Shown here one piece after another: positions 1 to 64,000 of a stretch of 64,000 nt of DNA. How positions within the stretch are numbered: the first letter of the stretch is position 1; each line of letters begins with the position of its first letter. The stretch lies in contig JASANE010018604.1 in assembly GCA_030248225.1 (NCBI GenBank), positions 1-64,000 on the forward strand, given 5' to 3'. A model generated the notes under the pieces. That model made no database searches. It had not been told where the DNA came from and saw only the letters and a program-made list of their open reading frames with translations. This DNA is from Trileptium ribeirensis (lineage: Eukaryota; Nematoda; Enoplea; Enoplida; Thoracostomopsidae). The position numbers and the translations under genes were made by a program.

Positions 1-2178
1 CAGGTACTTTCGTGTGCACCACACAATTGGCGAGTTTACCGCACGTAACTAACAATTTCCAAAAGTTTTGTAGGTCGGACAACAGCTGATTTTTTGTTAA
101 CAGATATGCACAATTGCAATCAGTCTTTAAATTACACGTATATGACGCGACTTGGTAATTACTATGCTTTATGGACTCCGCAATTCAACCGGAGGAAATC
201 TCTACATGAACTGGCGAAATCATCCCAGATGTCGTAAGTTCCCTAAGTTCCAAACTGTAGACCCACTAGGTCATGCCCCAGGTATGTGTATTTTGGCTTT
301 ATGCTGGTTAAGTAGCCCATGGTTATGCTCAATAATAATTTAATTCATTTCCACAATATAGCAATACCATGGAAAATATTTTACGACACCCCTATTGTCG
401 CAAGTGATCTATATTGTCACAGTAACACGTTTGCCAACTCCAAATTACAAGAAAACATCGCTCGAATGCAGATACAATCGTATAGTTAATGACTGTTATA
501 GAAGCCCCGAAATAGTACTGAAACACGTAATTCGAACATTGCATAAAGGGTGGTGTTCATATTGGCGCTCTGGTTTATCTGATTTTACAAGTGAATTTAT
601 ATTAAGTGTTTGAATTGTGCCACCCAGATTGGATTCTACCCAAGCATTTATAACTTAAACCCATACGAACCAAATAATGAAGTGCGAAAAACAAATGCAT
701 ACATACACATATATAAGGTAAGTGTAGCGATCTGGTCGTAGTCATATTGGATCGGAAGCGATCTTACCAGAAAATCGTATCGGACGTAACGGGCTAACAC
801 GGACCTGAGCTAACATTATTTACATATGCGGACCTGATGGGTTTCCATTGGCTCGAATTTCCTTTCCCACACGAGGTCAGGCCCAAGAAATGACGGAGCT
901 TAGCAAGCCGCAGGAGCGCTTCACAGGATGTGTTCTGATCCTGCCTTACGGGTTGCGCACGTAGTCTACGAGGTATGACCTTTGAGGTCCCCAGGGAGGT
1001 CGGCTCCGTCACCTGCTCACAGGCCAAAGAGACCGTACCGCTATTCCTGATCCACGTCTCAACCGGGAAGTGTAAAATTTTGAGTGTTTAAGTTTGATCG
1101 AAAACCGGTTCCCACTTTATCGAAACGACTACTTTGTTTCATTTAGCCAGTGGACCCCACTAGGGTCCTACAAATCTCTAGACGTTTAACGTCGGATCTG
1201 TGCGTGTGTATTTCTATTCTGGGTGCTCAGCGTGAGTTTATAATTCTTTTCTAATGAGTCACACTAGTCGCACTTTACAACAATCGTAATTAACATACTT
1301 ATTTGTAATCGGCGAGTCACGCTGAGGTTTGCTTCTGCGATGCGCGTGTCAAACCTGAACGTGGGTCGTCGATTTGGGGTGACGGATTTCAAACCCCTTC
1401 GAGTTCCTCTCGCTACTACGGGTCAACAAAACACTTGATCAATTTGAGTTTTCATCGAGCATTTATTGATGAGTTGCACAAGAACTTATGGGTACACGGA
1501 CAGATACATATTGTACGGGCAAATACAATAAGCGTTATGTCACAATTATGGCACGCTAATACAAAATGAGGAGAGCTTCAATTGGGGAGGGTTGCGGAGT
1601 CATCGCCTTTTTCACTGAACTCTCACAGCTGAGTAAAATCACGGCATGCACTGTGAAGCCTTATTTTATGACAGCTGCGCTTACCTTACTCATGAAAAAC
1701 AGTGGGTCAAATTAGAATCAGTACCGGTAGGTGATACGGTTAGTTATCGATAAAATAAAGGCGCCATCGAACTAACTATTTGCTCGGTACTATGTTTGCT
1801 AACAGGAAGGGTACTCCGACACAACGATAGGTTCGGGTAATCGAAAGGCGGAAACAAGGCGGGGTATACGGGGTTGAGCGTGCAACGGGACGTTTGCGAG
1901 ACTTCATCTGGCTCATTCCAATCACGACACTATAGTACATAATAATCGGTTATCAATACTCGCAGTTAGTAGCGATAAGGTTAGCTTATAACGCCATACT
2001 ACAACAACAATACAAGGAGACTTGTTAATACCATGACAAAATTATGAAATGCTCCTCGATACGACTCCTGAATTCTTTCCTAAAGGTGCGAAAATGGTAC
2101 GAGACTAGTTTTGTCCTACTCGCATACATACATACGTACATAGAATGACCATATAAAATTTGTTATGAAGCATCCAAA
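1..2178. other. no gene recognised (flotillin intron 3 or beyond)
   Basis: Anonymous sequence, GC-richer around 790-1030. Short open frames (for example 152-343, 395-613, minus 794-1027) have no recognisable domain or splice context. Confidence 0.6.
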
Positions 2179-2362
2179 TATGTTAACTAAATTCGGCACT
2201 AGTTCCCTATCCAATTACTCCACAAACGCAATGGAATTGGGTCTCTAATTGCGGTTAATCCCTAGCATCCATATACGCTGACTAATTTCGGCATTTATTC
2301 CCTATCAAGTTACCCCACGACCATAATGGAATTGAGTCCCTAATTACAACTAGTCCTTGGTC
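2179..2362 (+). repeat. degenerate tandem duplication of about 93 bp
   Basis: Two diverged copies with shared words CTAATTTCGGCA, TTCCCTATC, ATGGAATTG and CTAATT. The second starts near 2272. No coding sequence. Confidence 0.6.
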
Positions 2363-5300
2363 TAGGTCACTACATAAGACAAACATTTTGAATACACCAA
2401 CGCGAGTTGTAACAACATAAAAAGGAACGATCGGGCGGATTTGTTTCGAACCGCTTGCGGGTCCCGGCAGACGGAGGTTGGGACCGAACTTTGAGCTTTT
2501 CCTAATACGAAATTTCGTTCAATTTACTATGCGGGTTGTACCTATGATGGTGATTGGAACGAGTAATAATAATGGTGAGGCCTCGTAGGCCATCGGCATT
2601 ACTCTAATGGTACGAAAACCTACGTTGTTTTGACATGAGGAACGTTCAAAAACGAGCTTTATTTGGCACTAAAATTTAACCGTTATTGTGAGCAATTTCT
2701 GCTCGACGAAGCGAGGCAGTAAACGGAGGCCCCGGTTGTCAGGACAACCGTAGCAAATTTTCTAACTTAATCCTGCTCGATTTGTCTCCTTAAATTGTTC
2801 GGTTTGCAATTTTCGAGCTAAATTTTGAGCACAGTTCGATTGGGTCTGGGGAGTCTTTTGACTTCAAATAAATGCTCGATTTGGCGGTGTATCTCAGTGC
2901 AACTTTGCACAGGGGCTGGGCTCGCTCGACCTTACGTATTGATTTCCTAGGACCGGGTCAACGGTCCTCACAAAAATGGTCCGTAGGGCTAAGGCCCGAT
3001 AGACTCTATGTCGCATTTAGCGACTTCGGTAACCTTGAAATTTAAAATGTTTTCGTTGGTAGTATAACTTATCAACGCTGGGGAAATTAATATTTTCCTT
3101 TCATAAGCTAAAAGATGTGTAAAAATAAGACCGAAACAGACCCGCGAAAACAGTCTAATTTGTGAAATTTGAACTACAATCCGAACGACGATTGTGCGGT
3201 TCGGGTCTGAACCGCCTATAACTTTTGAACGGGCCACGGCTTTGCCGGGCTCAATAGCTTAAACTAAAGGCCTAAGGGGCCTCTATATAGGCAAGAAAAG
3301 TCGTTAAAATTCCTGAGATAAATATCGAGTTATTAACGTGTAAAAATCGGGTGAGGGCGGACCCCTATCGGGCCGTCGGGTTTGGGGTTCCGACTCGAAA
3401 CCGACATGTTTTAAGATCCTATTCGTTAATAGACAGTACTACGCAGAAACTGCCAAGGTTTCAGCAAAGTTAATGGAGTAAATCCTAAGATACTTTAAAT
3501 TTCCGCATTACGGGGGAACATGTTCCTCTAGGGTCGTCGGGTTTAAGTTCCTAGCTCGATATTTGAACGTTTTAAACCTTGAGGCTTTGATTCGGATCCT
3601 CATAGAGATCCGGATAAAATATTAGCCAGATTCTTGGGGTAGTTCTAGAGATATGTCAAATTTTTCTCTAAGTGAGCTGTCTCGCTCAGGGGACGTCATG
3701 TCGGTATAAAATTTTGACCTGCAGCGTTGCCTACGGCACTATTACCTTATTAATAAAATTTAAACAAGTTTCTCGCGTAAAACGATCCACAATTACCAGT
3801 TAACTCCCATCAACAAAAATCAGAACAGCTGGACGGACTCTCGTCCAAAAAGAATCGTAAAACGCTTGAACTCTTGAAAGCCAACTTAGGCACATCCTAA
3901 ATAAATGATGCTTGTACGTGTATGACCGCGGATGATTCGGAGTACCAATCGAAACGTCTTGTTTAACCAAAATTCTTTCAAGTAAAAGGTTTGTTTAACC
4001 TCGGTCGGCTCAGGGAATATTTTCCTAGATCCTAACTCGACTCAGGGAGTCATGTAAAATAAGTCTAAGCGCAAGTGTTACGCTTTGTTTGTATCCTAAC
4101 TCATTGACCGAGGGAGGTCCAGTATGACTTCGAGGGTTCGATTTAATCGTGAATGGCCAATAGTGGCAGCGGATCCGTGGGACAAGCTAGGACGGGCAGT
4201 GCTATCATGTAAAATGGAAGTGTGGATAGGGGAGGCAAGATGCTATACAGTGATACGTCCACCGCTACGTTATTCGGCCCTACGGGCTAGCTGGTAACTT
4301 TGTTTCTACTTATTAGGTCTGTGCGGTAACCCTAACCGCCTCCCTGGTCCACACTTACAGTCCCTCGTTCCAACGGTCGTCGTCCATCCATCCGCAAAGT
4401 CAAATCAAAAAGCCAATAACAACTAACAAGCGAGAATGCTGAAAACTGAAGAGCGCCAGAGCCGGTCTGCAAACCGACCGAACTCTGCGCTGTCGAAGTC
4501 ATACTGAACGCTGACTTGTTTACGCGGTCCTGCTTTTATACTAGAATTTAAAATTTTAAATAATTTTCAAATCTTTCGGACGGTTAGAGTGCTTATTCAG
4601 CACTTTTAGTCCGATTTCTGATCTGAGCTTACTCAACTAAACCAACACTCTTATCGGCCACATTCCGATCATATTTCTAGAAATTTTGGGCCGAATTTAA
4701 TATAAAATCTTATTTAATTAAGTTGATTTACGACCTTGTTGATATCAACTTTATATAAATTTCGTCTAACTTGCTACAAAATTCTGCATAAACAGCTGGA
4801 AACTTGTATTAAACTTGTATAAAACTCCAAACTTAGCCTCCGAATACCAATAATATTTACCGTCGGCTTTGTCTTTGATGGACCAACAAAACGTTAATAG
4901 AAACTTTAAATTTCCAACTTTATAAACCACTCACTGTACTGTTACTTTATATAAATTAATTTGCACATAATATAAGCTCTTCCAGAAAGTTCCAGCAATT
5001 CTACAAGAACCCATATATATATATATATGTACACATATAGATCAACTTTAATGTACTTCATTCGTTAGCTCGCCCTTCAGTTGTCCGGCCAGTACTAATA
5101 TCAAGCATACCATTAAATTTATATAAACTTTATACGCGTCCACAGCTAAGAAATTACAGAGAGGCTTGTTTGTTTAAGGTATCAAAGCTCGGCGACTCTA
5201 AACTCAATATAAGCTCTATATTAAATTAATATTAAGCCGACTACAGATGTTTAGTTGTTTTATGAAAGGGCAAGCGTACACAGACTTATCAGAAGGCAGC

Positions 5301-5923
5301 GCAGTATAGGCATCGATGAGCAAATTCAAGAAACTAAGATTACTATTAAATTCCCTACTTTATATGAACTTTATAGTAGCGTATAAATTCGATATTAATG
5401 CTTGTTGCTTTCTATAAATACACGGGAAAGAGATGCGACTGGTGTAAACAAAACAGAAGAGGCAAGAGCAGAGAGAGAAAAAGAGGAGAAAAGAGGGCAC
5501 AGTCCCTCCGAAGATGGCCAAAGTGCCATAAGAAGTTCGGATTCGGACTCAGTATGTCCGACCGGCCAAAATTACATGTAACAGGACCGTATTCGGTCTA
5601 CAGGGGAAAATAGACTCTCGGGGGAGGGTCCATGTCAAATTTTTCCGGGGTAGGGTGTTTTAAACGGTTCCCCTGGGTTCGGGGTGTGCTTTTCTGAGGC
5701 GTTCTATATATTTTTGGATTAGTCTCGATACGGGGAAGCTAATGAGGGGTGACACGTCTGTCGTGGCGTTATTCCTAAAATCTTCGTACGAGCGGGTACC
5801 TAAAAGTGGGCACAGCGGGAAAGCCTCGGATCTGGGGCTCCTAATGATACCGTGTACATAATTTTGTGTTAAATATTCGTTGAATTATTTGAGTGATTGT
5901 AGTATACCTGCTTATGTATATAC
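2363..5923. other. no gene recognised; diverged interspersed repeats
   Basis: 2440-4440 alternates GC-rich phrases (for example TCGGGCCGTCGGGTTTGGGG) with AT-rich stretches and looks like old repeat. 4740-5370 has a recurring ACTTTATATAAATT word about every 180 bp, and a short AT microsatellite at 5013-5030. Confidence 0.5.
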
Positions 5924-5931
5924 ATATTTAC

Positions 5932-7076
5932 CAGGGAGTAACCGGAATTCCGGTTCCGGCGAAAATCGTGTTCCGGTTGCGGTTCCGGCAAAGGGCAAAA
6001 ACCATACCGGAACCGGAATTCCGGTTTAAAAATTTTGTTTGAAATTTTCCGCGTTTTTGCTTCATCCTGTAATCCAAGCATATGTAATATATATTATACA
6101 ATGATCAAGCTCCAATACAACCAAGCAAAAGAAAAGATTAACTAACCAATTAGCCGTGTGAAACGTAAGTAGGGCACATACTTTGAGCAGGAATTTTTCA
6201 TAATAATCTGCAGGAGTTTGTTAAATCAAAGCCAGGTCGATGCCTGTAGCAGCTATTTTACACATCCAGAAGTTTCCGGGTTACTTTCGAATTAAACCAG
6301 TCCAACTGGGTAGCAGAGTATGGCTTACGTAGAAGTACTTAGCGTATGCTTGGACAATATAAATTGCATCAAGCACCAGCCAGTGTGTTTGTAAACTTTG
6401 TAAATCAGGCGAAATTGAAGTAAACTAACGTTATCTGCAGCGCAGCTAGAAACTGCTTTCTAGGCAATGAACTGCATTTATTGAAACTGTGCGAGCAGTA
6501 TCACAGTTTGTCTCATTTACAGGATTCTGATTAGAAAGTTATCATCATTATGATCTAACTGACGGGCACAACGCTAGCCTAAACAGTGTCTCTAACCACT
6601 GATCACAAAATTACCTTCTACCTATTATTTTCTCTTAGAATCATATAAACCAATAATTTTAAGCTTCCTACAGAAGAAAATGCAACAAACGTATGTGTAG
6701 TAAAGGGAGGCGACTGGAGACAGAGCGAAAGTGTGTATTCTACGCTCCAAGCTTTGTAAGCATATTCGATTTGACGCAGTATACGCAATGGTGTATAGTG
6801 GAAGACATTTTTTGGTCTGAATGTCTAAAAACCGACATATTTGATCGATAAATAAACATTAATAGCTTGCTCAGTCTCTTTAAAGTTTGAGAAAGGCAAT
6901 AATACCATTGCAATACATAAAGTTTAATGTAAAAGTTATTTTTAAAGCATTTTAAATTCACTATACCTTCATTTCTTCCTTCATCTGTTTTACTATATAT
7001 AAATTTCGAAGACCAGGTTCAGGTTCCGGTTCCGGATCCGGTTTAAATGAAGGGTTCCGGTTCCGGTTATTCCCTG
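5932..7076. mobile_element. non-autonomous hAT-type element, copy 1
   Basis: Terminal inverted repeats CAGGGAGTAACCGGAATTCC and (reverse complement of the right end) CAGGGAATAACCGGAACC, flanked by a perfect 8 bp target duplication ATATTTAC (5924-5931 and 7077-7084). Eight-base duplications and CAGGG ends are hAT hallmarks. Subterminal GGTTCCGG/CCGGAACC motifs are repeated at both ends. No transposase-like frame is visible in 1145 bp. A diverged copy lies at 13618-14742. Confidence 0.88.
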
Positions 7077-7259
7077 ATATTTACCAATAAGTCCGTGGAT
7101 CCGGGTCGGATTTCCACGAAACCGGCTCATTCGAAAGACCGTGAAATTATCTATAATAAATGTTGAGTGTCGAATTTCCAAATTCCCAACGGTTCCGGAG
7201 TTATGGACCGGAGCCGATACTTTCGGTACCAAATTTTCTAACTCTTATGTCTTATCTCA

Positions 7260-7448
7260 ACCAGCGCGAATGAACGCTGGTAAGTAATATTTCGTAAAAC
7301 ATTGCCAATTACCAGTGTAGCGATAACTAGTGAGCACTGGTAAACTTTATATTTTCAGTTTGCTCTTATAATTCTCAGATAATTTTCTCAATTGCTGTTC
7401 GCTATCTAGCGAACAGTCACATTTTTGTGGTCCTCATTCGTGAGGACG
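7260..7448. repeat. cluster of four short hairpins
   Basis: CCAGCG...CGCTGG (7261-7281), TTACCAGTG...CACTGGTAA (about 7308-7344), CTGTTCGCTA-TC-TAGCGAACAG (about 7394-7415) and GTCCTCA-TTCG-TGAGGAC (about 7430-7447). The first two share the CCAG/CTGG outer pairs, with C-G replaced by T-A at the next pair. No TIR or coding sequence is associated. Confidence 0.65.
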
Positions 7449-7791
7449 GTGGTGACGGATCTTCATCACGGCCAGTTATTCCAATGACAATTTGTAACTA
7501 ATTTCGTGGTCCTACCATTCGGGGTAGGGCTATTCCTACACAGATATTTATACTGGGTTCAGCCTGGGAGTCGTACCGTCCTAAAATTCTCGACAACTCG
7601 AGTATGGCAAGGGCTCGCCATACACACGGTCTGCACCTATAAAATATCAATTTACATGCGTGCAATCCCTAAAATTCCTTCCAAAATTATTCCAAATGCG
7701 TTACATTCTATCAATCTACTTCCAATCCTAGAAATTACTGAGATACAGCAAAATATAACAAACAGCGTACATGAAATCATGGTAGAATACA

Positions 7792-8208
7792 GGCGCTTTT
7801 ATGGCCTGTTCAACCCAGTAAAATGATACAATTATAGCACGACATGATCATATACAATGGTAACAATAGGGCGGCGCTTTTATGGTCTCATACAATAACA
7901 ATAAACGGTATGAATATGGTACAATAACTGGTTAACAATTTATGTCCCAATCAATTTACTGGATCATGTACCTGAACATACGTATAAGCAACAACATCGA
8001 TTCCAACGGTACACAATCATATGATGCGATTATGGTAACATATATCGAAAACGTGCCTTTATGGCCATCAAAAGTACTACAATAACGACGATAATGATAC
8101 GTAATTCAAATATGTATATATGTAGCAGTGATGCCTTTATGGCCAACGATAATATGGTAAAAATCATGATAATGCCAATATATTTACCAAGACGTGCCTT
8201 TAGGGCAC
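7792..8208 (+). repeat. degenerate GTGCCTTTATGGCC motif repeated five times
   Basis: Copies at about 7792, 7873, 8052, 8131 and 8192 at irregular spacing. The last forms GTGCC-TTTAG-GGCAC. The rest of the stretch is AT-rich with ATGGTA/CAATAA words. No coding signal. Confidence 0.55.
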
Positions 8209-8571
8209 TACAATCAGTATGTATATAGATATAGATATTTGTATATACGGCAACAATTCCTTGACGATTTTCCATCCCTGAAATATCACTAAAGATACCC
8301 ATCTTGATCAAAACAAAGTCGGCGGTGCAGGCCGAAATACTGAAAATGCTTGTCGGTTACATAGCGGGACTCTTCGAACCTAATTATTCCGTTTACCTAT
8401 ATATGAACATAAATGTGCGATTGAATTTGTTCCTATTACGTACATATATACTGTGGTTTCAGCATAGTTTCAATTATCTACATATGTACCCGGTAATTTC
8501 TGACCTGTTGTAATAATGTACTTACATAACTGCATTGATCTTGCGAGTTACTTCAATTACTGGTTTACATA

Positions 8572-8625
8572 TATATGGTGGTTCACGGTTTGTGCCTACC
8601 TATATGGTGGTTCATGGTTTGTGCC
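8572..8625 (+). repeat. 29 bp tandem duplication
   Basis: TATATGGTGGTTCAYGGTTTGTGCC twice (given here with one variable base; 8572-8596 and 8601-8625). Confidence 0.8.
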
Positions 8626-8862
8626 AGTTAGGCAGTCCACATATGAGGTGACAACAGGGATCAGTATACATATTCGCATATGCTAAGGGGCGATTAGGTG
8701 ATTCTGCTTACATAGATGTACGTATTGTAGGGCGACGGTGGGTTCCGCACCCTTTTGGGCTCTTCCCGTCGGGGGTCCCAGGTTGTGGAAAAACTGGTGA
8801 CTGAATTCGGAAATGTTGGCCACCATATACGTGGTCATGATTATTGGGGAACTCGACTAAAT

Positions 8863-9110
8863 GTTGACCATTACACTATGGACAGGATTTTCGGTATTCG
8901 GAAAAAATGTTGTCCATTATACTGTAGACGGGATTTTTTGTATTCGGAAAAAATGTTGTCCATTATACTGTGGACATAATTATTGGTGGTCGAAAAAATG
9001 TTGACCATAGTGGTGTAGTCGGAATTATCGTAAAAGTTGACCATTATAGTGTGGTCAAGATTATGGGTTTTCGCTAAAAGTTTACCATTAGGCTGTGGTC
9101 AGGATTATCC
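8863..9110 (+). repeat. minisatellite of about 45 bp units with hairpin cores
   Basis: Six units beginning TTGACCATTATACTGTGGTC-like, at 8863, 8909, 8955, 9000, 9037 and 9080. Unit 3 has a TGTCCA/TGGACA stem, unit 5 TTGACCA/TGGTCAA. The linker is GATTATNGGTATTCGGAAAA-like. Degenerate earlier copy near 8816. Confidence 0.8.
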
Positions 9111-9120
9111 ACCTCGTAAC

Positions 9121-9158
9121 GATCCGTATGGATCTGTTACACATAGGAGTAACAGATC
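9121..9158. repeat. two adjacent hairpins GATCC/GGATC and GATCTGTTAC/GTAACAGATC
   Basis: The second is a perfect 10 bp stem (9131-9140 with 9149-9158) around an 8 nt loop. They directly follow the hairpin minisatellite and precede the mariner-type MITE. Confidence 0.75.
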
Positions 9159-9210
9159 AAGACGTTCTTTAAACAAGTATTTGAGCTGTCACAACGCATA
9201 ATCACGCCTA

Positions 9211-9525
9211 CATTTACAATCAGAATTAAGTGCTTACAAAATCGAACGAAATCGCAAACGATCGATCTTCGTTTAAATGAAGTTCGATAAATTAAACGCA
9301 AACTAACCATTTTTCATTAAAAAAGATTTTTTTTCAACACAATCAAAATTCGTTAAATTAAACGTGAACTATCATTTTTATTAAATTATTTTTTATTTTG
9401 ACGCAATAGAAATTCGTTAAGATAATCGACTTTCGTATAAACGATCGATTTTCGTTTAAATGCAAACTATCAAAATCGAACGAAGCTTCGATCGATTTTT
9501 GAGCACTTAATTCTGATTGTAACTG
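9211..9525. mobile_element. mariner-type MITE
   Basis: Inverted ends CATTTACAATCAGAATTAAG and CAGTTACAATCAGAATTAAG, extending to about 23 bp, with TA on both sides (9209-9210, 9526-9527). The 315 bp interior is itself partly palindromic with repeated TCGTTTAAATG/ATCGAACGA motifs and no coding capacity. A TA duplication with such ends fits Tc1/mariner. Confidence 0.75.
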
Positions 9526-9767
9526 TATGTTTAATGAGTGTATATGTACACATAATATGTAGTTAGAATTAACGTCTGTACAATTCTGACTGAAATCCGT
9601 TTTTAATGCATCTGAACCGTCTATGTCCATGTTGGACGCAATAATCCAAGCTGCAATTACTTTATGAAAGATATAGACATGGTCGCTGTAGCAAATATTA
9701 AAGAGTTGGAAGCGAGAATTCATAAAGACATAAGTACGGCTCCCGTTGTACATATTGTAACAGAGGC

Positions 9768-10260
9768 TTCTGCTATGATAAATAGAATCAGGCGGTATAT
9801 TCGTTGTAAATCTAAGCGTGTGATATTGCCTCTATACTAGTCTCTTGTGAGACATATAGTTGAGTACTGCTCAGTTGTTTGTAGTCCGCACTTGGAACGT
9901 GACATTGCCTTAGTGGAATCAGTTCAGCACCGAATCTCTAAGTTGATCACTGATATTTCTCATTTGCCATATGATGAACGGCTGCAGGAACTATGCTTGC
10001 AATCTCTTCAAACTAGAAGATGTCGTGCTGACCTAACTATGACCTATAAAATTCTTCAAGACAAAGCTGATGTAGACAGTACTAGTTTTTTCAGCTGACC
10101 GCACTTTCGTGCCAAACACAGTGTGAAACTGTGAGTTAAACGGGCGCTCGTTTGCTTTCAAGGGCAGACTCAAAGTGCGAAGCATGTTGGCAGTAAATTG
10201 TTCATGAAGCAGGTAAATAAATAATCCCACAGGCTTTAAAAAGTATTTTCAAAAGAAATT
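9768..10260 (+). pseudogene. decayed LINE (CR1/jockey-like) reverse transcriptase C-terminus
   Basis: The open stretch 9841-10098 encodes VRHIVEYCSVVCSPHLERDI, then ESVQHRISKLI and LPYDERLQELCLQSLQTRR, then LTMTYKIL. That is the typical end of APE-type non-LTR retrotransposon RTs (consensus LEYCS-x-VWSPHL, ESVQRRFTK, YEERL, L-x-SLEERR). Upstream in frame, AMINRIRR and CKSKRVILPLY precede a TAG at 9838-9840. After the TGA at 10096, a shifted frame still resembles the family tail (RSFAFKGRLKVRS, FKKYFQK). This is only the last 170 or so codons of an element, 5'-truncated and broken, inside flotillin intron 3 in antisense orientation. Confidence 0.8.
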
Positions 10261-10345
10261 AAACCCGCTTTCGCAACATTACATCACTATAATAGTTGAT
10301 TTCACAAAACACAGCCGTTAGATTATATACGTACTGACAACATAC

Positions 10346-10489
10346 CTCCACAGTCATGAGACCCATTATAGCACGTTGATAACCCTCGAGAGTCTCAAGA
10401 GCGATTTGTTGTATTTCGCGCTCAGTCTTTCCTAAGAATTGTTGACAGGCAGTTGCAAGCATCTTCTTGCTTTGGCCTTGAATTTTAAC
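10346..10489 (-). CDS. FLOT1: flotillin-1 coding exon 3
   Basis: The acceptor TTACAG ends at 10490 and donor GTATGT starts at 10345. The 48 codons begin [20 protein letters not shown] and end GLMTVE, residues 71-118, with both boundaries in phase 0. This is the early PHB domain. The exon lies only about 90 bp from the end of a decayed LINE tail on the opposite strand. Confidence 0.95.
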
Positions 10490-13400
10490 CTGTAATGATG
10501 AAATTTGTGTAAAGAAAGCGCAGAGTCAGATAGCAAATATGCCTGTATTGGCTATTGTAACTGCATATTGATAAGATGTATAGTCTCTAACATATCTACT
10601 CCATTAGCATTAAGTATCAGTAGATGACATATTTCGAGAGTTTAAATATTATACTCGGTTATAAAATTTCAAAAATTGTATATTTTTATAATTTTAAAAT
10701 ACTGAAGTTAACTGGGGATCCGACATGGTCGCCGTCTGTAAACACATTGTATAATTTGATAGCCAAACACATCATAGTATTTACAACAATTCAACAACAT
10801 AAAGTTTGTTAAAATTAAATTTTAATCCATATGTGAGGTTACGAAAGTCGGGATCATTGCCACCCCCGACACGGCCCACTGAGCTGGTCGGGGCAGCTCG
10901 CGGATTATAAAGGGATGCTGCAATTTCTTGAATAATTACAAACAATAGGAATTTATAATTTTACTGGTATTTAAACGCAGCTTCAACATGAAGAAATCTT
11001 TGTAAATTATCAAATACATTTAATTTAACCATAAAAATAGTTATTTTTCGGAATTAATTTTAAACAATTACCCAGTAATATATGAATTTCATAATTTAAG
11101 AGGATAAGGTTATATTATATCTGGTTGCATTTTTGCTATTGAAATAAAATTTCTTTATATAAATATTGTATTGATATTGTAATATTGCATCGCTTTTAAT
11201 AAATATTGTAACTGCATAGTGATAATCAATGTAATGAACAATTTGTAATCTGGCACCAGGATCTAAACAACACACACGCAATCAATATGTAGCTGCACTT
11301 TTTGCTATCACTACAACAAAATATTACGATAAGGTACACGTATCACCAAGCAATATGCAATATTTGCTGCTTCAAGACTTACAACTTGACAAAGATAAAT
11401 ATAAGATAATCGTAAACCAGTTGAAGCAATACATAAATTAAAGATTAAATGATTAAAAATAATTTTTATTAGTGTTTAATAAAAATTTAATTTATTACAT
11501 AATACAGTGGAACGTACGATACTAATTAACAAGTACAAACTATCATAATTATACGTGTGGGTCCACCACTTCTGAACTTAGAAACTGAAAATACCTAAAG
11601 CGGTTTTCCCGATTCATGTGGGGGATTCCCACAGTTTAATAGTAGGAACAATACAGTACTGTTACTGGCAGAAAAACGTCATCATGAACTGGGGAAGATG
11701 AAAGAGTCGAAGTAAGCTTGGTTCTCTCAATCGATGGGCACCATGATGTTGGAGCTCCCCGTGATTTCGGCTGTTTCTCCAGTTAAATTCTGGCTTCCTC
11801 AAGTCAACCACCCCGGTATTTTGAGGAGACACAAAAATAATCTTCCTAACAAAAACGGTTATAACAAAACTCAGTATCACTGCGTACACATGCATACATT
11901 TCCACTAATCATGAAAAAATACAATGTAAATTGATATGAGACCTGCATTTCATTTTTTTCTCATTTTCAGTGGGCAAATAACAAATATACAACAAACACA
12001 ACGACATGCATGCTGGAATTGCATGACGAATGTCATAAAACCCGATTACATGACCCAATTGGCCTGGAAAATACGGTTTTCCCTCGCTAACCCGTGGGTG
12101 TTTCTGGTTCCCCAAGTAAAAGTTTGGTCGTGTGGAGATATCAGATACCTAGAAAGCCCTATTTGGAGTAGCTAGACGACAACAATAAGATGAAGCAAAA
12201 ATTCCTAAAGATGACGGCGATAATAAGAATATTTGGGAGACTACAGCACATAATGTGCACTGTGGTTAAACTGTAAATCGTTGCGACTTGGTATGCCGAA
12301 AACAGACCGTTTTTGACATCCATTTTAAAACTAGGGCTGGAGGTGGACAAGTTTTCGTTAAAATTCCGTGCGTATCAGCATACAATTGTAGCTAGTTTGT
12401 TTCGCGCAGATCGCTATATATGTAAAAAACAAAGCTCCTAACAGACGTTTGTTTAGTAACAAATATTCTTTTTGTGTACCTATGTAACCAAATATGGCAA
12501 TCCACTTCTCGGAGTTACACAGTTTTTATATTTTCCACGGGACCAAAACTTATATAGACCCAAACCTAGTAAATAGGTAGGCATTATAGTAAACGCTATA
12601 TATATTGTTCTTCCTGGTTTTTCAACAACCTCGAAACCCCTTATTATTACCAATAAAACTATATAGCTTTAATTAAAAACAGACTGAACAACGGGAAATC
12701 GTGACTAAAATTACACCCTTGGCATGACCTGGGAGGTTCCCCAATTTGGAACTGGGGGAGAAGAAAATATTTGTGGGCGATTTACCCAGTTCATATAGAG
12801 TTCCTTCCTGGTGACACGGGGACCAAAAAGCACGGTAACCGTCAAAAATGTCTAGCTTGGCACCTGATTGCAGCTGTGTTTATTAGAAAGGAAAAATCTT
12901 AGTGACTTTTAACCCCGCAGGGGCAATTTGAGATGTTTTGCTAAGATTGTGTTAAATTCGTATACTTTCAGCCCATCATACAACAATTTTTATTGGCCTA
13001 GGAAAGTAACTGAAGGGAATGGATTGGGGAAGGCCAAAATTTACTTGGGGGTGGCATGAACTGGGACAGTTAAGGGTACGCCGAAATATCTGTGGTCAAT
13101 CCAATTATTTGGAGAGAACCCAATTTGAGCATAGGGTGCCATAAGATATTGCGCCCATTAGAGAAACCGCTAAGTGAAAAATAGCCTAAAATTTATACAA
13201 AATATTCGATTCACGCGAGCGTTATGAATGGTAGTTTAAGATGAAGATTAACAGCAGAAGCTATATAAATTAACGGATATCCATTTATATATACCTGTGC
13301 AATCCCTGTTATCTGAATTGGAACACCAAGTTTAGTATATACTCGAGGGCTTTCAACAATAAGGGTCATCGTGTTCAACGAGATACGCTGAATTTGCTGA

Positions 13401-16400
13401 ATTCCCGGCCATACCCAGACCCGCCCTCCTGGAATATAAACCGGTTCCGAATGGCAGCAGCCTGAAACAAAAATACACACAGCTAGGTTCTTGTATATAA
13501 TTTCAAATACTTAACAAATTATGAACGTTATATTGCATAATTTTATGCGTCTAAGTCTTCAACTATGTATACAGATATATATACTTAATTAAAAATAGTG
13601 GAACATAAGATAGATAGCAGGGAGTAACCGGAATTCCGATTCCAGCGAAAATCGAGATCCGGCTGCGTTTCCGGCAAAAGACAAAAATCATGCCGGAACC
13701 GGAATTTTGGTTTAAAAATGTTGTACGAAATTTTACACATTTTTGCTTTATCTATGATCCAAACAGATGTAACATATTATACACATTGATCAAGTTCCAA
13801 TGAAACCAACAAAAATAAAAAATTAACTCAACAAATTGCAACCTGAAACATAAATACGACACATAATTTCAGCAGGATTTTTCATTTTAACACTGCAGAA
13901 GTTCTTCAACAAAACAAAACCAGCTGAATGCTGGTAGCTACTATTTTACACATTCAGAAGTCTGCGGAGTATGTTAGAATTAAAATGTTCCAACTCTGCA
14001 ACAGAGTATAAATTATTTAAAAGTACTTAACTATTATCTTGGCTAACATAAATTGCGTCAAGAAACAGCCAATGCGCTATAAACTTTGTAAATCAGTCTA
14101 CTTTGAAATAAAGTAACATATCTGCAAAGCAGCCAGAAACTGAGTTCTTGTCAATGAACTGTATTAATTGTAACAGGGCGAGCAGTATAACAGTATGTCT
14201 AATTTATAGCATTCTGAACAGAAAGCTATCATCATTATCATCCAGCTGACGGGCAGTGGATGCCCAACGCCAGCCTAAACAGTGTCTCTGACCGCTGACC
14301 ACAAAATTATATTATACCTTCTTTTATTGTCTTTTAGAACCATATCCTACAGCATAACGTGCAACAAATGTATGTGTTGGAAAGGGAGGCAATTAGAGAC
14401 AGAGCGAAACTATTTAGTCTACGGTCCTTCGAAACATGTTTAGTTACAACAGTGCACATTGAGTTTGCACAAGGCTGTTGTAGTGGAAGGCGTTTTCTTT
14501 GCCCCGAGAGTCCAAAAACCTACACATTGATGAATAAATAAACATAACTAGCGTCTTCAGTATATTCAAAGTTCCAAAGGCTACAATGCCATTGCAATAA
14601 TTTAAGTTTAGTGTAAAAGTTATTTTTAATACATTTTAAATCCAGTGTATCTTCATTTCTTCCGTCATCTGTTTTACTATATATAAGTTTCGAACACCAG
14701 GTTCCGGTTTTGATTTAAATGAACGGTTCCAGTTATTCCCTGATGGATAGGCATGACATTTGCCGTATCACACAATACGTTTATGCTATTAACATTCCTT
14801 GCACAGATTAAGTTTAATTTCAGTTAACTCTACGATTGCCTCTACTGCTCTGAGAAATAGAATTTGAAACTCCGTGTGCTAGTCACTAAGCTATTTCAGA
14901 GTCATTATTCGAAAAGTGCGCGAATTACATTCAAGCAAAAGTACAGTAGAGTACCCACTGTATTCAAGCAACTACGTCATACAAAGGAATAAAAGTAATG
15001 CGTGAGTATAACGTTTATTTAATGCAAAAGTAACGTCAAAAGCAAATCGATTCGGTAGTTAATATCTTGGCGCTCGCGAACAAAACCGGTTTACTTCTAA
15101 TTCGACAAATTTTCGTTGTTGAACATTTAAGTAATTGAGCGGAGCTAAACGTTTTTGTTTTCGTCAGAAGGAGAAAAATTGGCATCGCGCGTCCGTTGAA
15201 CTCCTCAATAACTACTGGGCCGATTTAAAATTTTTTTGTTTGAAAGGCCAAATATCGATGAGGTGCAAGACATATCGATCTTGTCAAAATTTGCTTTAGT
15301 TAATTAATAATTACCCAATTAGTTATGCGGCGTTCACGTTATAATGTCCCCGCTGTTTGAAACTTTTGACCCCCTGTAGTCGCGATGCTACTGTATAGAC
15401 AGTCAGGGTGAAACCCATACTGTATATCAAATGCCGAGGGTGTACGACACACCCTTAGCTACTACATTTTTTCTAAACAGTGTCGTACACACCCTTAGCT
15501 ACCGATTTGGCGCGAATTAACTATAACGGACACCGTCTGTAGCTAATGCGTTGTATTAGTCAACTGTTCTGTGGAGTTTTTCCTAAATTCTCGATATTTG
15601 TATCTAGCCCATATGAACATTGCTCAAATAATTCCGAACACTGTCAATAAAACTGCCAGAAGACACGGTGTGTCTGACACTGTCGGTAAGCGGTAATACG
15701 CGTAACTAGCTACCGTTGAAAAAATTTATTAAAAACATGGGGGTGTCTACGACACCCTGTTGTCAACAGTGTGTCTGATACAGTGTGGGGTACATAGGTT
15801 CCAAACGTTGGGGACATTATAACGTGAACGCCGCATTAAGCGTGTTAGCCTAATGCCAGCATTTCCACAAAAATTGCTTATTTTTCAATTAATTCATTAG
15901 CTAATTATATATATATGTAATTTTATGCACATTTTAAAATCACTTCAAAATTGCGAATTTGTTGCGCTCGTTTTCGATGTTGCTGATCATGAGTATGTGG
16001 CATTTAAAGCTCTATGATTTTACCATGGGTGCTAATTAATTAATTAGCTATTTAGTTAGTGTTACTAATTAGCAAATTTTTTAGCTAGCGAGCATTTGGT
16101 ATGATAGATTTGACATCAATTGTCTAAAACGTTACATATACTTATTATAAATTGATTTAATATTTAGTTGAAATACACGTATACACAACTAAAGTACCAA
16201 ATACTCTATCTGCTGCTAAACTCACTTTTTGTAAATTATTACGTTGACTAGTTTCACTTGAATTTTTCCGAACATAAAATGGCTATGTTTCAATCGAGCA
16301 GTGCGCTCGCGAACAGTTTTACGCCGATATTCAAAATTACAAATTAGGATGGTTGTTGTGGTCACCTTAAGTTTACTTGAGCATTACTCTCAAGGCACGA

Positions 16401-16513
16401 TTACAAATACATTGAAAAAACTGTTTGTGGCAGCGGCCAGATATACAAAAAGGTGAACAACTCAACTAACCAGACACCACCATCGCTTCGTTCGGGCCAC
16501 ATGTATAAAACAT
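10346..16513 (-). CDS. FLOT1: flotillin-1, 5' part of gene (coding exons 1-3)
   Basis: Flotillins are membrane-associated SPFH/PHB-domain scaffold proteins of lipid microdomains, acting in endocytosis and signalling at the inner face of the plasma membrane. Three minus-strand exons join in compatible phase with GT-AG introns: 16513-16471 (14 codons plus 1 base), 13461-13295 (2 bases plus 55 codons) and 10489-10346 (48 codons). Together they give 118 residues out of roughly 425 usual for the family. Diagnostic strings are [55 protein letters not shown] and [11 protein letters not shown], all colinear with animal flotillin-1 N-termini. The N-terminal CGPNEA segment and the PHB core start are intact, with no stop or frameshift. 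I did not find the following exon (family sequence EIYKDR...) on the minus strand down to position 1, so intron 3 is at least 10.3 kb and the C-terminal coiled coil lies outside. Introns 1 and 2 are 3009 and 2805 bp; intron 1 is loaded with transposons. Flotillin-1 rather than flotillin-2 is supported by the MFxTCGPNEA start. Confidence 0.93.
13295..13461 (-). CDS. FLOT1: flotillin-1 coding exon 2
   Basis: The acceptor TTTTTGTTTCAG ends at 13462 and donor GTATAT starts at 13294. The 55 full codons encode residues 16-70, including [19 protein letters not shown] and GIAQ. The phase joins exon 1 through a split Gly codon (G|GC) and ends on a codon boundary. Confidence 0.95.
13618..14742. mobile_element. 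non-autonomous hAT-type element, copy 2
   Basis: Same family and orientation as 5932-7076, collinear along the whole length but clearly diverged. The ends are CAGGGAGTAACCGGAATTCC and, inverted, CAGGGAATAACTGGAACC. The target duplication is degraded: ATAGATAG versus ATGGATAG, 7 of 8. It lies in flotillin intron 1, so it is an old insertion. An ORF at 14359-14541 shows no known domain. Confidence 0.85.
15326..15835. mobile_element. PIF/Harbinger-type MITE with short palindromes
   Basis: Perfect inverted ends of about 26 bp beginning TGCGGCGTTCACGTTATAAT, flanked by TTA (15323-15325 and 15836-15838), the TWA duplication typical of PIF/Harbinger. The interior has repeated short palindromes around GTGTCGTACAC and GGGTGTCTACGACACCC (15440-15500, 15665-15790). 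No transposase. The terminus is related to the elements at 53886 and 59674 (TGC-x-x-G/C-T-TCAC). Confidence 0.82.
16471..16513 (-). CDS. FLOT1: flotillin-1 coding exon 1 with start codon
   Basis: Minus-strand ATG at 16513-16511 opens [14 protein letters not shown] plus the first base of a Gly codon. It is followed by donor GTTAGT starting at 16470. The start matches the conserved flotillin-1 N-terminus almost residue for residue, so this ATG is preferred over the internal Met. The 5' untranslated part runs upward from 16514; I could not define the transcription start. Confidence 0.93.
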
Positions 16514-17733
16514 TGCGGAATGTTATCAAATAGCAATTAAAACTGTGTATGAATAAAGTCTGCTAATAATACGAAATTAGCGATATATATACATACAGAA
16601 ATGAAACAACGGCAACAAAATAGGGTGAAATCTCTATATTTGTTTCTGATTCGTAATGACAATCACCAAATATGAGAATCTAAGCTTTCATCCCAGCAAA
16701 AAATACACATACTCTATGCAACATCTTTAATTTATTGATACCAAAGTTAGTAGTATACGGTTTTCTTCAGAAGCTACATACGCACGCCTAACTGGCTGGC
16801 TACTCCAAACTTTGGAAATTATAGCTGGGCCCCCCTCACCTGCCGGGGGTGCTGGATTTTGCCGGGGGGGTTGCCGGATTTTGTCACGTTTAGCCGTTTA
16901 TTTTTCTCGGCTTGTGTTTTTGAGCCGGTGGTGTCCGAATCTTTGCCGGGGAAGCCGAAAATGCCGACCCCCACTTTGGACTAGCCAGACTGAACCAGCG
17001 AGGCAAGTGAGAGCGATAGATGCCGGCAAGCCCAACGACTAGACAAGTTGCTTGTCGCATCATTAACATCTAAGCACTAACAGGAAAATCTAAATATACT
17101 CAAATATCGCGCAATAAACAGTGAGTGCATGCAGGATAATTTAAAGCGGCGACAAATCCAATGAGAATCAGTTACAGAAAAGTACCCTAGATACGTATAC
17201 ATATGTTAGTACAGAGAGTAGTAGTACTACTACTACTGTTATATTTAGTGAAAACACTGGAAAATTTATCGTCAAAGATATTACTTCTACATGTCTCATC
17301 TGCACTAATATCTCCATTTTCATTTGTAAGAGCGCGATTCCTTATTTTGAAAGACTTGCTGTATACGTATATATATATTTGAAAAGCTTATTTTTGTCAT
17401 CTTGCAGTAATAAATAACTTTCGCTATTTCTGCTACACGACGCTCGTGCTTTTGATACATTAGCACAGGTTACCTTGTATTTTCGCAAATTTTTGTCTAG
17501 TTTCCAAAATCGATGCTTTTCATAATGAGTTTTGTGATATGCTCCAGAAATGTTGGCTTAGAAGCTTTGCAATAAAATCATTTATTTTAAATACGAACAT
17601 TTCACAAGCATAGTTTATTATATTACAGAACAATCTTTACTTATAGTTTACAGTATATAAAGAATAAAATAAAGCATCCCAATTAATGTTGGTTATATAT
17701 TAGTTTAGCTTTCAAATCGATTTTACAAAATTA
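16514..17733. other. flotillin 5' flank, no further exon identified
   Basis: Minus-strand upstream region of the flotillin ATG. It should contain 5' UTR and promoter, but I see no convincing TATA/initiator pair on the minus strand. GCCGGGGG-rich low-complexity sequence lies at 16840-16960. Confidence 0.4.
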
Positions 17734-17943
17734 ATGATTTTGGGACTGTTCGTAATGACTTTCGTTCTTAGTTGCACTGCAACAAATGTGAAAATCTATA
17801 GATATGAGTTTCCGAAAGGCTCATCGAGTTTGCTATTTGCGATACGTCGTGGCAAAACAGTTAAAATTAAATCTAGAACAGTTTTTTTTCGTGTTGACAA
17901 CGTTAAGTTGGTAAAGACCGATTTCGTTTATACAGTTGATTAA
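17734..17943 (+). CDS. small secreted-type ORF, unrecognised
   Basis: 69 residues beginning MILGLFVMTFVLSCTA, a good signal peptide by eye, followed by a basic mature part (KIYRYEFPKGSS, RRGKTVKIKSR) ending KTDFVYTVD. The end of the frame lies in the first copy of a 214 bp tandem duplication. In the second copy (18104 on) the same frame reads past the stop position (GAA instead of TAA) into ENCIFNRCDKI, adding two cysteines. So copy 1 may have gained a stop, or the ORF may be fortuitous. No family recognised. Confidence 0.3.
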   Translation: MILGLFVMTFVLSCTATNVKIYRYEFPKGSSSLLFAIRRGKTVKIKSRTVFFRVDNVKLVKTDFVYTVD

Positions 17944-18303
17944 AACTGCATATTCAACCGATGTGACAAAATATATATAACCATCAAACAAATTTATCTC
18001 CGGAAAGTTAAATTCGGCACCAAGAACTCCAGACCAAGCAACTGAGGCTGCAGCCCGGAAAAATTCCGACAATTGTTCGGTATATATACCCAATTTCCAA
18101 TTTCGTGTTGAAAACGTTAAGTTGGTAAAGACCGATTTCGTTTATACAGTTGATGAAAACTGCATATTCAACCGATGTGACAAAATATAACCATCAAACA
18201 AATGTATCTCCGGAAAGTTAAAGTCGGCACCAAGAACTCCAGACCAAGCAACTGAGACCGCACCCGGAAGAATTCCGACAATTGTTCGGTATACTCAATT
18301 TCC
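17890..18303 (+). repeat. 214 bp tandem duplication
   Basis: Units 17890-18103 and 18104-18303, closely similar (CGTGTTGAMAACGTTAAGTT start, CAATTTCCA end), with small indels including an ATAT expansion. It may duplicate an exon of the small ORF at 17734. Confidence 0.88.
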
Positions 18304-19826
18304 ACCAGTGGTGGACGATTTGCGGAAAAATAAATCTTCTTTTGTATTTACCAAGTAAATGAAATGTGACAACCTTCATTGATGGAAAACGAATATGAAA
18401 ATTATTTATGTAATGCTATATACTTTAAACTTTTGTGTATAAAACCCGCCACAGCACACATATGTCTTCTGTTCTATCACGTCGATGTATCTGATTGTTT
18501 CGAGTTTTAAGCATTCCATTAGTTATCTTATGATTTATCCAGTTTCGTTAAATTGCAACGAGCTTCAGATCAGAAGATGGTGCAGTTCACTTATTTTTTG
18601 TTACGCAAATTTCTAGCATTAATGTATTTTCATGAAAAAAGCTTAATGAGTCGTTTTTCTGATTTTTTAATTAGCGGTTACGTTCGACGTGGGCACCATT
18701 CTTATCGTCGTTCAAGCAGCGGCTCCACGACTCAAATATTTTAGCGGCTTAATACATGCGTTATATTTGTTTACAGTGCTAACGGGCCTCGTTGCAACGA
18801 GGTTAAAGCTCCTCCACTGAAGGTGTCGTCTCTGGTCACTGATTTCTCACTTGGCAATCGAATACCCAATATGTGACGGTGCCTTCTTGGGGGACGAAGG
18901 TACATATTCACCCAAAAGATCACATTAGTTTGCGAGCTAAATATACCGACGTCTGCGGCACTGTCACAGTTTAAGCTAAACATTCCTAGATCTTACCACT
19001 TACTGATCTTCACATATATAAGATCATAATTGTCAACCCACAAATAATATATCTCGCGACGATCACCGATACGTAATAGTAATACGCACTTGCCACAACG
19101 TTCGACTCATAAATTGGGCAACGGGTACTTTAGTTATTTCCGCGCAGGTCCAGACGGGAGAGTCACATATGCATTACTTTGCAAAAAACAAAAACCCTTT
19201 TTACCAAAAAGTGAAGAACGACGTGGTTTACATAAAAGCAATAAAAATATGGCGACCTGACAAAAACATAGAGTAAAAAGTAGTTGGACTCGAAGCAGAT
19301 ACGTGATAATTTAAAATGTACTACATTCAACGCATTATATTATTATATATACTAGACTCGAGAAGACTCGCGGATTCGCAGTCGGCTGAGAAATAATACG
19401 ATAATAAATCGTTACGTTAGTGCTCGACAAGTGGCGCCTATTAGTTCTATAAATAAATACGAAAATCGTGAACCCAAGCAATTCTGAATAACACGCCACC
19501 TGATCGAAAACTCCCAATATATTAGCTATCTCATTTTGCAGAACCACAATGTAATCACTAAGCGTTCTAATAATAATCATTGCAATCCAAAAACAAGACC
19601 GATATACTCCACAAGGCACGTATTGAAATTAACACGTCAACAGGGAAAAATAATGCACGTTCACAAAACGTAGCTACTTCGTCCTTCGTAATTTTCAAAG
19701 ACATAATTATCTAATAATTATAATACTCAATTCAAATTCTATATATCAAATCAAGTAAATATTTAGGAAATATACACTACGCCAAACTGACGAAAAGAAG
19801 TGGTACCTGTACCGTATCAGTGTTAC

Positions 19827-20209
19827 AAGTAGTAATAATGAAATATAATATATTTATATTATAAGTTTGAGGGAGATTTTATTGAAAATTTGAAAAAGGA
19901 AAATTTTAGAGAAAGGGGTTAGGAGGTGGGGGTTTGGTTGAGAAAAAGTAAGGAAAGGTTGATGGTGAAATTTTTATTATGATGAAGGGGGTAGGTAGGG
20001 AGTTGGAATTGTATATTTGGTAAATGGGAGTTAAGATTTGGGTAAATGGGAGATGTTTGAAAAATGTGAAATATGGGAAAAATACAGATTGTAATAAAAT
20101 GGAAGATTTATAAAAAGTAGAAAGATGGGAACGGGTGGGTTGGATATGTGAATATATATAGTAGGGGAAAGGATATTAAAATTTGAAGGGTATTGGCTAT
20201 TGATTAAAA
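19827..20209. other. cytosine-free tract
   Basis: Only three C in 383 bp on the plus strand (20084, 20132, 20197), and none in the first 257, while G is frequent (GGGGG, GGTGGGGG). The edges are sharp on both sides. No periodic repeat is visible. On the minus strand it is a G-free, C/T/A sequence. Confidence 0.9.
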
Positions 20210-20270
20210 CCCGCCAAACTCGTCTTCGAATCCGCAAGCAGGCGCTTTATCGACTGACCTAACCCTGCCC
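20202..20270 (-). repeat. tRNA-like Pol III head (possible SINE start)
   Basis: Minus-strand GGGGCAGGGTTAGGTCAGTC then GATAAAGCGCCTGCTTGCGG resembles the 5' half of a tRNA (A box TTAGGTCAGTCG at 20262-20251). A degenerate B box GGTTTTAATC lies at about 20211-20202. The G-free tract would be its 3' body. It is not a functional tRNA, since the acceptor and T arms do not pair properly. Confidence 0.35.
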
Positions 20271-20384
20271 CATATCATGGTAGGTAATAAATCCGCTCTG
20301 CTCGCCATCTTCTGTCTTCAGGAAGGCCGAATACTTGCCGTTATTTATTTATACTGTGGAGGCCTGGCATAATTTTATATATAT

Positions 20385-20687
20385 ACCTACTTAGTTAAGA
20401 CACCGGCACGTAACTAGCCTGGGATTTCGGGTAGGCGAGACGCACGTATTTAATTCTGGATTCGCTAAGGCAACAGCAGAATGCGGCCTTCCTGTCTCCT
20501 CCTTCACTAAGACCTTCCATTGGCCATTTTTATTTTATATACTACTATACATTTCGTGCATAATTTAATATACTTCATCAAAAAGCCGGTACGCAATTAG
20601 GCAGGGACTACGGATGAGGATCACGCTTTTGATTCTAAGTTCGGCAAGGTGGTAGCAGAATCCAACCTTCCTGCAAGACCTTCATAT
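20385..20687 (+). repeat. diverged duplication of about 180 bp
   Basis: 20385-20516 and 20570-20687 share the order CCGGYACG, GGCARGA-like, GATTCTAAGTTCG or GGATTCGCTAAGG, GCAGAATSC, CCTTCCTG and AAGACCTTC. No coding sequence. Confidence 0.5.
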
Positions 20688-21193
20688 TACTTAGCTAAGT
20701 ATTTTTTCATTTGGACCAAGTGGCAGTAGCGTGCTGACGAATCGATGCCAAAAACAGCCGGCTGAAAAAAGGTGCTGCATCAGGACTCTAAACGATGACC
20801 ACCCGCTGTAGCATACACAAGCAGGAACTCTACCGACTGCCTGACCTACAAGCCGTTACTTATAATGTCGTGTTCATTACGGATACCCATGATTATAATT
20901 CTAAATACAGCTCAATACAATGTTAGCGGCATACTATTGGCTATTTCCACGAAGCACAATTGAAGTAAAAAAGCTTTGCCGCCCAACAACTAACTATACC
21001 CATCATAATATGTATATTTATTTATTCCTATTTAATTATTATATATAGCGCGTCAAATATTTATTTTTTATTGAATTAAAATATACAATTATAAATTATA
21101 ATGATAAGCTAGCTAGGTAATCTTACGCAATATTTTTTTATTAAAATTTGTCGAAAAGAAGGAGAGTGATGTATTAAAGATTAAAATTTCTAA

Positions 21194-21373
21194 CAGGGTT
21201 GTAGCCAGAAAATCCAAACTGGGGGCACCAAGGCTCTCTGAAGGAACACAAAATTCGAACTGAGGAGGCACTAAGGCTTTCTAAAGGGGCACAATTTACC
21301 TGTAAATTGAGCTGGGGGTCACCGAGCTAAACTGTGGAGCAGGGCCCTCCATGCACAACTTGGCCCGCCCCTG
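21194..21373. mobile_element. hAT-type MITE with perfect 8 bp target duplication
   Basis: Begins CAGGGTTGTAGCC and ends GGCCCGCCCCTG, flanked by ATTTCTAA on both sides (21186-21193, 21374-21381). The 180 bp interior contains two to three degenerate copies of an ACTGGGGGCACCAAGGCT-like unit. The ends are only weakly inverted beyond CAGGG, so superfamily rests on the duplication and end pentamer. Confidence 0.75.
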
Positions 21374-21659
21374 ATTTCTAAGATGGGTTTTAAGCAAATT
21401 TCCCAATAAAAGCATTTCTTTTTAACATTCACTTTATAAAACATAGACGAAACGTCTAGATCATACAAAGAACTGCCTCTAAAAATCTATATCACGAAGT
21501 CAATACGCTTGTTTAATGATTCGCTAGGGTTAAAATTGCTTCAAAGTTTTAATAATCCAGAAATTAATTATTCATTAAACATGCGCTGTATTTGTTAGAG
21601 AGTCGGCATTTGATATTTAGTAAAAACAAAAAATACAGAAACAATGTACACTATTTACT

Positions 21660-22190
21660 ACATACACACTGGCGCTCCGGGGTCTCTGGGGAGGGGTAGC
21701 CAGGGCCGGGGTTGGGGAGGTTGTCGCAGAGGGAGGTTATCTAGGAGGTAAAGAGGGTATATAATCCTGTCATTTTTGCCAATTATACCCAATTTTCACG
21801 AATTTTACTTCAACTTTCGCAGATTTTACTCCAATTATTGCTAAAATTTTTCGCACACTTTCGGCTGGGGTACATTAGAGAGGTGGAGCGCATCGGAGAG
21901 GCGACGGGTTGGTTCTCAGGGGTGGCACGTCAGCACCTTGGGAAAAGGGTCCAAACTGCGGAAGAATAGGGTTGGCGGCACCCTTAGGGGTTTTAGACTA
22001 GGGATTCGAGACGGGAATCCGCACTGGGAGAGTAGAGTGGCATCCTCAGGGTTGGCAGATTAGGGCCTCGGGAAGGCGATCCGCCCTGGCGTAGGGGGTA
22101 GGGCGGTCTCGTCGTGGGTGGTAAGCAAGAGCCTCGGCGGGTGGGATCTGAGCCCTAAAGCGGGGTAGACCCCCTGAACCAATGCTTCGG
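21660..22190 (+). repeat. G-rich degenerate repeat
   Basis: GGG-rich sequence with two to three diverged copies of a roughly 65-90 bp unit containing GGTTGGCAG, AGGGCCTCGGGAAGG and GATCCGCCCTGG or variants (from about 21915). Similar phrases occur at 29220-29340. No coding sequence. Confidence 0.45.
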
Positions 22191-22509
22191 AGTGTATAAT
22201 TGAATATCATGAAAATTAGTACTAAATAAATACGCTCCCCTAGCCAACGCCGTCTATTAACATAAGATACATGGACCCGCCCGACTGGTACAAACCTAGT
22301 GGTCCAGCTAGGCTGCGTTGTTTACCTTGTATGGGCCGCGATCGACTACGTCAAAACGTCACGAGCTGGGTTTGACTACGTAACAGAAGCCAGCAATAGC
22401 AGAACACATCTAAGATAAATGTTGCAAAATAGCGTTTGGAAAATCTCGGGGTAAAAATTTCAATATTTATAAAGTAATCATTAAAAAATGGCATGTGTAG
22501 TAGATGTAA

Positions 22510-22788
22510 CCCTTTACCATATAGGAATACCGTGTGCCAGTGGAACCCGTTTATGCCAGTGTACAGTGCCAGCGACGCGATACACGTACTGATTTTCTCA
22601 TGCGGCGTGCGTTTACCCTTGCACTGTTATTTGATCGCTTTGTGAATTTTCTGAAACAATTGAGCAACAGCTCTAAATGTTTAACGAACAGGGATCTCAC
22701 CGAAACAATCTTTTGTCCAATCCGCCGTCATTGCGAAAGTATGCTCAACAGTGTACACAAAACACGCAATAATTCATGCGGGAAAGGG
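22510..22788. mobile_element. piggyBac-type MITE
   Basis: Ends CCCTTTACC and (inverted) CCCTTTCCC. TTAA follows on the right (22789-22792) and GTAA, one change from TTAA, on the left (22506-22509). TTAA duplications with CCCTTT ends are typical of piggyBac. The 90-codon open frame inside (22534-22806) has no recognisable domain. Confidence 0.5.
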
Positions 22789-23093
22789 TTAAACAATTTC
22801 AAATAGTTTGCCTTATCCAACTGGCAGCCTGTGAACTGGCGTAGAAACGATGTATACACAGAGGATTAAATTTCTGTAGGAAAATAATATAATGTATTAC
22901 CCTTCTTTATGTAAAGATGCGAATTTGATACAAAAATTGCGTAGTTTATCGAATTTAGAGCGCTACAGAACCATTAGTAGTCAGGAATAAGGTGTTAATT
23001 CATATGGTGAGATTAATATTGACCCTTAGGATTAACCTTAGGATTTATGATACAATGAATGATTTCTTTAAAGCATCTGCATGCAATATGATC

Positions 23094-23600
23094 ATACAAG
23101 GCGACAGGAGGGTAGGGGGTAACGCCCCCTGAGGTCGGGACCCCCCCCCCCCCCCGATGCCGAAAAGCCAGGGGGGACCAAAAAACGTCCTCACGACTAA
23201 CCCTCCCTTGTTGGCGGGCCAGGGGGTCACCCCCTGGGGCTGGGGTGCGCAGCACCCACCCCCCCGAAGGGGGCTTGGCGGCTCCTCGACGAGTTTCGAA
23301 GTATGACCTTAGGTACCAAAAATTAGGTAACGAATTAGTGCTTCGAAAAGGATTTTCATTTAATAATTTTTCTGCAAAAACAGCACTCATACGCGAAAAA
23401 TGTGGCTGCGAAGACCAAAAAAAAGGTCCTCACGACTAACCCCCTAGGAAAATTTGGCCGGCCAGGGGGGTTACCCCCCTGGGATGGCCGCGACCCCCCC
23501 CCCGTAGGGGGCCTCTACCACCCCTGGCATGACCGACCACCGACATGTATGGCAATACTAAATACAGACACCATGGCTAAATTTCATGCTCTACCGCCAC
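23094..23600. repeat. GC-rich hairpin module, copy A
   Basis: Contains a C15 run (23141-23155) and perfect G/C palindromes such as CCAGGGGGT-C-ACCCCCTGG, GGGTGC-GCA-GCACCC, CCCCCGAAGGGGG and CCAGGGGGGTTACCCCCCTGG-like. It is followed by AAAAAAAGGTCCTCACGAC and ATGGCCGCGACCCCCCC. The open frames here (for example 23013-23390) come from the base bias and show no domain. It matches copy B at 27270-27850 in the same order. Confidence 0.75.
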
Positions 23601-26347
23601 ACCACGGTTAAAATAACTGTAACTTATTAACCATTAGCAGTATTCCATTGAGTGTAAATTTCCTTACAAGACTATAGGTGAAAACACAGGTCAGCTGAGT
23701 TTAATCGTTTAATTATTGTGCTGGGCGATTTTAAAAATGGAATACAGGTCCCGTCATAGTGTTCGAATTCAAAAAGTAAAGGTCGAACTGTTTTTACATT
23801 CGAAATTTGAGATAACTAATGGACATCACAGCTCATTTCAATAGTTTAATGCCAATAACCATACATGTACGAGGTATAGGTCCCAGGGGGATATTCGGTG
23901 TTTCGGAGTGGGGTGCAATATGAGGGCAGATAAATTTACGAATTTTCCGTGACCCAAAATTTTTTTGTAATTGTTGCAATATGCCCCCGATATTTGCCAA
24001 TTGTCCACCGATTATTGTCAAAAATTTCCGCTCGCTTACAGTACAATGTTGGGGGAGGGCTACCGACCGTCTGAAAAGGAGACGTACCTCTCGTAAGAAT
24101 TATTCCCATTACATGCCCAAGGTTTGAAGTCCCAGAGGAAAATAGGGATCTTTTCTTTTAGCCCACCCGGCCCGAATTTGCTCAATTTTGAAGACATAGA
24201 GCTAATTTTAGTATCAATCGATTCAGCTCGATGAGGCGGTTCAGAAAATATTCATTTTACTCACAGCCCTTAAAAAATTTTTGTCCGATTTTTTGATGTC
24301 ATCTTTCGGGAACCCAAAAATTTTTCTTCGGAATATCGTCATGTTGCGTACCATTCGGCTCGGTTTGATGAGAGAAAGCTTCTTGTGTGTATTTTATTGA
24401 AATCTAAGCCACCGTTAGAAAGTTATGAGGGGACCAACTAACCCTGCGGGGCTACGTTATAGCGTTAGAAAAAAGAACAACTTTTACAGCGAAGGGTTCG
24501 AGGTGCGGCTGCCCCCGACTTAGGCTCAGGCTTGGTGTATGTCTCATGAGTCTCAACAGGATTAGGCTACCTTCAGGGAGACCGGCGAAGCACCGAGAGA
24601 GTCTTGAACCACCGGGCGATAATCTGTCTCTCCCGCCTATGAGCATGCATAATAATGCCTCCCTCCATGAGCATGTCTGTGTATATGTACATTGTTTAAG
24701 CCCAAGTGTTAAAAATGTTGTAAGAATAAACTAGACCGGTAGTGTCAGGAATGAATAAATGACGCAAAGTAGTAACCTAGAATCCTTTAGTAAGTACGGG
24801 AGTCTTACAATAGGGAATGAATAAAGTAACAGTACAAACACGAAACAAACCAGCAAAGTAGCTATAGGTGTACAAATCGAAACCCACGAGTTTTAATAGT
24901 AATGATACCAAGTGAGTGAGCCACAAGGTAATCGACCTTCTCGAAGAACTCTATTCAGACTGATTCCAGTGAGGTCTGGTGAAAGACTTAAAATAAATAC
25001 ATATTTCTCGACAGTAAGGGAACCCTTGGAACACGGCACTTTTTGGGGGGGGGGTTACCAGGAAATTATCACAGGAAACAAACCACCTGGAAATACATGT
25101 TAATACAAACTTAACTTTTGTGTGTTATTTTAAATTGCTGAATAATTTCATTCATATTATGAAGGTTTTAACGCAGTGTAATGCATCATTTACCTCAAGA
25201 TATGTTCCGCAGGGCTGGATTTTGTCACAGTCTGCCGCGGCTGTAACAGTCAAGCCAGTGCGACATTTTTGGGCCGAGTCAGATTCTACAAATATATTAG
25301 CTAATAAGCTTGGGCTTAGTACATGTATCACATAGGGACGTCAGCTTAGGCTAAGACTGTGGCTTATAGGCCTAGTATATAGAGGATGACATGGCATACA
25401 TTATTCTTCGGCGCCTAAAGTTGACATGGGCCCAAACCATGACGCATGACTAAATAATGCACATTTAGACTAAAACCGTCCATAAGATGCTTTCATTAAT
25501 GACCATACTGCTTTTTCATAGTATAATGTTTCTTTCGTGTTAATTAAATTAGAAATATGATCCGTATGCATGTAAATTTATCTGTGTGTTTTGTGAAACG
25601 TTGATAATAAAGTTTTAAAATTGTTTTAACTCTGCCTTTTTCAGCATATAGTTTGTTGTCCGCAATAGTAGATTAGCCGTTAGTTCCTCGATTAAGCAAA
25701 TTAACACGAAAATCAGTCTCAGCGATACGAGTTTCTTTGTAGAAATCAGGCGCATTACATGTTGCTAATTGTTTATTTAAGCCACGGATCACTTCGTAAA
25801 AGTGGTCAATAGTTTCATGCCATTCCATGGTACGGTAATTCCATAAAAGCTAAAGGTTAAAAGGAAAATCTAAAACTTTAAGGAAAATTGAGAGATAACG
25901 ATGTAGGAAACTCAGGAATTTTTATGATTATAAAATAAAGTCAAAAGTAGAAAATTGATAAAATGAGAAATTTTGGTAAGGCAAATGGGAAAAACCCTAA
26001 TAATACGTTTGGGGCTGAGAGCTTTCAGGGGTTTGTCTTTGGGGTGGTCCGACAATTGTGGGATTGAACCACAATACCGTCCGCCTATGGCACTTATGAT
26101 ATAAAAGGTACCGTAAGGAGGCATAAGACGTCATTAGAACAAAATACAAACACAAACTCATATTTACTTGTGAATCTGATCCTGTGTTATCCATATCGAG
26201 GAGCTTTGATCATAGGTAACCTAATTTTTATAGCATGTATATCAGAACCTAATACTCTGATCAGTGTCTATGCCATTATCGGCTGCGCCAGCGTTTTTTG
26301 AGATAATACCTTTAAATTGGTTGTTTGACTGATTTAACGCCTGAAAT
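23601..26347. other. no gene recognised
   Basis: Mixed-composition sequence. Short open frames at 24452-24734 and 24912-25335 show no domain. Nothing repeated at the scale I could detect. Confidence 0.45.
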
Positions 26348-26852
26348 ATGGATATTGATCTTCTGGTAAAGGTAAAAAAGCAATGTTCAATGTATTACGA
26401 ATTATTGAATGCTGATTTGCCAAAATTGATTAGAAGGTTTAAAACCGATGCATCATTTCCGTTATCGAATCCGATAGTCAGTCGCTTAGTTTTCATTCAA
26501 CAAGGCGAATTGTACTTAAATTCAGTCGCGTCGGCTGTAAAAGAAAAATGTACACGTGCTGCACAGTGATGGACAAAATGGTAGAGTATAGCGATCGACA
26601 TGATGGCGATAGAAAAGTCGCGAAAGCTTTGAACGACCGAAACCCCTTCTTGTTAACGTGGAATACGACAGATATGCGTTCGACGAACCACGTAACAGCG
26701 GCAGTGAAAATGTCAGTAAGCATAGTGTAGACAATGGCGAAGCATTGACAAAGCTAGCTATGACAAATAGCAGCGAAGCAACGTGGGCCGGTTTCGAAAA
26801 TGTGAAAATGAGTAAATACCTCAATTTTTTGAAACGTGATGCTTTTTATTAA
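26348..26852 (+). other. three overlapping open frames, unrecognised
   Basis: 26348-26569 (73 residues, MDIDLLVKVKKQCSMYYELL start), 26548-26730 and 26658-26852 overlap in three frames with fairly protein-like composition. This could be a frame-shifted remnant of one coding sequence. I recognise no family, and the stretch ends just before array 1. Confidence 0.2.
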
Positions 26853-26974
26853 CAAGTTTTGAGTTGGTACACAATTAACGATCCCCGTGCGAGGTAGCGT
26901 GTCCCCCATGAAAATCACGGGCTCCCAACCAGAATCGGAAAGGTACGATATTACGTGACATCCCCCACCCCGAA

Positions 26975-27180
26975 CCATTGAAGTGCCCCGAACAATTGAA
27001 GTGCCCCAAACGTTTCAAGTGCCCACCCCCGAACGATTGGAAAGATATCCCGAACAATTGAAGCGCGCCCCGAACGATTGAAATTACCCAGAACGACTGA
27101 ATTGACCTCACGAACGATTGAACTGCTCTCCCGAAACATTGAAGTGTCCCTCCTAACGATTGAGGTGTCCCCTCCTGAAT
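26975..27180 (-). repeat. TTCAATCGTTCGG minisatellite, array 1
   Basis: About ten units of 18-26 bp reading CGAACGATTGAAGTGCCCC on the plus strand. The core is conserved while the C-rich linker varies in length. Opposite in orientation to array 2. Confidence 0.85.
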
Positions 27181-27269
27181 GATTGAAGAATCTTGCGCAG
27201 TCTACAAATCATGTTTCTTTATTATTATAAATAAAAATATAAATTTTCAGAGGACAAAGATTGTCTATA

Positions 27270-27850
27270 CATTGCGGCAGGGGGGTAGGGGTTTAACCCT
27301 CCCCCTGAGGTCCGGACCCCCTCCTCCCCGAGGCAGAAAAGCCAGGGCGGGGGTTACCCCCTGGGTTGGGGTGCGCGGCACCCCCCCCCCGAGGCCGAAA
27401 AGCCAGGGGGGTAACCCGCCCCCCCACCGTAGGGGGGCTTGGCACCTCCTCGACGCACAGCGCAGCACGCACAAAGTGTGAATATAAGTACGTCACACCA
27501 GGTGTAAAGAACAGTCGTGTGCGATCAAATACAAAGTGAGCTATCTGTGCTGTTATTAATTCTCAGAATTATAAATGCTCAGAATGCAATCTACACTTCT
27601 GAGAAACGGAGACCCCGAAGGGGGTGCGGACCCTAAAACCACCCGCCCCGACCAGTTTTGAGGGCGAACCCTAGGGCAGCAACTGAACTCATAGGCGAAA
27701 AATATGGCTGCTAGGACCAAAAAAAGGTCCTCACGACCAACCACAAGAAAATTTGGCCGGCCGGGGGGTTACTCCCTAGGATGGCCGCGACCCCCCCCGT
27801 GGGGGCCTCTACCCCCTGGCATGACCGACCGCCGCCATGTATGACATTGT
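27270..27850. repeat. GC-rich hairpin module, copy B
   Basis: Same order of G/C palindromes as copy A: GGGGTGCGCGGCACCCC, GAGGCCGAAAAGCCAGGGGG, then AAAAAAAGGTCCTCACGACC, AATTTGGCCGGCC and CATGACCGACCGCCGCCATG. The two halves are separated by about 220 bp of unrelated sequence. It lies between two inverted arrays of the TTCAATCGTTCGG repeat. Confidence 0.75.
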
Positions 27851-28315
27851 CATTTATGTGACATCAGAAATATCAATGGAAGCAGGAATCTATATATTGT
27901 TTTTAAAATCAAGTTTTCTAAATATATCCAGCGGAAATATAAAATTATTTCACCTTGCTAGAAGAAACAAATTTTTTCGTAAACAATTCTTCTATGCACT
28001 TGAATCGTGGCATACAATGCAATTAGCATTGTGCATTTATTGACGTTTATTCGCAAGATTGCTTATACACTGTTTACTCCCTGGCGCAGCACAGCATAAT
28101 TCAAACTTTGAATGAAAGTTACAGAAGACTTTCAGAGAACGCATTATTATTGTTAACGTCTTAAAATGTGGATTACTGCACATATGCTGAGGAGAAATTG
28201 ATTGAACTATTTTTTTACAGAACATCACGGTTACGCGCTTTAATTTATACATGTTACTGATTCGAATACAGGGTTTAAGAAATGACGAAAGCAATACCGT
28301 CCAAGCTGGGGTCAC

Positions 28316-28590
28316 ATCAATCGTTTGGGGAGGGGCGCTTCAATCGTTCGGGGTACTTCAATCGTTCGGGGGGCACTTAAATCATTCGGCGGAGGGGGCA
28401 CATCAATTGTTTGGGGGCGCACTTCAATCGTTCGGTGGGCGCTTCAATCGTTCGGAGGGGCACCTCAATCTTTCGGAGGGGGCAGTTCAATCGTTGGGAG
28501 GGGCACTGCAATCTTTTGGAAGAGCACCGCAATAGTTGGGTCCACTTGAATCCTTCCAAACGGGCACTTCAATCGTTCCGACGGCACTTC
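28316..28590 (+). repeat. TTCAATCGTTCGG minisatellite, array 2
   Basis: About thirteen units of 17-25 bp, GGCACTTCAATCGTTCGGGG. The linkers are G-runs, giving dense quadruplex-type GGGG motifs on the plus strand. With array 1 it forms a 1.6 kb inverted arrangement around GC module B. Confidence 0.85.
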
Positions 28591-29542
28591 AAGGGCCCTG
28601 CCCCCTTAGTTACGGGTCTGAACATACCATCTAGATTTACATGGCAAGCACTACACATGTGTTCATATGTATGCTAAAAGAAAAATATTTTGGTTTAATA
28701 AAATAATTTACACAGTGAAATATATTTACCATTCGGCCAATTTGAACTATGGTATATATAATATTTCTAAACTGACAACGTTATTTATGCCGCACAGATT
28801 CAATTTAGACTTGCGGAATTGAGGGCCTCTTATCCAAAGAAGAGAAGCAGGGATTATTGCGCTATGATGGGGACGCCCTAGAGTTAAATCTCCGCGCCAT
28901 GTGAAACCATCTGGCGTTAACCCGCCTAAGCAGTCATTGCATTTTCTCGAATTTGAAATTGTGTATTTTTTAAACTTCCCGTGACGTCGCTGCTCTGCTA
29001 CAAACATTACCATGCCCAAATTATATATATAAACGAGGCATACAGAAATGTATTGAGTTTCGATGCATAATTCGATGTCCGGAGGAGGCACACATAAAAA
29101 ATTAGTGGCACACGTACAATTATATTTTGTATCTAACAAAATCACAAACTTGGTTGTTTACAGACGGACTAAATGGTATGAACGAAATCTTTATCTACTA
29201 ATGTACATGCTAGCTCAAAGTCCAAGGTCCCAGTGGTAGGCGGAGCGTCAGAAGAGAAGGGGTCGGGCTTGTACTCTCAGGGGTCAGCCTCTTGGCGGGG
29301 AGGGAGATAGGACCGTTTTGAGAGCGGGGGTGCCTTCGCTGATAACTTGAAGTGCTGTTTCAGCTTGTGTTATTATTGGAAAGCCACATGTGTACAGTAC
29401 TGTACTAGCAGATGTAAATTCTATGTATTTGTAGCATGCATTAAGCTAACGCACATATTTCAGTCTATATATACAGAGACACAATCTCCGGGTGTCCAAA
29501 TTTAATGAGGTGTTCTTGATTTATACCTCCTCATTTTCTCAG

Positions 29543-29623
29543 ACAATCGGAGAATGTGTATGTGCGACCCTTATGCACAAACAGGAAGAATGTTTACTGT
29601 GAAAGCAAAATTGTTGGAACCAG
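29543..29623 (+). CDS. candidate exon of an unknown cysteine-containing protein
   Basis: Acceptor TTTTCTCAG ending 29542 and donor GTGAGT from 29624. The frame reads NRRMCMCDPYAQTGRMFTVK and ends with a split codon (phase 1). It joins the candidate exon at 29806 in phase with no stop. The C-x-C-D pattern is extracellular-looking, but no domain is identified. Confidence 0.3.
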
Positions 29624-29805
29624 GTGAGTGAAAACTGTAGTCTACTTCGTGGTAGACAAATAATGTTGTTCCTTACTGAAAATTGCTAAGCATTTACAGC
29701 TTTTAGAGCTTAACAAAAAGCGACCATATTTACCTGTTTTGAAGTAACGCTTTAGGAAGCACCGATATTCGTTTGCAACAAACTAAAAAGAGTATTATTT
29801 TACAG

Positions 29806-29899
29806 ATGAGTTTCGATGCGTCTGTGATCAGGATAGCACGATTACGCCACCACCCACAGTACCGTCGCTGCCATTCATCCGCACGTCGGTTAGCGAGTG
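29806..29899 (+). CDS. candidate second exon of the same protein
   Basis: Acceptor TATTTTACAG ending 29805 and donor GTAATT from 29900. Joined to 29623 it reads (D)EFRCVCDQDSTITPPPTVPS then LPFIRTSVSE. The 182 bp intron and matching phases support it. Flanking exons were not found. Confidence 0.3.
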
Positions 29900-31464
29900 G
29901 TAATTGTATTTATGAAACGCGATTTGGCGATAATGTAAAATTTCTCGAGTACTACTGTGTTAATAGGATCAAATATATTTTGGAACCTTGTGATTCAGCT
30001 CGTTGATGCCTTTCGAAAGATAATTATGCGCATAAATATTTTATAAAATTTATCGGATTCTACAATTTTTTCTAAACTTTTCCATACTAAAAGTGACCGA
30101 TGGTAAACAAAATTTTTTGCTTGCCATAGATGTACCGATATTGTTGCGCACGCGAAAGGCTCATTGTTCGTCTCCTGTCGGCTCATACTTTAGGTTCATC
30201 TAGTTTCTAAATCGTGTATGCATTTGGGAATCCCACCTGGCCACCATATTGTTCCGTCTATGCGAGCGTAAAAAGCCAAAATTGTTTGCTCCGAAGCTAA
30301 ACTTAGGGATATGTCTCAGCCTAAAGTTGCCTGCTCCGTTAGGCAGGCTACGCGAAGGAGACTATTCTACCATTGCTTATCTCACAATATCTCAATAATA
30401 CAGACCCCAAACGCATGGTGTAGTCTGCAGCATAATACATTTCAGTACTGTTTTGCATATATACTAGGTTTATTTAAATTTATTGGAAGAACTTACGTTA
30501 AACTGAAACCAAAGGTAGTTTTAGCTAAACAAACTTTCTGTTTAGCGACCATTCCTCAGATTAAGCGCTAATTCAGTATACCAGAATCAAATTCTTTTAT
30601 ATTAAAATAATTTTGTACAACATTGAAATCTGAAAAAACATGACAACTGAAAATGGACAAAAGACAAATTGGTATTTTATCAATCAACAATATTGATATT
30701 GCATACTAGCAAGAATGCACATCATGTATCACATTTCAGCTACAGTTGATTAAAAGAACTTTCTGTTTGGTTGTAGCGGTTCTAGCTGGAAAGAATATGA
30801 AGCTATGTTGCGTAAATATTCATCAGACGTTTAATACTTAGAAAAATTACCAATCACAGTTTTCTTACTTGATTTAAACTTCAGTATTTAAACAACTAAA
30901 CATAAAAATACTTTTGTGTTTTAAGAGACTGTTTTTACAATAGGTACGCGGCCAACTTGTTCTGGTATATACTAAAAATTTACTAAAATGCCGTCCTAAA
31001 ATTACAAATATCTACTGTAATTCATAGGCCAATTAAAACTGTTGTCTTCATTATGCTACTAGTAGTATTTGGGTTACCTAAAGTCATGCGTACCACTGCA
31101 ACACAGTTAATATTGTAAAATGCAAAATTACAACTTTAAGCTTCAGCTCAGACAGGATGTCAACATAGAGGTGTCAGCGTAGGATTGCTTTACAGCTCGC
31201 TTTGCACAATATAAGCTCAAATAAATGTATGTATTTCTAAAATTAACGATTTCAAGCAAAAATTTTTAAAGACAAAAAAACTTTTATCATAATTTAAACA
31301 GTTTTTGTGGAAGGTGCATTTGAAATTATTGATTCTGCATGCGGGGACTATTTTGTGCTTATAGGGTAGCACTAGGGGACGGCAGTGAAAGCCGTTGCAC
31401 GATCGTTAAACTCTTGGTAGCTTTACGCGTCAGCTGAATCGCCAAGGATTATATATGTCATATA
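29900..31464. other. no further exon or element recognised left of the gypsy insertion
   Basis: AT-rich sequence. The frame at 30311-30571 has no domain. Confidence 0.45.
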
Positions 31465-31489
31465 CCAACTGTAATGCTAATAATTTGAT

Positions 31490-31524
31490 ATGCAAATTAA
31501 TGCTAACAATTTGCCTATGCAAAT
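31490..31524 (+). promoter_or_regulatory. two octamer (ATGCAAAT) sites in U3
   Basis: Perfect ATGCAAAT octamers at 31490-31497 and 31517-31524, the consensus bound by POU/Oct factors. They sit in a tandem duplication of about 27 bp about 30-60 bp upstream of the TATA box. Both copies are kept in the 3' LTR. Factor binding is inferred from the motif only. Confidence 0.5.
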
Positions 31525-31550
31525 TATATACGTTAGCAAAGACGATAGAC

Positions 31551-31558
31551 TATATAAG
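31551..31558 (+). promoter_or_regulatory. LTR TATA box
   Basis: TATATAAG. Thirty bases after its first T is AGTCATT, at the usual distance for an insect-type initiator. The same spacing from a TATA box to an AGTC-type start recurs at 50039, 56405 and 57392. Confidence 0.6.
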
Positions 31559-31752
31559 GCGTTCGTGATCTCGACTAACCAGTCATTATTCACTTGATCA
31601 ACTGCCGCACGTCGTGACGATAGATGATTCCTCAATCGACGCCCAAAGACTCAACGACCACAACAGCGTGCCGATTGAAGAGAAGCCTGACTGAAGGTGA
31701 TTGAAAGTAAGATCATTGACAATTGATGATAAGTGATTATAAACTAATTACA

Positions 31753-31770
31753 ATGGTGAACCCGACGCGG
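31753..31770 (+). other. primer binding site, tRNA-Trp-like
   Basis: Directly after the 5' LTR the sequence is A-TGGTGAACCCGACGCGG. It pairs with the 3' end of animal tRNA-Trp as I recall it (complement TGGTGACCCCGACGT) with about one mismatch over the first 14 bases. The gag ATG at 31753-31755 overlaps the primer site, so the first Gag codons double as primer site. Confidence 0.7.
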
Positions 31771-33162
31771 GCACGCCGGCCTTCCCTCTTTCGGATCCTG
31801 CCGGTCCTTTTCGCGCTGGCACTGGCGGTTCTCAGGTCTCCTATGGTCCGGACCTCGACGGTCCTGGACACGGTCGCGGTACCCGAGGTTCCTCAAGTCG
31901 AAGCCCCCTGGTCAAGGGTCGCTGTTGTTTCCGGATCAAATGGTCGATTCAAGGGCTCCGGTCAAAGCAAGTGGCGACGGTCGAGAATGCTGGTCACACG
32001 TACAGTCAATCCGGGGTTCCCCAGTTTCATCGGTTTTCATCTCCCTGGTTGCTCGGGTCAAGGTCTCGGTCGACGACAGGCAACCTGCCTACGGGTCCTG
32101 CTGGTCATTGGCGACGTCGAGCGTAATCCAGGGCCGGTCAATCTGTCGCAACAAACCAAGGACACGCTGGCCGGGATGCTACAACTCCTTAAGGCAAGTG
32201 ACAAGGCGTTCGTTATGCCACCGACGCGTGACGAGATGATCACGGAGCTCACTCCATTCGGGCCTGATGTGCTGCAATTGGCACACAGTCAGCTGGCCAT
32301 AGTTCAGTTTCAAAACAACGCTGGACCAAGTCAAATCGAACGACCACAACCGAGCGCTACCGCAGGTCAATTCTATCAGTTGCCGCAGTTCAACCCGAAG
32401 ACACCGCAGTCGTGGTTCAACCAGGTCGAACAAATCCTCGGTTCAATCGACGACGACCTCAAGAAACGAACCGTCCTTCGGGTGATCGACAACGCGCTCG
32501 TCCACGAGTCGGGGGTCGACCTCAACGCGGGCTATGGCGAACTCAAGCGGACGCTGATCAACTACTACGCCGACAGCGACAACCGGCGGCTCCGCAAGCT
32601 CCTCGCCGAGAAGGACCTCAAGGGACGCAAACCATCGAGCGCCCACCGCGAACTCCTCGAGCTGGCTCCGAATAGTCAGGATTTCGTCCGCCTGCGCTTC
32701 CTCGAGATCCTCCCCGAGCAAATCCGGCTGACGCTGGTTTCAATGGACAACGTCTCCCTCGAGCAACTGGCTCGCATCGCCGACACCATGATGGAGATGG
32801 CCGATCCGGCGTTGGTCAGCCAGGTCAATCGAGCTCCTCGTTCAGGCTCAACACCGACGACGACAGATCACTGGCAGGCCTCGATCCAGCAGCAAATCAG
32901 CGACCTGGCAGCAGCTGTCCGCAGGCTGTCCTACCGCAGCGGCTCAAGCAATCGGAGGTCGCCAGAACGAGCGAACAACAACTACCGCAGTGGCCGCCAC
33001 GGTGATCAACGACGCCGGCCACAGTCTCAATCACGTCAACGAACGCCGGGGGTGTGCTGGTATCATGGGAAGTTCGGGGCCAATGCACAACGATGCCAAG
33101 GGCCCAAATTCTGCACATTCAACGCGGAGTCCGGCCCCGCCAGCGGTCCGGGAAACGAGTAG
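31753..33162 (+). CDS. gag: leader peptide - 2A - Gag polyprotein
   Basis: 469 residues from the ATG adjoining the LTR; an upstream in-frame ATG at 31723 lies in the LTR and is less likely. Residues 1-127 form a leader: basic RARR then a hydrophobic run from about L12 to L27 (LFRILPVLFALALAVL), which looks like a signal peptide or anchor. Residues 120-128 are GDVERNPGP, matching the D-x-E-x-N-P-G|P consensus of 2A peptides that make ribosomes skip a bond; release would be between G127 and P128. The rest is capsid-like: the segment RRLRKLLAEKDLKGRKPS and the following LPEQIRLTL region resemble Gag of CsRn1/Mag-type elements. An arginine-rich stretch precedes a CHCC knuckle C435-x2-H438-x9-C448-x5-C454. 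The stop at 33160 is two codons after a frameshift site. The GC-rich codon use differs from the AT-rich surroundings. Confidence 0.93.
   Translation: MVNPTRARRPSLFRILPVLFALALAVLRSPMVRTSTVLDTVAVPEVPQVEAPWSRVAVVSGSNGRFKGSGQSKWRRSRMLVTRTVNPGFPSFIGFHLPGCSGQGLGRRQATCLRVLLVIGDVERNPGPVNLSQQTKDTLAGMLQLLKASDKAFVMPPTRDEMITELTPFGPDVLQLAHSQLAIVQFQNNAGPSQIERPQPSATAGQFYQLPQFNPKTPQSWFNQVEQILGSIDDDLKKRTVLRVIDNALVHESGVDLNAGYGELKRTLINYYADSDNRRLRKLLAEKDLKGRKPSSAHRELLELAPNSQDFVRLRFLEILPEQIRLTLVSMDNVSLEQLARIADTMMEMADPALVSQVNRAPRSGSTPTTTDHWQASIQQQISDLAAAVRRLSYRSGSSNRRSPERANNNYRSGRHGDQRRRPQSQSRQRTPGVCWYHGKFGANAQRCQGPKFCTFNAESGPASGPGNE
32080..32136 (+). promoter_or_regulatory. 2A-like translational recoding sequence
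   Basis: The codons read LRVLLVIGDVERNPGP, with the skip point between GGG (32131-32133) and CCG (32134-32136). The canonical residues D, E, N, P, G, P are all present and are preceded by a hydrophobic helix-prone stretch, as in active 2A peptides. 2A-like peptides are known from RNA viruses and some non-LTR retrotransposons, where certain ones also act as signal sequences. Confidence 0.85.
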
Positions 33163-33194
33163 CCCCCACCGCCGTGGCAGCAAGCGGTGGGGCT
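33150..33194 (+). promoter_or_regulatory. gag-pol -1 frameshift signal (GGGAAAC plus stem-loop)
   Basis: Heptamer G-GGA-AAC at 33150-33156 sits in the correct gag reading phase (X XXY YYZ). A 4 nt spacer (GAGT) leads to a stem: AGCCCCCACCGC at 33161-33172 pairs with GCGGTGGGGCT at 33184-33194, 11 pairs with one bulged C and an 11-nt loop. Slipping back one base moves from gag into the protease frame, which is open from here on. Confidence 0.85.
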
Positions 33195-34620
33195 GTCAAC
33201 GCTGTGTTCATCGATGCAACTTCAGTCGGGCGCTTCATCGCCGATAGCGGGAGTTCGCTTTCCTTCCTACACCCCTTACAAGCGCCGAACACCACTACCT
33301 TCCACCAACATCCGGTCGACGCCACCGCAGTTAACGGTACGCCGGTCGAGATCAAAGGTACGTGCAACTTAACTTTCCGGCTCGCGGGCTTTGATCAGAA
33401 ATTCAGCTGGACTTTCTACGTCGCCAACGTCGCCCATCCGATCCTTGGCCAGGATTTCCTCCGGCACTACGGGTTCGCGGTCGACTGCGTCAACAACCGC
33501 CTGGTCCCGGCAGCAACCGCAAAGCCTCCTGCGGCCTGTTGCGCGACAACCACGAAGCCCGAATCGATACCATCGGACGTTCGAGTCGACATACCTGCTG
33601 AGACAACCAGGATCAAGCAGCTCCTCCGCGGATTCCCGAGCATCTTCGAGCCGATCGATGCCTTCTCGCCGGCTCTCCACGGCATCGAACACCACATCGT
33701 TACCACGGGACCGCCGCGCTTCGACCGCCCACGTCGCCTTGATGGACAAAAGCTGGCGATCGCAAAGCGGGTGTTTTCCGAGTGGGAGCAGCAAGGCATC
33801 GTTTATCGTGGTGAATCCCCTTACGCGTCACCTTTACACATGGCCCCAAAGGCGGATCCCAAAACTCCCTACCGCCTGACTGGTGACTACCGAAAGCTCA
33901 ACCGTCAAACGGTTCCCGATCGTTATCCGATGCCGAACCTCACGGACCTCTCCGGCGATTTTCACATGGCGACTGTCTTCTCGAAGCTGGACCTCGTCTG
34001 CGCTTATACACAGATTCCTGTGGCGGTTCAGGATCAACCTAAGACGGCCGTCACAACTCCGCTCGGCCTGTTCCTGTTCAGGCGGATGTTTTTCGGTTTT
34101 CGTAACGCCGCTCAAACCTTCCAGCGGCTTATGGACTCGGTCCTGGGTGATTTACCGTTTGTCAAGGTCTATCTGGACGACATCCTGGTGGCCAGCCGCT
34201 CAAACGACGAGCATCTGCAGCACCTCAAAACGCTCCTCACCCGCCTCAACAACCACAGTCTCCGCCTTCGCCCGGACAAGTGCGTTTTGTTCAGCCCCAA
34301 AGTCAACTTCGTCGGGGTAGAGGTCGATACAAACGGCGTGCGGCCTATACCGTCCAAGGTCAAGGTCATCCTCGACTATCCGTGCCCGGAAACAACGAAG
34401 CTCCTGCGCGGTTTCCTGGGTATGGCCGGCTGCTACCACCGATTCATTCCGGGATTTTCAAGGATCGCCGCTCCTCTCACCGACCTGATACGGGGTAAAG
34501 CTGGTAAAGGCAACTTTAGTTTAACCTGGTCGGACGACAGCCGCCAGGCATTCGATGCACTCAAATCGGCCGTTGCTGCCGCGGTGAAGCTCTCGTTCCC
34601 CAACCCGCAGGTCGACTTCA
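33156..34620 (+). CDS. pol: Pol segment 1: protease and reverse transcriptase
   Basis: Frame -1 relative to gag, entered by frameshift; the first in-frame ATG at 33054 is probably not used. The aspartic protease active site ADSGSSLSFL has DSG at 33243-33251. RT follows with SPYASPLHMAPK, DYRKLNRQTVPDRYPMP, a KLDLVCAYTQIPV box (usual KLDL-x-A-Y-x-Q-I-P; T where H is common), FRRMFFGF and catalytic YLDD at 34170-34181. The thumb/connection follows with GFLGMAGCYHRFIPGFS. Reading continues to a stop at 34697, but the coding match leaves this frame at about 34611-34625, where the RNase H start is one frame over. So a small indel breaks the polyprotein here. Confidence 0.92.
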
Positions 34621-34621
34621 A

Positions 34622-35662
34622 CTCGCTACCGATGCGTCCGGCGCCGCCGTGGGCGCTGTCCTCAACCAAGTGGTCGATGGCAACGCGGAGCCCTTAGCAT
34701 TCTACTCGGAGAAGCTAACACCGCTGGAATCCCGCAAATCCGCGTTCGACCGAGAGCTTCTGGCAATCTACAAAGCCCTGAAGCACTTTCCGTGGCTTAT
34801 CGGCTCCGATTTCACCGTGCGCACCGACCACAAGCCACTCGTCAACGCTCTCTCGATGGCGAATCCTTCCGCACAGCAGTCTCGATGGTTGTCCTTCATC
34901 TCAGAGTTCGGTTGTGACATCGAGCACGTAGCAGGCGCCCACAATGTCGTGGCAGACGCTCTCTCTCGTCCTGTGTGCACTATTTCAATTGCGTTTGACA
35001 GTCAACTGGCTGATGCTCAAGCTGCTGATTCTACCCTCATACGGTTTATTCAATCAACCGATCTGCCCATCAAGCGTTTCGTTATCGACGGCAAGACGGT
35101 TTACTGTGATGCTTCCACTTCGCAACTTCGCCCGTACGTTCCCACGGAAATGCGGTTCAACATTTTCAAATCGGTGCACAACCTCGCCCATCTTGGTTCG
35201 CGCGCAACTCTCAGCAGCATCTCCCACAACTACATTTGGCCAAACATGAATCGTGACGTCAAGACATGGTGCCGTGAGTGTATCAAATGCCAACGGAGCA
35301 AAGTAGTACGACACACAAAGGCTGCAGTCGGAACAATCCCAACAACTGGACGTTTCCACACGGTGCACATTGACATTGTTGGTCCGTTGCCGTCTTCGAA
35401 TGACAAGCGTTACTTGGTAACCATTATCGATCGATTTACTAGATGGCCCGAAGCAATTCCCATCTCCGACATTACTACTGAGTCAGTGGCAGAGGCGCTC
35501 ATCTCCGGTTGGATAAGCAGATTCGGCGTTCCGCGTGTCCTGATATCCGATCGCGGCACGCAGTTCGAATCTGCGTTATGGTCATCCCTCATGGAGCAAC
35601 TAGGAATTGAACACCGTCGAACGACAGCCTATCATCCAGCATGCAACGGCGCTGTTGAACGT
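34622..35662 (+). pseudogene. pol: Pol segment 2: RNase H and integrase (frame-broken both ends)
   Basis: RNase H begins LATDASGAAVGAVL (first Asp), continues FDRELLAIYKALKHF (Glu) and TDHKPLV (second Asp), and ends in AHNVVADALSRP. Integrase has an HHCC finger (VHNLAHLG, CRECIKCQ) and a core with Asp in HIDIVGPLP (35372), Asp in SDRGTQF (35549) and Glu in GAVER (35657), a D-x35-E spacing with all catalytic residues present. Immediately after, a run of six T at 35662-35667 carries a net frame change. The open frame runs on to 35857 but no longer resembles integrase. Confidence 0.9.
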
Positions 35663-36135
35663 TTTTTCATCGTACGCTCAAAAACGGATTGCGTGCTCAT
35701 TGTTCTTTCGCTACGTGGACAGCCTCACTTCCTCTCGTCTTGCTTGGAATTCGCACGAGCCTCAACGATAAAGGTTTTGCTCCATGTGAAATGGTGTTTG
35801 GATCCAGTATTGATTTGCCACACCATTATTTTACGCCAACGTCGACTAAAGAGTTAGCGTCAGAACATGATTTCAAAATACGACTATTTTCCGGCATCCG
35901 CCGTCTTAATGCTCCTGAGCGTCACCACAACAAACAATGTTACGTGCCGACGAACATTAAAATCGCCAAACACGTATGGATACATGACGACTCCACTAAA
36001 AACACTCTACAACCGCGTTATCGTGGTCCGTACCAGGTACTAGATCGGGATGATAAAACTGTTGTCGTCAAATGTCAAAACGGTGATGATCGAGTAAGCC
36101 TCGACCGCATTAAATCTGCCTTTCTAATTGATTAA
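35659..36135 (+). pseudogene. pol: Pol segment 3: integrase C-terminal part
   Basis: Next frame over from segment 2. It shows LPLVLLGIRTSLNDKGFAPC and EMVFG, the conserved region after the catalytic core. LQPRYRGPYQVLDRDDKTV and VSLDRIKSAFL follow, the GPY/F-type C-terminal module. It ends at TAA 36133-36135. The break lies in the T run at 35662-35667, so an assembly or read error is as likely as a real mutation given the near-identical LTRs. No chromodomain follows in this frame. Confidence 0.88.
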
Positions 36136-36136
36136 G

Positions 36137-36565
36137 ATGGCACAAACACATCATCCGCACCCTCGAACTTCTTCGAGCGACACTCTCCGTGAGCAGAGCG
36201 ACATTAATATCGGTCACGACGAACAGATAAAAGAAGGCACGGTGATTCTGGCGAAAATTCGAAATTGGCCATGGTGGCCTGCACTCGTTACCTCGTCAGC
36301 AAAAACGGAACTATCGTCTCTGAAACAACCACATAACTCACTCGCGGTAAAATTTTTCGGTACGGAACGCCTTGCTTTCGTCCCGTTCCAATCGATTCGT
36401 CATTTTGAACCTAATCCAACGGTCAAGCGTTCGGACCTGCGGCGCGCCTTCGACATAGCGTCTCAGCATTTGAAGCCTCATCTGGGGTCAGCCGTCACCT
36501 GCACCAACAGTAAAAAAGTTCGTTTTGCACCTCAGGCTGTTGTGTTCGGTCGGCGCTCCGCTTAA
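36137..36565 (+). CDS. PWWP-domain protein encoded by the retrotransposon
   Basis: 142 residues from ATG 36137, which follows the pol stop TAA (36133-36135) after a single G. An N-terminal polar tail of about 33 residues precedes a PWWP domain: GTVILAKIRNWPWWPALV (motif P45-W46-W47-P48), LAVKFFGTERLAFVPFQSI (residues 69-87) and an amphipathic KRSDLRRAFDIASQ (97-110). PWWP domains bind methylated histone H3 lysine 36 and DNA. By alignment with LEDGF from memory, the cage positions would be I41, W47 and F73. The C-terminus is short and basic (KKVRF). The overlap-like stop-G-ATG junction suggests reinitiation after pol. The likely role, by inference, is tethering the integration complex to methylated chromatin, as chromodomains do in chromoviruses or LEDGF does for lentiviral integrase. 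Only 14 bp separate the stop from the 3' LTR. Confidence 0.85.
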   Translation: MAQTHHPHPRTSSSDTLREQSDINIGHDEQIKEGTVILAKIRNWPWWPALVTSSAKTELSSLKQPHNSLAVKFFGTERLAFVPFQSIRHFEPNPTVKRSDLRRAFDIASQHLKPHLGSAVTCTNSKKVRFAPQAVVFGRRSA

Positions 36566-36579
36566 AACAATGGGGGTTC
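36566..36579 (+). other. polypurine tract region
   Basis: AAACAATGGGGGTTC-type sequence abutting the 3' LTR. The purine run is short (AATGGGGG), but its position is that of the plus-strand primer. Confidence 0.6.
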
Positions 36580-36862
36580 TGTAATGCTAATAATTTGATA
36601 TGCAAATTAATGCTAACAATTTGCCTATGCAAATTATATACGTTAGCAAAGACGATAGACTATATAAGGCGTTCGTGATCTCGACTAACCAGTCATTATT
36701 CACTTGATCAACTGCCGTACGTCGTGACGATAGATGATTCCTCAATCGACGCCCAAAGACTCAACGACCACAACAGCGTGCCGATTGAAGAGAAGCCTGA
36801 CTGAAGGTGATTGAAAGTAAGATCATTGACAATTGATGATAAGTGATTATAAACTAATTACA
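36580..36862 (+). repeat. 3' LTR of the gypsy element
   Basis: Same 283 bp as the 5' LTR with a single C-to-T difference, immediately followed by the CCAAC target duplication. It is preceded by AATGGGGGTTC, the likely polypurine primer (about 36569-36579). Confidence 0.97.
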
Positions 36863-37295
36863 CCAACATTCTACCATTCGCTATTTTCATTACAAGCATC
36901 GAACCATTACTCGTCAATGTCGCTTGAGTCAAGCTCAGAAGCTCAGGACCTGAATTTCCAATCCAATCACGTGCTGCAGTGCCAATCGAGTGAAGAGTTC
37001 ATATCGACCACTGAGTTTTTGGAAGCATCAAAACACCGATCATCTGTATTGTGCAATTTTCGCAAAAGCACTTTTCAAATCACAAACTCCATTCACGATC
37101 GTCAGCCATGTATTTGCGATAAATACACAGATTTTTGGAATTTTTCTTTGTTTCTCCGCCGTTTACTAATACCTATCAGCACGGTCGTCCTGCTGCTGGC
37201 TCAGCGTGGTCTGAAATTGTCAGACGATATTTACATGGTCAAGAGAGTGCAAACAAGATCAAAGAAGTGTGGTTCCAAGGAACTATGTTTTTAAT

Positions 37296-37573
37296 TGAAT
37301 TGAATTTAAGAAATCGAATACATCCGAGAAGGTCGTCTTAATATGAAATTTTTTTGGTATCAACGGATGAGATGCCCAGTAGGTTATGGGATGTGTCTGT
37401 CCAATAGATGTTCGTTTTTCAAGCACGATATTTAAATATTTCTCTTGAAATGTGGTCATACATATAGAAACATTTGTTGCACGCCATTCTTGATTGGTTA
37501 AATGTGAGCAACGAGACGGGGTAAATTTGATATTTAGGAATACCTATAGCCATTACCTCACAAAATGTGTTTG
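37296..37573 (+). repeat. dispersed repeat family, copy 1
   Basis: About 278 bp, GAATTGAATTTAAGAAATCG to CACAAAATGTGTTTGTCG, about 95 percent identical by eye to 38250-38529. It begins 0.4 kb right of the gypsy element. The ends are not TG/CA, so it is probably not an LTR. Confidence 0.85.
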
Positions 37574-38249
37574 TCGATTTATTAAGTGTATGAATCAGAA
37601 GCCAAAGTATGGAACAATGTGGCAGCTGTGAGAAAAATATCAATTGTTCAAAATAGTACTGTTTTATAGCTTAGATTGAATATCCGAGACTCAAATTAAG
37701 TGATATCAAATATTTTACCTTGAATTTCGACAAAGGTGGTCAGCTGCGCAGTTGTGTTAGAGAATTCCGAATATGCAATTTGTTACCTTAGCTAGTGGCT
37801 TCATGTTATACTTATTCAGTTACATTCCACAACATATTTAATCTAAAAATGGTACAGATTAACATAGTTGTGTATTTAATAACGTAAATATGTATATCAC
37901 GTTTATGTTTGAGTGATAAGCATGGCGCTAATGCAAAATTTTGAATTTGTCTAACATGAAAACGGCACGAGTCAGAATAAAATTAATATACATTTAAATT
38001 ACCATCGAAAACGGCATAATGACCTATTATTGTTAAAATGGGAGGAAAAGTTTTATATTATTTTGTTCCCGAATGTTTAACTTAACCACGTTCTTGAATC
38101 TTCAGACAAGTTTAATGTTTTCCTATAAGTAGGGTAGCATCTCTTAATCTGACAGTGATTCTCCTTTGTCAGTGGTTCGTTCAAACATCCGCTACATTCG
38201 AAATATACGGTCAATATTTGCATTGCTCTTCATCAAGTTTATATAATTG

Positions 38250-38693
38250 ATGAATTGAATTTAAGAAATCGAATACATCCGAGAAGGGCGTTTTAATATG
38301 AATTTTTTTGGTATCAACGGATGAGATGCCCAGTAGGTTATGGGATGTGTCTGTCCAATAGATGTTCGTTTTTCAAGCACGATATTTAAATATTTCTCTT
38401 GAAATGTGGTCATACATATAGAGACATTTGATACACGCCATTCTTGATTGGTTAACTGTGAGCAACGAGACGGGGTAAATTTGATGATTAGGAATACCTA
38501 TATTCATTACCTCACAAAATGTGTTTGTCGCCTTTTTTCAATTGTACATGTATGATTGTATTAAAGGTTGAACTTATTCTGCTTAGCAGTGGATCGACGT
38601 ACGTGGTGACTTCCTACATCACCATATCGGCTCCTTTATGGCGACAGATACTGTTTTTTAGAAATGCGACCCCAGCGATCTGGAGGTCGCACT
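38250..38693 (+). repeat. dispersed repeat family, copy 2
   Basis: The first 280 bp match copy 1. The last 260 bp (from about 38440, through GGATCGACGTACGTGGTGAC to ATGCGACCCCAGCGATCTGG) match copy 3. Confidence 0.85.
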
Positions 38694-41017
38694 TAAAACA
38701 GAAGCCTCACGCTGAAACGTTCCAGAGCCGGAGTTAGAATGTGAGTCGCCTTCTCCAAACAATGGTACATAATATTTTTTCCTCTGGTTCATATGCCTAT
38801 GGTTCATAATATTTTTTCTGAAAGAAACGTCAAATAATTTTCTAGAAAGAAATCCAAACACTAGTGTGCTAGAAGTAATTATTGAAAAAAAGTCGGAAAA
38901 TCTAAGACTGACTCATCACCTCCCGCAACGTATGGGGAGTATAACGGTTGGATATTTGCAAATGTTGAAATCGTAGCTTGTTATATTCCGATTGTTTTAA
39001 ATGGACTAAGTGCCTGGAAAAATTTCGTATTTTTTGCGAGATACCCGGTGACATCTGAGTGTTTCCCATAATTTTGGAGATTGGAGCGCCCTAGTGCCAG
39101 TTTAGAAGATCAAACTAAGTACTATAATAGACTACTTACCAACCGTGCCGTATGCAACGAAATACAAACTTATAAAATTTCCAAACTTAGCGGATAAAGT
39201 ACCCGTAATTATAAAAATGTTAACTTTCGCATTTGGCACATTCAAGTGTGAAGAGTCCTTGCTTAACTCCACATATTTGTTCTTCCCATACAAATAGCAC
39301 GACTTGGGGGACCTCTAGCCGGATACCTACACATCTAACCATAGGGAAACCAAAAATATTTGTTGACTTTTACCCAGGTTATTTAGGTAAAACCCATTCC
39401 TTATTTAAAATAGCTACGACTATTGGAAAGATGTTTTAAGCGCTTCTAGAGCTGCAAATATTGCCGCTCCAAAGTATTACGGTATTAAGTATTAAGTATG
39501 CGGGGTTTAGTTGTACTAGTATGGTAACAGCATATGTTTTAGGGGTTTTGCGAGACGAAAGCATGTTTATTTTTAAAAAAATCCCAGTTTTTCCGAAATC
39601 CAGGCAAGCAAATATATTTTTTTCAAAACTTACCAAAAGATCTGATAGATGAAACTGTTATTGCGGTGCCATTTATGCGGTATTAATCAGACCACGATAC
39701 TGTTCACGGGGAAACGAATACTATATAGTTGGTGCAAGGTTTCCCGAGAAAAAACAATCACGGAACCAAAACAGCCCGACTCTAAATAGGTTCACCCTCG
39801 CCAATTTATATACTAGTATCTCGCATGCGATGATAAAACGAACCAAGCATGCTTCTGTTGAAGTTATCGTATATGGTCGCGTGCAACAGGCTGTGTTTCA
39901 TGTCGCCCTAAAACCTATGGAGCTTTGACCGACTGAAACCCCTAAAACCACGTCGACCTTAAACCAATCGAAAACAACTGAAAACGCATGAAGTATTCGT
40001 GCTAATCTCTAATTAGCCAAACGATTATATTCATTGTACTAACAACCCGTACAAGGGTCATTTTTGGAGCCATAAACTAAATCACTGAAGACATATTATA
40101 TTCTGGAAATTAGTCCACACTGACCCTAAATTCATTGAAAACCCCTAAAAAGACATGAAATAATCGTGCTAAAACCTATATAACACAATCGTTTTATCCA
40201 TTGTTCAGAAAAACCTAACATTCTTGATATCCTGCACGTAGTACGTAATTAAACAAATGAAAACAGGCTACATTTTGAAATTCGGGTTTGTGGAATGCAA
40301 AAGCCTTTAAACACCATGAAAAGACATAATATAGTGAAGCTGAACTTAACAAAATTACCATATTCAGTGTACTTAAGTGTCACTAACAGGCACTAGTTGT
40401 GAGGTAAAATGCGCAATATAACTTACCGAAGTTAAGAAAAATCGCTATTTCTGGCGAAAGGTCGACAAGCCATATTCAGTCGACGGCCCAGTCCCGTAAG
40501 CCGTGATGCTTAACAACGTTGTAGATCTCGATGAGCTGATTCTCCGTATTCGTTTCCAGATGCGAATCCTATGTCGCAACATATAGACAGCGGAAATCTG
40601 CTACACGCATGGTAAGATTTGGCAAAGAACCGTTAAAATCATGTGTTTGCCATTTTGACACGGCAGATGGACTCAGGGCTGATCGCGTTCATATAAAAGG
40701 CATGTTCTTATCATTTTCAATATCCAAAAAAAATTATCGAAATATATCAACCCGAATATGAGTTTATGCGTGACGGAATCTGACAAAAACAAGTTTTCAC
40801 GAATTTTTTCGCCTTAGCGCCTTTAGTGGAAGATCCTATCGCTCTCTTTCAAATAAATTTAAATCTATCGTATCAACGTTGAAGGGAGTTCAGAAAAATG
40901 ATTTTGTTATACTGAAGGTGTTTTCAAGATTTCCGCTCTGAGACAAGGTTGATCACCTTATACCTGAAAATTCGCATTTGCGGTTTTTGTCTGATCAATC
41001 ATTTTATATTTTCTGTG
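38694..41017. other. no gene recognised
   Basis: Sequence between repeat copies 2 and 3. 39900-40350 repeats words such as AAACCCCTAAAA and CATGAAATAATCGTGC loosely, suggesting an old diverged repeat. Confidence 0.4.
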
Positions 41018-41252
41018 AGTATCGAGGCGGAATATATTTGATATTTAAGAATACCTATATCCATTAACTTACCAAATGTGTTTTGTCGCCGTTTTTCAAT
41101 TGTACATGTATGATTGTATTAAAGGTTGAACTAATTCTGCTTAGCAGCGGATCGACGTACGTGGTGACTTCCTACATCACTATAACGGCTTTTTATGGCG
41201 GCAGATACTGTTTATATGAAATGCGACCCCAGCGATCTGGAGGCCGCAGTTG
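41018..41252 (+). repeat. dispersed repeat family, copy 3
   Basis: Matches the right half of copy 2, including TTGTACATGTATGATTGTAT and GCGACCCCAGCGATCTGGAG, with scattered differences. No coding sequence. Confidence 0.8.
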
Positions 41253-44200
41253 ATACAATAGATACCTAAATAACCGGATATCGCGAAATCCTTGTACAAA
41301 GAAGCTAAATTTCATACATATCTTCGTTAATCAAAAATTGACATAACATAATCCAACTACAGGAAATTATAGCATGCGGCCTAACAGAATCTAGGTAATT
41401 CATCAAATTAAAGGTTAATCTAACGGAAGCTTTAACATTCAAGGTAGCTCAAATTTCTAGAAATGCTATGCATCACTTCTTTGGCAAATTTGAGTGTCTA
41501 TGATTTTCTTGCAGTCAGTGTTAAGACTGTACCAGTCTTGAATTAGTTATGCTTTAATAAAACCTGTAGTTTTCGATTTCCAAACTTGAGCTTTTGACCT
41601 TTATCAAGGTGTAACTACACGCAACTGATAAGTATATATAAAACGGCACAAGCAATACAGGAGAACCTATGCGGTGGGAAAAATTGTTTACATTTGCACA
41701 AAATAGAAAATCGTACTGTCAGCCTTGTAGTACTCTAGCTTTTTGTATGTAGTTCTGCACAAATAAAACGCCTTGAAGTTAATATTTTATAGCCTTAATA
41801 TGGCTCAATTAAACACAAATGTGAACATGGTTCGGCGAATTTGTTGCATTGTGGCAAGGGTGTCGCTGGTCTATCCGAAAGGTGTCCGTGTATGAGGCCG
41901 GACGCATTATAAATTCCTCAGATATGAAGTATACAAAATAAATTTTACTTTTAGCAATGAAAGCCCGCCTCGTGATTAATATGACATTGGCTTGGCAACT
42001 ACGCGATGGGGTACTTAGCAATAACAGTTTGTGGTTATATGCTTCTTGAGCATTAGTTTCTTTTCTTAAATTAGTGAACGTTTATTACCGTTGACAATTT
42101 GTAGATATTTCTAAATATATTAGAAAATATGGATTGATTCTGTCGAACTTTGCGTAATAAAACAGATATGTGTTTTATTTACACTTTGAATTATAAATAC
42201 CGTTTTTATTATCGCAATCAAAGTGACCGAAAAGCATTTTCAGAGAATATTCTGAAAGTAAATCATTACACGAAAGGTTGTTCTGCTTTTAGTATTAACA
42301 ACAAAAAATAAGCACTGAAATCCTGTGACACAGTAACAGATAGTTGGATTAAATTTATCATCACTAAAACACTAAAAGCAGCCTTACTATATATACTAAT
42401 AAAACCGTTGTATTGGTAATCCTAGGTCCCATCAAACTTATTTTTGAACGTGTCTGCATTTGTTGAGTTATAGGGTGAAGTGTTTCACGTGTATATGAAA
42501 GCAATGTACTGCATTCTTAGCCATTTACAACAATATTTCATAGGTTGTATCTAGAAATCGATTATATTCCTCAAGTGTGGTGGATAATGGCTAGTATACC
42601 TTAAAAATTCAGCATTTCTTTTGTATATATGCTAATAATGATAAATTATTTGCATAGATGAAACCAAGCACCAGGTTGGCTTGTATATATTACTGTAACT
42701 TTTGGACGGATGCATTTATATGGTAAAAGAAATACTGTAACGAGCCAAGTATCGCGAAAACCGCATCTTGCTTCTTTATAGAAAGGTTAATCATGTTGTT
42801 TTAATAACAGTGGCTTTTTTTTATTTTAATAACTACCAGTACGAATTATATTGATGCCTCTTCTCCGCTACCCTCGCTCAAGTCAAGGCTTTATTTCTGA
42901 AAGCCGCCCAGATGTTTACACTACTCATGTTCTTTAGTTAGATGTCGAGGTATATTCGTGTTGCAAAAAATGTTTATTCTGATATTTATTTTTAGTTGCC
43001 TACGTGATGCTATTCAATTTGTGCTGCCGTTTCGCGGAAAATTATTAGCCATTCTTCTTCGTATGCACATATTTTGTCTCACTTGTTGTGGCGCCTGCTT
43101 GATATTTAGCGAATATTTCGTGTTTGAAACGATGCTATGAAAGATTAAAAAAATATTATTTTGTTTTGTTGTTAGGTATTAAAAACGTTTTAATTGTTCT
43201 TGTAATCCACGACCGTGAATTCGAAAAAAACCAAGTGTTTGCTTGGTTGCGAGTTGGCAATAACTCATTTTACATGATATAGCATACGGGCACGTTCAGC
43301 TTTGTGTTCTACAATTACGGATTATGATCTAGGTTTTGTAAAATTAATGTCTGATACTGCTTAGGGTAAACACAACTTGTAATAACTGTGTGTTTAACTT
43401 AATATTAAGCTTAGAAACATGCTTCAAATTGAGTCATATTCCGTCTATATCGTCTAACCTTTCTTTGATAAAATCGTTGCATGCATTTGAAAATGATCGA
43501 GAGCTTTTCTAGAATTCCAGCGTGTTCACATTTTTGGCATATAATTTCAAATCGTACCCATATGTTCTGTAAGATGCCGAAATGTTACAATAAATTACCT
43601 GGATACGATGTTCTATATTAGTCGTATTCAATCCAAGTAAATGGTTGATTACATTCGCACTCGGCTCTTTAATAAACCCTTTCGATGTCTTGTATGTGGT
43701 TTCATCTATCTTAATACAAATTATTATACGTCCACAGTTTTGAGCCCATACTAAATAATTTGTAGATATGGTTATAACAGACAAGCGCCAGTAAAATTTA
43801 TTTCGGCCCCTTTTGCGCTAATTCTACCATCTCATTTTTCTGGACAGTTTTTATTACAGGTATCTAGTCCATTTGATCTAAACCACATTCGTAGAGGAAA
43901 GTTGTCTTTTAACCTTTTGTCTTATAGTTTTTCATCGAATACAAGTTGTCTGACGTGCTATTTTACATTTGAAATGTCGATTAGGTGCCGGAATAAATAA
44001 ATGTTTGCTCACGGGTACTATCTCTACCACGAATTCTGACAGCATCTTAAAACACCATACAATGCTGCTATTGAACACCAAACCATTAATTCCAAGTTCA
44101 TTGGTATCTTTAGTTGTATTTGTGGAAAGCTCTATCAGCTGTGACTTGTGGTATAATATTCTAAGATTAAGTTGGAAGCTTATGTCAGTTACGTTTACCT

Positions 44201-47200
44201 GAACGGCGATTACAACCATTAATTATGTACGCCGGTTTCAAACAAATTTCTAAATAGTTTAGAACTTTGAATTTAATAAATATTTCCGAAATTAGGTAGA
44301 TAGGAGGTATCGACAATGTACGAGAAATAACCTGCTTACAAATGCTAAGGCGAATTGAATATTTTCAGATAAATGCACAAAAGAAAATTCATGCTAATTT
44401 AGCATTAGGAATTATATAAACCCAAGAAATATCTTCTTGCGGATAACGTTTTTTCACATTAGGCCAATACGTCAGCCGGGATCAACGGCATATTATACTT
44501 GGATGTATAGCTTGAACAATTTTATTACAACATGTACAACTGTGGACAGATGTTAATTTTTTCTTTCTTTCATTTTCATGCAGACGAGTTAAGCTGCACA
44601 CTAGGGCATGTGTCATTATCATATATTTCTGCACCAGTTTAATAGCATGAAGGTTTTACACAGCCTCATGTTGTAGTCAAAATTAACCCTAGTTTATCTG
44701 CTTTGGTATAGAAATTCGTAGCTTCTGAACCGATATGTCTCATATTTTCACAGGATAAATAGTCATGTATGATATCTATAGCATTTTCCATACTAGTACC
44801 GCTTTCAAGTAATTGCTGTAGAAAGTTAAAAGCCCTATTCTATTTTAATCCAAAATACAGCCAATTATACAAAATTATCATGTATTGATACTACACTCCT
44901 ACCACTGACGTTAGTCATATTTTAACAGCACAAATTTTCCTATTCGGATTGTATCGGTGTAGTTGAAACAGTGCGAGTGAAGCGGTCGGAGTTTCCACTA
45001 AAAGCGTAAACAAAGGTAAAATAGCGAAAATTTTATTTATTTTTTCTCGGCTATCGTTGTCACTATTACTACGCTTCGGTTGAATGAGTTTAGGCAAATA
45101 TTTTTGCTTGACAGCAAAAGTGAGGACGATGTGTCTTTTTGTTGAACGCTAGGATCTCTGACCCTACTTTCCTAGTTAACATGGCTTAAACTGTTTATTA
45201 ACGGATCTTTTTTAAATATGGTCATGCGGCTAGTTTGTTCCGCAGCCCATATATCACGAAAGAGGCCTCACATCGCGCACCAGAATCGGCTCATTGAGAT
45301 TATTTTTTGAGATGATTCTCTGGGTCACTGTAAACCCGAAGATGTCTCGTCAACCTTTCATCTAGTTGTGTTTTTTACTACTTTCGGCTATATACGCGCT
45401 GCAAGATTCTTAATGTTTTTGTGGAAAAGTTTCTGACCATGGTTAGTCACTGTCCGCTCAAGAACACATGTTTTGGACTTGGAAGGCCCGAAAGCTGCTG
45501 TCTAAAATCTGTCTGTAGGGTTCGTCCTAGGTGATTTCAAGAAGTTCCACATGTAATTTCGGAAAGAATGTTAAGTATCCATTAGTCCAATAAGAATTGT
45601 TTTTTAATTATATTGTTAAATGCTTGTTTTGATAGTACTAAACGCATTACATATCTCTACTTGTAAGCCTCGGCGTGATAGGATAGCGATTTATAGCTCG
45701 CCAAATATTTAATGTTTGTTCCACCGACGTTTTGAACTGAAGTTCGCTGCAATTTCCTTTCCTTATTAGTAATCAGAGATTTATCCCAGAAATAAGCGCA
45801 GCTGCCTAGGTTGACATTTATTGTTCGTGTATTTTAGATTTAATAATTATTCTAACGAGGGATTCACATTTTTGTGCTTAAACCTAAACGTTCTAACAGT
45901 GATGATGGTTTGGAAATGTAAGTCACCATCCAATATAAAGACGACTATCGCACTTGGAACCAAAATACACGTACTAGATATATATGTTGTTTATTCATAT
46001 CCGATGATAGGTATCGGATATTTTTTTCGGTAAATGATCTGTACTAAAGCTCAGACTCAAGACCATGTGTTTATAAATTCAATGCTGATTGGCCATTCAA
46101 ACAATTCGCTTCGTAAAACTTAAAAAAAATTAATTAAACGGATCCGTACTCTAAGCCCATTGGCAAGATATCATAATTGCTATTCCATGCCTTTAGGTTT
46201 ATTCCCTTACCGATAGGCGTCGATTCTCTACAATCAGTGGCGATAATTCGCTACAGCTATGGTTTGTTTTTGTGCAGTATGCGTAGACTTTGTGACAATA
46301 TTTTTCTGAAAATTTGCCCTTAGGGATTGAACTTCATTCTCACCGTCATCATATCGCTGTTGTATAAATGTTCAAAAATATACAAGGGCGCAATTATGAC
46401 CAATACTGTTATAGAATGGCCATGGTATTTTACATTTTCTTTAACAACACACTCCTCCAACTAGATTTTGTCGTTCCGTGATCTGTTTTACCTATTACTA
46501 CGCATTACGTCCCATATCCAATGTTGTTAATTTTGAGGACTTATTAAGAAATTTCGCTGTAGATTTTAGATAAAGATTATAAAAAATAATCGACCTTGTT
46601 ATTGCAAAATAAACTATAAATTATAGAAGTAAAAGTTATTTTTAATCAAATAATATTTGACATCGTGATTTGTGCCTCGCTCTGATAGTTACTAAACTTT
46701 GAGGATCGTAATTTTCTAGCAGCCAAGACTAAATCGTGAATTCAGTAACTCCGTGTATTTAGCAAGATATATTGGAATTCTAAGATTTCAAAGAGGCCCG
46801 AGTGATACACCTGTCGTGTCAATTTAATAGGACTGTTGTTTGGAGTGCTTACGGCATAAATACACACTAGTAAGATTGATGACGTTTTGTTATTTTGTGA
46901 ATTTTGGAGTAAATAATAAAGTAACGTGATGATTTGCCTATTTTGCGTTCTTAGTTGCTGGGAACTACATTAGACTCTATTCCGTGATAAAAAGTTGCTC
47001 AGATTCAGTAGCCATTACGTGTTAAACGGTAAACAGAAGAATGCTGAAATGTATTTCACTTGGAATTAGGTACGCAATTTTGAATTTACAACCACTAGGT
47101 CGCCCACTCAAAATTCTTTCTGCGGTTCCGTTTTTTTGCATGCAAAAGAGGAGTTGGCTTCAGTGCCCGCCTGCCCTAATGATAATTCTCTATTGATTTG

Positions 47201-49372
47201 TGTTACTTTGTTTTGATAAATTCTCTAGGATATCTTTATGATGTAATACACATAAAACGGGGATATTAGATTATTAAGTTTGTCAGCGAGTGCCGTTATT
47301 TAAACGATACTTGAGGTTCTTCGCCTAGAGTGCATGTTGGGTGATCACATGCCATTATTGTAGTATTCAGCATTCGGTTGCACACTATCGTCGCTACACG
47401 TATGCGTACATGTATATGTATGTATATATAACATAGGCTATTTCCACTCTATCTATTAATACAGGATTTTAGAATATAAGAAAAATTGAACTGTTATTTC
47501 TTGGGGATTCGTCTCGCGGAACACATATAATTTAGGCGAAAGGTACACCATATGTTCTGGTGCTAGCTATCAAATTGTGCACATTTCATATATAATATTA
47601 GATGCTAAATACCTTAAAAGCATGCGAAAGAATGCTTTATTAAATAGTAAAGAAATTGACGCTGAATATTCAATATTTCATATTCATAAGTATATTCCAG
47701 GACCTTGTGTCTTTGTGGTTTTACCGGAAGCCTAGGAATAATTTCAAACAAATGAGGAATCACATCAAATCTAGAAGCCATTAAAAATTGCAGGTGGTGT
47801 CTATAAAGTAATTATAGGCTAACTTCCTGAATATTATTAAAAATACTTTTTGTTAGCTGTGTCAAGACCCGCATGTTTTAATCTGGTATGAGGACATAGA
47901 CGACGACGTTTATGTGACCGTGTTTCTTATATCGTGCCTTATCCCTGTGAGACGGATCAAGAACCTGTTCTTGTAGTTACAAAACGAAAAATTTTAATTT
48001 TGCTTCTCCGTTCAAAAAAATAATTGACAATTTTGTCGTCCGTCGGGTCACTAGCAACCTAATTTTTTTGTTTGTTAGGCCGAATTAGAATGCAAATAAT
48101 GCGACTATTCGAATTAACCTAAAACTAATAAAGTTGCATTCCGGTATGCACCGTGTGAGCTTGGCCAATGAAATTAACCTTGTTACAAAAAGAATGCTGT
48201 ACAAATTAACTCACATTTTGAGCTGAATCTTACGAATCAGTTTTTTATAACAATTATATTAAATTTTATATATTTCAGAAACCACATCTCACAATTTTAG
48301 TTACTCTGCTCTTTCGTGTTGACAATTCGAGGAAGGACTACCAATTTTACGATCTGGCTTTCGTATTATCCGTGACATTGTATTGGCGAATGGTTTTATT
48401 TTAATCGAGTTTACTTGGCTGGTTGAATGATTTTTGCGTTACAATTGTTATCCGTTTGCGCTATACAATAATGGCTAGGTTCAAGCAGCGCTGTAGAGCG
48501 AGTAAGTTATTTTTCGTTGTTATTAGATACTGACCGTAATCAATATTATAAATAACCGTGTGTAAAATTGTTAAGCGAGAAAACTATTAATGCAATAGAC
48601 CTGTTAAAGCAAAGATTGTAACGCCAAACAATAGAGTTTGGGTTAAGGGCTGGTGGTATTGAATACTACAAGAAAATTTTACAACTATGCGCCTTACTTA
48701 GGTGTTTTATCTGTTGCCATTCCAATAAACATGATCCTTTTTGTTTCACTCGCTTGTCAACTCTTCTCCATAACAGGATATAGCAATGACATTTTATGCT
48801 ACACCGTCTGTACTTCTGCTATATGATGTTAGTGAAGTTGCTCTGGGTGTTTTTTTATCTTAATACTATCCCTAGTAAAGGCTAATATAGATGAGTTATA
48901 GAATAACCTGGATTTATGAATAGTAGTAGAAAAATAACTGGTTCTCAACGTTTATTATTAGGTGCACCTGATTTTCCATTAGCATCTCCTTGCGTCACGT
49001 GTTCATACGAGTATCGACAAATATTAAGTATACTAATCTATAGATTATTGCGCCGGTCTATCGGTGTTATGTATTGTATGGTCGTGTTCCAGCAGGTTTA
49101 TATATGAGGTTTTAATTAAGTATGCTATGTAAGTAAAGTTATTCATTCACCTTACAAAAACTGAACTCCACAGTATATTGTTGCAGCAATGATATCAAGT
49201 TTGGAATGCGCCTACTAATATGATAACAATTATCGTTTTAAGCCTATCATTATCTGTCTTGCTATCCTTTCTGACAACGAGATTTTGTAAGTTACGGAGC
49301 GCGCCGTTCTCCAACCACAGTTGTGCATATAGATCTGTTCTTCTGTTGCAATTTGTTCCTAGTTAAAAAGTT
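41253..49372. other. 8 kb with no recognisable gene or element
   Basis: AT-rich throughout. I see no exon matching a known family, no terminal inverted repeat with target duplication and no array. A short ATGTATATGTATGTATATAT microsatellite lies near 47410. Confidence 0.45.
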
Positions 49373-49432
49373 TTGTATCTAATATTCATATGTACTCTCG
49401 TGTTGTATCTAATATTCATATGTACTCTCGTG
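49373..49432 (+). repeat. 30 bp perfect tandem duplication
   Basis: TTGTATCTAATATTCATATG and the next ten bases, twice in a row. Confidence 0.9.
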
Positions 49433-50038
49433 TGGCAATTTCGATTGATTTTTCGTATTTTAATTAACAAGGTGCCCGCAGTAGGCTTTTTGAATTCTTT
49501 TTTTTTTATTTTCCTAATATGCCAGAATTATAGTTTTACTGTACGTAACTTGCAGTTTGATTTATGTTCGAGGAGCACTGACTGTATAAATTGCGTCGAA
49601 CCTTATTTTATTTAATATTTTTTTGCATAATATTTTTTTGATGGGACCGATGTATGTTTGAAGGACTAATTAAAATGTCAAAATCTTTAATGTTTTTTTA
49701 CGTACCGTCTGTGGGTTTGTTGCTGGTTGAATAATTTCTTGGCGCAAATTGTATTAAACCGTTGTACTGAGGAACCAAATCAAATAGTAAACTTGTTGGC
49801 GTGTGGCATAAACATCTAAAATTATTTTTAGCGGCAATCTTATATTTATTAAAAATTCGAAAATTTTTCTCTTCTGCAATAACAATCGCAGCCATCAAAA
49901 GACTGAAATGTCAAATTCACAGAAATATCGTTGCGCGGTATGAGGGTGAAACCTTAATTTTTGAGCTGATGCGCAACTTCTTGTAAATTCCAAGAATTTT
50001 AAGTGCTAATCTAGGTCTAGCTAGCCTGGATTAAGGTG

Positions 50039-50046
50039 TATATAAA
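50039..50046 (+). promoter_or_regulatory. TATA box with initiator, upstream of a hairpin array
   Basis: TATATAAA, with GAGTCAGTCGCG beginning exactly 30 bases after its first T. A perfect 5' splice-site hexamer GTAAGT lies at 50096-50101. The same GAGTC-GTCG word at the same distance occurs after TATA at 56405. Together they look like a Pol II start with a short leader exon. It could also be the U3/R of an unrecognised LTR. Confidence 0.5.
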
Positions 50047-50235
50047 CTGAGATTTCTGCTTGATCAGCGAGTCAGTCGCGATCGGAGATCTCAGAGTAAG
50101 TAGTCACTTTAATTATATTTTCTTAGCTTAACAGCCGCACGGCACCTTGTTATCTAACACTGTTCTAGCTAGGCAGTAGTTACATAAAGCTAAGACTTAG
50201 CGCTGATTCCGAGTTTAAGAAAAATTTGGGGTCTA

Positions 50236-50470
50236 TTGAGAGCAGATGGGCTGCTCCGAAAATTTACTATTGAGAGCACAGGGGTGCTCCATATACTAGT
50301 GGGTCTTTGAGAGCACACGGGATGCTCCACATTTTCTTGGGCTATTAAGAGCAGACGGGCTGCTCCAAAAATTTTCTTTGAGAGCACTGGGGTGCTCCGA
50401 AAATATACTCTTCTTGAGAGCAGAGGGCTGCTTCTAAAATTTGTTCAGTTGAGAGCACAGGGGTGCTCCG
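50236..50470 (+). repeat. seven-unit hairpin array with compensatory stem changes
   Basis: Seven units of about 35 bp, each TTGAGAGCA-n-TGCTCC followed by an AT-rich linker. Stems start at 50240, 50274, 50311, 50349, 50382, 50418 and 50453. In units 1, 4 and 6 the stem is GAGCAG/CTGCTC; in 2, 5 and 7 it is GAGCAC/GTGCTC; unit 3 has five pairs. Loops are short and G-rich (ATGGG, AGGG, ACGGG, TGGG). The sixth pair flips between G-C and C-G with both sides changed together. Confidence 0.85.
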
Positions 50471-51184
50471 ATAAATTTTATTGACTAGGTTGAGCTAAGC
50501 TTAAGTTAAAGCTTAGGTCGGATCGAAGGGTCCACCTTGTAGTTCATAAAGTTTGCTCGAGCATTATATTAATTTATTATTTGGATCCTTAGATCCACCT
50601 TGTCAATTCAAACGACTCATTACTTTATTGCCGTACTATTATTTATCTTAGTAATATTAAGTTAGGTGCTTATTATACTTGTGTAGTAAGTGAAGTCCTA
50701 GGTTTCTGCGTGCTACCATTACACAAGGTCATCGTTGGAAAGTTGAAGAAATTTTATACCCATTAGGACTCGCTTCGCTACATAAATACGATATTTAACA
50801 TCTATAGGAAATGATTGTAGAGGCGGAAATAGTCATTTTGTGCCACTGAACACACTTATGAGATTTCATCATTTCCTACTGGAGTCAAAATATTTAATCA
50901 TTTATAATGTCATGCTGCAGTAAGCTCTGACAGTAGCTCGAATATAAACGTTGCGGTCGAGTCAGCATTGGTCTGCGATGGCTTAACGGCCAGTAATCTT
51001 TGTCAAGACTTTTGATGGAAGCGTGTATTTTCTTGTTTCTTTTCAGCATATGTATTCACAATGTTAATATTACTGACCTAAAAACCAACCGCCTACTGGG
51101 GCGACAACCGAAAAATTAGCGGATCGCTTTACAATGATCCAACTTTTAATAAAATATATAGATTTGTACAGCAACTTTTGAATT

Positions 51185-51400
51185 GAAGATTCTTCGATTG
51201 AAGTGCTCCAACCGATTGAAGTGCCCGACGAACGCTTGAAGTTCCCCCGATCGATTGTACGGCCACACCCCCCCGCGAACGATTGAAGTGCCCCCGAACG
51301 ATTGAAGTGGTCTCCCCCGAACAGTTCAACTGCACCGCCGAACGATTGAAGTGCCAAAGAACGTTTAAAGTTCCTTCGATCGAATGTAGTCTCTCCCGAA
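51185..51400 (-). repeat. TTCAATCGTTCGG minisatellite, array 3
   Basis: About eight units (GAACGATTGAAGTGCCCCC on the plus strand) in the same orientation as array 1, without a partner array or GC-rich module nearby. Confidence 0.85.
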
Positions 51401-53885
51401 CAATAACAATTAAAAAATAAACCTTAACTATAATTTTTTCATTAAAATACATATATTTTTTGTTATTTTTTTCGTTAAAGTACATATTTTTATACACAAC
51501 ATATTCTTCGGAAACTGCGCATATACGCCGACGTTACACTAGTAGTTTTTTATCTTTGCGCTTTTTTTCGAATGATGTTTATACGCTGTTTTTACTTTTT
51601 ATATCTCGGTAAAATTATTCCTGAATTTTACTCATTTTATACCGTAAAGGTTCTGCTTCGGCGATATATATAAACATTAGTGCTTGGACTCAGTCTGGAG
51701 CTTGGCAAGTTTTAAACAAGAAACGTCAAAATTTTGAGAAACTTAATGTGAATCTTTAATCAGCGAACCACGAGCAGTGGCTTCGGAAGGATTAATTTAA
51801 TCCACAGGGATGTGATCGGAGTGCGGACAACATTCATCGGACAAGCTAAAAAATTTATTGTCTAAATTTTTCTATTTAAATCGATAGAAAACAATATTTC
51901 AAACCAAACTATCGAAACTTCGTACATGTTTTCGACCGGTGTTTTGTTTAAATGACTATGAGGCTCGAGTCCAAAAAAGTCTTGTGCAAGATATAATAAA
52001 TTACCCAAGTGTCTACCTAAATGCTCGGTGCATCATCGTTCGAAACGTGCGGCACCTGGGAAAGCTGGCCACCCGATTTTAACGTCTCCGGCGATAAATA
52101 TTGTATTGCGTGCGCGGTGAGGATTCTTATGGGTAAACTTTCTTAATCAAAATGTTTCACCTACTGGAGCCATGCATAAGGGTTTTCGGCTAAGGCCTAG
52201 TACCCTAACCAGCCCTCATTGTGAATAATGTGGATAGCGTATGTGGAAGCTTAATATTTTGCGGCGTGCGCGGGTGGGCGGATCCTTCAGTGCAGAAAGG
52301 TGGGTGGCGGCTAGGTGGCAAGCGTTCTTACCTCCTTTGGGAATAAAACTTTAATAGACGCAAAGCGGTTTGCCGGGACACCAATAAATCATGGCGGCGC
52401 CAGTCATTGCCAATGTCGTTTATGTGTTTAATGAAATATGTATATATTATTAAAACAATGGCCTTTACTCTTTTATATAAAACTCTCTAATAAAAATAAC
52501 TTTACTATGGGACTTTATAGTTGTTACGGCGGACTATAGTAGTTACGGCGGACTATGTTTATTTTTGTGCCTGCCTGTACTATGTAATGTTTGTCACATA
52601 AATACAGGCTTTACAGTAGCGTGACATTGACTAGCGTCACAGCTGACTATGGACTATCGGGTGACACGATGCACACGCGTTATCTTGAATGTCCCATAAA
52701 GCGAGGCTGAAAAATTGTTATTTTCGAAAACGACTGAATGGATACCAGTGCAGCGCGATTCGGTACTCTATTTCATACATGTACTATTTTGCTGATATAA
52801 AATAAATGATTGTATCGTTATGTTGACATCATCACGGTTGAGCTGCTCCTTTCGAATGGACAACGGCCGATCTCATACGTTGGAGAACGCAAGGGGAATT
52901 TAATTTGATAACATCCAGGGAATCTACTTGTTCTGGGTGTGGTACCAGCTTGGAACAATCGTCTTTCTTCAGTTTAAATGTGAGGAAAAATAATTTTGTA
53001 CTCATATTTCAACATGCATGAGCACTAGGACGGATGCGTAGGTACCGGCCAGATCTTATACACCAACCATGATTCGAGTATTTCATTGAAATTTAGGCCT
53101 CTACCTGTTTTATCATTTAACATGTTTTTCACTAAGTATGTTATTTTGATTCATAGTAACCATATTTGTAGAAATAGCACGCAAATTAATATTCAAAGAA
53201 GGTGTGATTTTATTTTTGATATTTTGGTGTACGACCATAGCCGAGGGGTATTAAATGACAAAAGCTATTGCCGATGATTAGTAAGGGTCCCAAATATTGC
53301 GTTCGGGCATGGCAAAGACCAACAGGTCAGTCTTTTGGCGCTCTGTGTTATGGTGTGTATAAAGTCCAATTTTCGACCACTTGAAAACTTATTAAATTAC
53401 CTGAAAACTTCTAATTTTTGAGGCTCAATACCTTGAGCTGGTATTCAAGTCGAAATTCGGGGCCAGAATCTCCTGTGGGTTCGTATTGGACCAATAAAAC
53501 AATAAAACTCATCACTATCGAAATGGCCACATTTTTGACATAAAACTGTCGCTAGCAGACTATCTATTAGACTAGTCGTAAAAATACTATTTTTCCGATA
53601 TGGCGGCCTGCCAGTGCTAAGATATGATCTCGGCTCCAGCTGCCTACTTTTCTGCGACCTCCTGAAATTGAAACAAAGTTTAGAATCTTGTTATCAGTTA
53701 GAGCACCCGATGGTTCTGTTTTTCCTCCTCTCTGTAAACTTTATTGCAGACCAACGCAAGCTTTACGGTGTTTTTATGTTGCTAGCTGGTCCAACTGTGA
53801 GGGGATAATATTACTATTGAAGGACTTGGTATTGTCTATGCCGACCAAGGGCGGGTACCAGCTTTATTGTTTTAATGGCACGTTA
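51401..53885. other. no gene recognised
   Basis: Short repeats only (GTTACGGCGGACTATAGTA twice near 52520-52555). Weak open frames at 53086-53277 and 53614-53808 show no domain. Confidence 0.45.
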
Positions 53886-53924
53886 TGCGCCGTTCACAGA
53901 ATAATGCGTACAGCGACTGGAAAA

Positions 53925-54275
53925 TTTGTGTTACAAACGATGCGTCGTCCGTACCTTGTTACAAACGATCGATCGTCCGTATATCAGGTTATAGACGACA
54001 AAACGTCTACAAAATTTGGTTATAGACGATTCGTCGTCTATAACTAGTATTACAAGCAACGTATCGCTTGTAATATTTGCTATGGACGATCGATTGTTTA
54101 TAACGTTTGTTATAGACGACCGGTCGTTTATAACAAATGTAATAAACGACCGATCGTCCATTAAAATATTACAAGCGAAAAAATGCAAACATAATGTATA
54201 ACAAATGTAATAAACGACCGATCGTCCGTAACAAACATTGCAAGCGACGAGGTGTTTGTAATATTCGTTAACAAA
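53925..54275. repeat. left palindrome array of the fold-back element
   Basis: Units such as TTATAGACGATTCGTCGTCTATAA-type, ATTACAAGC...GCTTGTAAT and GTAATAAACGACCGATCGTCC follow each other about every 36 bp. Each is a near-perfect hairpin with centre CGATCG, ACCGGT or similar. Stem words vary between units while pairing is largely kept. The separating words are mainly AACAAATRTTA. Confidence 0.85.
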
Positions 54276-55893
54276 TTTTCAAATTTTGGGTCGAGGAACC
54301 ATTGGGGCGCCATACCCCCGTACTTCAAACCCCATAAATCCAGAACCGGAGCCTTAATCGAAAAAAGTGGCATCGGCATTTATCATTTTACTATGAAATA
54401 AAACCATCTAGAGAAAAAAATTCGAAAGTTAAGATAAAAATAACCTTGCTTCCGTGAAGGGTACTAAAATGGGGTAAAATGGGGCCAAAAACCCACATTT
54501 TAAACTCTGACCCCAGAACCATACTCCAAATCAAAAACATTCGGGGATATATATGGTAAATCTACTATGCCGGTTCGAAAGAGCCGAAAATCATGAAAAT
54601 CGGTTCAGGTGTTCTCGAGTTATGGCCGATCACACACACACAGACGGAATTTAAAAAATTTCACCCCTGCAACACACAATCTCCACTACGTTTCACTACG
54701 TTCTGATAAATGATAAAATATAGAGTATCGGTAGATAAAATATTCACAAGCAGTTCACAAGCTCACAGCATAACCAAGATGCTGGCCTCTCCGATATGAT
54801 TGCAACCTTACGGCAGCCACGAACAAATATCAATAGCGGCGATGTAGCACAAGTTTGATACAAGTGTCGACACATTAAGCACCAAGTGTATCGGTTTGAA
54901 GCAACTGCCTAATTATATGTGAATATTAATGTGTCGACCCAACGAAAGAAATAAATCAGAGTATTGGTAGTCCTGTATGGTTGCACTGCCCTCATTTGGC
55001 ATTAAAGTTTATAAAGACATAGAAACCTGAAACATTGACCGTTATAAGACATACAAATGACCATTTGTAAATGCTTGTTAGTCTTAGTAGCAGCTTTTGT
55101 GAGTGATTTTGGCGACAGCTATGGTGCTACGAGCGACGACTAACAAATGTTTTGTTTTGAAGAGACACTTTGTTGCCTTTATATTTGACTCTGAAGTGAG
55201 TAATTTCTGCATTAAAATGTAAGCAAAATGTTGAAATTTGATATATCCGAAACTTCTAAGCAACTAATATAAAATTATTTCGCGTTTTGTGTGCGTACCC
55301 ATAGTTTTTGTAGTAGCATCATCTGCTTATAAGAAAATATAGTGAGCATATACCTAGCAACATTACTATAAAGTGACGGCCATGCGGATAAAGTCATCCA
55401 TGTTACTATAAAAGTAGGCGTGTGAACACATCAACAAAATTTGACATACATAGAACGCAATGTTCAGGAATTACATACAATCACAATACAATAAAAACAC
55501 AATCTATATTGAGAACGACTCAAAACAAAACTTCTATGTGCTTGTCCCTTATTTCAAGAGGCGTTATGTACTACTCATATGGTAACACGTGTCTTAAAAA
55601 TACGCACCACTTCGGCTGTTTTCAACATATTGATTATAAAATTTTTTGCTTGGAAAAAATGTGGGTCTTTTGGCCCCATTTTACCCCATTTTGTACCCTT
55701 CACGGAAGCAAGGTTATTTTTATCTTAACTTTCGAATTCTTTCTCTAGATGGTTTTATTTCGTAGCAAAATGATAAATGCCGATGTCACTTTTTTCGATT
55801 AAGGCTCCGGTTCTGGATTTATGGGGTTTGAGGTACGGGGGTGTGGCGTCCCAATGGTTCCTCGACCCAGAATTTGAAAATTTGTTAACGAAT

Positions 55894-56250
55894 ATTACAA
55901 ACACCTCGTCGCTTGCAATGTTTGTTACGGACGATCGGTCGTTTATTACATTTGTTATAAACGATCTATCGTCCGTAACAAATATTACAAACAACGCATC
56001 GCTTGTAATATTTTTATGGACGATCGGTCGTTTATAACATTTGTTATAAACGACCGGTCGTCTATAACAAATGTTATAAACAATCGATCGTCCATAGCAA
56101 ATATTACAAGCGATGCGTTGTTTGTAATACTTGTTATAGACGACGAATCGTCTATAACCAAATTTATAGACGCCTTGTCGTCTATAACCTGATATACGGA
56201 CGATCGATCGTTTGTAACAAGGTACGGACGACGCATCGTTTGTAACACAA
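55894..56250. repeat. right palindrome array of the fold-back element
   Basis: Inverse of the left array. It includes fully paired units at 56133-56158 (stem TTATAGACGA) and 56164-56187, and units with one or two unpaired positions elsewhere. Confidence 0.85.
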
Positions 56251-56399
56251 ATTTGCCAGTCGCTGTACGCATTATTCTGTGAACGGCGCATTATTTTTGT
56301 AATGTAACTTATATATTATTTAAACGCGTATTCTGCGGCTTTTGGATTTTCAAATGTCGTATTCTGATCATTTGTGGTAAGAGGCAAAAGCACTAAACA

Positions 56400-56448
56400 G
56401 AGGGTATAAAAGCCAGGGTTCCGATGCGACGTCAGAGTCTGTCGAGCC
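56400..56448 (+). promoter_or_regulatory. 48 bp core promoter, copy 1
   Basis: GAGGGTATAAAAGCCAGGGT and onward, identical at 47 of 48 bases to 57387-57435. TATAAAA is at 56405-56411, with CAGAGTCTGTCGAG about 30 bp downstream as a likely start site. Sequences on either side of the two copies are unrelated. Confidence 0.55.
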
Positions 56449-57386
56449 TGATTTCCATACTTTTTCGTGTGTTTGTTTTTGCCGCTGTTGTTTCTTTTTC
56501 TCCTTGGCGTTGCTAATAAGATATATCTTCCTTCGACGGGCAGCAGGGAAATTCTCGCTTGCTTATCTTGGGTTTGGAATCCACATTCGACTTTGGGTTT
56601 TTTTTTTGGGGGTGAGAGCAGAACCTACCAGCAAAAGGGATGGGGGGATGGGTTGGCGCCCCGCGCGGTAGTACGCGCCCGAGGACGGTAGGAGTTTAAA
56701 AAATGAAAAATGAAAATAAAGGAAACGAACTCCCTCCCCCTGCCCTAGGCGGGCTTGGCCCCCGGCGCGGCGGAGGCAATCACCCAAGGGAACGAGTGCG
56801 CGGAAATTTTAACTATCGCCAGGCAATCTATGGTGTATTTCGGCCAAGTTTTTGTATGCCGGCCGGTAGGCCTGAGTTGAACTGTGCGTTGTATTGTAGA
56901 AATAATATCAAATAACTTTGAGAAAAGTTGTGATAATTTCGTTTAATTGAGAAACGGAAATGGTTTACGTGCTCGTCCCGCAAATCGGGAATAGGCACTC
57001 GTGAATAAATTCTGTGCTTATTTGGTTTGATTGACGTTATTGTTACTGTTATGAACCCGTCATTTTGATCGCATGTCTGCGGTGAAAATAAACTATCTGC
57101 AGTGTTCAATTTTTGCTATAAGCGGTAACCAGTAAAACAAACGAGACCATGCACGACCAGGTTTTGAACCAAACTTAAAACCTCGGCTTGAAAATCGTAC
57201 CCTACAGATTACTTCGAAAAACACGGAGGCACTTAAGACAAAGTACTGTAACATCTCTGCGCCGAGCCTCAAAATGTTTTATCAATTACGGATCAAAGGA
57301 ATCACAGAGTTAATAGAAAATTTGCTCGCCGAAATAAACAAAATGAATAATTAAGGCTCTACTACAAATTAGAGGCTCTGATATCG

Positions 57387-57435
57387 GAGGGTATAAAAGC
57401 CAGGGTTCCGATGCGACGTCAGAGTCTTTCGAGCC
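57387..57435 (+). promoter_or_regulatory. 48 bp core promoter, copy 2
   Basis: TATAAAA at 57392-57398. Downstream are a nested stem CCCGTT...AACGGG enclosing GTGCTT-GCG-AAGCAC (57435-57470), then AATAAA near 57573 and a GTTGGAAAA/TTTTCCAAC inverted repeat (57589-57630). This resembles a short transcription unit or a solo LTR R-U5, but no target duplication was found. Confidence 0.5.
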
Positions 57436-57639
57436 CCGTTTAGTGCTTGCGAAGCACCGTCGGAACGGGTGCTAATCTACGCTTTGGACACGACGAGGCA
57501 TGTGAGCGACCAGCAATATCAATCTCACTAGTGTTGAAGTGTACCAAAGCGGATGTGCTCATGGAGAAGAAATAAAAGTATTAACCGGTGTTGGAAAACG
57601 ACTGATTACGTCCGTTGTTTTTCCAACTAACACGAAATA

Positions 57640-59019
57640 TCCATTTCATGAGTATTAGCCCTTGACGCTATCGTATGCTTGTAGTAAATATCAACGTCAC
57701 CAGGGGCAAAACGTGATCGAGACTTATGGAAACGCTCCATGTAACAGGAACACAGGGATCACCGAGTTGAGCTCTCTGGCTTGCGAACGTAGACACTCCA
57801 AGGTCAGAACTATAAATTTTACTAACACTCGAACTACGCATACATATAGCACGGGCTCAAACTTTCAAGTATCAGAGAACCCAGACTCCGGGGCGTAGGA
57901 AGATGAGGGAAAAGCGGGTAAGCCTTACTATCTGTGAGCAAGCATAATGGTTGAGCACCTCGGAAGACCGTCACAACACTAACACTTGGGATAAAACAGG
58001 GACCTGACAGAACACCTGGTAAAACCGCCGGCGGTCTGCTAAGCGAATTTGTTCCCTTAGGTAACCGTTGGTTCGCCAGGGCGTCGGAGAAGTCGGGATC
58101 GTCCGAGTACCATAAGGAACGGAGTTAAAATGGTGCAGTTGAGATCCCTTAGAGCTAGAACTAGACGTAGTACACATGACTTTACTACAAGATTATGCGT
58201 TAAAAGCATTCAAAATTTGAACTGGATAACGTAACGCATGAGTTTAGCCCGGAGAATTGAGCAGCTCTGCATCGATGGAGCAGCTGGCAATTTTAGTATA
58301 CACCAGTCTATCTGATCTATAAGTACAGGCTAGAAAACGGTCAAAACCATAAATGGCTTTATGCAGTACTTGAGGCAAACCTAACCTGTTCTTCAACGTC
58401 TCCGTAAGGTTTCTCCGACCATCGCGAGGTTCTACAACCGCAGTTTTCAAATTTGTTTGACTGCCTACGTTTGACATCACGCAGCAACTCAGCCGATGGT
58501 TTACTTTTTGCAAATGCGATCCTGTTCAGTTTGGTATTTCATCATTGCGGATTTAGTCCACTGTGGCCAAATGCGCTCAGCGTCTTTGTTAAAACGATTT
58601 TTCTTGTTTGGACGATCGGGTAAGAACAGATGGGTTTTCGTTAGTATTAGGGCTGTGCTGGGGTAACCGAGTTATACTCGAAAACGCGTGGAATAGGCGA
58701 GGCAATTTTATTTCCCCTGTGCTCTGATTTAGGTATCAAAGTTGAAGCAACAGTCCAGTACCGAAACGACGGAAGGGAAAGCGTCCAAAAGGAGGGAAAA
58801 TCTCTGGCAAAAAACGATACACAAAACTTGCGTTTGTATCAACGGACCCCGGGATAAATTAGAGAAAGTCGGAAAATAATATTTTCCTCTTTTTAATTGC
58901 CTCATCAACTGCCTCCTGGTGCTTTGCAGTATACATAATGGTAGTCTGACTTTGTGTATATACTGCATATGTGTCAAGACATATAGTCGTTTGTTCATTT
59001 GGGACCGCAATACCATAGA
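57640..59019. other. no gene recognised
   Basis: Frames at 57662-57898 and minus 58244-58513 have no recognisable domain or splice partners. Confidence 0.4.
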
Positions 59020-59264
59020 GTATATTGCTGCAAGCAATATGTTTTGCTTTTTGTGGAAGAGAAAGGAGGGTGATACTAGGAAGTATAAAAAGTTGAATTT
59101 AAGTTCTAGTCGAGATCAATGAACTAGGAAATATAAAAATCATATGCGTATATTACTGCAAGCAATATGTTTTGCTCTTTATGGAAGAGAAATTAGGGTG
59201 ATATTACGGTTGAATTTAAGTTCTAGTTGAGATCAATGAACTAGGCAGTATAAAAATCATATGC
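59020..59264 (+). repeat. tandem duplication of about 120-130 bp
   Basis: Units 59020-59149 and 59150-59264 share TATATTRCTGCAAGCAATAT, GTTGAATTTAAGTTCTAG and TATAAAAATCATATGCG, with a 14 bp deletion in the second. Confidence 0.85.
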
Positions 59265-59673
59265 GTTTCAGCTACGTCTGAACCAACTTCTTCAGAAACG
59301 AGTCCGAAAATCTGACTTTGAGTCGTTAATGCAGTTGATATTGGTTTTATAATCGTGATGGTTGAGTTCAGACGTGTCTGACCGTTTGATTAGAGCAGGG
59401 GGTGTAGTCTGGCTGTTCCTCAGTCGTGGTGAAGTAACAATGACTCAGTCATGCTGTCTGGCACGAAATCTCCAATAACACAGTACGAAACTTTATTGTA
59501 TGCTCTAGCTGTTCGGCCTAGCCGTGAGGACGGCAAAGCTGTTCAGAGATCACCCGTTATTTTCTTGCCCAGGGCAAGAAATTGCGCTTCCACTAAAATT
59601 CACAGGTCACAAAAGTCCGATGACAAATGAGTTGTCGTAAGGTAATACAAGCTCAATTTGTAATCAGACATAA

Positions 59674-60436
59674 TGCAGGTTTCACAGAATAAGTGCAAAA
59701 AGTGGGCAGTTTTGTCTAATACCCAGTTGCAAGAAACTAAAATCTCTAATGGACGGTTATATGACATTTTAGTTTCTTGCAAACGGCTGCTAAAGATTTT
59801 TGTCTTTAATGACTACTTGTTTTATTTTTAAATCTCTAACAGTAGCTGCTAGATATTAAAATCTCTTGCAGCTAGCAATAATAGATATTTTGTCTAACCG
59901 CTAGCTGTTAGAAACTTTTGTCGCTTACAGCCAGTTATATAATACAAAAGTCTCTAATAGTTATCCATTAGAATTTCAAACATTTAACGATTTTCTGTAA
60001 GAGATTTTTGTTGGTTACAGCTGGCTGTAAGAGACAAAAGTTTCTAACAGCTAGCCATTAAAGACAAAAATCTGTAACGGCTAGCTGTAATAGAGATCTC
60101 AGTTTCTTATGGCTAGCCGTTAGAGATTATTGTGTTTCACGGGCGTAGGTAAAGTCGCATGTAGGAACTGACAATAAAGCTATGCTTACTTAGAGCGCCG
60201 AGGCCTAATTTTCCACTTTTATGCACCTCATCGTAACTATAAAACATCCAAGTGTGAATGGGCGTACAGAACAGTAAACATATCTTCCTGGAACTTCAAC
60301 GTTTTTCCTTCAATTATTGGAACATGACTTGCTAAATCTGGTTTATAACCATCCATTAGAGACTTTAATTTCTTGCAAAGGGCTATTAAAGACAAAACTG
60401 TCCACTTTTTGCGCTCATTATTCTGTGAAACATGCA
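59674..60436. mobile_element. Harbinger-type palindrome-array MITE
   Basis: Inverted ends TGCAGGTTTCACAGAATAAG and TGCATGTTTCACAGAATAAT, flanked by TAA (59671-59673, 60437-60439). The ends continue inward as a TIR of about 90 bp (GCAAAAAGTGG-CAGTTTTGTCT, TTGCAAGAAAYTAAA). The middle, about 59760-60130, is a chain of palindromes of the form TCTCTAACGGCTAGCCGTTAGAGA-like units, with AAAGAC/GTCTTT linkers, in about 25 bp steps. No ORF. The end sequence TTCACAGAATAAT is shared with the 53886 element. Confidence 0.8.
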
Positions 60437-60439
60437 TAA

Positions 60440-63325
60440 CTTTACCATATATTCCTGTGTTTGAATTAAATTGTAGTGATCTGTTGGCGTGGAATGCAAA
60501 CTGTGCTTATTGGATTGGTTTTTACGGGAAGTTTTAAAATTTAACTCTTCAATTTTGAAAGATTTTGCAATGCTTGGCTGAACACACGAAAAAATGTTGC
60601 TCAAAATCAGCATAGGCAAGAAAGCTTCGTACTAGGGTACTAGGGCAAAGTTGGGTTGGCGACAGGATTGCATAAAATTCTCAGGCTTTTATGATGCACC
60701 GAAACGATCTATATATTAGGTGACAACGAACCGATTTTTTAGGTGAGCTCGGCTCGACTCAAATTTAATTCGGCTTGTCTCGACTGATAAAATTGGACGT
60801 TACTACTGAGTTCGCTCTCTGATGCTATTAAGTTTTACAACAAATTGCACGGCATTTTAAGATCGGTAGAAGCTAATCCTGCAGAATTATACTTGACGAC
60901 ACTAGGGCTAACAGCGAATGGTACGGTTGAGCAGCACATTCAGCTATCAGATACCGCAAGCCGATGATATTAGACTCATGGAAGAGTATAAGATTATTCA
61001 GGTTTGCTGAGTTAGTGGAGGCGGTACGTCACATGGATGTCGTAATACATACGCTACCACATCCAGTTTTTGCACTACCGACATTAGAGTGGACCCGTAT
61101 TCCTATAGCGAAAAAAACACCACGCTCGTGTTATTTACCACCAAACTAATGCTCTACTTATGTTGTGCAACGTTTCCAGCTTCCAACGACAATGTTCGTG
61201 TTACTGGGAGTGTGCGATCACTATTACAAATAATTGCAAACACACTATATACGTGATACAGTTTGTAGTCGTCGCGATTTGTACTACGTCGCAGGCAACT
61301 GTATCATAACCAACTGCGTTTGAATAGAGAACTCTATCACACTATACAGCACAAATACTTTAAAAATCATACAATCTTGAATAAAACCAGTATAAATATG
61401 AAGTCATCAAAAACGAAATTAAAATTGAACATCTAGACTACAGACTCGAACACAAACGTGCTCTCATACGTTACAGACGAATCTAAGCGTCATAGAGATC
61501 TATAAATTTGATACGTAGCGCCTTTACTTTGGATTTATCTTAGATAATACAGACATTAATTTGGTAAAAAGATTTCAGCTTTGTAATTTTTGGACTCAAA
61601 GATAAAATTAGCCGCATGCTATGTTTTTTCGTAGGCAAGGGTAGGCGCCACCTATAAACAATATATAGATTCTGAAAGGTACGACATTAACCTACTAATA
61701 TTCTCTGTTACCAAGTATTAAGACCGAAGATTACAGTGCGTTCTGTATCTCGGCGATGCGTTGTCAATGTTGATTGCGCGTGCTTTATTCGATCATTTTG
61801 CAAAATCCCTTAGAACATCCGATTGAGCGGTCATTGTTTTTTCTTTATGGTGAGCTTGCGGCTGCATGTAAACACTGGGCCATGACATCTTTAGTGGCTC
61901 ACTAACTAGAAAATTTTCGAAAAATTTGGGTTCCATGGAGGGACCACTAGCAACCCAAAAAGAAGAAACTTTTGGCATAAATTTAGTCTAACTGGATTTT
62001 TTTGAATCGAGTAGTCCAGCTGAGCCGAATAGTACCAAAATTTCCCTGTATTTTCAACATTGATTAAATTATACCTGGGGTATTCAAAGAATGATCCGAC
62101 AAACCTGCTGTCCAATGTTGTAACGCAGATCTACGTCTCTAGGATTATATGATTTACGACAAAAAACATCGCAGTATAGTGTCGCACATTATCAGTTTAA
62201 CGCAAGATTCTCATTGGTTATTTACGCGCATCCACATCCACTACGTACTCTTTGGAAGCTGTAAATGCTCCAGAGCACCAACTTGCTGATGCTGGCATGA
62301 CAGTTAGTTGCTGAAAATAGGTACAGTCGTGACACCATCTGCAAATTAATACAAATGTCACGGCAACATCTACGAATTGGCGAAGGGGGATGAGACGTCT
62401 ACTAACTGATGCACCTAGCATGACAGCATCTACAAAATGAAGCAGTCGGCGCGATAATCTCAACTATTCCTGGCATTTTCAGAGCGGTAGCTTTTATGTA
62501 CACTGTAAAAACGCTGAGTTAAATTTGACTAAATTAAACTAGTGCTTTCCGGAGTCAGAATATTAGTCAAGTTACGCTCAGTGTGAGCCTCTGTAACTCA
62601 TACTCTGTCAAGGGGCTCATACTGAGCCAAAATTTGTTCATTCGTTGAGTTAAGCAATGTCTTGTCTAAACTATTTCTTGTCAAGGTATTCAAAAGACAG
62701 TCAGACTATATCCTATCAGGTACGTCCATAGTACTTTTCTCTTGTACGGCATACGCATAAACTTACAGTGGGTTTTACGAAGTATGTATATGGCATACAC
62801 AAAAACCAGTGCTACAATTATTTTCAAAAAAATGAAGATTTACTACATGGATTTCTTTTGCCAAAACACAAGGAAAATTTATTGAATATAATAAGGTTTG
62901 ATGTTGTCATCGATGGATCAACAGACTTGGATTTTCCGCAGTAAAAGTGCTTTTCCGTACGGACGAAAATTACCAAAAGTACATCGCATTGTGTACGAGC
63001 AGACGCGAGTCGGCTCAAGCTTTTTTGGCGAAGGTCGGTTCTGCTCCAGACATAGTCGGCGCAGATAGGCTCGGAGGTCGAAAATTTAGGTCCGGCTTGG
63101 CTCCAAAGAAATTGATATCGACCCGGCTTGTGCTCAAGCCTAGTGGAGCACCGAGCGGAAATTCTCACCTCTACTATATATTCTACTTTCGGTAGAGTAC
63201 ACAGTTGCACCAAAATTCAAACTCTGTTTGAAAATACGATTGATAAAAGAAATTTATAAACAAAATTGAAATTATAGCTCTCCATTTGCCTTTATACAAA
63301 CTTGACGAGTAGGCTCCAGGGTGCT
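60440..63325. other. no gene recognised
   Basis: AT-rich. A 10 bp stem TGATACAGTT/AACTGTATCA occurs near 61253-61308, and CACTGTAA/TTACAGTG ends without target duplication at about 62502 and 62769. Frames such as minus 62824-63213 have no domain. Confidence 0.4.
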
Positions 63326-63396
63326 CATGGAGATGGAGATCTCCATGGAGATGGAGCGGAGTGGAGATCATTTATTTTAGCTGAGATCTCCACTCC
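63326..63396. repeat. GGAGAT-rich perfect hairpins
   Basis: CATGGAGAT-GGAG-ATCTCCATG and, 11 bp further on, GGAGTGGAGATC (63358-63369) pairing with GATCTCCACTCC (63385-63396). Related GGAGACGGAGATGG sequence recurs at the right edge (63966-63990), so this may be an element truncated by the window end. Confidence 0.7.
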
Positions 63397-63541
63397 ACCG
63401 TGGAGATAATTTAACACAAACCGATGACGTAATCATAACCTACGAGTTTAAGGTTATTGGATATTGGACCATTTATCCAAACAAGGAGCTGGATTCGTGG
63501 GAAGCATCATTAACGAAATGGATGAGGAAATAACCGCAGCG

Positions 63542-63591
63542 TATAAAATGCGACCGAGTCTACCGTACAAAAGCGACAATTAAAGGTAAGC
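63542..63591 (+). promoter_or_regulatory. TATA box and 5' splice-site, upstream of a hairpin array
   Basis: TATAAAA at 63542-63548 and AAAG|GTAAGC with the splice hexamer at 63586-63591. The arrangement resembles 50039-50101: TATA, 45-57 bp, donor, then hairpins. Confidence 0.4.
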
Positions 63592-63754
63592 CAGAGAGTT
63601 TTTGTATCTGGCTTTAGAAGAAGTGTACGACACAGAGAGATAATGTATCTGGTCAGGCTATTTTGCATGAGAGCATTGATCATGCATAAAAGTTAGAGAG
63701 ATCTTGAATCTAGCCCCAGTGCATTTCCAAGCACTAAAGAGCTGTTGTATTTAG
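63588..63754 (+). repeat. hairpin array with constant 11-nt loops
   Basis: Four stem-loops share an 11-nt loop GAG-n4-TGTA (TGAA in the third) with different stems: AAGCCAGA/TCTGGCTT (63588-63614), CAGA/TCTG (63633-63651), GTTAGA/TCTAGC with one wobble (63692-63714) and CTAAA/TTTAG (63734-63754). Between them are two further stems, TGCATGA/TCATGCA (63664-63686) and AGTGC/GCACT (63718-63735). Confidence 0.8.
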
Positions 63755-64000
63755 CAGGAAGCTTGGGGCCCGCGGCTGCCCTCTGCTCAGCTATCGGGCG
63801 CGGCTCCTATGGCGATGGGGTATATAGTGGGCATGCCCACCGTGGACCATAGCAGAGACAAATCTGCACATCGACAGCTATAACTCCTCTATTTATTGAT
63901 AACTCTAGGGTTGTACAATGTGTGAGATGCAATAACTTCCAATTGCGGTATCCACGAATGTTTCATGGAGACGGAGATGGCGTGGAGACTAGATTTTCAT

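What the first reader, a model, noticed from the sequence alone, without database searches (positions are those of the whole stretch)
36137..36565. A Ty3/gypsy retrotransposon encodes a stand-alone PWWP-domain protein after integrase
Seen: a 142-codon ORF between pol stop and 3' LTR, with PWWP motif (NWPWWPALV), the FFGT strand and a basic amphipathic helix, inside an insertion bounded by near-identical LTRs and a 5 bp duplication. Known: PWWP folds read H3K36 methylation, and chromodomains fused to integrase steer chromoviruses. Inference: this protein tethers the integration complex to methylated gene bodies, a chromatin-targeting module I do not know from any LTR element.
Basis: partly seen in the sequence, partly recalled or inferred. 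Interest (0 to 1): 0.92.

Follow-up and report, generated by a model that had tools for sequence, protein, structure and literature searches.

The report
Retrotransposon integrases fused to PWWP domains
The window holds a slightly decayed copy of a jumping gene whose DNA-inserting enzyme normally ends in a PWWP module, a part that in host proteins reads a chemical mark on chromatin, so these elements probably carry their own guide to where they insert.

The parts
31465..31469 (.). Target-site duplication CCAAC, left
   Evidence: matches 36863-36867
31470..31752 (+). 5' LTR, 283 bp, TGTAAT...ATTACA
   Evidence: 1 mismatch of 283 to the 3' LTR
31754..31767 (+). Primer-binding site TGGTGAACCCGACG, of the tRNA-Trp kind (match to tRNA-Trp recalled, not computed)
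   Evidence: same site in family loci, longer in L023/L027
31753..33162 (+). Gag frame: about 127-aa leader ending in a 2A-like peptide, then Gag (DUF7041, E 1.5e-5, 25.7 bits, under its cut-off of 28)
32110..32136 (+). 2A-like motif GDVERNPGP
   Evidence: NPGP form in 21 of 21 loci incl. the window
33055..33114 (+). Gag CHCC-type zinc knuckle
33054..34697 (+). Pol piece 1, overlapping Gag in the -1 frame: protease-like DSGS 33243-33254, reverse transcriptase (VYLDD 34167-34181); frame breaks near its end
34649..35857 (+). Pol piece 2: RNase H, integrase H2C2 and core; true frame lost at about 35640-35700
35689..36135 (+). Pol piece 3: integrase C-terminal part, closed by a stop at 36133-36135
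36137..36565 (+).
36221..36484 (+). PWWP domain (residues 29-116); cage positions I41, W47, F73
36512..36526 (+). Basic V-x-F tail motif (KKVRF)
36567..36579 (+). Polypurine-tract-like ACAATGGGGGTTC directly before the 3' LTR
36580..36862 (+). 3' LTR
36863..36867 (.). Target-site duplication CCAAC, right

Best explanation
The window carries a recent, since broken copy of a CsRn1-like Ty3/gypsy element from a deep lineage in which a PWWP domain is fused to the C-terminus of integrase. Shown: the fusion, its single clade, its spread in this genome and in other datasets, the predicted PWWP fold, and purifying selection. Inferred: the PWWP sits on the outside of the integration complex, binds nucleosomal DNA and a methylated histone tail (most likely H3K36me2/3) in an aromatic cage, and tethers the element's cDNA to transcribed chromatin for insertion. 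That is the job LEDGF does in trans for HIV integrase and chromodomains do in cis for chromoviruses. In the window copy the domain is detached by mutation and is probably not functional.
Against: No binding or insertion-site data. The first cage position varies (F 15, I 3, M 2, V 2, H 1, Q 1 of 24 rows), so ligand choice may differ between families. P0131 lies inside the clade with a complete-looking Pol tail and no PWWP, so the domain can be lost. In C7762 (frame 1142 aa, one stop) no PWWP was listed. Three of 12 loci of the best PF00855 places (L057, L063, L065) have no integrase nearby, so the genome's PWWP count is not a count of fusions. PWWP evolves faster than integrase (median distance 0.65 against 0.46). 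Recent pairs show no constraint (L048-L049 dN/dS 0.93; L021-L053 2.6 with almost no synonymous change), as expected after insertion. Two of the diverged pairs have dS near 2, close to saturation.
Confidence: 0.78

Rival explanations
1. A separate third gene: the element makes a free PWWP protein, by reinitiation at TAAGATG, that works in trans.
For: The window copy has a stop and, after one base, an ATG opening the ORF.
Against: In 22 of 26 other family copies the PWWP frame crosses the junction with integrase; all 14 fetched loci of other families are fused (several are near-duplicates); the ORF's first ten or so residues are out of frame with the family.
Confidence: 0.03
2. The PWWP is a general nucleosome or DNA clamp that keeps the integration complex on chromatin without regard to H3K36 methylation.
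For: The cage position 41 varies. For HIV, chromatin tethers of quite different kinds can replace the LEDGF tether (abstract of PMC2706977).
Against: W47 in 24 of 24 and F73 in 22 of 24 rows would not need to be kept for DNA binding alone, though they may also serve the fold.
Confidence: 0.25
3. The PWWP reads a methyl mark other than H3K36me (H3K79me, H4K20me) or guides the element away from genes, into silent chromatin.
For: PWWP domains with other ligands are known (recalled); 3qj6 (HDGF2 with an H3K79me3 peptide) is among the fold matches.
Against: The nearest sequence and fold matches are mainly LEDGF/HDGF/DNMT3/BRPF domains, whose usual ligand is H3K36me (partly recalled).
Confidence: 0.15
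4. Recent chance capture of a host PWWP exon by one element, without function.
For: A PWWP without integrase nearby, perhaps a host gene, exists (L063).
Against: One deep clade, co-divergence with integrase, presence in other datasets, purifying selection.
Confidence: 0.01

Closest known systems
Chromoviruses (Ty3/gypsy with integrase-fused chromodomain)
   Same: A histone reader fused to the C-terminus of integrase, kept across a clade (recalled; also stated in abstracts listed)
   Different: PWWP in place of chromodomain; CsRn1-like Pol; expected mark H3K36me (active genes), not H3K9me (recalled)
Ectocarpus Gypsy-10_Ec32 (integrase-Tudor) and Ectocarpus chromodomain Gypsy lineages (PMC12477816, passages read)
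   Same: Non-chromoviral Gypsy with a chromatin-reader domain at the end of Pol; PWWP and Tudor are related folds (recalled)
   Different: Tudor or chromodomain, another lineage and host kingdom; the word PWWP does not occur in that paper's main text
CsRn1 clade (CsRn1, PwRn1, AgCR; PMC2582038, passages read)
   Same: CHCC Gag motif, PBS of the tRNA-Trp kind, -1 overlap of Gag and Pol as in most AgCR elements
   Different: PWWP on integrase and 2A-like leader before Gag, neither mentioned in the passages read; lineage branches apart from the CsRn1-like rows in the tree
LEDGF/p75 with HIV-1 integrase
   Same: PWWP as part of a chromatin tether of an integrase; LEDGF/HDGF are the best solved relatives by sequence
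   Different: A host protein acting in trans through a separate integrase-binding domain (abstract of PMC2706977); here covalent and element-encoded

Membership tests
PWWP domain (PF00855) | Profile match over the curated cut-off | tested here: met
   46.5 bits against 25.6; 10 of 10 relatives
PWWP domain (PF00855) | PWWP fold | tested here: met
PWWP domain (PF00855) | Binding of methyl-lysine histone and DNA | not testable with these tools
   cage residues aligned only
Ty3/gypsy LTR retrotransposon | LTRs, TSD, PR-RT-RH-IN order | tested here: met
   protease by the DSGS motif only
CsRn1 clade | CHCC Gag motif | tested here: met
   33055-33114; defining role from PMC2582038
CsRn1 clade | tRNA-Trp primer-binding site | tested here: inconclusive
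   TGGTGAACCCGACG(TGATC) in window and loci; the tRNA end was recalled, not computed
CsRn1 clade | Pol phylogeny | tested here: inconclusive
   Apart from, and next to, database rows that include flatworm elements; no named CsRn1 reference was in the tree
Chromovirus | Chromodomain on integrase | tested here: not met
   PF00855 and no chromodomain match in the C-terminal pieces
Integrase-reader fusion elements | Histone-reader domain in one frame behind the integrase core | tested here: met
   met by relatives; the window copy itself is broken there
Integrase-reader fusion elements | Reader domain directs insertion | not testable with these tools
   no chromatin or gene annotation for this host

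The most novel reading that the evidence does not exclude
A whole lineage of animal-type LTR retrotransposons has built the LEDGF solution into its own integrase: the fused PWWP reads H3K36 methylation and sends new copies into transcribed gene bodies. The lineage has kept this device since before its families split, together with a 2A-split Gag leader and, in one branch, a NADAR third gene that might counter host ADP-ribosylation.
Probability: 0.42. Interest if true: 0.88.

Novelty: new variant of a known kind. Interest (0 to 1): 0.78.

Why it matters
Chromodomains (heterochromatin; recalled) are the classic case of a reader fused to a retrotransposon integrase, and a Tudor case was reported in 2025 (PMC12477816). 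If the PWWP reads H3K36me, this would be, as far as my searches show, the first self-encoded reader of the mark of active gene bodies on a retrotransposon integrase, and a natural cis version of the LEDGF-HIV tether. It also explains an apparently odd 'stand-alone' ORF as decay of a fusion.

Tried and rejected
Stand-alone gene expressed by reinitiation: rejected. Chance ORF: length alone is not significant (about 10%), the domain match is. Protein search with P0001 alone found nothing (11 candidates, 0 hits at E 0.01), and so did three scans of viral contigs. The empty protein search was probably a limit of word filter and length window, since the later search with the integrase-PWWP alignment found nine fused relatives. 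Six short contigs from prokaryote MAGs carry RT-like genes; none matched P0001 by tblastn beyond chance; L001 is a CsRn1-like element without PWWP. The single-sequence AlphaFold model was poor (pLDDT 42) and its fold search weak (no match at E 0.001, though PWWP chains ranked first); both were replaced. A 138-row tree was built but not shown because the script failed; the tree reported has 54 of those rows, all 24 PWWP rows and 30 of the 114 others. Host identity: Rfam and tRNA scans of the window empty; a COX1 search gave only a stop-ridden stretch under the bacterial code that could not be cut out; host left unnamed. Codon usage of the ORF is nearer to the element's than host-like random codons are, but not clearly beyond uniform ones; not used. 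No report of a PWWP in an LTR element: paper searches (held library only; listings and abstract starts read; one search listed 20 of 130 and 15 of 23, and the 20 do not hold the word PWWP). 2A in LTR elements: nothing relevant seen in two listed titles and abstract starts. NADAR in retrotransposons: ten of 104 listed, most seemingly hits on author names; one real case (PMC12477816).

Full report
What is in the window. The insertion 31465-36867 is bounded by a 5-bp duplication CCAAC and two 283-bp LTRs that differ at one position. The LTRs start TGTAAT and end ATTACA, a primer-binding site follows the 5' LTR, and a G-rich tract precedes the 3' LTR. Gag (31753-33162) has a leader of about 127 aa that ends in a 2A-like peptide, a DUF7041 match (25.7 bits, under its cut-off of 28) and a CHCC knuckle. 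Pol overlaps Gag in the -1 frame and carries a protease motif, RT, RNase H and integrase, in three frame-shifted pieces. These traits are among those given for the CsRn1 clade in PMC2582038 (passages read). A search for duplications around LTR ends of the window's type found 4-bp ones in L015, L018 and L020 of the window's family and in L023 of another (4 of 13 loci examined beside the window).

It is not stand-alone. A search of the window's own assembly (687 Mb, 20,229 contigs) with P0001 scored 150 places of 493 candidates; 20 of the 150 lie in one open frame of at least 1000 aa. I fetched those 20. In 19 of 20 the PWWP closes an open frame of 965-1214 aa with about 900-1065 residues before it (L020 is broken inside the PWWP). 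Several of the 20 are near-duplicates. Identity to P0001 runs from 98.5% to 32.7%. Pieces of ten of them match both the integrase core and PWWP in one frame. The Pfam PWWP model scored 150 places of 777 candidates, all 150 over the cut-off, 27 of them in frames of at least 1000 aa (counted by hand); together that is 38 places, in which integrase was not checked one by one. Of 12 loci cut from the best of these places, nine have integrase beside the PWWP and three (L057, L063, L065) do not. The 14 named control genomes gave no match. From the other side, the RT piece scored 95 matches; 34 RT places lie in frames of at least 1000 aa (counted by hand). A PWWP on the same strand about 1.5-2 kb downstream was listed for 29 of these and for four more; C7762 remained without. 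In a few of the 33 (for example C1500) stops or frame changes part the two. Of 26 other copies of the window's family that I fetched, 22 have the PWWP frame crossing the junction with integrase (counted by hand). The window copy does not, because of a stop at the end of integrase and a frame change about ten codons further on.

Outside this genome. The search with an alignment of eight RNase H-integrase-PWWP pieces returned 3285 proteins among 8000 scored candidates; 120 were listed. The nine best (P0122-P0130) all carry PF00855 behind integrase. The other 111 listed do not. Two of these, P0131 and P0133, end in a complete-looking tail without PWWP.

Evolution. On a tree of 54 rows (all 24 PWWP rows and 30 of 114 others) built from RNase H-integrase columns alone, the 24 PWWP rows and four others form one side of a branch with support 100/100. 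P0003 and P0005 stop before the place of the PWWP and say nothing. P0131 sits inside the clade and looks like a loss. P0133 branches first and may predate the gain. PWWP and integrase distances go together (r 0.72 for 19 rows, 0.65 for 17 thinned, 0 of 5000 permutations each). Between families dN/dS of the PWWP is 0.23 (L015-L048), 0.22 (L015-L049), 0.24 (L022-L054), 0.10 (L029-L032), 0.34 (L051-L052) and 0.22 (L015-L021). Two further pairs (L026-L031, L026-L032) were saturated and gave no value, and two recent pairs gave 0.93 and 2.6. Integrase pieces compared in the same call were often short and are not used. Among 22 copies of the window's family, changes shared by two or more copies are 12 synonymous to 5 non-synonymous where neutrality expects 2.34 non-synonymous per synonymous. 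Singletons are 20 to 46, as neutrality predicts. So the domain is kept while elements multiply and decays after insertion.

Cage. In 24 aligned rows W47 is invariant and F73 is kept in 22. Position 41 is F in 15, otherwise I, M, V, H or Q. Most copies of the window's own family have M, as LEDGF has M15 (recalled); the window, L012 and L014 have I.

Mechanism. Shown: fusion, clade, constraint, predicted fold. Inferred: the PWWP binds nucleosomes with a methylated tail and so steers insertion. Precedents are LEDGF with HIV integrase, where tethering as such is what counts (abstract of PMC2706977), and chromodomains of chromoviruses (recalled). The mark and the direction of targeting are not shown.

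Novelty. PMC12477816 (passages read) reports chromodomain and Tudor fusions to Gypsy integrases in brown algae and calls the Tudor case the first known to its authors. The seven PWWP searches made in the held library showed no PWWP fusion in their listings. I therefore call it a new variant of a known kind.

Noticed in passing
L029:804-1883:-; L032:702-1781:-; L028:547-1614:-: One branch of the PWWP elements has a third ORF of about 360 aa between Pol and the 3' LTR: a NADAR domain (E 6e-28, 5e-28, 3e-29) and, in L029 and L032, a weak GDSL/SGNH-like second half under the cut-offs (PDB NADAR 8bau). Similar by eye in L033, broken in L026 and L031. It might reverse host ADP-ribosylation (inference).
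   Followed up: partly
window 32110-32136 and L015-L034: 2A-like NPGP peptide at the N-terminus of Gag in 21 of 21 loci; the strict D-x-E-x-NPGP form in the window and 9 of 20 loci. In the window the leader before it begins with a hydrophobic stretch.
   Followed up: partly
L057:1-1956:- and L065: A different protein with a 2A-like peptide directly followed by a PWWP domain and no integrase nearby; the rest looks like a transposase-like protein of another mobile element (recalled resemblance; Pfam matched only PWWP). PWWP may have been taken up by mobile elements more than once.
   Followed up: partly
36512-36526 and Pol C-termini of relatives: A basic V-x-F tail motif (KKVRF, KSVTF, KTVRF...) ends Pol in most of 24 aligned PWWP rows and is also seen in PWWP-less P0131 and P0133, so it is probably older than the PWWP. 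It resembles a PP1-docking motif (recalled); function unknown.
   Followed up: partly
L063:1399-1848:+: PWWP of 150-aa frame without integrase nearby, perhaps a host gene exon and a candidate donor type.
   Followed up: no
window 28306-28584: Tandem array of about 21-bp units (CACTTCAATCGTTCGG...).
   Followed up: no
window 5929-7025 / 13615-14709 and 37296-37583 / 38251-38537: Further dispersed repeats, 76% and about 95% alike.
   Followed up: no
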